From Muribaculaceae bacterium (lineage in GTDB: Bacteria; Bacteroidota; Bacteroidia; Bacteroidales; Muribaculaceae): a DNA stretch of 42,524 bases. Positions 1 to 42,524 of this stretch are shown here, in pieces (positions within the stretch are counted from its first letter, which is position 1; each line of letters begins with the position of its first letter). The notes under the pieces are model-generated. The model had not been told where the DNA came from. It worked only from the letters and a program-made list of their open reading frames with translations, and did no database searches. The stretch lies in assembly GCA_022509125.1 (NCBI GenBank), contig JAFLTU010000018.1, forward strand, positions 1 through 42,524. Direction: 5' to 3'. Position numbers and translations under genes: made by a program.

Positions 1-53
1 TGGCGCACACACGCTTTCCAGGCGTGCCTCTTCAGCCACTCGAGCATCACTCC
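1..53 (-). tRNA. tRNA-Ser (anticodon GGA), 3' part cut by the window edge
   Basis: Read on the minus strand, the sequence starts GGAGTGATGCTCGAGTGGC and continues into an anticodon arm whose loop is CTGGAAA, giving anticodon GGA (Ser). The acceptor 5' strand, D arm and anticodon arm are visible. The variable arm, T arm and 3' end lie beyond base 1. A TTTG-N19-TAAATTCG promoter sits just upstream. Confidence 0.9.
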
Positions 54-66
54 TTGATTCCGTTTG

Positions 67-97
67 CGAATTTAATGCTTTTAATTGGCTTTACAAA
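67..97 (-). promoter_or_regulatory. Bacteroidetes-type promoter for tRNA-Ser
   Basis: On the minus strand TTTG (94-97) is followed after 19 bases by TAAATTCG (67-74), one mismatch from the TAnnTTTG -7 consensus known for Bacteroidetes. The predicted start near base 60 is about 7 bases before the tRNA 5' end. Confidence 0.65.
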
Positions 98-188
98 GTT
101 TTTGTTTGTTTTTCTGTATTATTTAGTAAAACGAGGGATTTCAGAACTTCCATTACCTTTAGTTGGCCTATTAAACTGAGTGGCTTAT

Positions 189-677
189 CTAGTTTGATTC
201 AGTCTGTTGACTAATGAGGCTATCTAATAAGTTTCTGCACCCATCTTCCAAGAGGTCGAGAACAATTTCAAAACCTTCAGCCCCTTCATAATAGGGATCG
301 GGCACAGAGTGATATTGCGGATAGCCTTTGACGTAATCGATCATTCTAATAATTTTATTCTGATCTTCTATTGTGGGTGCCAATCGTCTTAGACCATGAA
401 AATTCGAGTCATCCATAGCCACTATCAGATCAAATTCATTGAAGTCAGAGGTGTTTACCGGTCGACTGTGGTGCAACAACTGATAACCACGTCTTCTTGC
501 ATGTTGCCTCATTCGAGGGTCTGGTAGTTCACCAGCATGTCCCGCATATAGTCCTGCCGAATCAATGTAGAAGTTGTTTTGAAGGCCTGCATCATCCACA
601 TATTTTTGCATTATGGCCTGAGCAGCCGGAGACCGACAGATATTTCCCAGACAGACAAACAATATCTTTTTTTTCAT
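189..677 (-). CDS. Low-molecular-weight protein-tyrosine phosphatase
   Basis: This 162-residue protein has the full LMW-PTP signature at its N-terminus: the P-loop CLGNICRS, with nucleophile Cys9 and Arg15 of the CX5R motif. The general-acid motif DPYY (Asp127) is near the C-terminus, and the length is normal for the family. Such enzymes are cytoplasmic and dephosphorylate phosphotyrosine, often on bacterial tyrosine kinases of capsule systems. No kinase or capsule gene is seen here, so the substrate is unknown. The reading frame extends to a TTG at 683, but the ATG at 677 gives the standard MKKKILFV start and is preferred. The gene stands alone, separated from the DUF4301 gene by 248 bases that contain a hairpin. 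Confidence 0.93.
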   Translation of the reverse strand: MKKKILFVCLGNICRSPAAQAIMQKYVDDAGLQNNFYIDSAGLYAGHAGELPDPRMRQHARRRGYQLLHHSRPVNTSDFNEFDLIVAMDDSNFHGLRRLAPTIEDQNKIIRMIDYVKGYPQYHSVPDPYYEGAEGFEIVLDLLEDGCRNLLDSLISQQTESN

Positions 678-763
678 TGTCAAAAAGTTTATTGGTTAAT
701 TTCTTGTTTCTATAGAAGATTTATTGAAAGGTATTTGCAGAGGTGATGATAAACGTAAATAAA

Positions 764-794
764 CATAAACAGGAATTTTTTATTCCTGTTTATG
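764..794 (-). terminator. Perfect 13-bp hairpin, probable terminator of the relA unit
   Basis: Bases 764-776 (CATAAACAGGAAT) and 782-794 are perfect inverted repeats around a 5-base loop. It lies downstream of the DUF4301 gene and upstream of the phosphatase gene, both leftward. On the minus strand it is followed by TTTATTTACG, a poor but T-rich tract. The rest of the 678-925 gap is AT-rich with small weaker inverted repeats and no gene. Confidence 0.5.
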
Positions 795-925
795 CAAATT
801 AAGATTGTCTCCTAAGGAATTTAAAAGTGATTTATGATGCTTGATGTTTTGATTGAATATATTCTTTCTTCATTCAAAATTTATGACTAAAAGAAGCATT
901 TTAAAACATCGAGTAATCCTTATAA

Positions 926-2446
926 TTACTGATGCGCATCGCGCAGGAGATCATTTACAGTTTTTACCGGATTGAAAGTAGAAAGGGGCACTTCCACAAG
1001 AATAGTGTTCCAATCGCTCATAGCTCCATTCCAGAGACCTGGGAGTTCCAGGGCTTTAATTTCCACTCCTTCACGACTCTTGATAGAAATGAAACCTGTG
1101 GCTTTATCTACATATTCCGGGAGATTGAATTTCTTTCCATCCCAGGATTTTGTAGAAACGACGAGGTCGACAGGGTTGAAATGAGTGGCCTCTTTCATCA
1201 TTTTCTGCGCTTCCTTATTTTCAGGGTCAATCTGAGTTGACTCAAGAATTTGGGGAGAGACTGTTCCATCCGTATTATAAGCCAGGAAGGGACCGCCGCC
1301 CGGTTCTCCCTCATTTCTCACCATTCCGCAAACCCTGAAAGGCCGGTTGAGTTTCTTATAAATGAAGTCCGCCTTTTGAGCCGGATTCATAGAGTCGGTT
1401 GAATCATGAGAGATGCAAAGATTTTTATGTAAAAAATCTATCATCTCGTTGAGTTTAGCCTCATCGGGAGTTCCTTTAGAGAGCTGCTTGCAATATTCAT
1501 CAGCTTTTTGTTTGATTCCAACAAGGACACCACCGATAATTTTTTTGTATCTGATAGTGTCTTCACGTTTTGAGTCGGGCACTACATTGTCGATATTCTT
1601 AATGAAAATCACATCGGCATCTATGTCGTTGAGGTTCTCAATAAGAGCTCCATGACCCCCCGGGCGGAAAAATAGCGAATCATTCTCTCTATAGGGAGTG
1701 CCATCCAGGTTGGCTGCGACGGTGTCGGTCGATGGTTTCTGAATGCTAGTGGAAAGGGCATATTCCACTCCGAATTCATGTTGGAGTTTCCCTTTGGCTT
1801 CTTCAAACTTAAGATTCACCAAAGGAATATGGTCTTCGCTGACTGTGAAATGGACATTGACTTTCCCATCTTTACCTCCGGCATATTGGGCTCCTTCAGC
1901 CAGATGCTCTTCGATTGAAGTGCGGACTCCTCCGAGATATTTGTGGAAACTGAGAAGGGCCTTGGGAAGCTGGCCATAGTTGAGACCCTCTTTCTCAATC
2001 AAAGCCTTGACAACATCCTTGTATCTTTTCTCCTTGACAAGAGAATCAATGCTTCTACCATAGAGTTTGATGCAGGTCTCGTTCAATTGATGGAAAAAAG
2101 CAAATTTTTCAATTTCATTGAAAAATTTTTTCATGAAATCATTTGAAGGTTTATCGTCTTTGCCATTTATAAAAGCAAAAAGATCTTTAAACATCCGTGA
2201 CGCAGCGCCACTTGCAGGCACCATCTTGGTGACTTTTGCCCCTGAGGCTAGAAATTGGTCCCAGATATCCATGGCTTGATTCTCCATTTTTTCGTCAAGC
2301 ACAAAAATACCATGACCCGGAGTAGCTGCCCCCTCAATTTTAAGATAGGGGAAACCTTCTTGCAGCATTATCAGCTCTTCATTAAGTTGAGCCTCTGTCT
2401 TACCCTTTTTCTTTAGGGTTTCAAGATCTTTGATTGTGAGTTCCAT
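926..2446 (-). CDS. DUF4301 family protein with nucleotidyltransferase-like motifs
   Basis: I recognise this 506-residue protein as DUF4301, a Bacteroidetes family without established function. Two stretches resemble UDP-sugar pyrophosphorylases of the GT-A nucleotidyltransferase fold. One is MVPASGAASRM (residues 75-85), like the glycine-rich nucleotide loop. The other is RPGGHGALIEN (261-271) followed by VIFIKNIDNVVPD (279-291), like the GHG and N-x-DN motifs. An FTVSEDH segment near residue 200 also fits that fold. A sugar-nucleotide or related transferase role is my inference. There is no signal peptide, so it is probably cytoplasmic. The gene starts 8 bases after the lipoprotein-like gene and is the last gene of the relA unit. 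Confidence 0.85.
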   Translation of the reverse strand: MELTIKDLETLKKKGKTEAQLNEELIMLQEGFPYLKIEGAATPGHGIFVLDEKMENQAMDIWDQFLASGAKVTKMVPASGAASRMFKDLFAFINGKDDKPSNDFMKKFFNEIEKFAFFHQLNETCIKLYGRSIDSLVKEKRYKDVVKALIEKEGLNYGQLPKALLSFHKYLGGVRTSIEEHLAEGAQYAGGKDGKVNVHFTVSEDHIPLVNLKFEEAKGKLQHEFGVEYALSTSIQKPSTDTVAANLDGTPYRENDSLFFRPGGHGALIENLNDIDADVIFIKNIDNVVPDSKREDTIRYKKIIGGVLVGIKQKADEYCKQLSKGTPDEAKLNEMIDFLHKNLCISHDSTDSMNPAQKADFIYKKLNRPFRVCGMVRNEGEPGGGPFLAYNTDGTVSPQILESTQIDPENKEAQKMMKEATHFNPVDLVVSTKSWDGKKFNLPEYVDKATGFISIKSREGVEIKALELPGLWNGAMSDWNTILVEVPLSTFNPVKTVNDLLRDAHQ

Positions 2447-2454
2447 AGTTTATA

Positions 2455-3186
2455 TCAATTTTCGGGTTTTTCGTTTTGCATTTCCATTATTCGGCGAAAA
2501 GTTTCGATTTTTTTCGATGCGATCCACAGCTCTTTTTCAAGTTTTTTTGCCTCAGTTTGATTTGAATAGAGCAGCCAAGTCTGTCGGATCATATTTTTTT
2601 CATTTTCCGGAATATTGAAATTCCTCTTTTTCTCGCCTTCAATAAATTTAAGATTTATTTTTTCACGATAGTTATCGGCTATGAATGCAGCAACAGAGTC
2701 GGCTTTTTCTCCTGAAAAGCAGACCGTGTTGTATCGTTCATGTCTATAATTAAAAGCCTGGTCATGTCTGACAACATCTGAAAGGATTTCTTCGGATCCT
2801 TCCCCAACTCCGATTTGGTTAAATGTAGCGCCTCCAAGAGTGGCGATAATTTCCAGCCCCTCCCTCTCATTAATGCGGGCATAGATGCCTGAGGAAAGCA
2901 TGGGCAATTTTTCTTTCCAACCCTTCATGATATAAACTCCCGCAACCTCTCGGGGATTTTCAGTTTTTTCAAATTCAGGGAGGATTGCTTCTATCCTCCC
3001 ATGGAGTTCATCTAAGGAGGTTTCTAAGGCCTTGGCTTGATTTTGATAGTAGGAAATAGAATCTGAAAAACTTTCAATCCATTCTTCCCGTTGCTTTTCA
3101 GCTTCAGTCTTTCTAATTTTAGAACAGTCTGACAGACCAATCCCAATCAATACCAAAAAGAATAATATTAAGGAGAAATTTCTCAT
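2455..3186 (-). CDS. Putative small lipoprotein or exported protein, co-transcribed with relA
   Basis: The 243-residue product starts with a basic residue and a hydrophobic stretch (MRNFSLILFFLVLIGIGLSDC). Cys21 could be a lipobox cysteine, although Asp at -1 is unusual, so cleavage by signal peptidase II is uncertain. After the signal comes a charged region with a predicted coiled coil (about residues 25-80), a glycine-rich centre containing GGATFNQIGVGEGSEE, and a second charged helical part (about 180-240). I recognise no named family. Its ATG overlaps the relA stop codon in ATGA, which implies translational coupling. The DUF4301 gene follows after 8 bases. Confidence 0.75.
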   Translation of the reverse strand: MRNFSLILFFLVLIGIGLSDCSKIRKTEAEKQREEWIESFSDSISYYQNQAKALETSLDELHGRIEAILPEFEKTENPREVAGVYIMKGWKEKLPMLSSGIYARINEREGLEIIATLGGATFNQIGVGEGSEEILSDVVRHDQAFNYRHERYNTVCFSGEKADSVAAFIADNYREKINLKFIEGEKKRNFNIPENEKNMIRQTWLLYSNQTEAKKLEKELWIASKKIETFRRIMEMQNEKPEN

Positions 3187-5408
3187 ACTCTTTGGATATC
3201 TTTGACACCTTTGACAGTGGAAAGTTTCTTTATTAAGTTACTAAGTTTTTTGTTATCGGATACTGCCACGACAAGAAGTCCTTGAAACATTCCATCGTTG
3301 CTGTCTACTGAAATATTTCTTAGATTGACCCCTGATTCCTTTGAAATCACAGAAGTAATATTAGCAACTATGCCTATATCATCTTTACCGGTGATTTTTA
3401 GAGTTGCAGGAAGCATATCTCCCGATCCACCGCTCCAGGCAGCATTGATTATTCTATAAGGATATCGTTGACGAATATGTCCTGCATTGGGACAATCAGT
3501 GCGATGGATTTTGACTGTTCCATCCGACGAGACAAATCCAAAGACCTCGTCGCCATAAATCGGATTGCAACATTTAGCGAACTTGAAATTAAGGCCCGAG
3601 ATATTCTTTTCACCGATTTTAATTATTTCAGTATCATCCTCCTGATCTGATGGTTTTTCCTGATATTGAAAGCCTTCAGCCGAAACCCTTGTGGCCTCAG
3701 TCTTTGGTTTGGTTTCCTCCGAATAATTTGCCAAAAATTTATTGGGGTCAATTTTGCCATCGGCTATTTCTGCATAAAAATCATTGGCATGTTTATATCC
3801 CGATTTGGATATAAACTTCATCAAGGAGGCTTCGTCAATTTCAATTTTGCGATTTTTTGCCCTTCGGATTAAAAGTTCCTTGCCCAGATTGGCTTTCCTA
3901 ATCAATTCTTCATTGAGCGACTGCTTGATTTTATTGCGGGCTTTTGAAGAAACCACAATATTCAACCAATCCTTTTTGGGAGATTGAGATGAGGAAGTCA
4001 GAATTTCGACGGTGTCGCCGTTTTCAATTCTATGGGTGATCTTGCGATGCTGGCCGTTAATGATAGCTCCGGTGCAATGAGCTCCTACGTTTGAATGAAT
4101 AAGAAAGGCGAAATCGAGCACTGTCGCCTCAGCCGGCAGACGGAAAAGATCACCTTTTGGAGTGAAAGCGAATACTTCCTTTCCATAACCCTCCTGCCTC
4201 ATGTCTTTCATTAGCTGCATAGGTCCTGATTCTGCCGATTCAAGGATGTCGCGGATATTGTTCATCCATTGATCGGTGGAATCGCTTCTCACACCCTTAT
4301 ATCTCCAATGGGCGGCAAGACCTTTTTCGGCTACAAGATCCATTCTCTTTGTGCGGAACTGCACTTCCACCCATTTGGCTTCCGGGCCCAATACAGTGGC
4401 ATGAAGACTCTCATACCCATTGCTTTTGGGGATAGTAATCCAGTCGCGCATTCGTGCCGGATTTGCAGTATACATATCAGCAAGGATGGAATAAGCTAGC
4501 CAGCAGTCGCTCTTTTCTTTTTCCACCGGGGTGTCGATGATGACGCGGATTGCAAAAAGATCATAGATGCCGGGAAGGTCCACCTTTTGTTTTTTCATCT
4601 TAGCCCATATGGAAGAAATAGATTTCGTGCGCCCTTTGATATCGAATTTTAGGCCGGCGCCCTCCAATTTTTCCTTTACTGGATCGATAAATGATTTGAT
4701 ATAAGAATCCCGTTCCCGTTTTGTGGCGTTGAGTTTTTTTGCTATCTGGTTATAAATTTCCCGATTGGTGTATTTAAGAGAAAGATCCTCCAGTTCGCTT
4801 TTGATTTTGTAAAGTCCAAGTCTATGGGCAAGCTGTGCATACAGGAAATTCGCCTCGAAGGCCACGTCGCGCACCCAGTCTTCATCCGGATGAAGATTGA
4901 TCATGCGCATAAGAGCCAGATTTCTGACTATCATAATGATTATCACTCTGATGTCGTCGGCGAGAGAAAGCAGAAGGCCTCTGAAATTTTCCTGGTTTAC
5001 AAGATGATTCTTATTTGAAAATCTATCAACAGATTCGAGTCCTGTGAGAAGTCCGGCAATATCCTCCCCCCATTCTTTCCTAATGGCCATAATATCGGTG
5101 AGGCCTTCTTTAAGAAAAGGATAAAGTCCTATTGCCGTTAGGATATTTTTGTCGGGTTCTACGGCCTTGCCAAACAATAGGGCCGTGTTGAGTGTCAGAA
5201 GAGACTCAGGAATATTCTTTTCATTATGGGCACTCTGGGAGTGAAGTATGAGCTCACGAGCGAATCTTTTAAATTTTAAGGCTTCCTCCAAGGGGAATTT
5301 ACCTCTGATTTCTTCAGAAAGCTGAGCTGCGAGATCGAAATATTGCCTAATTTCTCCACTTGTTAGAGTGTCTTTGTTGTTGGCTTTCATTATGGCTGCA
5401 ATATCCAA
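3183..5408 (-). CDS. relA: RelA/SpoT-family (p)ppGpp synthetase with degenerate hydrolase domain
   Basis: The 741-residue protein has the long RSH layout. Residues about 45-215 are an HD-type domain, 255-372 the synthetase domain (GRTKSISSIW, YDLFAIRVI, NGYESLHATV, VEVQFRTKRMDLVAEKG), 411-472 a TGS domain, and about 590-640 a Cys/His region (KCCNPIYGDEVFGF, IHRTDCPNA). A C-terminal ACT domain starts near 670. The HD-domain metal and catalytic residues seem lost: the position of the usual LLHD reads AIGL, and the usual ADRLHNMR region reads VRNLALMR. It should therefore make but not hydrolyse (p)ppGpp. A TTG-N20-TACTTTTG promoter lies 11 bases before the ATG. An in-frame ATG at 5390 is an alternative start. 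Confidence 0.93.
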   Translation of the reverse strand: MDIAAIMKANNKDTLTSGEIRQYFDLAAQLSEEIRGKFPLEEALKFKRFARELILHSQSAHNEKNIPESLLTLNTALLFGKAVEPDKNILTAIGLYPFLKEGLTDIMAIRKEWGEDIAGLLTGLESVDRFSNKNHLVNQENFRGLLLSLADDIRVIIIMIVRNLALMRMINLHPDEDWVRDVAFEANFLYAQLAHRLGLYKIKSELEDLSLKYTNREIYNQIAKKLNATKRERDSYIKSFIDPVKEKLEGAGLKFDIKGRTKSISSIWAKMKKQKVDLPGIYDLFAIRVIIDTPVEKEKSDCWLAYSILADMYTANPARMRDWITIPKSNGYESLHATVLGPEAKWVEVQFRTKRMDLVAEKGLAAHWRYKGVRSDSTDQWMNNIRDILESAESGPMQLMKDMRQEGYGKEVFAFTPKGDLFRLPAEATVLDFAFLIHSNVGAHCTGAIINGQHRKITHRIENGDTVEILTSSSQSPKKDWLNIVVSSKARNKIKQSLNEELIRKANLGKELLIRRAKNRKIEIDEASLMKFISKSGYKHANDFYAEIADGKIDPNKFLANYSEETKPKTEATRVSAEGFQYQEKPSDQEDDTEIIKIGEKNISGLNFKFAKCCNPIYGDEVFGFVSSDGTVKIHRTDCPNAGHIRQRYPYRIINAAWSGGSGDMLPATLKITGKDDIGIVANITSVISKESGVNLRNISVDSNDGMFQGLLVVAVSDNKKLSNLIKKLSTVKGVKDIQRV

Positions 5409-5418
5409 AAAACTTATA

Positions 5419-5449
5419 CAAAAGTATTAAAAAACTTGGTTTTATCCAA
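5419..5449 (-). promoter_or_regulatory. Promoter of the relA unit
   Basis: On the minus strand TTG (5447-5449) is followed after 20 bases by TACTTTTG (5419-5426), an exact TAnnTTTG match. The start codon at 5408 lies 11 bases beyond the -7 element, so the 5' leader would be very short. It occupies the short gap after the hydrolase stop codon, so relA can be transcribed independently of the upstream genes. Confidence 0.7.
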
Positions 5450-5458
5450 CCCGAAGAC

Positions 5459-6505
5459 TCAGAATTGTCTGATAAAAGAGAAAATAGAGTCATAAGCCAC
5501 GTCTCTGACTTCTTTTCTACTGAGTATAAGATCATGGAGCCCGCTGTCTATGGCACACACGACTCTTTCTGAGCCAAGAAGAACACCGCGTTTTTGAAGC
5601 ATAAACGGATCGAGCACTGCGTCGCCCGTTTGGAATTCCGGGGTGTAGTTGCAACCATCTATTTTCCGGCTACTATGCATAACCAAAATGGGCACCATTA
5701 TATTTTGGCGTTGTTTCATAACTTTTTTCTGGGCCGACTGAATCGCATTTATCCAAGAGGTTGTGACAGGTGGAGAATAAATCATTTTCCAATCAGTATT
5801 GTATTCCCATTCTCCATAATATTCTTTGAGGAGAGAATAGGCGTAACCGTCACATTTAGCCTGTTTGATTTTATTGTTTTTTGATAATTTACCCCAGAAA
5901 CTGACTACAGGAATAGCGATATTTCTCATAAAGGAGTTAAAATTCCATGCCAGGAAAGGACTGTCGGTGACGATACGGTCCACAGGGGTGTCGAGGCCCT
6001 TTACAGCTCCATACAGTGCAACCGTGAGACCTCCTGTAGAGTGGCCGGAAAGAGTGATATCGATATTGCCATCTTTGACAATCTGGGAAAGAGCGGAATC
6101 TATATCGTTGAAGTATTCTTCCTGGTTTCTTACATTGAAAGGATATTGCCAGGGCTCATAGCTACGCCCATATCTTCTAAGGTCTACAGCATAGAAATTG
6201 AAGCCGGAGTCAACGAATCTTTGACCCATTTCGGATTGAAAAAAATAGTCGTTAAACCCATGGATATAAAGATAAGCTCTTCGGGATCCTTTTGGGCAAA
6301 GCTTTCTGACGATGGTGGAACGGCAGGGGCCGTCAAAAGCCTCTCCTTGATTCACATAACGAGCTTCGAAACCCTCGAGAATATCAGGATGCCAAGTAGT
6401 ATCGGTGGTTGGCGTCTTGGGACCCGTGTATTTTTCATTAACATTCCATGCGTTACAAAAAATACATGCGAGCAAAAGAAGAAAGAATATAGGGAGTTTT
6501 TTCAT
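5459..6505 (-). CDS. Exported alpha/beta hydrolase (serine aminopeptidase/lysophospholipase-like)
   Basis: The 348-residue product begins with a signal sequence (MKKLPIFFLLLLACIFCNA). LLAC at residues 11-14 might alternatively serve as a lipobox. The mature part has an alpha/beta-hydrolase pattern: IHGFNDYF (about 81-88, oxyanion region), the nucleophile elbow GHSTGG with Ser156, a likely acid in the MHSSRKIDG segment, and His324 in DSGLHDLI. The closest known family is Hydrolase_4 (serine aminopeptidase S33 / monoacylglycerol lipase type). The natural substrate cannot be told from sequence. Location is periplasm or outer membrane. It is followed by the relA promoter and preceded by the beta-barrel gene, with its own weak promoter. 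Confidence 0.88.
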   Translation of the reverse strand: MKKLPIFFLLLLACIFCNAWNVNEKYTGPKTPTTDTTWHPDILEGFEARYVNQGEAFDGPCRSTIVRKLCPKGSRRAYLYIHGFNDYFFQSEMGQRFVDSGFNFYAVDLRRYGRSYEPWQYPFNVRNQEEYFNDIDSALSQIVKDGNIDITLSGHSTGGLTVALYGAVKGLDTPVDRIVTDSPFLAWNFNSFMRNIAIPVVSFWGKLSKNNKIKQAKCDGYAYSLLKEYYGEWEYNTDWKMIYSPPVTTSWINAIQSAQKKVMKQRQNIMVPILVMHSSRKIDGCNYTPEFQTGDAVLDPFMLQKRGVLLGSERVVCAIDSGLHDLILSRKEVRDVAYDSIFSFIRQF

Positions 6506-6549
6506 AATGTAAAAACAAAAAAGGAGAGCCCAAAAGATAAACGATACTA

Positions 6550-6557
6550 CAAATATA
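6550..6557 (-). promoter_or_regulatory. Candidate -7 element for the alpha/beta hydrolase gene
   Basis: TATATTTG on the minus strand matches TAnnTTTG and lies 45 bases before the hydrolase ATG. A second match, TATTTTTG, is at 6558-6565. Neither has a clear TTTG at the right distance upstream, so the assignment is tentative. Confidence 0.35.
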
Positions 6558-6568
6558 CAAAAATATAA

Positions 6569-9454
6569 TTAGAAAGGAGGCCTACCTCCCGATCCTCCGG
6601 GAGGGGGTCCCATAGGGCCACCATGTTGTCCTCGTGTCCTCCGTTCTTCTCCGGGTCGCTCTCCAGGTCTTTCCCCGGGAGGAGGACCCATAAACATGCT
6701 CTCTTCGCCCTCCGGACCTTTATTCTTCTTTTTAAGGGAATTGAAGTTCCAAGTTATGCTGAAAAGCACATAGCGTGTGAGATCATTGTAGTCGCTGTCT
6801 ACGATAGCATTTGCCGAAACAGTCCGGTTGATATTCTTTTTTTGATGTAAGATATCATAGGCTTTCACGGAAAAAGTCAAGGATTTGTCGTATAAAAAAG
6901 AATATGATAGTTGTGCATTCCAGAGCCATTGATTTATATTATAACCTTGTGTGTAACCTGAATTTGCTGCGAAATTAAGGTCGGTTGAAATGTCAAGACC
7001 AAAGGGGAGATAGAGAGAGGCATCTGCAGAAAATCCATAGGAATGGGTAGTTCGGTTGCGTTGTTCGGGAAGCGAATTGTGGATTGTGCTTAAAGAATAA
7101 TTGGGATTGAGTGAGGCCTGAAAAATATCGGAAGAAAATGTCAAGCCGGCGGAAGGAGATAGGGAAATATTCTCAGAACGGTTGAAATCTCCGTTTATAT
7201 ATCCCGGAGTGGAAGCAAATCTTGAATTAAGCCGAGCATTGAATCTCCATTTCTTATTGGAGAAAGGTCCGGTGTACATTCCCATAAAAAAGATATTTGT
7301 GTTTCCGTTTACATTGGAATAAGTTGTTGTCCGTCCTCCGGTCTCAGGATTGGTAAAGGTTCTCGCCACAATAGAATTCAATGTAAAAGAGGTATTTATC
7401 ATTAGCATCAGCGACTGCTGACGTTCTGAATTGTAATTACTGAAATTGATCCCTATGTTTTGTGTGAAAGTAGGTTTCAATTCCGGATTTCCAATTTTGA
7501 TATTCAAAGGATCTGAGACATCGGGCACAGGTTGAAGCTGAGAGATTGAGGGTTGGGAAGTTCTGGCTCGGTAATTTGCTCTCATGGAGCTGCTGTCGTT
7601 GAATTTCACTCTCACATTTGCAAATGGAGAGACATTCCATACCCATCTAGTCGGGATATCTCTGGCATTATTGATAAGGTCATGGCTTGCTGAGCTAGAG
7701 GGAGAAAATAGAAGCCCGGCTTCCAGATTGAGGGTCTTGCTGACTTTTTTATAACCCATTTGCAATTCCTGAGTGAAAAATTTATTTCGGAAACTATTGC
7801 TCAGATCCGGATCGAAAATTTTGTCTTCGGGCAAGTAGTTAAAATCAAAAAGAGGCCTTTCATCATCTAAAAAAGGCAAATTATAAGTGAAAAGATCAGC
7901 GTTGTTCCATTGATATTTGGTGCGATAGGAAAAAGTGAGAAAATTCCCTTTCAAGGGATTTCCTAAAGGTTCAGTCCATGTCAGTCTGCCCTCGATTGAA
8001 TTGGAAAAGTTTTTATTATCAAGAAATCTATAGATTTCTTCATCCTCATCATTGATTAAAAAATATAATATATTGCTCCATGAGAGTGATTTTTGAAGAG
8101 TCTTTGAGAAACTGTATTGAAGATTTACACTAAATGCTCTTCCCGGCTTCGAAGCGAATTTATGATTGAAAATAAGATTTCCTGAGGTTTCAAAACTTTT
8201 CCCCCTGTTGTTTTGGAAATTTTCATTGGTATTGACAAGTGACTTCGCTTCATCTCCGGCTTGGAGAGAAGAAAAATCTTCTTTTTCAGTGTCGCGGAAA
8301 TTCATGGCGAAGCGGGGCCTGAAATCTAAAGTGTTGTTGTCGTTGATATTCCATTGGAGCCTTAGATCGAGGTTAAGGTTATGGCCCTTGTCTTCGCTGA
8401 GAGTAGAGGAGTTTTGATAGCTGGTGGAATCCGGGAATAGATATTGCGTGTAAGATTTTTGAGAACGCTTGGTGTCCGAATGAGAATAGAGAATGTTTCC
8501 TCCGATACGGAAAATTTCATCATGTCCTACGTTGAAGTTTAAGCCAAGACGTTGTGCAGTCGTTATACCGCCCGAACCCCCAAAATCTCTAAACCTTCCT
8601 CTTCCTCTGTCGGAAAATCCGTTTTCATTTATATTGTTGAGGCCTCCGAGCAAAGTGATTTGATTTCCATTATGGAAATTATTGATTACGAAACTTCCAT
8701 TATATTTATCGTCTATTCCATAGCCAGCCGAAACATTCCCAAACCAGCCGTTGTTCATGTCTTTTTTCACCTTGAGATTTATGACAGTCTCTTCCTCACC
8801 ATCATCAATCCCAGTGAGTCGAGTGAAGTCGCTTTTTCGATCGATCACCTGAACCTTGTCAACCATATTTGAAGGGAGGTTTTTGGAAGCCATCTGGGGG
8901 TCATCTGCAAAAAACTCTTTACCATCCACCAATATTTTTGTTATGGTTTTTCCATTAGAAGTTATTGAGCCGTCGGAGCTCACTTCAACCCCCGGAAGTT
9001 TTTTCAAGAGTTGGTCTACTGTAGCATTAGGAGAAGTGTGAAAAGAATCGGCATTGAATTCAATGGTGTCTTGTTTTGCCACAACCGCAGCCCTCACTCC
9101 TGTGACTACCATTTCCTTCAGTGCTATGGCATTTTCCGTGAGTGGAATAGATCCAATGTTTAGAGTCTCGTCTTCTTGTTTTATCGACAGTGATTTGGAA
9201 ACACTCTCCATACCTGTCATTGTGATAGAAAGATTATATTGTCCTGGTTTCAAATTTTTCCAAGAGAACTCTCCCTCCGAAGCGGCAGCCTGGAGGCCTA
9301 TTTTGATTGAATCGGGTAGAGCGACCAATAAAACGGAAGCCCCGGGGAGAGGCATATCGTCGGAATCTACAATTTTCCCGGTGATTTCTGCAGCTTTCGA
9401 GCTGAAAATAGAAATGGAAATAATTAAAAATAGACAAAATCGGAAGATATGCAT
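6569..9454 (-). CDS. TonB-dependent-receptor-like outer-membrane beta-barrel protein
   Basis: The 961-residue product has a signal peptide (about residues 1-21). It is followed by a CarboxypepD_reg-like domain starting AEITGKIVDSDDMPLPGASV, and a plug-like domain (TVDQLLKKLPGVEV, ILVDGKEFFADDP). A long C-terminal barrel follows, of the OMP_b-brl_3 kind, with alternating aromatic/polar strands such as RPRFAMNFRD and SFTLNSIVARTFTN. No SusD-like partner gene is next to it, so it is not an obvious polysaccharide-utilisation locus. The last 50 residues are a Pro/Gly/Arg tail (MGPPPGERPGERPGEERR, ending GGRPPF) after the last predicted strand. Ligand is unknown. Confidence 0.9.
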   Translation of the reverse strand: MHIFRFCLFLIISISIFSSKAAEITGKIVDSDDMPLPGASVLLVALPDSIKIGLQAAASEGEFSWKNLKPGQYNLSITMTGMESVSKSLSIKQEDETLNIGSIPLTENAIALKEMVVTGVRAAVVAKQDTIEFNADSFHTSPNATVDQLLKKLPGVEVSSDGSITSNGKTITKILVDGKEFFADDPQMASKNLPSNMVDKVQVIDRKSDFTRLTGIDDGEEETVINLKVKKDMNNGWFGNVSAGYGIDDKYNGSFVINNFHNGNQITLLGGLNNINENGFSDRGRGRFRDFGGSGGITTAQRLGLNFNVGHDEIFRIGGNILYSHSDTKRSQKSYTQYLFPDSTSYQNSSTLSEDKGHNLNLDLRLQWNINDNNTLDFRPRFAMNFRDTEKEDFSSLQAGDEAKSLVNTNENFQNNRGKSFETSGNLIFNHKFASKPGRAFSVNLQYSFSKTLQKSLSWSNILYFLINDEDEEIYRFLDNKNFSNSIEGRLTWTEPLGNPLKGNFLTFSYRTKYQWNNADLFTYNLPFLDDERPLFDFNYLPEDKIFDPDLSNSFRNKFFTQELQMGYKKVSKTLNLEAGLLFSPSSSASHDLINNARDIPTRWVWNVSPFANVRVKFNDSSSMRANYRARTSQPSISQLQPVPDVSDPLNIKIGNPELKPTFTQNIGINFSNYNSERQQSLMLMINTSFTLNSIVARTFTNPETGGRTTTYSNVNGNTNIFFMGMYTGPFSNKKWRFNARLNSRFASTPGYINGDFNRSENISLSPSAGLTFSSDIFQASLNPNYSLSTIHNSLPEQRNRTTHSYGFSADASLYLPFGLDISTDLNFAANSGYTQGYNINQWLWNAQLSYSFLYDKSLTFSVKAYDILHQKKNINRTVSANAIVDSDYNDLTRYVLFSITWNFNSLKKKNKGPEGEESMFMGPPPGERPGERPGEERRTRGQHGGPMGPPPGGSGGRPPF

Positions 9455-9523
9455 AAATCCTTAGCAAAAATCATAATGTTTTGAAGATTAGACCTTGAAA
9501 AAAGTATAAGGTTTATCATGGGG

Positions 9524-9562
9524 TAAAAAAGGCGAGGATTCCTCCCGAAGGAGAAATCCTCT
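9524..9562 (-). terminator. Intrinsic terminator after tRNA-His
   Basis: On the minus strand GAGGATT and AATCCTC arms enclose an inner CTCC-TTCG-GGAG hairpin with a stable UUCG tetraloop. GCCTTTTTT follows directly. It lies 26 bases past the tRNA 3' end and before the beta-barrel gene, so it separates the two. Confidence 0.85.
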
Positions 9563-9587
9563 AAAATTGGGGTTGGAAATTGGGGTG

Positions 9588-9662
9588 GGTGGAAGATGGG
9601 GTTCGAACCCACGACCTACGGAACCACAATCCGCCGCTCTAACCAGCTGAGCTACATCCACC
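9588..9662 (-). tRNA. tRNA-His (anticodon GTG)
   Basis: The minus strand folds as a complete cloverleaf. It starts GGTGGATGTAGCTCAGC, has an anticodon arm GGATTGTGGTTCC with anticodon GTG, a T loop GTTCGAA, and ends TTCCACC. The first G is the -1 guanosine typical of tRNA-His, opposite the discriminator C. CCA is not encoded at the exact 3' end. It has its own promoter upstream and terminator downstream. Confidence 0.97.
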
Positions 9663-9701
9663 ATTTGGCTTCCGGGGAAAAAACTCCCTTCAAAAGCTTT
9701 G

Positions 9702-9731
9702 CAAAGTTAAAGAAAAATTTTTAAAATGCAA
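9702..9731 (-). promoter_or_regulatory. Promoter of tRNA-His
   Basis: TTG (9729-9731, minus) is followed after 19 bases by TAACTTTG (9702-9709), an exact TAnnTTTG match. The expected start is about 30 bases before the tRNA. The 361-base gap 9663-10023 holds this promoter, the candidate SPFH promoter at 9951, and otherwise AT-rich sequence in which I see no gene. Confidence 0.75.
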
Positions 9732-9950
9732 TAGTGAAAGGGAATTTTTATTCACTTTGCTGGCTCCTTTTGCATAATCCTAGATTTTTTTAATCTCCCT
9801 TTTTAATCCACTGTTTAAAAGTATCGAAAAAGTTATATCTCTTTTTAAGATTCCTATCAAAAGATTTCATGATGATATAACAACCCATTTTTCAAGGTCA
9901 TTTAGGCAACAAAAACGGGTTTACTTTCAAATTTTGCACGATAAATTCCT

Positions 9951-9958
9951 TAAATTTG
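9951..9958 (+). promoter_or_regulatory. Candidate -7 element for the SPFH-repeat protein-polymerase unit
   Basis: TAAATTTG matches TAnnTTTG and lies 65 bases before the SPFH start codon. The nearest upstream TTTG is only 14 bases away instead of 19-20, so the -33 element is unclear. Confidence 0.5.
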
Positions 9959-10023
9959 CAATAAGAAGACCTATTATGGATAGGAATGCAAAAAATTATC
10001 CTAAATTTTTCTAAATAATTGAT

Positions 10024-10977
10024 ATGACAGCTAATAAGAATCTAGTAGAAGATAATAATAAAGAATTTGAATATCAGGGTCTTATTATCAATGGGTTTGC
10101 CATGATATTCTTTACCTTTTTTCTCGTGCCGGCCATCATAATCGTTTCAAGTATAGTTTTAATGGATCCGGTTCCAGGTCTCGCAGTCACTCTTGACGCA
10201 GTTTTTGGAATCCTTTTTATTTTAGGATGTATCGGTTATTTTATTCAAGAACCTAATCAGGCAAGGGTAATGATTTTCTTTGGAAAATATAGAGGCACTT
10301 GCCGTAAAGTGGGATACTATTGGGTCAATCCCTTTTTAAATCGCCAAAAGCTTTCTTTGCGTATAAGAAATATGGACATCGATCCCATAAAAGTCAACGA
10401 TATGATTGGTAACCCGGTGTTGATTGGCATGGTTTTAGTGTGGAGAATAAAAGATACCTACCGGGCTGTTTTTGATATTGATACTCAGGGAGCAGGCACC
10501 ACAGGAGTCAATAATAATGCCTTGGAAAAATTTGTGAGAATACAAAGCGATGCGGCATTGAGAGAAGTGACAGGCCAGTTTGCTTATGATGAAACTGAAG
10601 CTAATCCTCACGGCTTAACTCTTAGGTCAGGAGGCGAAGAAATTAACATCCTGCTTGAGAAAAAGATTAATGAACGTTTGGCGATGGCGGGAATGGAGGT
10701 GGTAGAAGCTCGGATAAATTATCTGGCGTATGCTCCTGAAATAGCGGCTATTATGTTAAGAAGGCAACAAGCATCCGCCATTATAACAGCGCGAGAAAAA
10801 ATAGTAGAAGGAGCTGTTTCAATGGTTAAGATGGCTCTTAAACAATTGAAGGATGAGGGAGTCGTTGAATTAAATGAAGAAAGAAAAGCAGCCATGGTTA
10901 GCAATCTGTTGGTGGTGTTATGTGCAGATGAACCCTCGCAACCGGTTATTAATACAGGAAGTCTTAACGTTCAGTAA
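10024..10977 (+). CDS. SPFH (stomatin/prohibitin-like) domain membrane protein
   Basis: The 317-residue protein has two N-terminal hydrophobic segments (about 20-46 and 54-75). An SPFH domain follows (about 77-270), with EPNQARVMIFFGKYRGT, a VGYYWVNPF segment, RIRNMDIDPIKVND and a helical AREKIVEGAVSMV part. SPFH proteins oligomerise on membranes and organise membrane microdomains or protect membrane proteases. No NfeD or protease partner is adjacent, so the specific role is open. It is the first gene of a likely unit: the repeat protein starts 6 bases after its stop and the Y-family polymerase follows. Confidence 0.9.
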   Translation: MTANKNLVEDNNKEFEYQGLIINGFAMIFFTFFLVPAIIIVSSIVLMDPVPGLAVTLDAVFGILFILGCIGYFIQEPNQARVMIFFGKYRGTCRKVGYYWVNPFLNRQKLSLRIRNMDIDPIKVNDMIGNPVLIGMVLVWRIKDTYRAVFDIDTQGAGTTGVNNNALEKFVRIQSDAALREVTGQFAYDETEANPHGLTLRSGGEEINILLEKKINERLAMAGMEVVEARINYLAYAPEIAAIMLRRQQASAIITAREKIVEGAVSMVKMALKQLKDEGVVELNEERKAAMVSNLLVVLCADEPSQPVINTGSLNVQ

Positions 10978-10983
10978 ATAATT

Positions 10984-11328
10984 ATGACTAAATATATCCT
11001 TATTTTATTAGTTATTTTCGGAGCTTTTAATATAGCTAAGGCTCAAAAAGTCTTTGACACTCACAATGAATCAAGGGCACAAGTGAAAGTCTTTGTCGTT
11101 GATAAAGATTACCGGGCCGATCTCATTGTCTACACTACTAACACAGACTACCGTGCCAAAGGTAATAAGGGTATTTGGTTTATAGAACATAATGAATCAA
11201 GGGCCGACAAAAAAATATGTTTTGTTAATAACGAGTCGAGAGCAGATTTGAAAGTCTATTTCACCAATACAGAAAGCAGAGCCGGATGGAAAAATCCTGA
11301 GAAAAAGGCATTGATGGAAAGTAAATAG
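10984..11328 (+). CDS. Small exported repeat protein (DUF6150-like, ESRAD repeats)
   Basis: The 114-residue product has a signal peptide (MTKYILILLVIFGAFNIAKA). The whole mature part is made of about six short repeats with a core [N/D]x[E/D][S/Y]RA followed by a short beta-like stretch: HNESRAQVKVF, DKDYRADLIVY, NTDYRAKGN, HNESRADKKIC, NNESRADLKVY, NTESRAGWK. This resembles the DUF6150 family common in Bacteroidetes, from memory of its pattern. Function is unknown. It is likely periplasmic and forms repeated short strands. It sits between the SPFH gene (6-base gap) and the polymerase (13-base gap). Confidence 0.8.
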   Translation: MTKYILILLVIFGAFNIAKAQKVFDTHNESRAQVKVFVVDKDYRADLIVYTTNTDYRAKGNKGIWFIEHNESRADKKICFVNNESRADLKVYFTNTESRAGWKNPEKKALMESK

Positions 11329-11341
11329 AAAGGGGAAAGCC

Positions 11342-12829
11342 ATAGAGGAAAATAAATTTTATATTGCAATTGACCTGAAGAGTTTTTACGCTTCAGTTGA
11401 ATGTGTGGAAAGGAGATTGGACCCTCTTGACACCTGTCTTGTTGTGGCTGATCCATCAAGGACAGTAAAAACTATCTGCCTTGCTGTGTCTCCGGCTTTG
11501 AAGGCTTACGGCATAGGAGGTCGCCCACGACTTTTTGAAGTCGTACAAAAAGTTCGGGAAGTTAATTTTAAAAGAGGAAGAGCCGGTAAATCCTTTTCCG
11601 CTAAGGAGCTCAATCAACATCCTGAATTAGCGCTGGATTATTTAATCGCTCCTCCTCAAATGCAACTTTACATTGAATATAGCAGTAGAATCTTCGATAT
11701 CTATCAACGATTCATTGCCCCAGAAGATATTCATGTCTATTCTATAGATGAAGTTTTCTTGGATGTTTCGGCTTATCTTTCCATCTATAAAATGAATCCT
11801 CATGAGTTGGGGATGACTATAATTAGAGCCGTTCTGAAAGAAACCGGGATCACTGCCACGGCCGGTATCGGAACAAACATGTATCTCTCCAAAGTTGCAA
11901 TGGATATTGTCGCCAAAAAGATGACTCCCGACAGTGATGGTGTCAGAATTGCTGAGCTTGATGAAATGAGCTATAGGCAGCAATTGTGGGACCATCGACC
12001 TCTGACTGATTTTTGGCGAGTCGGTAGAGGTTATGCAAAGAGCTTAGCTCAATATAATATCCTGACAATGGGTGATATCGCGCGACAATCTGTTGTCAAC
12101 GAGGAACTTCTTTATAAGTTATTTGGTATCAACGCAGAATTGCTGATAGACCACGCATGGGGTTGGGAACCGGTGACAATGGCGGATGTAAAATCCTATC
12201 GACCCGATACAAAATCAATGAGCAGCGGTCAGGTTTTGCAAGAACCTTATACGGCTGACAAAGCTCGGACTGTTATATTGGAGATGGCTGATGCTGTTTC
12301 ATTCGACCTTATTGAACAGGGTGTAGTGGCTGATCAGTTGGTACTGACAATCGGTTACGACGTGGAATCACTCACTAATAATAATATCCGTTCCAAATAT
12401 AATGGAAAGATAAAAAGGGATCTTTACGGAAGAAATGTGCCCGTTCATTCACATGGCACCATAAATATTGCTCGCCCGACTTCTTCATCAAGGATATTGA
12501 TTGAGAAAACGGCTGAACTTTATGACAGGATTGTAAATCCAAATCTCCTTATCCGGAGATTGACTCTTTCCATTAATCATCTGAAAGAAGAAAATAGGAT
12601 AGACACCCATAAATATGCGGTGCAACCCGATCTTTTTTCTGATTTCGAAGAGATCAAAAGAAAACGGGAGGAGGAAGAAAAACAGCTTTCCAAGGAAAGA
12701 AGCCGCCAAGAAGCAATGTTGAAGTTAAGAAGGAAATATGGTAAGAATGTTTTGCTCAGAGGTCTAAATTATGCAGAAGGGGCAACCCAAAAAGATCGTA
12801 ATCAACAAATCGGAGGCCACAAAGCATGA
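11342..12829 (+). CDS. Y-family (UmuC/DinB-type) DNA polymerase with non-canonical start
   Basis: The product is a translesion DNA polymerase of the ImpB/MucB/SamB family. The palm catalytic motif is IAIDLKSFYASVEC, the second acidic motif is VYSIDEVFLDVS, and a helix-hairpin-helix/little-finger region and the C-terminal RNQQIGGHKA follow. The first usual start codon is GTG at 11405, but it lies after the catalytic IAIDLKSFYASVEC motif. The frame is open back to 11315 without ATG, GTG or TTG. ATA at 11342, preceded by AAGGGG 6 bases upstream and giving (M)EENKFYIAIDLKSFY, fits the family N-terminus and is my chosen start (495 residues). A mutated ATG or a sequencing error is possible. It is third in the SPFH unit. 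Confidence 0.85.
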   Translation: MEENKFYIAIDLKSFYASVECVERRLDPLDTCLVVADPSRTVKTICLAVSPALKAYGIGGRPRLFEVVQKVREVNFKRGRAGKSFSAKELNQHPELALDYLIAPPQMQLYIEYSSRIFDIYQRFIAPEDIHVYSIDEVFLDVSAYLSIYKMNPHELGMTIIRAVLKETGITATAGIGTNMYLSKVAMDIVAKKMTPDSDGVRIAELDEMSYRQQLWDHRPLTDFWRVGRGYAKSLAQYNILTMGDIARQSVVNEELLYKLFGINAELLIDHAWGWEPVTMADVKSYRPDTKSMSSGQVLQEPYTADKARTVILEMADAVSFDLIEQGVVADQLVLTIGYDVESLTNNNIRSKYNGKIKRDLYGRNVPVHSHGTINIARPTSSSRILIEKTAELYDRIVNPNLLIRRLTLSINHLKEENRIDTHKYAVQPDLFSDFEEIKRKREEEEKQLSKERSRQEAMLKLRRKYGKNVLLRGLNYAEGATQKDRNQQIGGHKA

Positions 12830-12889
12830 AAAGCAAATAATTAAGAGTTATTTATTGAGTCAGAACAAAATATTATTCATGGAAATTTA

Positions 12890-12897
12890 TAATTTTG
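12890..12897 (+). promoter_or_regulatory. Weak candidate -7 element for the cyclophilin gene
   Basis: TAATTTTG matches TAnnTTTG, 52 bases before the cyclophilin ATG, but I find no TTTG at the expected distance upstream. Confidence 0.3.
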
Positions 12898-12948
12898 AAA
12901 TTTCAATAGAACTTAAAGATTTTCTTCTTTTTAATTATAGACAAAGCT

Positions 12949-13800
12949 ATGGTAAAGAAAAAAATAAATAAATTAGTGGTTTTGTTAGCATTATTGGCTT
13001 TTTTTGCTAACTTTGTCACTGCGCAAAACCAAGAACCGGGAAAAATGGATAAAACTGATGGTGTGATTGTAGAATTGAAGACCACACTTGGCGACATAAT
13101 CGTAAAGCTATATAACGACACTCCTTTGCATCAAGCAAATTTCTTGAAGCTTGTCAAAGATGGCTACTACGACGGAATGTTGTTTCATCGAGTAATCGAC
13201 CAATTTATGATTCAAACCGGCGATCCCGAATCGAAAACGGCATCTCCGGGTCAATCTCTTGGCAGCGGGGGGCCGGGCTACACAATTGAGGCTGAAATCG
13301 ATTATCCAAAACACTATAATAAGTATGGTGCCCTCGCAGCTGCGCGTACCGGCGACCAGGTAAATCCAGAACGTAGAAGTTCCGGTTCTCAGTTTTATAT
13401 TGTCACAGGAAGGACTGTCAGCGAGCAACAGTTTGAAAATATGATGATGCAGAAGCATCAAGAAGAACTTGGATCAACATTCCGCAAACTTGCAATGGAG
13501 CATCGCGACACGATTGAAGCTCTTCAAAAATCCGGCAACGAGGCTGCCCTCGAGGAGTTGCGTCAGCAACTCATAAAGGAGACTGAGGCTAAAGTAGGGG
13601 AACAAGTGATCCCTGAAAATATCAAGTCTGACTATACTACAAAGGGAGGTGCCCCACATCTCGACGGTGCCTACACCGTATTCGGTGAAGTAGTTGAGGG
13701 TATGGATGTCGTGGAAAAGATTCAAAAAGTAGAAACTGATTCCCATGACCGACCAATAGAAGATGTAAAAATCATTTCGGCCAAAGTGCTATCTAATTAA
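12949..13800 (+). CDS. Exported cyclophilin-type peptidyl-prolyl cis-trans isomerase
   Basis: The 283-residue product begins with a signal peptide (MVKKKINKLVVLLALLAFF, cleavage likely after VTA). The cyclophilin core is clear: GDIIVKLYNDTPLHQANFL, YYDGMLFHRVIDQFMIQTGDP, GSQFYIVTG and LDGAYTVFGEVVEGMDVVEKI. It should catalyse proline isomerisation in periplasmic protein folding. Between GSQFYIVTG and LDGAYTVFG is a helical, charged insertion of roughly 80 residues (EEALEELRQQLIKETEAKV-like), which makes it longer than the usual 165-residue core. The gene is probably transcribed separately, since 119 bases separate it from the polymerase gene. A hairpin follows its stop codon. Confidence 0.95.
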   Translation: MVKKKINKLVVLLALLAFFANFVTAQNQEPGKMDKTDGVIVELKTTLGDIIVKLYNDTPLHQANFLKLVKDGYYDGMLFHRVIDQFMIQTGDPESKTASPGQSLGSGGPGYTIEAEIDYPKHYNKYGALAAARTGDQVNPERRSSGSQFYIVTGRTVSEQQFENMMMQKHQEELGSTFRKLAMEHRDTIEALQKSGNEAALEELRQQLIKETEAKVGEQVIPENIKSDYTTKGGAPHLDGAYTVFGEVVEGMDVVEKIQKVETDSHDRPIEDVKIISAKVLSN

Positions 13801-13816
13801 CGAAAAAATAAACTAA

Positions 13817-13846
13817 GGAATATTGACGACAGAAATATTCCCTTTT
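13817..13846 (+). terminator. Probable terminator after the cyclophilin gene
   Basis: GGAATATT (13817-13824) and AATATTCC (13834-13841) are perfect arms around a 9-base loop, followed by CTTTT. The T tract is short and the stem AT-rich, so termination may be partial. Confidence 0.45.
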
Positions 13847-13873
13847 GAATAAAATAACCTTTAACCCTCTGTC

Positions 13874-15952
13874 ATGATGAATGATAACGACAAGAATCCG
13901 GTAAACCCGGATGAATCTCTAAAAAAGGAAGCTTCGGAGAATGGAGTTGTCCTCAATGTGGAAAAATCTGAAGTGGCTCCTGAAAAATGTGAAGATGAAT
14001 GTGCAATAGATTCATCTCCCTCTCTTGACTTGGCTGAGGCTGCCGACAGCCTAACCCAAGAAGAGGAAGCTTCTCAAGATAAATCCGAAGTTCCGGAGCC
14101 GGCGCATGAAGACACGGAAGAAAAAACTGAAGATGCCTGCGAAATAGAGTCATCACCAGCCCTCGATTTGGCTGAATTTGCCGATAAAGAGGAAAAAGAG
14201 CAAGCATCCGAAGAAAAGGCTGCCGAAAAATCATTCCATCAGATGTCAAAAGAGGAGCTTATAGAGTCACTCAAAAAGATAGTGGATGCAAGTGATTGGG
14301 AGCGCCATAAGGAAGTGACCGCCATCAAACAAGCTTTCTATAATCTTATAAATAAAGAGCGGGAAGCTGAATTGCAAAAATTCACATTAGAGGGTAATGA
14401 CGTTGGCTCTTTCTCCTATACTCCTGACCCGAGCGAGGAGGAAGTGAAAAATCTCCTTTCAGAATTCAAAGAAAAGCGTAATGCCTTCCTTGAAGAGAGA
14501 GAGGAGCTCCGCAAGAAAAATCTTGCTGATAAATATGCCGTAATCGAAAAGATAAAGAATATCTCAGAAGATATCGACACCATCAATCAGCAATTTCCTC
14601 AATTCCAGCAGTTGCAACAAGAATTCAAGGCTGCAGGCGAAGTGCCTTTGGGGAGTGAATCCGAATTGTGGAAAAACTATCAGCTTGCAGTCGAGCAATT
14701 CTATGATAGGTTGAAAGTAAATAAGGAATTACGCGACCTCGACTTCAAGAAGAATTTCGAATTGAAGAGCCAATTGATTTCTAAAGCAGAAGCTCTTTCT
14801 GAGGTGACTGATGTTTTGGAAGCATTTAGAACCCTTCAATCGCTCCATGAGCAATGGCGTGAAATAGGACCGGTCGCTCGTGAAGTTAGGGAGGAGATGT
14901 GGAATAAATTCAAAGAGGCATCCACTGTAATCAATAAACGCCATCAGGATTTCTTCCAGAATAAAAAGGAAAACGAACAGGCTAACGAGACTGCCAAGAC
15001 AGAACTTTGTGAGAAGGCAGAAGCCATAGATTTCTCGTCCTTCAAAAGCTATTCGGATTGGGACAACGCCACAAAAGAAATATTGGGACTCCAGGCTGCC
15101 TGGAAAGAACTCGGTTTCGCTTCGCGGAAAGTCAATAATGCTCTTTTTGCAAGGTTTCGCAAAGTCTGCGACGATTTCTTCTCTGCCAAGGCCGAATATT
15201 TCAAGAAGGTAAAGGAGGAATATCGCGATAACCTCTCCAAGAAAGAAGCTTTATGTGAAAAGGCTGAGGCCCTTGCTTCCGACTATGATCGAAAAGGAGC
15301 TTTGGAAGAGATGCAGGCTTTGCAGAAGGAATGGCGTGAAATTGGAGTCGTCAGAAGAAAACAAGGCGACGAAGTCTGGAAACGTTTCTGCAATGCCCTC
15401 GATGAATTCTATGGCAACAGAAAGAAGCTTTTCAGCGGTAAGAAAGCCGAGGAAGTTGCAAATCTCGAAGCAAGGCAGGCTGTGGTTGAAAAACTCAAGG
15501 GGATTTCCGAGGAAGAAGAAAGAAAAGACGTTATCGACACCATCAGAGATCTCCAAAATGAATGGCAGTCTATTGGCCATGTGCCCTTTAAAGAAAAGGA
15601 TGCCATCAATCAGGCTTACCGAGCAGAATTGGATCGTCTTTTCAATGCCTTCGACATTAAAGAAACTCGCCAAAGAGTCAAAAGATTCGAGAATGAGATG
15701 AAGAAATTCGCAGGAGAAGAGGGTAGAATGAGCCGGGAAAGAGAGAAAATGGTGAGAGCCTATGAAGCTCGACTGGCAGAGGCTAAGACTATCGAAAACA
15801 ATCTGGGTTTCTTCAAAGTGAAGAGTTCCACCGGCAACAGTATGGTAAAAGAAATGGAGAAAAAAATCCAGAAACTCAAGGCTGAGGCTGATGAAATCAA
15901 AGAGAAGATAGCCTTGCTTGACGCTCAAGAAAAGGAAGGGACTCAAGCTTAA
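13874..15952 (+). CDS. DUF349 domain protein with acidic N-terminal region
   Basis: The 692-residue protein has an acidic, low-complexity N-terminus (residues about 1-120). Several helical DUF349 repeats follow (about 190-600), recognisable by recurring LQxEWREIGxV motifs such as LHEQWREIGPVARE, LQKEWREIGVVRRK and LQNEWQSIGHVPFK. The last 100 residues are a charged coiled coil. Nothing suggests export. DUF349 proteins have no firm biochemical function. Within the N-terminus, CAIDSSPSLDLAEAAD (43-58) recurs as CEIESSPALDLAEFAD (89-104). ATG at 13877 is an equally possible start. The gene ends at a strong terminator facing the tyrA operon. Confidence 0.92.
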   Translation: MMNDNDKNPVNPDESLKKEASENGVVLNVEKSEVAPEKCEDECAIDSSPSLDLAEAADSLTQEEEASQDKSEVPEPAHEDTEEKTEDACEIESSPALDLAEFADKEEKEQASEEKAAEKSFHQMSKEELIESLKKIVDASDWERHKEVTAIKQAFYNLINKEREAELQKFTLEGNDVGSFSYTPDPSEEEVKNLLSEFKEKRNAFLEEREELRKKNLADKYAVIEKIKNISEDIDTINQQFPQFQQLQQEFKAAGEVPLGSESELWKNYQLAVEQFYDRLKVNKELRDLDFKKNFELKSQLISKAEALSEVTDVLEAFRTLQSLHEQWREIGPVAREVREEMWNKFKEASTVINKRHQDFFQNKKENEQANETAKTELCEKAEAIDFSSFKSYSDWDNATKEILGLQAAWKELGFASRKVNNALFARFRKVCDDFFSAKAEYFKKVKEEYRDNLSKKEALCEKAEALASDYDRKGALEEMQALQKEWREIGVVRRKQGDEVWKRFCNALDEFYGNRKKLFSGKKAEEVANLEARQAVVEKLKGISEEEERKDVIDTIRDLQNEWQSIGHVPFKEKDAINQAYRAELDRLFNAFDIKETRQRVKRFENEMKKFAGEEGRMSREREKMVRAYEARLAEAKTIENNLGFFKVKSSTGNSMVKEMEKKIQKLKAEADEIKEKIALLDAQEKEGTQA

Positions 15953-15977
15953 TTCTTTAGTCTCTATAAAAAGGGAT

Positions 15978-16016
15978 CGAGGGTGTGGCCAATTATTGGA
16001 CACACCCTCGTTTTTT
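15978..16016 (+). terminator. Strong intrinsic terminator after the DUF349 gene
   Basis: CGAGGGTGTG (15978-15987) pairs with CACACCCTCG (16001-16010), enclosing an inner CCAA/TTGG pair, and is followed by TTTTTT. It lies between the converging DUF349 and tyrA genes. On the minus strand ATCCCTTTTT follows the same stem, so it may act in both directions. Confidence 0.92.
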
Positions 16017-16061
16017 AACAGTAGAGACTGGGATCAATTTTTTATTTGTTTGAGATTTTTA

Positions 16062-16835
16062 TTATTTGAGATTGGAGCGGACATTATCCAGAAATTTTTT
16101 CATCCTTTCATTGTCGTGGGTCTCTACTATTTCTTTCAATTCCGTCAATTTATCACTAATTCTCTGCAGTTGGTGGGGGGTATGGGGGTTAAAAAGGATT
16201 TCACTCAGAAGATAATCGTCTTCACTCATTAGGCCGTTGGCTATAGCCAGGTGGCGCTTAAAAGTAGTGCCCGGAGCATCCTGATGCTTCATATTGGAAG
16301 CAAACACGAGGGTGGATGCAAATGGTATTGATAGTGAGTAAGCGATAGTTAAGTCATGTTGATCGAATGTATATTCTTCGATATGAAGATGAAGACGATT
16401 GTAGAGGTCACGGAAAAATACCTTTCCCAAATGGTCGCCTTCTGAAATAATGATAGCATTTTCATGTGAAAGATTACTCAGAGATGCGAAGGTCGGACCA
16501 AACATTGGATGAGTGGAAACGTAGGGATGACCGCATTTTTCATAGAATTCCTTTAACCCCGTTTTCACTGAAGCTATGTCGCTGAGTATGGTTTTCTCCG
16601 GAAGATAGGGCATCACCTTATTGAATGCCTCAAGAGTGAATTTCACAGTTGCGGCGTTAATGACCAAATCAGGAAGGAAACTCTCCGTCTCTTCTATCGA
16701 AGAGAAGCGCCTGCAATTAAACATGAAACGGAGCCGTTTGATATCAGGATCGTATACGGCCACCTCATGGTCGAAGGAAAGAAGGTCGCAGAAGAAACTT
16801 CCCATCTTCCCGGCCCCAAGAATGAGTATTTTCAT
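16062..16835 (-). CDS. tyrA: Prephenate dehydrogenase
   Basis: The 257-residue protein starts with a Rossmann dinucleotide-binding motif (ILGAGKMGSFFCDLL, residues 4-18) and an acidic residue after strand 2 (VAVYDPD). It has the prephenate dehydrogenase motifs SDIASVKTGL and STHPMFGPTFASL, and a helical dimerisation domain in the C-terminal half. It oxidatively decarboxylates prephenate to 4-hydroxyphenylpyruvate for tyrosine. No ACT or chorismate mutase domain is attached. The mutase is in the upstream gene, whose stop overlaps this ATG by 4 bases. It is the last gene of the operon. Confidence 0.93.
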   Translation of the reverse strand: MKILILGAGKMGSFFCDLLSFDHEVAVYDPDIKRLRFMFNCRRFSSIEETESFLPDLVINAATVKFTLEAFNKVMPYLPEKTILSDIASVKTGLKEFYEKCGHPYVSTHPMFGPTFASLSNLSHENAIIISEGDHLGKVFFRDLYNRLHLHIEEYTFDQHDLTIAYSLSIPFASTLVFASNMKHQDAPGTTFKRHLAIANGLMSEDDYLLSEILFNPHTPHQLQRISDKLTELKEIVETHDNERMKKFLDNVRSNLK

Positions 16836-17911
16836 TTCTTATTTTTACCGTTTACAATTTCAAGCTGTTGACGGACAGATTCCTCATGGATGGCTGCCAG
16901 AATATTTTTTATAAAGTCTTCCGACATGCCCAGCTCTTCTCCATTTTTCACAAGACGTTCCATCAGGTCGTTATATCTGTTTTGCTGAATCACCGGCATC
17001 TTGTGTTCCTTTTTATACTGACCAATTTCACAGGTGATTCTCATGCGTTTGGCGAGAAGTTCAAGGAGTTCGTCGTTGATTCGGTCGATTTGTTGCCGCA
17101 AGGAAGTGAGATTTTCTGTGGTTGAAGTTTCATCACGCACCACGAGCGTATTAAGTATTACATTAAGCACCTCTGGAGTGATCTGTTGGTTTTTATCGCT
17201 CCAAGCTGAATCAGGATCGCAATGACTTTCAATTATAAGTCCGTCGAAATTCATGTCTAGAGCCTGTTGGGCCACTGAAGATATCAATTCTCTTTTACCT
17301 GTTATATGGCTCGGATCGCAAAAGATTGGCAAGGAAGGATATCGTCTTTGAAGTTCGATTGGTATATGCCATTGAGGCATATTTCTATAGAGATGTTTGC
17401 CATAGGTGCTGAAGCCTCTATGTATTGCTCCGATTCTTCTTATTCCGGCATTGTATATGCGTTTCATGGCTCCTATCCATAGCTCGAGGTCCGGGTTGAC
17501 AGGGTTTTTCACCAAGACTGCAATGTCTTTGCCACTCTCTTTTAGGGCATCGGCCACTTCTTGCACAGCAAAAGGATTGGCTGAGGTGCGGGCGCCGATC
17601 CATACCATATCAACTCCGGCATTAAGTGCCAGTTCAACATGGGCTTTATTAGCCACTTCCGTTGATATCAACATCCCTGTCTCTTCTTTTACTTTTTTGA
17701 GCCAGGGAAGACCTATTTCCCCGATACCTTCGAACCCCCCCGGAGAAGTTCGTGGTTTCCATATCCCTCCTCGAAAAATCCTGATTCCGTTGGATGAGAG
17801 TTCTTTTGCCGTTTTCATTACCTGTTCTTCCGATTCAACACTACAGGGTCCTGCAATTATGATAGGTCGGGAAAGGTTTAACTCGGGAAATAAGGGTTTT
17901 AAATCTTCCAT
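16832..17911 (-). CDS. aroF: DAHP synthase fused to chorismate mutase
   Basis: Residues about 15-245 of the 359-residue product are a 3-deoxy-7-phosphoheptulonate synthase barrel (IIIAGPCSVESEEQV, GIWKPRTSPGGFEG, WIGARTSANP, CDPSHITGKR, IESHCDPDSAWSD). Residues about 265-350 are an AroQ-type chorismate mutase (LRQQIDRINDELLELLAKRM, IGQYKKEHKMPV). It thus performs the first step of the shikimate pathway and the branch step to prephenate. A TTG at 17938 opens the frame, but ATG at 17911 gives MEDLKPLF, fits the start of homologues, and lies just 2 bases past the aminotransferase stop. The symbol is by function; Bacteroides homologues are also named aroA or aroG. Confidence 0.93.
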   Translation of the reverse strand: MEDLKPLFPELNLSRPIIIAGPCSVESEEQVMKTAKELSSNGIRIFRGGIWKPRTSPGGFEGIGEIGLPWLKKVKEETGMLISTEVANKAHVELALNAGVDMVWIGARTSANPFAVQEVADALKESGKDIAVLVKNPVNPDLELWIGAMKRIYNAGIRRIGAIHRGFSTYGKHLYRNMPQWHIPIELQRRYPSLPIFCDPSHITGKRELISSVAQQALDMNFDGLIIESHCDPDSAWSDKNQQITPEVLNVILNTLVVRDETSTTENLTSLRQQIDRINDELLELLAKRMRITCEIGQYKKEHKMPVIQQNRYNDLMERLVKNGEELGMSEDFIKNILAAIHEESVRQQLEIVNGKNKK

Positions 17912-17913
17912 AT

Positions 17914-19092
17914 CTAAATATTTTTTTCTTTTTTCCAATTTTTGATGCGTTTGTAAGCTTCACTTAATTTTTCCGGTTTTGCACAAAGAGAAATTCGGAT
18001 ATAATCATTGCCGTTTTTACCGAAAATAAATCCGGGGGTGACAAATACTTTCGCATCATAGAAAAGCCTGTCGGCGAGCCATTCTCCATTTTTAAACTCG
18101 CTTGGCACTTTTCCCCAAAGAAACAGACCGCGTTGCATGGGATCATAATCACATCCAAGCTCCTCCATAATCTCTTCTGCGATGCGTCTGCGTTCATTAT
18201 AGACTTTATAAAGATTTTCATACCAAGAGTCCGGTAAACTTAGAGCTTTTGCAGCCGCCAGCATCACAGGTTTGAATTGTCCCGAGTCAATATTGCTTTT
18301 CACTTTTATAATCCAAGAAATAAACTCGGGGTTGGAGGCTGCCATTGCAACTCTCCAACCTGCCATATTATGGCTTTTGCTTAAAGAATTCATCTCCACA
18401 CAGACATCCAATGCTCCATCAATCTGCAGAATGCTATGAGGGTCTTTATTTAATATGAAACTATAAGGATTGTCGTGGGCTATAACGATACCATGCCTTT
18501 TGCCGAATTCCACCAATTTTTTGAAGGTGTCCATTTCAGCCTGTTTGCCGGTTGGCATGTGGGGGTAATTCACCCACATCAATTTTATTCTCTCAAGAGG
18601 AAGTTTTTCAAGGGAAGGAAAATCAGGAAGCCAGCTGTTTTCTTCTGTGAGATCGTAGGTAAATATTTCAGCTCCGACAAGGCGGCTCACAGAAGAGTAG
18701 GTGGGATAGCCCGGATCGGGCACCAAAACTCCATCGCCGGGATTGAGGAAAGCCATTGAAATATGAAGGATTCCCTCCTTGGATCCAATCAAAGGAAGAA
18801 TTTCATTTTCGGGATTAAGAACGACTCCATATTTACGCAAATACCATTCGGCAAAGGCTTGACGCAACTCGGGAATTCCAATATAGCTTTGATAGGAATG
18901 GTTGCCTGGTTTTGCCGCTTCAAATGCTAACGTGTCAACCACTTCTTTTCCCGGGGGAAGATCAGGACCCCCGATGCCGAGAGAGATGATATCGGCCCCT
19001 CTTGAATTTAATAAAGCGAGTTCACGCAATTTTTTAGAGAAATAATATTCTTGGACGGAACTAACCCGTGACGCCGGTTGTATTTTTTTCAT
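17914..19092 (-). CDS. Class I/II pyridoxal-phosphate aminotransferase of the aromatic operon
   Basis: The 392-residue enzyme is a fold-type I aminotransferase. It has ISLGIGGPDLPPGKEV near the N-terminus, SYQSYIGIPELRQAF, PDPGYPTY, VNYPHMPTG and the PLP lysine in SLSKSHNMAGWR, followed by the phosphate-binding arginine. Its place between pheA and the DAHP synthase/mutase gene suggests it transaminates phenylpyruvate and 4-hydroxyphenylpyruvate, or prephenate. The sequence also resembles LL-diaminopimelate or aspartate aminotransferases, so specificity is inferred. Its ATG overlaps the pheA stop codon by 4 bases. Confidence 0.9.
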   Translation of the reverse strand: MKKIQPASRVSSVQEYYFSKKLRELALLNSRGADIISLGIGGPDLPPGKEVVDTLAFEAAKPGNHSYQSYIGIPELRQAFAEWYLRKYGVVLNPENEILPLIGSKEGILHISMAFLNPGDGVLVPDPGYPTYSSVSRLVGAEIFTYDLTEENSWLPDFPSLEKLPLERIKLMWVNYPHMPTGKQAEMDTFKKLVEFGKRHGIVIAHDNPYSFILNKDPHSILQIDGALDVCVEMNSLSKSHNMAGWRVAMAASNPEFISWIIKVKSNIDSGQFKPVMLAAAKALSLPDSWYENLYKVYNERRRIAEEIMEELGCDYDPMQRGLFLWGKVPSEFKNGEWLADRLFYDAKVFVTPGFIFGKNGNDYIRISLCAKPEKLSEAYKRIKNWKKEKNI

Positions 19093-19952
19093 GCAGGTTG
19101 ATTTTGAAATTCATTATATTCCCCTAAAACAAGGAGTTCATTTGTGAGGGGTCTTACGGCATCTATTGCCTGATGATATCTTGCGAAACTTTTGAATGTC
19201 AGATCAACATAGAACCGGTATTCCCATTCCCGGCCTATGATGGGAACGGATTGGATTTTGGAAAGATTTATATCGTAGAAGGAAAGAATTGTTAGCACTT
19301 TGGAAAGTGCACCGCCGGTGTGGGGGAGAGTGAACACTATGGAAGATTTGTTGATTTCGGATTCTTTAGGTCCTATTTCGGCAGCAAGAAGAGAGTTAGT
19401 GACAATCAAAAAACGTGTGAAATTTCTTTTATTGGTTTCAATGCCTTTTTCAAGGATATTGAGACCATAAAGATTGGCGGCCAATTCCCCACAAACGGCA
19501 GCGTGTCCTGATAAGTTTTTTTCCGCTATTTCTTTAGCGCTTCCGGCTGTGTCGAAACTTTCAATCATTTTGAGATTTGGATGTTTACGTAAGAATATCT
19601 CACATTGCATGAGTGCCATAGGATGGGAATTGACTTCAGTCAAATCTTCAATTTTCTGACCGGGAAGAGCGGCCAAGACATGAGAGATTCTTTTCTTATG
19701 TTCACCGATTATTTTTAGATTGTGTTGTCGGAGCAATTCGTGATTCTGGAGAATGCTGCCGGCTATAGTGTTTTCAATCGCGACAATTCCAACGAGAGAG
19801 GCATCCGAATCTAAAGCTTCAAACATGTCGGGGAAAGTATTGAATGGCACGGTTTCCAGATCTCTCCCGGGGAAATATTCGCGTGCTGCTGCATCATGGA
19901 AACAGCCTTCAACTCCTTGAATGGTGACTTTCAAAACATCGTCTTCGTTCAT
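19089..19952 (-). CDS. pheA: Prephenate dehydratase
   Basis: The 287-residue product has the periplasmic-binding-like prephenate dehydratase domain: VTIQGVEGCFHDAAAREYF at the start, VGIVAIENTIAGSI, EVNSHPMALMQC, and the catalytic-region KRNFTRFLIV. A C-terminal ACT domain starts at SIVFTLPHTGGALSKVL, the usual site of phenylalanine feedback inhibition. It converts prephenate to phenylpyruvate. The frame reaches a TTG at 19967, but that lies in the leader terminator's T tract, so ATG at 19952 is preferred. It is the first structural gene of the operon and sits behind an attenuator and leader peptide. Confidence 0.95.
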   Translation of the reverse strand: MNEDDVLKVTIQGVEGCFHDAAAREYFPGRDLETVPFNTFPDMFEALDSDASLVGIVAIENTIAGSILQNHELLRQHNLKIIGEHKKRISHVLAALPGQKIEDLTEVNSHPMALMQCEIFLRKHPNLKMIESFDTAGSAKEIAEKNLSGHAAVCGELAANLYGLNILEKGIETNKRNFTRFLIVTNSLLAAEIGPKESEINKSSIVFTLPHTGGALSKVLTILSFYDINLSKIQSVPIIGREWEYRFYVDLTFKSFARYHQAIDAVRPLTNELLVLGEYNEFQNQPA

Positions 19953-19965
19953 TGGCCTAGATTTC

Positions 19966-20000
19966 AAAAAAAATCCCGCAATCTTTGGATTTACGGGATT
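19966..20000 (-). terminator. Leader terminator (attenuator) of the pheA operon
   Basis: On the minus strand AATCCCG (20000-19994) pairs with CGGGATT (19978-19972). An inner AATC-CAAA-GATT hairpin lies between them, and a run of eight T follows. It stands 14 bases before the pheA ATG, inside the leader. Upstream bases ACGGGA-a-CGA (20047-20038) can pair with TCG-aa-TCCCGT (20003-19993), which would block the terminator. GTTTC/GAAAC (20059-20055 with 20050-20046) gives the third alternative hairpin. Confidence 0.9.
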
Positions 20001-20030
20001 CGAATTGTTTAACCATCAATAATTCAATAA

Positions 20031-20099
20031 TCACTCATCGTTCCCGTTTCTCTTGAAACCGAAATAAAAGAAAAAGGAATATGAGAAAAAACGAGTCAT
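20031..20099 (-). CDS. Phe/Tyr-rich leader peptide of the pheA operon
   Basis: A 22-codon reading frame starts MTRFFSYSFFFYFGF and ends KRNGNDE before TGA. Seven Phe and two Tyr residues stand within 12 positions. This matches the logic of the E. coli pheA leader peptide, although there is no sequence homology to be expected. It starts 22 bases after the -7 element of the operon promoter. Codons 18-21 cover the antiterminator segment ACGGGAACGA. Stalling at the Phe/Tyr codons would leave that segment free, whereas a ribosome at the stop codon would cover it. Translation is inferred, not shown. Confidence 0.85.
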   Translation of the reverse strand: MTRFFSYSFFFYFGFKRNGNDE

Positions 20100-20120
20100 T
20101 TTGCTTGTTTTTTATTGGTG

Positions 20121-20152
20121 CAAAGGTAATAAAAGCATTTATAATCGGCAAA
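20121..20152 (-). promoter_or_regulatory. Promoter of the pheA-aminotransferase-aroF-tyrA operon
   Basis: TTTG (20149-20152, minus) is followed after exactly 20 bases by TACCTTTG (20121-20128), a full match to the Bacteroidetes promoter pattern. The leader from about 20115 to 19953 is roughly 160 bases and contains the leader peptide and attenuator. The -33 element is 19 bases past the dxs-like stop codon, and no separate terminator is visible between them. Confidence 0.85.
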
Positions 20153-20170
20153 TTATGTTACAAAAATTTT

Positions 20171-21925
20171 TCATAGATTCGCCAAGATTATGTCAGCTAT
20201 TTGTTCGGGACGGAGGTTGTTTTCTGTCTCAAGTTCTTTTAAGTTGAAACGGTCTACAAATTTTTTCTCCACACCAAATACCAGCGTCTTCAGTCCGAGA
20301 GGAGAGGCCACAGTAGCAACTCTTTCTCCGAATCCTCCTTCTATACTTCCATCTTCTATTGTTGCCACAAGAGTATGGTCTTTGGAAATACTTGCCAACA
20401 AATCTTTGTCCACTCCCGATATAAAGAGAGGATTTATAACTGTTGCCTCTATTCCTTTATCCTTGAGCAACTCGGCAGTTTGGCGAGCCTTGATTAGAAA
20501 ATCTCCAGCCCCTATCAAAGCAACCTTAGATCCTCTTTTAATTACTTTAAACCTATTGATATCGGAATAGTCTTTCTCCACTTCGTAATCGGCATGTTCG
20601 ATTGAATAAACAGCTTGACGCACTGCTACTTTAAACCTATCCTGACTCAACCCCCATTCAAGCATTGCGTCAAATTCTTCCAGATTGGCCGGTGCCAAAT
20701 ATAAAATATCGGGAATTGAAGAAATCATCGGAATATCCCAAAAACCGAGGTGAGTCTGATCTTTATTAGCCGCTATGCCAGTTTCAGCCACCACCATTAA
20801 AGCCGGCGACGGATCCATGGCCCAGTCTTCAAGAAGTTGATCATAAGCCCTTTGAAGGAAGGTTCCCACAACGGAATAAACCACCTTTGCACCGTCTCGT
20901 GCAGCCCCGGCCATCACAGAAACACCCGTTTGCTCTGCTATACCCACATCGATATAATGCTTACCAAGAATCTCCCTCTCCTTAGCGTTGAGTCCGAAAC
21001 TGTCGGGTGTGGCAGAAGAAATAGCCAAGAAGGTCGGATATTTTTGTGCACTCCGATTGATAAAGTTTTTAAGCACAGATGTCGAGTTTTCGCCCGGGTT
21101 GACGATGAGGAGTTCTCCTGTGGCAATATCAAAGGGATCACGGTAATGGAACGCCTCACGATATTCTTCGGCCGGAGTGTAACCTTCGCCCTTCTGTGTG
21201 TTGACATGTACAACCACAGGCCTCTGCGTGTCTTTTACCTTTTGCAAAGCCTCGATCAGTTTGGCCACATTATTTCCTTCAGCCACATAGACATAATCCC
21301 AATTAAAGGCCTTGAAAAGATTGTCGGCAGCAGTTCCATTTGTTTCCCTTAGATGTTGGAGATGTTTATACATACCGCCATGGTCTTCCGCAATTGACAT
21401 CTGATTGTCATTGAGGATACAGATAAAATTCTCATTAAGTGCACCTCCGGCATCAAGTCCCTCGAAAGCTTCTCCTCCGCTGAGGGCTCCGTCTCCGATA
21501 AGAGCAACAACGTTATACTTTTCACCTTTTAGTTGACGAGCTTTAACTAATCCAACACAGAGGCTAAGCGATGGAGAAGTGTGGCCCGCCCAGAAGATAT
21601 CGTATTCCGGACTTTCCACCGGGCTGGTGTATTCTCCCACTTTCGGAAAATCCTGTCGATAAAGGTATCCGTCGACGCGTCCGGTGAGCATTTTATGGGG
21701 AAAAGCCTGGTGAGAAACATCGTAAACAAGCCTGTCTTTAGGAGCGTCAAAAACGTAGTGCATTGCTATAATAGTTTCCACCGAACCCAAGTTAGGGCCT
21801 ACATGTCCTCCTATCTGCGAAGTGCGGTTGAGCACTGCTTGCCTCATTTGTTCCGCTATATGTTCCAATTCCTCAATTGATAAACCTTTAATATCGGCAG
21901 GCGATTTGATATCTTCCAATTCCAT
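20171..21925 (-). CDS. dxs: 1-deoxy-D-xylulose-5-phosphate synthase-like thiamine-diphosphate enzyme
   Basis: The 584-residue protein has the DXS domain order and the thiamine-diphosphate features: GGHVGPNLGSVE (His41), DVSHQAFPHK (His72), IGDGALSGGEAF (143-154), LNDNQMS (171-177), the catalytic glutamate Glu331 in DVGIAEQ, and VGTFLQRAYDQ. It differs from ordinary DXS in the acceptor region: the usual DRAG motif reads AETG (380-383), and the usual RYPRG reads RQAVYS (436-441). It is also about 40-50 residues shorter than typical DXS. It may be a second, divergent DXS or an enzyme with another acceptor substrate. No other isoprenoid gene is adjacent. Confidence 0.8.
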   Translation of the reverse strand: MELEDIKSPADIKGLSIEELEHIAEQMRQAVLNRTSQIGGHVGPNLGSVETIIAMHYVFDAPKDRLVYDVSHQAFPHKMLTGRVDGYLYRQDFPKVGEYTSPVESPEYDIFWAGHTSPSLSLCVGLVKARQLKGEKYNVVALIGDGALSGGEAFEGLDAGGALNENFICILNDNQMSIAEDHGGMYKHLQHLRETNGTAADNLFKAFNWDYVYVAEGNNVAKLIEALQKVKDTQRPVVVHVNTQKGEGYTPAEEYREAFHYRDPFDIATGELLIVNPGENSTSVLKNFINRSAQKYPTFLAISSATPDSFGLNAKEREILGKHYIDVGIAEQTGVSVMAGAARDGAKVVYSVVGTFLQRAYDQLLEDWAMDPSPALMVVAETGIAANKDQTHLGFWDIPMISSIPDILYLAPANLEEFDAMLEWGLSQDRFKVAVRQAVYSIEHADYEVEKDYSDINRFKVIKRGSKVALIGAGDFLIKARQTAELLKDKGIEATVINPLFISGVDKDLLASISKDHTLVATIEDGSIEGGFGERVATVASPLGLKTLVFGVEKKFVDRFNLKELETENNLRPEQIADIILANL

Positions 21926-22128
21926 AATCTTAATTGTCTTTAAGTTAAACTATAATATTATAACACAGCTTCCTCCTAAAAGGTTGAGAATCTGGAGAAG
22001 TATGAGTCTATCCGAAAAAATATAATTCTCTGAGGATTCATGACCCAAGTAGCATTTACAGTCCAAGGGGAAGAAAACCTAACTTTTTTTATTCAAGATT
22101 TATAAAAAGAGAGGAGGTGAAAATTTGA

Positions 22129-22160
22129 TTTGTTACTTAACTTTTCAATTGGTAAATTTG
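22129..22160 (+). promoter_or_regulatory. Promoter of the nnr-DUF4831-xseA unit
   Basis: TTTG (22129-22132) is followed after exactly 20 bases by TAAATTTG (22153-22160). The ATG at 22165 is only 5 bases past the -7 element, so the transcript would be leaderless or nearly so. The 239-base gap 21926-22164 upstream holds no gene that I can see. Confidence 0.8.
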
Positions 22161-22164
22161 CATT

Positions 22165-23685
22165 ATGAAGATTTTTAGTTCAGATCAAATACGGGAAATT
22201 GATAAAGCAACAATTGAGGCCCAAGGAATTAGCTCATTGGAACTGATGGAGCGTGCAGCCTCGGCCGTCAGTTGCGAAATAGTGAGCAGATTTAATCCTA
22301 ATCAAAGGATAGTGGTGTTTGCCGGTCCCGGCAACAATGGAGGCGACGGTCTCGCAGTGGCCCGACAGCTCTTTGAACAGGGCTACAGAAAATTGGAAGT
22401 TTTCCTTTTTAATGTGACCGGGAAAATTAGTCCTGACTGTGCTGCGGAAAGAGAACGTCTAAAGTCGATTGAGGGAATAGATTTTACCGAGATAACCCGT
22501 GATTTCCAACCTCCTTATCTGAGCGAAAAGGAGGTTGTGGTCGATGCCCTTTTTGGCAGCGGTTTCCATGGACCTTTACAGAAGGGATTTCTGACCCTCG
22601 TGAAATTTATTAATGATTCGAATGCCTATATAATCTCCATAGATGTTCCCAGCGGACTTTCCGGAGAATGGAATGATGGAGTAAGTCGGCGAGATATGGT
22701 TAGAGCAAAATTGACTCTGACATTTCAATTTCCTCGTTTAGCCTTCTTTTTTGAGGAAAACCAGGAGGTTGTTGGAGACTGGAAATTGCTTGATATAGAC
22801 CTCGACGAAGCCACAATTAAGGAGACTCCGGTGGAATATAAAGTGGTGGATGATCGTAATGTCAGGCCACTTCTTAAACGCCGTAACGAATTTTCCGGCA
22901 AACGTGACTTTGGATCGGCCCTTTTTTTTGCCGGCAGCTATGGAATGGCCGGATCAGCGATCCTTGCATCGAAAGGATGTCTGAGGAGCGGGGCCGGGCT
23001 CGTGACGGTGCATAGCGCAAAGATGACCATGATACCCGTGCAGACACGAGTTCCGGAAGCTATTTTCGAGCCCGACCGCAACGATATCTATGTGACCGAC
23101 ATGAGTCTCCACCACACCCATCAAGTCGTAGCAATTGGTCCCGGTCTGGGCACAGACGATAGGACGATTGACGCTCTTGAGACCTTTTTAAAGACACATA
23201 AGCAACCGATAATAGTTGATGCCGACGGCCTAAACTGTATAGCCAAGCGTCCCCATCTTCTTAGTCTGTTGCCCTCCCATTCGGTAATTACGCCACACAT
23301 CCGTGAATTCGACCGTTTATTCGGCGAGCATCTCACCAGCGAAGAGCGACTTAAAAAGGCTATAGATATGGCTAAATACTATACCATCAATATAGTTTTG
23401 AAGGGTCATTACACATCGACAGTGAGAGCCACCGGGAGAGTGTTTTTCAATTCAAGCGGAAACAGCGGCATGGCCACAGCCGGTTCGGGCGACGTCTTGA
23501 CAGGAGTCATAGCTGCATTGATGGCTCAAGGATATAAGAGCGACCAAGCTGCATGTATTGGCGTATATGTGCATGGACTCGCGGGCGACATGGCAGCGGA
23601 AAAATGGGGCCAAGCCGGTCTTTTGGCTTCCGAGATAGCAGATTATTGTGGTATAGCCCTTAAAACCCTCACTAGCAAAAAATGA
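22165..23685 (+). CDS. nnr: Bifunctional NAD(P)H-hydrate epimerase / ADP-dependent dehydratase
   Basis: The 506-residue fusion repairs hydrated NAD(P)H. The N-terminal half (about 1-215) is the YjeF_N/NnrE epimerase (SLELMERAASAV, FAGPGNNGGDGLAVARQL, VDALFGSG). The C-terminal half (about 235-500) is the ribokinase-like NnrD dehydratase (SALFFAGSYGMAGSA-like motif, VVAIGPGLGTDD, PIIVDADGLN, SGMATAGSGDVLTGVIAALM). It is a cytoplasmic metabolite-repair enzyme. The start at 22165 fits the family N-terminus (MKIFSSDQIREID). Its stop overlaps the next start in ATGA. Confidence 0.96.
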   Translation: MKIFSSDQIREIDKATIEAQGISSLELMERAASAVSCEIVSRFNPNQRIVVFAGPGNNGGDGLAVARQLFEQGYRKLEVFLFNVTGKISPDCAAERERLKSIEGIDFTEITRDFQPPYLSEKEVVVDALFGSGFHGPLQKGFLTLVKFINDSNAYIISIDVPSGLSGEWNDGVSRRDMVRAKLTLTFQFPRLAFFFEENQEVVGDWKLLDIDLDEATIKETPVEYKVVDDRNVRPLLKRRNEFSGKRDFGSALFFAGSYGMAGSAILASKGCLRSGAGLVTVHSAKMTMIPVQTRVPEAIFEPDRNDIYVTDMSLHHTHQVVAIGPGLGTDDRTIDALETFLKTHKQPIIVDADGLNCIAKRPHLLSLLPSHSVITPHIREFDRLFGEHLTSEERLKKAIDMAKYYTINIVLKGHYTSTVRATGRVFFNSSGNSGMATAGSGDVLTGVIAALMAQGYKSDQAACIGVYVHGLAGDMAAEKWGQAGLLASEIADYCGIALKTLTSKK

Positions 23686-24764
23686 AATTTAGACTATATA
23701 CAATCCTTTTTTCCCTTATCGGGTTTTTAAATGCCTCGGCCCAGCAGACAAAATTGCTTACTGCCGAAAAGCATAACGAATATGGCCTGGTTTATACTTT
23801 GCCAAAGACAGGCTTTCAAATTGAGGTTACAGCACAGAAAACTCAAAAAGTGGCAGGTCCCTTTAGCAAATATGCAAAAGTGTTTACCTCAGATGCGAAG
23901 GTTATAGATAAAGATGAGACCCTCTGGAAAATAGAGTCAGTTAAAGTTACTCCTGTTGGAGTGGCCGATTCAGACCCTGAGAGCCAATATCTTATGCAAC
24001 TTAAAGCAGGAGCGGTCACTTTCATAGAAGTGGCAGAGAGTGGTATGCTTCTCTCTATTAATAAGGAAGTTGACTATCAAAGGCCCGAAAATGTTAAAGA
24101 GCTTAAAATAGAGGGTATACCGGTGAGTGGGAAGGAATATCTGGAATTTGTAGACGAAGATTTCATTTCAGCAATTTCCTCTTATAAGAAGGCTCAATTA
24201 TTGGCCGAGGAAATAATGGAGGTGAGGGAAGCGAAACTCTCGTTGACTCGTGGAACTGCCGAAACGATGCCAACCGACGGACGCCAGCTTGAGCTTATGC
24301 TAGAGTCGCTTGAAAAACAGGAACGAGCATTAATAAATGCTTTTACAGGGTCGGAATGGAGGGAATTTCAAACATTTACATATATGGTGAACCCGGAAGG
24401 GGAAGGGCGACTTATTGTTTGCCGCCTCGATCCAAGAGAGGGCCTTATGGATAAAGAATACCGTGGAGGAGAACCATTATATCTGACGGTTGTAGCGACT
24501 GAAGAGCCGGAACTTCCTGTGGATGCAAAGGGAGAAGAGAAAAAACTGCCAAAGGATGCTGTGGTTTACTGTATCCCGGGTTACGCTGAAGTTGCCCTTG
24601 AATTTGCAGGCAACAAGATATATGCTTCAGAATTTCCAATGAGTCAATTCGGCATAATCTTCGGCCTGAATCCTTCAATATTCACAGACAAAAAGGAGCC
24701 ATCTTTTGCCATATTCGATCCAACTACCGGCGGTTTGCGTGAGTTGGGCACATTAAAACCGTAA
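23682..24764 (+). CDS. DUF4831 family exported protein
   Basis: The 360-residue product starts with a signal peptide (MKFRLYTILFSLIGFLNASA) and a YGLVYTLPKTGFQIEV segment that I recognise as DUF4831, a Bacteroidetes family of unknown function. The middle is helical and charged (about 165-235). The rest alternates beta-like stretches such as LYLTVVATEEPELPV and VVYCIPGYAEVALEF. There is no lipobox, so it is probably periplasmic. It is translationally coupled to nnr (4-base overlap) and followed after 12 bases by xseA, but neither neighbour suggests a role for an exported protein. Confidence 0.82.
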   Translation: MKFRLYTILFSLIGFLNASAQQTKLLTAEKHNEYGLVYTLPKTGFQIEVTAQKTQKVAGPFSKYAKVFTSDAKVIDKDETLWKIESVKVTPVGVADSDPESQYLMQLKAGAVTFIEVAESGMLLSINKEVDYQRPENVKELKIEGIPVSGKEYLEFVDEDFISAISSYKKAQLLAEEIMEVREAKLSLTRGTAETMPTDGRQLELMLESLEKQERALINAFTGSEWREFQTFTYMVNPEGEGRLIVCRLDPREGLMDKEYRGGEPLYLTVVATEEPELPVDAKGEEKKLPKDAVVYCIPGYAEVALEFAGNKIYASEFPMSQFGIIFGLNPSIFTDKKEPSFAIFDPTTGGLRELGTLKP

Positions 24765-24776
24765 GACATTCATAGC

Positions 24777-26168
24777 ATGGCAAATTTATTTTCTGAAGAG
24801 GGATTTGTGACTGGCATTCCTCTAAGCCAATACACGAATGCTATCACGAATGCTGTGGCGAGAGCTCCCGGACTTTCTGGAGTTTGGGTGACCGCTGAGC
24901 TTAGCGACGTAAGGCTTGCCGGAGGCCATTGCTATATGGAGCTAATAGAAAAGAATGATGTTGGCCAAACAATAGCGAAATTGCGAGCTACAATCTGGAG
25001 AAGCAACTATCCGATTTTACGTCAGAAATTTTATAGTGCTACGCAACGTGAAATCGGCAACGGCATAAAAGCATTGGTGAGAGGAAGCGCCACCCACCAT
25101 TCAATCTATGGCCTTTCTTTCAATATAACTGATATTGATCCCTCCTACACAATGGGAGACATGGAGAGAGTCAGGAGGGAGATTATAATGCGGCTTCAGA
25201 AAGAAGGAATAGCCGACCAAAACAAGAGACTTAGATTGCCTGTCGCTCCGCAGCGTATCGCCATTTTATCTGCTGAGGGAGCAGCTGGGTATGGGGATTT
25301 CATCAATCATCTAACCGGAAATTCCGAGGGTTATGTTTTCTACCCTCATCTATTCCCTTGCGTGATGCAAGGTGAGAGGGTTTCCGAGTCAATCCGAAGG
25401 GCTCTTGAGCTGATAGAATCTACGATTGATTTATGGGATTGCGTTGTCATCATCAGAGGGGGAGGGGCAACCACAGATATGAATGGATTCGACGAATATC
25501 AACTTGCAAAGGCTGTTGCCACATTTCATTTACCCATTGTGGTTGGAATCGGTCATGAGCGTGATAGAAATGTGTTGGATGATTTGGCCCACACGAGTCT
25601 GAAGACGCCTACTGCTGTGGCAGGTTTCTTTATCGACAAGATGAGGGAGGCGAATGAGCAAGTGGCATTGCTTGCAGAAAAGATCAGGCTTTACGCAAAA
25701 GAGATGTTGATAGGGGAGGAAAGACGGTTATCATCATTTCAGAATATCTTACCTCAATTTGCTATACGACGAGTTGAATATGCACGCTCAAGGCTGCAAA
25801 CGATTATAGGGGGCCTTCCTTTGAATGCCCAAAGAAGAGTTTCAAACGAAAGAATGAAACTTCAAGGAATGTTAGCGACACTATCTGCCGGTGGATCCAC
25901 ATTGATTCAACGAGCGAGCCAGATACTTTCCACAAAGCTCACAATGCTTGAAAATTCAACGAGACTATTAATGGACAGAGAGCGACAGAAAGTGGAAAAT
26001 GCAGCAGGCCTTATCAAAGTTTTAGATCCAAAAAACACTTTATCTCGAGGTTATTCTATAACAAGGGTGAATGGCAAAACTGTGAAATCCATAGCTGATA
26101 TTTCTTTAGGCGATACTATAATCACTACTTTGCCAGATGGACAAATAACCAGCAGAGCCGAAGCTTAA
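24777..26168 (+). CDS. xseA: Exodeoxyribonuclease VII large subunit
   Basis: The 463-residue protein has an N-terminal OB-fold (about 1-110, GVWVTAELSDVRLAGGHCYMEL). The catalytic region follows (about 125-290, RIAILSAEGAAGYGDF, IIRGGGATTDMNGFDEY, VVGIGHERDRNVLDDLAHTSLKTPTAVA), then a long coiled-coil and a C-terminal SRGYSITRVNGK segment. It degrades single-stranded DNA together with XseB. xseB is commonly next to xseA, but only 97 bases separate this gene from the next and no such frame is visible, so the small subunit must be elsewhere or absent. It is the last gene of the nnr unit. Confidence 0.96.
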   Translation: MANLFSEEGFVTGIPLSQYTNAITNAVARAPGLSGVWVTAELSDVRLAGGHCYMELIEKNDVGQTIAKLRATIWRSNYPILRQKFYSATQREIGNGIKALVRGSATHHSIYGLSFNITDIDPSYTMGDMERVRREIIMRLQKEGIADQNKRLRLPVAPQRIAILSAEGAAGYGDFINHLTGNSEGYVFYPHLFPCVMQGERVSESIRRALELIESTIDLWDCVVIIRGGGATTDMNGFDEYQLAKAVATFHLPIVVGIGHERDRNVLDDLAHTSLKTPTAVAGFFIDKMREANEQVALLAEKIRLYAKEMLIGEERRLSSFQNILPQFAIRRVEYARSRLQTIIGGLPLNAQRRVSNERMKLQGMLATLSAGGSTLIQRASQILSTKLTMLENSTRLLMDRERQKVENAAGLIKVLDPKNTLSRGYSITRVNGKTVKSIADISLGDTIITTLPDGQITSRAEA

Positions 26169-26203
26169 GATGCTTACCCCTCCATTAATTATTCGGGGTC
26201 TAA

Positions 26204-26244
26204 TAAAGAAAAAATAAACCCGACTTCCGGTAAGGTGTCGGGTT
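26204..26244 (-). terminator. Terminator between xseA and the cupin gene
   Basis: AACCCGAC (26217-26224) and GTCGGGTT (26237-26244) are perfect 8-base arms. On the minus strand TATTTTTTCTTT follows, which fits a terminator for the cupin gene. On the plus strand the following AAATGAAAA is not T-rich, so termination of xseA there is less certain. Confidence 0.75.
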
Positions 26245-26265
26245 AAATGAAAAAAAGATTTTTAA

Positions 26266-26619
26266 TTAAATATCAGTATTGTGAGGATTATCTTTCACCT
26301 TCACAAGCATTATCTTTGAGTCTGTATTGGCTACTACACTATGGGGAACATTAGCTCCCATAAGGAGGAATTCGCCAGCCTTCATGTGATAAGACATGTC
26401 GAGCATGGTGAATTCGATATCTCCTTCACAAATAGTAACCATCACTTCGAATGGAGCTGTGTGGGTTTCAAGTTTCTGACCTGCCTTCAACGCCACTAAA
26501 GATACGCCTCCTTTAGTTGTTTCAAACACCTGACGGAAAGAAGGTTTATCACCATTGAAATCAACCGATTCATGGAGTTTGAAGACTTCGCCAAATTTAA
26601 AATCTGTTTTCATAATCAT
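26266..26619 (-). CDS. Small cupin-domain protein
   Basis: The 117-residue product is a single cupin barrel: an acidic N-terminus, LKAGQKLETHTAPFEVMVTICEGDIEF-type first cupin motif (the ETHTAPFE part carries His and Glu ligand candidates), and the second motif FLLMGANVPHSV with its His. Such proteins bind metals or small ligands, and the function is not deducible. ATG at 26613 (MKTDFKFG) is an equally good start. It follows guaA in the same direction after a hairpin, so it may receive some readthrough from the purine series. I see no clear promoter of its own. Confidence 0.85.
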   Translation of the reverse strand: MIMKTDFKFGEVFKLHESVDFNGDKPSFRQVFETTKGGVSLVALKAGQKLETHTAPFEVMVTICEGDIEFTMLDMSYHMKAGEFLLMGANVPHSVVANTDSKIMLVKVKDNPHNTDI

Positions 26620-26629
26620 AAATTTTTAA

Positions 26630-26662
26630 GGGTTTGCTTTGAATTATTAACAAAACAAACCC
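26630..26662 (-). terminator. Hairpin after guaA, probable end of the purine series
   Basis: GGGTTTG with TTTTG pairs with CAAAG-CAAACCC (read on the minus strand) in a 12-bp stem with one U-G pair and a 9-base loop. TTAAAAATTT follows, which is a weak T tract. It is placed just after guaA and before the cupin ATG. Confidence 0.5.
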
Positions 26663-26679
26663 ATAAAAGTTTAGACCCT

Positions 26680-28206
26680 TTATTCCCACTCGATAGTGGC
26701 CGGTGGTTTCGAGGATATATCATAGACAACACGGTTTACACCCCTCACCTTGTTGATGATTTCATTACTTGTTCGGGCCAGAAAATCATAAGGAAGATGG
26801 ACCCAGTCGGCGGTCATTCCGTCGGTAGAAACGACAGCCCTGAGGGCCACGCAGTTTTCGTAGGTTCGCTCATCTCCCATCACTCCTACACTTTGGACGG
26901 GTAAAAGCATCACGCCGGCCTGCCATACCGAATCATATAGACCATCCTTGCGGAGATTGGCGATAAAAATGTCGTCGGCCTCTTGCAAAACTCTTACTTT
27001 TTCGGGTGTCACTTCACCCAGAATTCTTATGCCGAGTCCCGGCCCGGGGAAAGGATGGCGACCGAGCAAGAGAGGATTCATATTTAAAGCCTTTCCAACC
27101 CGTCTAACTTCGTCTTTAAAAAGAAGTCGAAGAGGCTCCACTATTGAGAGTTTCATTTCCTTAGGAAGCCCTCCCACGTTGTGATGGCTTTTGATTGTGG
27201 CAGAAGGACCCTTTACAGAACAACTCTCGATGACATCAGGATAGATTGTGCCTTGTGCCAGCCATTTGGCATCCTTTATTTTCTTGGCCTCCTCATTGAA
27301 AACTTCCACGAAATCCCTGCCGATGACTTTTCTTTTTTGCTCCGGATCTGTGACTCCTTTAAGATCAGAGTAGAATTTTTCTGAAGCATCCACTCCAATC
27401 ACATTAAGCCCCATATCCTTATAAGAATCCAAAACCTGGGAGAATTCATTTTTACGAAGAAGACCATTGTTAACAAATATGCAGGTGAGACGATCTCCGA
27501 TAGCTCTATGGAGCAACATGGCTGCCACAGAGGAGTCTACCCCTCCGGAGAGACCAAGAATTACACGGTCGTTGCCTATCTTCTCCTTGAGTTCTTTAAC
27601 AGTGACATCAATGAACGAGTCTGGACTCCATGAACCCGAACAACCGCAAATATTAATAACGAAATTTGAGAGAAGTTCTTTCCCGGCAACAGAATGATAG
27701 ACTTCAGGATGGAATTGAATACCCCAGGTTTTTTCCTCCTTGATATGATAAGCCGCCACCCTCACATTTTCAGTGGAACCTATTATCTCATAATTTTCGG
27801 GAAGGAAAGTTATAGTGTCGCCATGCGACATCCAGACTTGTGTTGGAGAGGGGATATCTTTCAAAAGCGGATCGGAAGGTTTAACCACAGTCAGCATAGC
27901 GCGACCATATTCCCGGGAGGGAGCCCCCTCTACTTTTCCACCACCGAGCAACGCCAATAACTGAGCTCCATAGCATACTCCCAGTAAAGGAAGTTTACCC
28001 TTTATTTCAGAAAGGTCAGGCATAGGAGCATCCTCATCCCTAACAGATGCGGGGGAACCGGAAAGCACGACCCCCTTGATATCCTCATCAAGTTTTGGAA
28101 TTTTATTAAAAGGGTGTATCTCGCAATAGACGTTTAGCTCACGAATCCTTCGCGCTATCAGTTGGGTGTATTGTGAACCGAAATCCAGTATTAATATTTT
28201 TTCCAT
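26680..28206 (-). CDS. guaA: GMP synthase (glutamine-hydrolysing)
   Basis: The 508-residue enzyme converts XMP to GMP. The N-terminal glutamine amidotransferase has the nucleophile in [10 protein letters not shown] (about residue 80) and His/Glu in FHPEVYHS (about 166). The ATP-pyrophosphatase domain has the P-loop [12 protein letters not shown] (about 220-231). The C-terminal dimerisation domain ends KPPATIEWE, the usual GuaA end. It is the last biosynthetic gene of the purine series and starts 15 bases after guaB. Confidence 0.98.
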
Positions 28207-28221
28207 AAGAATGAGGGGAAT

Positions 28222-29694
28222 TTAGTCAGCTCGTGAATAATTCGGGGCCTCTTTGGTTATTGTGACATCATGGGGATGGTTTTCAATAACTCCGGCCGAA
28301 GTTATTCTAACAAACCGGGCCTGTTGAAGAGCCTTAATATCGGGGGCACCGCAATAGCCCATGCCGGAACGAAGCCCTCCAAGGAGTTGATAAATGGTCT
28401 CTGCGAGGGTACCTTTGTATGGCACGCGAGCCACTATTCCTTCGGGCACAAATTTGCTCGAATCGTTAGTGCCGCTTTGGAAATAACGGTCTTTGGAACC
28501 GGCCTCCATTGCCTCTATAGATCCCATGCCGCGATATGCCTTGAATTTACGTCCGTTATAAATAATTGTTTCACCGGGAGACTCTTCTGTCCCTGCGAGC
28601 ATGGATCCCATCATCACGCAATCTGCCCCTGCCGCTATCGCTTTGACAACATCTCCTGAATAACGTAAGCCACCATCGCCAATCACCGGGATCTCATGTC
28701 GGGCTGCAACTTTTGCACAATTGAAAATAGCAGAGAGTTGAGGAACACCTACTCCGGCTACAATTCGTGTGGTGCAAATCGAGCCGGGGCCTATACCAAC
28801 CTTGATTCCGTCTGCTCCATTTGCAATCAGATAGTCAGCCGCTTCAGAGGTAGCGATATTCCCCACGAGCACGTCAATCATTGGGAAGGCAGCCTTAACA
28901 TCGCGGAGGGTATTCACCACATTGGCCGAGTGACCATGAGCCGTGTCAATCACTACGGCGTCAACACCTGCATTCACAAGAGCTTCTACCCGTGGAAGAG
29001 TGTCGGCTGTCACACCAACGCCCCCGGCTACTCTAAGGCGCCCTTTTGAATCTTTACAGGCATTAGGATAATCCTTAATTTTGGTGATGTCGCGATAAGT
29101 GATAAGTCCCACAAGTTTATTATCTTTATCAATCACCGGAAGTTTCTCAATCTTATGGCGAAGAAGAATATCGGAGGCTTCTGAGAGGTTTGGATTAGTG
29201 GTGGTGACGATATTCTCTTTAGTCATCACTTCTGATATCGGAAGCTCTTCGTTCGATTGAAATCTGAGGTCACGATTGGTTACAATTCCTACAAGATGAT
29301 TCCCCTCGTCGACTACAGGAATTCCACCTATATGGTTTTCCTGCATAATTCTTAAGGCATCTCCGACAGTCTGGGATGGAGTGATAGTGACGGGATCAAA
29401 AATCATTCCACTTTCAGCTCTTTTGACTTTTCTCACCTGAAGTGCCTGATTTTGAATCGACATGTTCTTATGAATCACACCGATACCACCCTGACGAGCC
29501 ATTGCAATTGCCATGGAGGCTTCAGTGACTGTGTCCATAGCAGCGGAGACTATGGGGATATTCAGAGTGATATTTCGGGAAAAACGAGTTTTGACATCTA
29601 CCATATTCGGAGTCACTTCCGAATAAGCAGGCACCAGGAGGACATCATCGAATGTCATGCCTTCTTCGTTGATTTTTTCAGAGATAAAGCTCAT
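28222..29694 (-). CDS. guaB: IMP dehydrogenase
   Basis: The 490-residue protein oxidises IMP to XMP, the committed step to GMP. The barrel starts [17 protein letters not shown]. Two CBS domains are inserted (about residues 95-210, [22 protein letters not shown] and [22 protein letters not shown]). The catalytic cysteine lies in [13 protein letters not shown] (about 300), and the flap region has [10 protein letters not shown]. The CBS pair usually senses purine nucleotides. A 74-base gap with TTAAGATTT repetitions separates it from purA. Confidence 0.98.
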
Positions 29695-29768
29695 GGGGGT
29701 GGTTTTGGGAGTTAAGATTTAAGATTTACAGTTTAAGGGATTGCAATTTTCGGCAAAACGCTGAAGAG

Positions 29769-31064
29769 CTAGAATTCTTGGAGCAAAGGGGAGATGAGGA
29801 TTGTCTGTGACCGGTCTGGTCCTACAGAGAGGACACCCACGGGGACACCCGTTATCTCTTCTATTTTTCTGACGTAATTCTTTGCATTTTGTGGCAATTC
29901 ATCGAATGACTTGATTCCGGAAATGTCCTCATTCCATCCGGGAAGCTCTATATAAACAGGTTTGCAACGAGAGAGCTTGGAAATGGTGGATGGTGGTGTT
30001 TCAACAATCTTGCCATCTAATTCATAATGAGTGCATATTTTGACGGTTTTGAGACCTGAAAGAACATCAAAGAGCATCAATGCCCAAGAAGATATACCAG
30101 CGATTTGAGAGGTATAGCGAGCTACAACGGCATCAAACCATCCGATACGGCGCGGACGCCCTGTGACTGTGCCATACTCATGACCGCGTTCTCTAATTTC
30201 ATTGGCTATTTCGTCAAATAGTTCTGTAGGGAAGGGACCTTCTCCCACTCTTGTGCAATAGGCTTTGGCCACCCCGAGCACATTGTTGATCCATTGAGGC
30301 GCAATGCCGGCTCCAACGGGCACACTTGCTGCTGAGGGTGTGGAAGAGGTGACGTAGGGATATGTGCCATGGTCTATGCAAAGCATCATGCCTTGAGCCC
30401 CCTCGAAAAGTATTTTCTTATCCTCTTCTCGAAGATATTTATTGATAAGATAAGAAGTGTCGGTTATTCTCGGTCCAAGAATTTCGGCGAGATCCATAAA
30501 ACGTTTATAGACTTTCTGATAATCGTAGGAGGGAAGGCCCAACATTTCGAGCTCACGGTTTTTTATCACCATTGCGTCATGGAGCCGCTGGGCGAAATAA
30601 TCTGGCTCGAGCAGGTCGCCCATTCGCAGTCCTGAGCGACTATATTTGTCGCAATAAGCGGGGCCGATACCTTTTTTTGTCGTTCCGATAAGTTTATTTC
30701 CTTTTTGAGCTTCATAGGCTCCGTCGAGGTCAGCATGCCATGGCATTACCATAGCGGCTCGGTCAGAGATAAAAAGTTGAAAATCTGTGATTCCCTGATC
30801 ACGTAGTTTCTGCAACTCCACTACGACGGATTCAGGATTAACAACCATTCCGTTGCCCATTATATTAACAGTGGAGGGATTGAAAATACCTGACGGGATG
30901 CTTTGCAAGGAATATTTCTTCCCATTGAACATCACACTGTGTCCGGCATTATTGCCACCTTGAAATCTCACCACCATATCGGCTCTACAAGCGAAAAAAT
31001 CGGTGATTTTCCCTTTTCCTTCGTCTCCCCACTGGGATCCGATGACTACAAGTCGCTGAGACAT
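29769..31064 (-). CDS. purA: Adenylosuccinate synthetase
   Basis: The 431-residue enzyme makes adenylosuccinate from IMP, Asp and GTP, the first step to AMP. The GTP-binding/catalytic loop GSQWGDEGKGKITDFF (residues 9-24) and FQGGNNAGHSV are at the N-terminus. GTTKKGIGPAY, LFEGAQGMMLCIDHGTYPYVTSS and TGRPRRIGWFDAV follow, all hallmark motifs. It starts only 2 bases after purB. Confidence 0.98.
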   Translation of the reverse strand: MSQRLVVIGSQWGDEGKGKITDFFACRADMVVRFQGGNNAGHSVMFNGKKYSLQSIPSGIFNPSTVNIMGNGMVVNPESVVVELQKLRDQGITDFQLFISDRAAMVMPWHADLDGAYEAQKGNKLIGTTKKGIGPAYCDKYSRSGLRMGDLLEPDYFAQRLHDAMVIKNRELEMLGLPSYDYQKVYKRFMDLAEILGPRITDTSYLINKYLREEDKKILFEGAQGMMLCIDHGTYPYVTSSTPSAASVPVGAGIAPQWINNVLGVAKAYCTRVGEGPFPTELFDEIANEIRERGHEYGTVTGRPRRIGWFDAVVARYTSQIAGISSWALMLFDVLSGLKTVKICTHYELDGKIVETPPSTISKLSRCKPVYIELPGWNEDISGIKSFDELPQNAKNYVRKIEEITGVPVGVLSVGPDRSQTILISPLLQEF

Positions 31065-31066
31065 CT

Positions 31067-32362
31067 TTACTCTAAGTTATTGCGTTTGTAAATATGGTCG
31101 ATATTTTTGAAATAATAGTCAAGGGTGAAGCAATTGTCGAGTTCTTCGGGAGAGAGGGCCGACATCACAGTTTCATCCTCTCGGAGCAACTCCTGATAGG
31201 GTTTCCCTTCTTGCATGGCCCTCATTGCAATAGGTTGCACTGTGTCGTAGGCTTTTTCTCTTGCAAAACCCTTGTCGATAAGAGCATTCATCACCCGTTG
31301 GGCAAAAATCACACCATTGGTGCGATAGATATTGGCGAGCATCTGGTCCTCAAATACTACGATGTTCTCCAATATTCCCTTCATGCGGTTGAGCATGTAA
31401 TCAAGAAGAATGGTTGCATCGGGCATTATAATCCTTTCAGTGGCTGAATGAGAGATATCTCTTTCGTGCCAGAGAGCAACATTTTCATAAGCTGTGGCCA
31501 TATAGCCTCTCAATACCCTTGCGCAACCGCAGATGTTTTCGCTGCTCACCGGGTTTCTCTTATGTGGCATTGCAGAGGATCCTTTCTGACCTTTTCCGAA
31601 AGATTCCTCAACTTCATGCACCTCTGTTCGCTGGAGATTTCTCACTTCTAGCGCCATCTGTTCGAGTGAAGCGCCGATTAGGGCGAGAGTCGCCATATAA
31701 TAAGCATGCCGGTCGCGTTGGATCACCTGAGTGCTGATATCGGCCGAAGCTATACCCAATTGTTGGCACACATAATCCTGGACAAAGGGAGGAATATTGG
31801 CGAAATTACCTACTGCACCACTGATTTTACCGACTTCAACACCTTTGGCAGCCTCATTGAATCGATGGAGATTACGTTTCATCTCTGCAAGCCACAAGAC
31901 CCATTTAAGACCAAAAGATGTGATATCGGCATGAATGCCATGTGTGCGTCCTATGCATGGTTGGTTTTTAAAACGTTTAGCCTGTGAGGCCAACATGTCA
32001 ATGAATTCCTCAAGGTCCTTTCGAATGATTTCATCGGCTTGTTTGAACAGATAACCATTTGCGGTGTCCACCACATCCGTTGAAGTTAGGCCATAGTGTA
32101 CCCACTTACGCTCTTCGCCGAGACTTTCGGAGACGGTGCGAGTGAAGGCCACAATGTCATGGCGCGTTTTTTCTTCTATTTCCTTTATCCTGGCAATATC
32201 GAATTTCGCATTCTTCTTAAGTTTCTCCACATCTTGGGGAGGGACTACGCCTAGTTGCATCCAGGCTTCAGCCGCAAGTATTTCCACCTTCAGATATGCA
32301 TCGAATTTATTTTCTTCGGTCCAAACCCGACGCATTATATCTCTTCCATAACGTTCGATCAT
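31067..32362 (-). CDS. purB: Adenylosuccinate lyase
   Basis: The 431-residue protein of the fumarase/aspartase superfamily acts twice: SAICAR to AICAR in IMP synthesis and adenylosuccinate to AMP. It has [27 protein letters not shown] and the signature loop [17 protein letters not shown]. It is followed by purA after 2 bases. The 39 bases before it contain a heptanucleotide tandem repeat that reaches into the end of folD. Confidence 0.97.
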
Positions 32363-32383
32363 AGGAGTAGAGTTAATCGTTAT

Positions 32384-32418
32384 TCGTTTATCGTTTATCG
32401 TTTATCGTTTATCGTTTT
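32384..32418. repeat. Heptanucleotide tandem repeat (TCGTTTA)5
   Basis: Four exact TCGTTTA copies and a fifth with one change (TCGTTTT) run in tandem, with a degenerate copy before them. The repeat fills the purB-folD gap and includes the last folD codons and stop. A change in copy number would alter the folD C-terminus slightly and the purB spacing. Confidence 0.9.
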
Positions 32419-33259
32419 GACGGCGTAGGAAACATTCGAGAGTGTTTTGCATCAAGCAGGCACGAGTCATAGGACCGGCACCTCCGGGCACGGGGGTAAT
32501 AACCGAAGCCTTTTGGGCCACAGTATCGAAATCCACATCCCCGCATAGTTTACCCGTGGCGGGATCACGATTCACTCCGACATCAATTACGGCTGCACCC
32601 GGTTTCACCATTTCTTCAGTGACGAATTTAGGACGGCCTATAGCCACTACCAGAATGTCGGCTTCGGAAGTCACAGAGGGAAGATTTTGAGTGCGGCTGT
32701 GGGCGATAGTGACCGTGGCATTCCGGTCTAGCAGCATCTTGGATACCGGTAGCCCCACAATATTGCTTCTACCAATGACCACTGCTTTTTTCCCTTCAAT
32801 TTTAACTCCGGCCTTATCGAGAAGTTGAATCACCCCCTTAGGAGTGCAAGGATAAATACAATCCCTCTTTTGCCAAAGCGCAGCTACGTTGAGAGGATGG
32901 AAACCGTCGACATCCTTTGATAGGCTAATGGTTTCAATGACCTTATCTTCATCGATATGGGCAGGAAGGGGAAGTTGCACTAAAATTCCATCGACACTGT
33001 CATCATTGTTGAGAGATTCGATAAGATCGAGGAGCTCTTGTTCCGTGATAGTGTCGGGCTTAAGAATTGTAGTAGACTTAAAACCCACCTCTTCGGCATC
33101 CTTCCCTTTACCCTTTACATAAGACTGGCTTGCAGGATCTTCACCCACCAGAATTACGACTAGATGAGGAGGGCGCCCATAGATTTCCACTGCTTTGGCC
33201 ACATCGTTTTTCACTTTTTCTTTTATCTCCTTTGCGAGTTGTGTGCCGGAAACAATCAT
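32402..33259 (-). CDS. folD: Methylenetetrahydrofolate dehydrogenase / cyclohydrolase
   Basis: The 285-residue bifunctional enzyme makes 10-formyl-tetrahydrofolate from 5,10-methylene-THF. It has the catalytic lysine region SYVKGKGKDAEEVGF (about 55-69), GILVQLPLPAHID, KDVDGFHPLN, the NADP motif VVIGRSNIVGLPVSKML, and the C-terminal ITPVPGGAGPMT. In this operon it would supply the formyl donor for PurN and PurH. Its start overlaps the purD stop by 4 bases. The final residues NDKR are encoded by the heptad repeat. Confidence 0.97.
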   Translation of the reverse strand: MIVSGTQLAKEIKEKVKNDVAKAVEIYGRPPHLVVILVGEDPASQSYVKGKGKDAEEVGFKSTTILKPDTITEQELLDLIESLNNDDSVDGILVQLPLPAHIDEDKVIETISLSKDVDGFHPLNVAALWQKRDCIYPCTPKGVIQLLDKAGVKIEGKKAVVIGRSNIVGLPVSKMLLDRNATVTIAHSRTQNLPSVTSEADILVVAIGRPKFVTEEMVKPGAAVIDVGVNRDPATGKLCGDVDFDTVAQKASVITPVPGGAGPMTRACLMQNTLECFLRRQNDKR

Positions 33260-34524
33260 TTGCTTTCAGTATTTAAAACATATTTGCCAATATCTGTGCG
33301 ATGGAAAAGTGAAGGACACTCAATCAATTTTATTTCTTTTTCGACATTTAGAGCAGCCTCCGGAAGGTCGTCGCCATGAGCGGTCACCATCAGAACTCGA
33401 CCTCCTGCTACATGGAATTTGCCGTTCATTTCAGCAGTGCCCATATGGAAGACTTCAGTCTGGATATTTTCAAGTCCCTTTATTTCTTCTCCCTTTTTAT
33501 AGGAACCGGGATAACCTTTAGAAGCAAGGACGACCCCGATGACTGCGTCGTGGCTCCATTGAGGAATGAAGCCTTTGCCTTCGATGGCATAATTAATGAA
33601 ATCGAAAAGGTCGGATTCCAATCGCGGTAGCACCACTTCCGTTTCAGGGTCACCAAATCTGGCATTGAATTCAATCACTTTTGGACCTTCCTGTGTAAGA
33701 ATAAGTCCCCCATAGAGCACTCCACAGAAGGGTAGACCCATATCCATCAAAGCCTTAGCAGTAGGCTTCATAATTTTTTCCAGAGCCTCGTTTTTCACCT
33801 TCTCGGAAATGAATGGAACCGGAGAATAGGCTCCCATTCCTCCTGTGTTTGGACCTTTATCCCCGTCGAAGGCCCTTTTATGATCTTGAGCTAATTCAAG
33901 GGGATAAACCTTCTCTCCGGAAACGAAACACATGAAGGAAAATTCAGGTCCCTCAAGAAATTCTTCTATTATAACCTTATCATCACCAAACTTATGGTCA
34001 TGCAGCATCTCTCGAAGAGCAATCTCTGCATCCTTGAGGTTTTGGGCAATTACAACCCCCTTACCGGCCGCCAAACCGTCATATTTAATGACAGAGGGGA
34101 AGGAACCCTTCTTTACATAATCCAATGCATCCTCAAATGCTGAGAAAGATTTGTATTTCCCTGTGGGTATGCCGTATTTTTCCATCAGCATTTTAGCAAA
34201 TTCTTTACTGCTCTCAATTTGAGTGGCTCCTTTGGTGGGACCGAACACTCTAATATCATTTTGAAGCATTGCGTCGGCAAGACCAGCCACAAGAGCTGCT
34301 TCGGGTCCTATGACAGTCAAATCGATATGGTTTCTTTGAGCAAAATTCACCAGACCTTCCACATCATCTACTTTAATTGGAAGGCATTTTGCATCATTGG
34401 CTATACCGGCATTCCCGGGAGCACAGAATATTTCAGCCACTTTAGGAGATTTGGCAAGACTCTTCACAATGGCATGTTCGCGGCCACCGGAACCTACTAC
34501 CAAAACTTTCTTTCCTTTATCCAT
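33256..34524 (-). CDS. purD: Phosphoribosylamine-glycine ligase (GAR synthetase)
   Basis: The 422-residue ATP-grasp enzyme joins glycine to phosphoribosylamine, step 2 of the IMP pathway. It begins KVLVVGSGGREHAIVKSLA, and carries SVIKYDGLAAGKGVVIA (ATP-grasp), DHKRAFDGDKGPNTGGMGAYSP and EFNARFGDPETEVVLPRL. It follows purH after 72 bases and overlaps folD by 4 bases. Confidence 0.98.
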   Translation of the reverse strand: MDKGKKVLVVGSGGREHAIVKSLAKSPKVAEIFCAPGNAGIANDAKCLPIKVDDVEGLVNFAQRNHIDLTVIGPEAALVAGLADAMLQNDIRVFGPTKGATQIESSKEFAKMLMEKYGIPTGKYKSFSAFEDALDYVKKGSFPSVIKYDGLAAGKGVVIAQNLKDAEIALREMLHDHKFGDDKVIIEEFLEGPEFSFMCFVSGEKVYPLELAQDHKRAFDGDKGPNTGGMGAYSPVPFISEKVKNEALEKIMKPTAKALMDMGLPFCGVLYGGLILTQEGPKVIEFNARFGDPETEVVLPRLESDLFDFINYAIEGKGFIPQWSHDAVIGVVLASKGYPGSYKKGEEIKGLENIQTEVFHMGTAEMNGKFHVAGGRVLMVTAHGDDLPEAALNVEKEIKLIECPSLFHRTDIGKYVLNTESK

Positions 34525-34596
34525 GATGGGTTAGGGGTTAAAGAGATGTATTTGTTTTTCGGATTTAATAAAATCAGATGCTATAATAAAGTTAAT

Positions 34597-36126
34597 TTAA
34601 TGTTTGAAATGGCGCATGCCTGTGAAGAGCATCGCGATTTCCTTCTCATCAGCAACTTTTATTGACTCTTCATCTCTTATGCTTCCGCCCGGTTGGACGA
34701 TTGCAGTGACTCCGTATTTAGCTGCAAGTTCCACGGTGTCGCCAAAGGGCAGGAAGCCATCGGAAGCGAGTATGAGTCCCTCAGTCAATCCCAGGGCTTT
34801 AGCTTCATTGAGGGCTAATTCGGCAGAACCTACGCGATTCATCTGTCCAGCTCCCACACCTGCTGTGGCTCCCTCTTTAGCAACCACGATAGCATTGCTT
34901 TTGACGTGTTTCACTACTTTCCATCCGAAATTAAGGTCGTTGAGTTCGGATGGAGTAGGTTTTCTTTTAGTCACACACATATCAGTTGTCAATTCAATGC
35001 ATTCCATGTCGGCATCCTGCACGAGCATACCACCATTTATGCCCACATAAGCTTTACAAGGAGATTGGTCCGGGGTCATATCCACCTCTAAAACTCTAAG
35101 GTTTTTCTTAGATGAAAGAACTTCGAGTGCCTCCGCTTCATAGGCTGGTGCCATAACGATTTCCAAAAAAATGGGTTTCATTTGTAGGGCTACTTCCTTA
35201 GTAAGAGGCCGGTTCATTGCCACGATTCCTCCATAGATGCTGACCTTGTCGGCTTCATAAGCTTTCTTCCAGGCATCGAAAAGATTGTCGGCCACTCCCG
35301 CTCCGCAAGGGTTCATGTGTTTGAGAGCCACACAGAAGGGTTGAGTGAATTCACGCACAATGCTTAGAGCTGCGTTGGCATCCTGTATATTGTTATAGCT
35401 CAATTCTTTTCCCTGTAACTGCTTTGAGAAAGCCACAGAGTAGGGGGCAGGCTTTGACTCTTTATAAAATACTGCTTTCTGATGGGGGTTTTCACCGTAA
35501 CGAAGTCTTTGGACTTCATCGAAATCAAGGAAAAGTTTTTCCGGAAGGCCGGCGGCTCTTCTCATGAATTCAGAAATGCGAGAGTCATAAAGCGCTGTGT
35601 GGGTGAAAGCTTGAGCCGAGAGTCGCAGACGGGTGTCATACTGAGTGTTGCCATTAAGAGTGATTTCTTCAATGACCGTAGGATAATCCTCGGGATTGCA
35701 AACCACTGTGACATCCCTGAAATTTTTTGCTGCGCTTCTCAACATTGAGGGTCCGCCGATGTCGATATTTTCGATTGCATCTTCAAGAGTGACATCAGGT
35801 TTGGCAATAGTTGCCTCAAATGGATATAAATTAACGCAGACCAGATCGATAGGGTTTATATCGTTTTCTGCGAGTTGGTCCATATGGTCTTGTTTATCCC
35901 TCCGACCAAGAAGGGCTCCATGCACTTTGGGATGGAGAGTTTTCACTCTTCCCTCGCAAATTTCCGGGAACCCGGTGACATCTCGGATATCTGTCACTTC
36001 AAGACCGGCTCCCCTCAATGCCTTCAGAGTGCCTGAGGTGGAAATCAGTTCCCATCCAAGGTTTTTTAGGGCTGTCGCAAATTCTATAATTCCGGTTTTA
36101 TCGCTAACACTAATCAGTGCTCTCAT
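34597..36126 (-). CDS. purH: Bifunctional AICAR transformylase / IMP cyclohydrolase
   Basis: The 509-residue protein performs the last two steps to IMP. The N-terminal MGS-like cyclohydrolase (about 1-190) has SVSDKTGIIEFA, GRVKTLHPKVHGALLGRRD and ENIDIGGPSMLRSAAKN. The transformylase domain has LRYGENPHQKAVFYK, ALKHMNPCGAGVA and IYGGIVAMNRPL. The end (RHFKH) is the usual one. It uses 10-formyl-THF, likely supplied by FolD encoded downstream. Confidence 0.98.
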   Translation of the reverse strand: MRALISVSDKTGIIEFATALKNLGWELISTSGTLKALRGAGLEVTDIRDVTGFPEICEGRVKTLHPKVHGALLGRRDKQDHMDQLAENDINPIDLVCVNLYPFEATIAKPDVTLEDAIENIDIGGPSMLRSAAKNFRDVTVVCNPEDYPTVIEEITLNGNTQYDTRLRLSAQAFTHTALYDSRISEFMRRAAGLPEKLFLDFDEVQRLRYGENPHQKAVFYKESKPAPYSVAFSKQLQGKELSYNNIQDANAALSIVREFTQPFCVALKHMNPCGAGVADNLFDAWKKAYEADKVSIYGGIVAMNRPLTKEVALQMKPIFLEIVMAPAYEAEALEVLSSKKNLRVLEVDMTPDQSPCKAYVGINGGMLVQDADMECIELTTDMCVTKRKPTPSELNDLNFGWKVVKHVKSNAIVVAKEGATAGVGAGQMNRVGSAELALNEAKALGLTEGLILASDGFLPFGDTVELAAKYGVTAIVQPGGSIRDEESIKVADEKEIAMLFTGMRHFKH

Positions 36127-36177
36127 ATAGGTTTGATATTGGTGTTAAATATTGTTTTTGATAGTGGGTTCTTGCTA

Positions 36178-36759
36178 TTAGCAATGTCCATTTCCAATTA
36201 CTCTATTGATTGCATTTATGTAGAGGGCATGCTCTTGTGCATGAATCATTTCCTCAATTTCCCCTCGATCGTTACCCTCGTATGGGATTGCTGCCTGTGC
36301 AATAATCTTTCCGCCGTCGAGAGTGCTGTCGACGAAGTGAACAGTAACCCCAAAAACCTTTACTCCGTAGTTCAGTGCTTGGCCAATTGCATCGACTCCC
36401 GGGAAAGCAGGCAAAAGAGAAGGATGGATATTAAGAATTCTTCCTTCATAAGGAGAAAGAAGAGTGGGGCCAATTATCCTCATATAACCCGCAAGGCAAA
36501 TCAATTGAACGTTAAGTTTGTGAAGTTGTTGAAGAATCTCTTCTTCATATTCCTTTTTGGAAATGAAATCCTTGGGCTTTAATTCCAAGACTGTAATATT
36601 CAATCGTTTAGCTCTAAGGGTGACGTAAGCTCCCGGGTGGTCGCAGACGCATAACACAACCTCGGCTTCAAGTCTGCCTTGAGCACAAGCTTGGGCTATA
36701 GCCTCGAAATTGGAGCCGTTGCCGCTGGCAAAAACAGCTATCTTTGTTTTCTCTTTCAT
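36178..36759 (-). CDS. purN: Phosphoribosylglycinamide formyltransferase (GAR transformylase)
   Basis: The 193-residue enzyme formylates GAR with 10-formyl-THF. It has [16 protein letters not shown] (phosphate loop, about residue 10-22), [35 protein letters not shown] catalytic region with Asn/His near 107-109, and [12 protein letters not shown] with the catalytic Asp. The C-terminus is slightly short but complete. Its ATG overlaps the purM stop codon by 4 bases. Confidence 0.97.
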
Positions 36760-37784
36760 TTCAGAAAAACAGTTTTATTGCCTTCCACCACTTTACCTAT
36801 TACAGAAGCTCTTTCTCCCCATTCGGTCAGAATCTTTATGGCTGTTGCTGCATCGTCGGGATGTAGAGCAATAACCATTCCTATGCCCATATTGAAAATA
36901 TTGAACATTTCGCGATGGGGCACATTCCCTTCTCTCTCAAGGAAGGAGAAGATCGGGGGTATTTCCCAGCTTCCAAGCCTTATCTCTGCATTACAGTTGT
37001 CAGGAAGAATGCGAGGAATATTCTCATCGAAACCGCCCCCTGTGATATGAGCGATGCCATGGACATCGGTATTTTTAAGGACCTCCAAAACGGGCTTAAC
37101 ATAAATCTTAGTAGGTGTCAGCAAAATTTCTCCCAAAGTTTTGTCACCTAATTCATCATATTTTTTGTTGAGGTCGAGCCTATTGTCATAAATTATTTTT
37201 CTGACAAGGCTGAAACCATTAGAATGAACGCCTGAAGAGGCTAACCCGATTAAAACATCTCCGGGGGCTACTTTTGAACAATCAATCAGACGGTCTTTTT
37301 CCACCGCTCCTACCGTGAACCCTGCTATATCATAATCGTCTTCTCCATACATCCCCGGCATTTCCGCGGTTTCACCACCGACGAGGGCACACCCTGCCTG
37401 GCGACATCCTTCGGCCACTCCCTCCACAATGGCTTCCACCACGACAGGCTTATTTTTACCCACAGCGATATAATCGAGAAAGATTAGGGGTTCCGCTCCC
37501 TGGGCAAGGACATCATTTACACACATTGCCACAGCATCTATTCCTATTGTGTTGTGTTTGCCTAAAGCGAAGGCTATTTTCAGTTTTGTGCCAACCCCGT
37601 CGGTGCCACTGACCAATATGGGATGCTTATAACCTAATGAACCAAGGTCGAACATTCCGCCGAACGCTCCGATATTACCCATACATCCCCTTCGGGCTGT
37701 TGAGGCTACATGTTTTTTAATTCGGCTGACAACTTCATAGCCGGCTTCGAGGTTCACTCCTGAGTTTTCGTAAGATTTTGCCAT
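36756..37784 (-). CDS. purM: Phosphoribosylformylglycinamidine cyclo-ligase (AIR synthetase)
   Basis: The 342-residue enzyme closes the imidazole ring (FGAM to AIR). It has [33 protein letters not shown] motifs near residues 43-70, [14 protein letters not shown], and [17 protein letters not shown], and the C-terminal [16 protein letters not shown]. It is coupled to purN by a 4-base overlap. Before it lies a 120-base spacer with short repeated TTAAGTTTTGA-like units. Confidence 0.97.
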
Positions 37785-37904
37785 TTTGGGTGACGGGATT
37801 TGGGTTTGAGATTTAAGTTTTGAGAATTAAGTTTTGATGGTTAAGAGTTATGAAAACTAACTTTAATAAAAGATAAATTTAGGGGTTTTGAATTTTGAGA
37901 GGAG

Positions 37905-40900
37905 TTAGTTGTACTGGAAATATCTCACTGCGTTTGCAAAGATGTTTTGGTTTTTATTTCCGGGTATATTTTTCATCAAATTAGCGTCATAACGCTCAGA
38001 ATGTGCCATTTTTCCAAGTATAAGTCCGTCGGGGGAAATAATGCCTTCGATGGCTTCATAAGACCCGTTGGGATTAAACGGGGATTTCATAGTTGCGTGG
38101 CCCTCAGAGTCGACATATTGGAAAGCGATTTGTCCATTTTTTCTCAATAAGGAAAGGAGTTCCGGAGAAGCAACGAATTTCCCTTCTCCATGGGAAGCGG
38201 CCACTGTGTGGATTTCACCCTCCTTAAATCCTTTAAGCCAGGGAGAGTTGAGAGTGCCTACTCGTGTCGAGACCATTTGGGAAATATGTCTGTTGATGTC
38301 ATTACGGAAGAGAGTGGGGGAATCCCCTGAAACTTCACCGATTTTTCCGAAAGGAAGAAGGCCTGATTTCACGAGAGCCTGGAAGCCGTTGCAGATTCCA
38401 AGAATCAATCCCTTTCTTTCAATGAGACGTTGAATAGCAGCCTTCACTTTTTCGTTCATAATGACATTTGCAATAAATTTACCGCTTCCATCGGGCTCGT
38501 CACCCTCAGAGAAACCTCCGGAAAAGGCTAGAATGTCACACTCATCGATATTTCTGACCATCTCATCGATTGATTGGTCGATATCTTCAGGTGTGCGGTT
38601 TCGGAATACTGAAATGGAGATATCCGCACCTTCACGTCTAAAGGAGGCGGCCATGTCGTAGTCGCAGTTGGTGCCTGGAAAAACGGGGAGGAAAACCACC
38701 GGTTTCTCTTTGGAATTCCCTTTGGGCAGGGGAGTAAAGGAAGAGCGGCTTTCATAAGCGACATTAGCCACTTCTTTATTTATAGTTGTTTTATCGGGAT
38801 ACACTTCTGAAAATTTACTGCGGTTTGCTTCGTAAGCTTCTTCGATTGAAATTTCCTGGTCATTGATAATTAAGGATGGAGCAGAGGTCGTTTCTCCAAT
38901 TAGGTCGAATCCGGGAAGATGTAGGAACTCGTTAGACTCCACAATTATGGAGCCGTTCCCATAATTAAAGAATTGGTCTTGATCTACTGTCACTTTTACT
39001 CCGATACGGTTTCCGAAACTCATTTTGGCCAAAGACTCTGCAATCCCACCGAATGTAGGAACATAAGCTGCAACGATGGTTTTTTCCTTAATGAGGCGGT
39101 AGATCATTTTAAAGTTTTCTATCAAACTTTCGCTATCGGGCATCAAAGAGGGAAGGGGATTGTGTCTAACGACATAAAGTAGGTTGCCTGCAGCCTTCAA
39201 GTCAGGACTGATGATTTCAGAGGCCTTGACCGGAGTTACACCAAAGGCTATGAGGGTAGGAGGCACTGAAATATCATCGAAAGTGCCGCTCATAGAATCC
39301 TTCCCTCCGATTGATGGGAGCTTGAATTCTAATTGCATTCTGAGGGCTCCCAAAAGAGCTGCCAAAGGTTTACCCCATGACAATGGTGAATGCATCCGTT
39401 CAAAATATTCCTGGAAAGAGAATCTCATTTTGGAATAATCTGCTCCGGCTGCCACGGCTTTAGCCACAGCCTCTACGAAGGCATAAGCGGCCCCATGATA
39501 AGGGCTCCATTCCGTGATATAGGGATTGAAACCGAAGGCCATGAGAGAAGCGGAGTCAGTTGTTGCCGGAGCAACCGGGAATTTCTGGACGGAAACCTGA
39601 ACTTCGGTCTGCTGGTTTTCGCCCCCAAAAGGCATGAGCACAGTAGATTTTCCTATTGTGGAATCGAAATGTTCAATAAGGCCTTTCTGAGAAGTGACAT
39701 TATAATCTTTGAGATTATTTAGGAACTTTTCTTTCATGGATTGGCCCTCCACGATTCTTTCAAAGGGATTTTTCGCTTCAACGGATCCAATTCGAGCTGT
39801 GGCGAAATGAGGGGCTCCTGCCGAATCGATGAAGTCTCTGCGAAGGTCGGCGAAGATTTTTCCATCATGAAACATCCTCATGCGTCCTCTGCCAGTTACA
39901 TCGGCCACGTGAGTGACTTCAAGATTTTCTTCATGGCAATAGTCAACGAATTTTTCAACGTCTTTGGGTTCCACCACAACCGACATTCTTTCCTGGCTCT
40001 CGCTGATGGCTATTTCTGTGGGGTTGAGACCGGAATATTTTAGAGGGACCCTGTCGAGGTAAATGTCAAGACCATCGGCAAGTTCACCGATGGCCACACT
40101 GACGCCACCGGCACCGAAGTCATTGGATTTCTTTATTAGTTTTGTCACTTCGGGACGACGGAAGAGACGGGCGATTTTACGTTCTTCAGGAGCATTCCCT
40201 TTCTGCACTTCACTTCCACATTCCTCAAGAGAACTGGCCGTGTGTTCCTTAGAAGAGCCTGTGGCGCCTCCGATCCCGTCACGACCGGTTCGGCCACCAA
40301 ACATAAGGACAACGTCACCGGGACTCGGAGACTCTCTTCTAACATTTTCAGCCTTGACGGCTCCCACCACAGCACCTACTTCAAGGCGCTTGGCCAAATA
40401 TCCGGGATGGTAGAGCTCACGCACATGGGTCGTGGCAAGCCCGATTTGATTGCCATAGGAGGAATAGCCCTCTGCGGCTTTAAGAGAGATCACTCTTTGG
40501 GGGAGTTTCCCTTTTAGAGTTTGATCCACGGGAGCGTAAATGTCACCGGCACCCGTCACACGCATTGCTTGGTAGACATAGCTGCGGCCGCTAAGGGGGT
40601 CGCGTATTGCGCCTCCAAGACATGTCGAGGCTCCTCCGAATGGCTCTATTTCGGTAGGATGGTTATGGGTTTCATTTTTGAACTGCAGCAGCCAACGTTG
40701 ACTCTCTCCTTCTACATCAACGTCTACATATATGCTGCAGGCATTGTTTTCCTCGCTCTCCTCCAAGTCTTGAAGAAAACCTTCTTTTTTGAGATAGCGA
40801 GCCCCGATAGTGGCAAGGTCCATTAGGCAGAGTGGTTTATTTTCTCTTCCAAGAAGCCTTCTTATTTCTTTCCATTCAGATATTGATTGCTCGATATCCG

Positions 40901-41621
40901 GGGAAATAAAAGAGGGATCGACTGTGATTTCCTTTAAAACAGTGGTAAAAGTAGTGTGGCGGCAATGGTCACTCCAATATGTGTCGAGAATCCTGAGTTC
41001 GGTTTCATAAGGGTCTCTGCCCTCCTCAATGAAATAGGCTACCACTTCCATCAGGTCGTCGGCATTCATTGCCAGACCCTTTTCTTTACAATAAGCCGGG
41101 GCTTCATCCATGGATATTTCCCGAAATCCATTAAGTATTTCCACAGGTTTCGCTTCGGCATATCCGGGGGCCTCAAGTTTTGTGAGGTCTTTTTTGCGCG
41201 ATTCTACCCGGTTGATGACATAGTCGGCAATTTTATCGAGTTGGGCATTGGTAATGTTTCCATCAAATAAAAGAAGCTTACCGCTCCGGATCAAAACGTC
41301 GGCATCCGGTTGGATAAGCTTCACACATTCTTCCGCTGCTGTGGCCCGTTGGTCGAATTGGCCCGGCAAAGCCTCTACAGCTAAAGTTCGTTTGCCCTCC
41401 ATGTCAAGGGTCTCTGAGACAAGGTCGGTGGCCGGTTCTCCGAACACTTTATATAGGGATTTATCTTTCAAATCTTCCGAGAATCCGAAAAGGTCGTAGA
41501 GACTAACAATTCTTAACTCTTCAATTTGAAGGTCAAGGCGTTTATTGAGTTCCTCTTTGAGGCTGAGGGCCTCCACCCGGAAGGGTTCTTTCTTTTCTAC
41601 GAAAATACGGTAGGGCTTCAT
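37905..41621 (-). CDS. purL: Phosphoribosylformylglycinamidine synthase, large single-chain type
   Basis: The 1238-residue protein converts FGAR, Gln and ATP to FGAM. It is the large form (as in Proteobacteria and eukaryotes), so no separate PurS or PurQ is needed. It has an N-terminal PurS-like domain (about 1-150), a linker, two AIRS-like halves (FKNETHNHPTEIEPFGGAST near 312, and KMRFSFQEYF / GGKDSMSGTF), and a C-terminal glutaminase (about 970-1238). The glutaminase has nucleophile GICNGFQALV and His/Glu in NPNGSYEAIEGI and MAHSERYD. It follows purE after 71 bases. Confidence 0.98.
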   Translation of the reverse strand: MKPYRIFVEKKEPFRVEALSLKEELNKRLDLQIEELRIVSLYDLFGFSEDLKDKSLYKVFGEPATDLVSETLDMEGKRTLAVEALPGQFDQRATAAEECVKLIQPDADVLIRSGKLLLFDGNITNAQLDKIADYVINRVESRKKDLTKLEAPGYAEAKPVEILNGFREISMDEAPAYCKEKGLAMNADDLMEVVAYFIEEGRDPYETELRILDTYWSDHCRHTTFTTVLKEITVDPSFISPDIEQSISEWKEIRRLLGRENKPLCLMDLATIGARYLKKEGFLQDLEESEENNACSIYVDVDVEGESQRWLLQFKNETHNHPTEIEPFGGASTCLGGAIRDPLSGRSYVYQAMRVTGAGDIYAPVDQTLKGKLPQRVISLKAAEGYSSYGNQIGLATTHVRELYHPGYLAKRLEVGAVVGAVKAENVRRESPSPGDVVLMFGGRTGRDGIGGATGSSKEHTASSLEECGSEVQKGNAPEERKIARLFRRPEVTKLIKKSNDFGAGGVSVAIGELADGLDIYLDRVPLKYSGLNPTEIAISESQERMSVVVEPKDVEKFVDYCHEENLEVTHVADVTGRGRMRMFHDGKIFADLRRDFIDSAGAPHFATARIGSVEAKNPFERIVEGQSMKEKFLNNLKDYNVTSQKGLIEHFDSTIGKSTVLMPFGGENQQTEVQVSVQKFPVAPATTDSASLMAFGFNPYITEWSPYHGAAYAFVEAVAKAVAAGADYSKMRFSFQEYFERMHSPLSWGKPLAALLGALRMQLEFKLPSIGGKDSMSGTFDDISVPPTLIAFGVTPVKASEIISPDLKAAGNLLYVVRHNPLPSLMPDSESLIENFKMIYRLIKEKTIVAAYVPTFGGIAESLAKMSFGNRIGVKVTVDQDQFFNYGNGSIIVESNEFLHLPGFDLIGETTSAPSLIINDQEISIEEAYEANRSKFSEVYPDKTTINKEVANVAYESRSSFTPLPKGNSKEKPVVFLPVFPGTNCDYDMAASFRREGADISISVFRNRTPEDIDQSIDEMVRNIDECDILAFSGGFSEGDEPDGSGKFIANVIMNEKVKAAIQRLIERKGLILGICNGFQALVKSGLLPFGKIGEVSGDSPTLFRNDINRHISQMVSTRVGTLNSPWLKGFKEGEIHTVAASHGEGKFVASPELLSLLRKNGQIAFQYVDSEGHATMKSPFNPNGSYEAIEGIISPDGLILGKMAHSERYDANLMKNIPGNKNQNIFANAVRYFQYN

Positions 41622-41692
41622 GTTGGGGCCTGATTTTTAACAGGGTGGTTTTTTGAGTGAGAGGTTTATTAAGTTGTCTATGAGACGGGAAT

Positions 41693-42163
41693 TCATTCGA
41701 GAGAAGATGACAAGACAGCGTCTGCCTGTTTTTTTCTGAATTCCTCTAATTTTAATTGCAAGTCATGGTCTTTTACTGCTAATATTTCTAAGGCTAGGAG
41801 GGCAGAATTTTTTGCGCCATTGACAGCAACCACTGCCACAGGAATCCCTGAAGGCATCTGAACCATAGATAGAAGTGAATCTAAGCCATTGAAAGCGTGC
41901 CCCAGAATTGGCACCCCGATTACGGGTAACGTTGTGAAGGCAGCCACGACTCCGGCCAGATGAGCTGCTCCTCCTGCACCGGCTATTACCACTCCAAAAT
42001 CCCTTTGGCGCAACTGGCTCACCCATTCCTCAAGCTGATGGGGAGTGCGGTGAGCGCTTAATACTTTCACTTCATGCTCAATTCCGAAGGTCTCGAGGAT
42101 TTCGACGCTGCCTTTCATCACGTTCCAATCACTCGTGGAACCCATTACGATGGCTATCTTCAT
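41693..42163 (-). CDS. purE: N5-carboxyaminoimidazole ribonucleotide mutase
   Basis: The 156-residue protein is a PurE of class I type: MGSTSDWNVMKG at the N-terminus, VLSAHRTPHQL, IAGAGGAAHLAGVVAA, and GLDSLLSMVQMPSGIPVAVVAV. Class I PurE rearranges N5-CAIR, made by PurK, to CAIR. purK is not in this window. It is the first gene of the purine series. Upstream on the same strand are a leader terminator and a TTTG-N20-TAATTTTG promoter. Confidence 0.97.
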   Translation of the reverse strand: MKIAIVMGSTSDWNVMKGSVEILETFGIEHEVKVLSAHRTPHQLEEWVSQLRQRDFGVVIAGAGGAAHLAGVVAAFTTLPVIGVPILGHAFNGLDSLLSMVQMPSGIPVAVVAVNGAKNSALLALEILAVKDHDLQLKLEEFRKKQADAVLSSSLE

Positions 42164-42186
42164 ACAAAAAGGTTTTGCCGGGCTTA

Positions 42187-42223
42187 CAAAAAAACAAAAA
42201 ACGCCTATGATTTCTCATGGCGT
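42187..42223 (-). terminator. Leader terminator upstream of purE (candidate attenuator)
   Basis: On the minus strand ACGCC-ATGA pairs with TCAT-a-GGCGT around a GAAA tetraloop (42201-42223), followed by TTTTTTGTTTTTTTG. It lies 24 bases before the purE ATG and downstream of the operon promoter. Transcripts must read through it to reach the purine genes. A 14-codon frame (ATG at 42249, TAG at 42207-42205, MKRDDTKERRHEKS) ends inside the right arm, so translation could disrupt the stem. The alternative is a 60-base small RNA. Confidence 0.85.
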
Positions 42224-42253
42224 CGCTCTTTGGTATCATCCCGTTTCATGTCG

Positions 42254-42285
42254 CAAAATTAACGAAAAAAAATAATCGAAACAAA
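42254..42285 (-). promoter_or_regulatory. Promoter of the purine series
   Basis: TTTG (42282-42285, minus) is followed after exactly 20 bases by TAATTTTG (42254-42261). The expected start is near 42248, about 85 bases before purE, with the leader terminator in between. I see no comparably good promoter inside the series down to guaA. Confidence 0.82.
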
Positions 42286-42346
42286 TCCGATTTTTCCCTT
42301 AGCTCCAAAAATGAGTGTTTAAACCATATTTTAAAGAAAGTGTTAT

Positions 42347-42372
42347 AATAGTAGTCAAAGTAAGAGACTATT
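42347..42372. promoter_or_regulatory. Inverted repeat upstream of the htpG sigma-54 promoter
   Basis: AATAGT (42347-42352) and ACTATT (42367-42372) are inverted repeats centred about 93 bases before the predicted htpG start. This is the usual distance for a site bound by a sigma-54 activator. The arms are short, so this is a candidate only. Confidence 0.3.
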
Positions 42373-42425
42373 CCTAAATTGTTTTATCTACCTTTCGACG
42401 GTCAGAAAATATAGGGAAAAGAGTC

Positions 42426-42442
42426 TTGGCACGATTATTGCA
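42426..42442 (+). promoter_or_regulatory. Sigma-54 (RpoN) promoter for htpG
   Basis: TTGGCACGATTATTGCA fits the full -24/-12 consensus YTGGCACGRNNNTTGCW, with the GG and GC dinucleotides 12 bases apart. The start would be near 42453, 18 bases before the htpG ATG. No TTTG-N20-TAnnTTTG promoter is visible for htpG in the 307-base gap 42164-42470. Confidence 0.8.
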
Positions 42443-42470
42443 TTTAAAATTCTAAAAACAAAATTATAAT

Positions 42471-42524
42471 ATGGCAACAGGTAAAATAGGGGTAACTACT
42501 GAAAATATCTTCCCCGTAATCAAA
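42471..42524 (+). CDS. htpG: Hsp90-family chaperone HtpG, first 18 codons only
   Basis: The frame starts MATGKIGVTTENIFPVIK and runs off the window end. The motif GxIGVTTENIFPxIK is the N-terminal helix of Bacteroidetes HtpG, the ATP-dependent Hsp90 chaperone. Nothing further can be judged here. It is divergent from purE and preceded by a sigma-54 promoter, which would put its expression under an activator. Confidence 0.85.
   Translation, partial: MATGKIGVTTENIFPVIK

Follow-up and report, generated by a model that had tools for sequence, protein, structure and literature searches.

The stretch of DNA analysed here (42,524 nucleotides; hereafter the window) very likely contains a ribosome-mediated attenuator that senses charged tRNA-Phe and charged tRNA-Tyr and controls a pheA-aminotransferase-aroF/CM-tyrA operon. 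We computed the presence of its elements, their recurrence among relatives, the pairing of segment 2 with its own partner segment 3, the tight spacing of these parts and a folding switch that depends on the position of the ribosome.

All elements named in the original prediction are present, on the minus strand, and the leader region lies between dxs (21925-20171) and pheA. The motif TTTG (20152-20149), which we take to be the -33 element of a Bacteroidetes-type promoter, is separated by 20 nt from the -7 element TACCTTTG (20128-20121), giving the TTTG-N20-TACCTTTG arrangement that had been described (20152-20121). Downstream lies the predicted leader open reading frame (ORF) of 22 codons (20099-20031), running from an ATG at 20099 to a TGA stop codon at 20033-20031, whose peptide, MTRFFSYSFFFYFGFKRNGNDE, has seven Phe and two Tyr among its 22 residues. 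The stop is 78 nt from pheA, and this interval holds the intrinsic terminator, a hairpin at 20000-19972 (-12.4 kcal/mol, loop of 9) with segment 3, AATCCCGTAA (20000-19991), as its first arm and segment 4, TTGCGGGATT (19981-19972), as its 3' arm. A run of eight T (19973-19966), the first two shared with segment 4, extends the structure to 20000-19966, and 13 bases separate it from the pheA ATG (19952). Segment 2, ACGGGA (20047-20042), lies within the last leader codons, as had been claimed, and can pair with TCCCGT (19998-19993) in segment 3, which is thus a possible partner of either segment 2 or segment 4; folding of the window gives this antiterminator, with a nested hairpin, -15.9 kcal/mol. 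A possible 1:2 hairpin, GTTTC-AAGA-GAAAC (20059-20046), is formed by GTTTC at 20059-20055 and GAAAC at 20050-20046. Read from the sequence alone, the region has end-product codons in a short ORF and a terminator between that leader and the first gene. A simple pattern scan for promoters and terminators missed both the leader promoter and the terminator, because it requires sigma-70 hexamers and a loop of at most 8.

Pfam matches agree with the earlier view that the operon covers both the Phe and the Tyr branch. The genes are pheA, encoding prephenate dehydratase (19952-19089; PF00800, E 7.5e-55), a class I/II aminotransferase gene (19092-17914; PF00155, E 1.4e-57), an aroF-type DAHP synthase fused to chorismate mutase (17938-16832; PF00793 and PF01817) and tyrA, encoding prephenate dehydrogenase (16835-16062; PF02153, E 5.8e-9), all on the minus strand.

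In the mechanism that we propose, a ribosome supplied with both charged tRNAs would pass the Phe and Tyr codons, reach the stop codon and cover segment 2, leaving segments 3 and 4 to form the terminator. Were either tRNA in short supply, the ribosome would stall within the aromatic run and leave segment 2 free; this segment would then pair with segment 3 before segment 4 had been made, and transcription would continue into pheA. The stalling of the ribosome would thus presumably be the signal.

The aromatic run exceeds what chance would give. When the 400 nt upstream were shuffled with dinucleotides preserved, none of 2000 shuffles reached nine Phe/Tyr in 12 codons. The related loci, 698 kb in all, contain 11,217 ORFs of 12-60 aa that begin with ATG, each nested start being counted separately; 58 of these have at least eight Phe/Tyr in 12 codons, and all 58 lie upstream of pheA; five ORFs in the same 698 kb have seven, three of them not upstream of pheA. 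These shuffles and this ORF background rule out a chance T-rich ORF.

Runs of Phe and Tyr codons recur upstream of pheA in near and far loci alike, as the original prediction had anticipated. We counted as a leader any stretch upstream of pheA with at least six Phe/Tyr in 12 codons. The near set comprised 111 loci, including that of the window's own genome, of which 95 have distinct upstream sequences; the 13 closest named loci (80-88% PheA identity) are titled Muribaculaceae (nine) or Bacteroidales (four). An aromatic leader was found in 59 of the 95 (59 of 93 when only loci with 200 nt or more of upstream sequence are counted), and all 59 reach seven in 12. The cultured relative Duncaniella muris DSM 103720 (L037) carries a leader of the kind seen in the window. 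We collected 120 further upstream regions, 80 of them from the 139 same-order genomes with a match (one, L155, has too short an upstream sequence, and L112 duplicates a near locus, L020) and 40 hand-picked for spread among the matches listed in a phylum search, 27 from the same class and 13 from other classes. Order and class names are deduced from named relatives, and further lineages are given by rank only. Leaders precede pheA in 75 of the 80 same-order, 26 of the 27 same-class and five of the 13 other-class regions. Among the 119 usable further regions, the criterion was reached in 106, compared with 12 on the opposite strand and 6.3% of shuffles, and the stricter threshold of eight in 12 in 91, compared with 0.3% of shuffles. 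Together these make a leader set of 165 (59 near and 106 far), each with at least six in 12.

The remaining 36 of the 95 near loci are leaderless by this criterion, although 34 of these loci have 200 nt or more of sequence before the gene; L018, with five in 12, is a weak leader counted among those without. Of 80 named loci, 55 have a leader and 25 have none or a weak one, including two (L035 and L058) whose sequence ends too near the gene. Downstream of the leader, the order pheA-aminotransferase-aroF-tyrA is kept in 51 of the 55 named leader loci, and the other four have fewer genes in the fetched stretch. The fetched stretch after aroF showed no tyrA in 10 named leaderless loci, but seven other leaderless loci keep it, and in six tested genomes with neither a leader nor a neighbouring tyrA, tyrA lies on another contig in five and was not found in one; we therefore claim no rule tying loss of the leader to loss of tyrA. 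Several leaderless loci, among them L028, L045 and L048, have pheA behind another gene, which in the latter two has a B12-dependent methionine synthase activation domain at its end. A terminator-like AATCCCG/CGGGATT hairpin precedes pheA in L080, where no aromatic leader was found. L033 and L072 have a short, unrelated ORF region in the 250 nt preceding pheA, readable by eye in L033 as MIIIVLRLFTFVMTGAPA and located upstream of a promoter-like site, TATCTTTG; this region might be a leader of another type. At the cut-offs used, and in genomes that are incomplete, 62 of 120 relatives and 156 of 295 order genomes gave no PheA match, and it is possible that some of these relatives have lost Phe synthesis.

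The codon content of the leaders bears on which amino acids are sensed. We considered that the attenuator might in effect sense Phe only, as E. coli pheL does with its Phe-only leader, the Tyr codons being tolerated neighbours, and the seven-to-two ratio of Phe to Tyr in the window fits this idea. It nevertheless seems unlikely, given that 164 of the 165 leaders have both residues and at least two Tyr, that Tyr dominates some positions (such as the fourth codon from the end of the run, in 49 of 58 near leaders) and that tyrA lies within the operon in those 51 of 55 named leader loci. Under the joint reading, Tyr would be sensed as well as Phe. Among 1588 run codon differences between close pairs of leaders, 482 are synonymous and 360 exchange Phe and Tyr (together 842, a descriptive count from pairs that are not independent), 551 exchange an aromatic for another residue and 195 are of other kinds; the 551 show that single positions in the aromatic run are not fixed. 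Trp occurs in one of 59 near, 14 of 75 order, 12 of 26 class and none of five other-class leaders.

The sequences around the start codon are likewise shared. Of 163 leaders, 125 have a TAnnTTTG motif 8-70 nt ahead of their start codon, compared with 10 of 163 on the opposite strand, and 109 of the 125 have a TTG 14-26 nt further upstream, a part of the pattern counted with no control of its own. Only two of the 165 leaders have a Shine-Dalgarno-like tetramer in front of them; the 15 bases leading up to the start codon, from which the leader ORF is presumably translated, are 49% A.

In the window, the terminator scored above 40 shuffles of its own region (p 0.024). A terminator-like hairpin was found in 164 of 164 leaders by a search so lenient that 90% of shuffles also give some match, while a score above 40 shuffles at p ≤ 0.05 was reached in 150 of the 164. 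This frequency makes it very unlikely that the leader acts mainly at translation, by reinitiation at, or opening of, the pheA start, with a hairpin that is no working terminator. Although reinitiation at short leader genes has been proposed for many phyla including Bacteroidetes (PMC4833913), the peak given for Bacteroidetes in that treatment is at 11-14 bp, as against the 78 nt, with the hairpin and eight T between, that separate the leader stop from pheA here. The attenuation model instead has transcription ending at the predicted terminator. Long-armed hairpins around a AAAGTCCCG/CGGGACTTT core, some with a weak T run, were also seen before pheA in L025, L027, L032, L050 and L113.

The antiterminator pairing of the original prediction stands as ACGGGA with TCCCGT, with comparative support, whereas the longer ACGGGAACGA/TCGAATCCCGT pairing contains a bulge and the window's 2:3 pairing taken alone does not go beyond shuffles (p 0.31); it appears convincing only by comparison. 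Initial searches for segment 2 failed for leaders with a late Tyr or Phe codon and were replaced by best-stem scoring. The scored pairing set also has 165 members (60 near and 105 far). Relative to the leader set, with which it has 163 sequences in common, it includes L018 and L105, each with five in 12, and lacks L061 and L172. Scored against 100 shuffles, the best 2:3 stem reached p ≤ 0.05 in 46 of the 60 near and 84 of the 105 far sequences, 130 of 165 in total (all 130 among the 163 in common), and exceeded 0.05 in 35. When a fixed 27-nt stretch after the run was matched to its own terminator arm in the 105 far sequences, the mean score was 22.1, compared with 15.8 for permuted partners (z 20.8, or 18.8 with the 92 distinct terminator arms); this permutation covers the 2:3 pairing only, and the z values still contain relatedness. 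The own arm scored above the mean of other lineages' arms in 100 of the 105, and the own segment 3 ranked in the top 5% of lineages in only 48. Furthermore, the segments change together across lineages, as had been expected, with coordinated changes in all three in L111 (GAGCAGGA / TCCTGCTC / GAGCAGGA), L156 (GGTGGG / CCCACC / GGTGGG) and L189 (AAGGTGAGGC / GCCTCACCTT / GGGTGAGGC). Across lineages, the comparison thus finds a mutually exclusive antiterminator conserved by compensatory change.

The position of segment 2 follows the aromatic run closely: counted from the first nucleotide of the final aromatic codon, segment 2 starts at a median distance of 14 nt, and within 8-19 nt in 160 of 165 sequences, compared with 27% of 3300 shuffles whose best stem falls there. 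The stop codon comes before or after segment 2, depending on the leader. That the ORF is instead a small functional protein, for instance a membrane protein, with a terminator unrelated to its translation, is scarcely credible even though a hydrophobic aromatic peptide is widespread in the class, for the ends and length of the peptide vary among leaders, Phe and Tyr interchange, and segment 2 changes along with segment 3 and stays at a steady distance from the last aromatic codon, both in leaders where it falls within the ORF and in those where it falls past the stop. A ribosome on the stop codon would hide at least half of segment 2 in 121 of 165 sequences in frame; taking instead the first stop in each of the other two frames gives 49 and 75 of 165.

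We then folded, by partition function, the RNA beyond the ribosome edge, leaving out segment 4 as not yet transcribed. With a ribosome stalled in mid-run, P(2:3) exceeded 0.5 in 163 of 165 sequences, a high value that is due in part to selection, because segment 2 was picked as the best match to segment 3; with the ribosome at the stop codon, P(2:3) fell below 0.5 in 163 of 165. Both hold in 162 of 165, and in the window the values are 0.86 (stalled) and 0.00 (stop). The switch logic that had been likened to E. coli pheA is thus reproduced in the model, where a stall frees segment 2 and a stop masks it, in 162 of 165 by folding and in those 121 of 165 by footprint overlap. With ribosome edges of 9, 11 and 13 nt, both states hold in 121, 129 and 130 of 130 sequences preselected for 2:3 pairing. 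Without a ribosome, P(2:3) exceeded 0.5 in 108 of 165 and P(1:2) in 43, and in the window the two pairings compete (0.32 and 0.55, respectively). The 1:2 pairing of GTTTC with GAAAC, one of the three originally proposed, can therefore form in the window, but with only 43 of 165 above 0.5 the modelled hairpin does not appear to be general. Equilibrium folding also suggests that an untranslated leader may allow readthrough in many relatives.

In the window's own genome, no such leader was found before hom, nor from what we take, judging by the starts of its proteins, to be a leu-type operon to ilvD, in the stretches around these genes. Two ORFs in L232 that passed the codon count were rejected, since both come after hom and are nested in a longer ORF. 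Five consecutive Phe/Tyr codons occur at 71 places in the genome, compared with 142 for a reversed control pattern. Thirty of the 71 were fetched, and three short ORFs in them reach eight in 12; of these, inspection by eye of the 110 nt downstream found a terminator after the pheA leader only. Searches of this genome (88.6% complete) with HisG and Anth_synt_I_N, the anthranilate synthase N-domain, gave no match; the Phe/Tyr operon is nonetheless complete.

We put forward more tentatively, at a little below an even chance, a wider reading in which this regulator goes back to the ancestor of the class (Bacteroidia, as deduced above, or possibly earlier in the phylum), with a joint Phe/Tyr signal (including Trp in some lineages), a single leader without a Shine-Dalgarno sequence and, unlike E. 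coli pheL, readthrough as the default when untranslated. If this were true, transcription and translation would be closely coupled near promoters throughout the class. The attenuator itself, with a Phe/Tyr leader in nearly all of the same-order and same-class pheA regions sampled, yields a testable statement for these gut and environmental bacteria, namely that the ribosome follows RNA polymerase closely enough for control and that one switch serves both aromatic branches. The leader could also offer a codon-readable reporter of Phe/Tyr supply in gut bacteria.

The best-known cases of leader-peptide attenuation come from Proteobacteria and Actinobacteria, and its principle has long been known from E. 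coli. Closer to the window, regulation of this operon has already been hinted at in print. Table 7 of PMC1173090 lists a putative attenuator before pheA > hisHb > aroAIbeta-aroQ > tyrA in Bacteroides thetaiotaomicron, a gene order that is that of the window if hisHb is the aminotransferase; the attenuator comes from a prediction website, and the part of the paper that presents it gives no leader peptide, codons or conservation. Small ORFs reminiscent of leader peptides are described in B. thetaiotaomicron in PMC7366714. In Flavobacterium psychrophilum, PMC9723704 describes clues for leader-peptide attenuation upstream of amino-acid operons and a structured 5' element without an Rfam match upstream of pheA, the same gene in the same phylum; this element is reported for Flavobacteriaceae, in a section that gives no peptide, codons or structure for pheA. 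A literature search covering openly licensed papers returned no description of a class-wide conserved Phe/Tyr leader.

Among Rfam families, RF01859 (Phe_leader) has by name the same function, and against it the leader scores 16.5 bits on its own strand and 18.1 on the opposite one, below the cut-off of 55. A known Rfam element was thereby ruled out; the sole gathering-level match in the window is a tRNA gene (9661-9588, minus strand). The likeness to E. coli pheL lies in a short aromatic leader and a 3:4 terminator before pheA. In pheL, segment 2 begins 10 nt beyond the last Phe codon and 4 nt beyond the first base of the stop codon, and the same folding approach gives P(2:3) of 0.82 for a mid-run stall, 0.67 at the last Phe and 0.0007 at the stop. 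The E. coli leader differs in having Phe only, with tyrA and aroF on the other strand in the fetched region, and in its P(2:3) of about 0 without a ribosome, whereas more than half of the sequences here (the 108 of 165) exceed 0.5; the scarcity of Shine-Dalgarno-like tetramers before the leaders is a further difference. The leader of the window is very probably an attenuator of an already known kind, whose distribution is wide and well supported and whose codon set joins Phe and Tyr.
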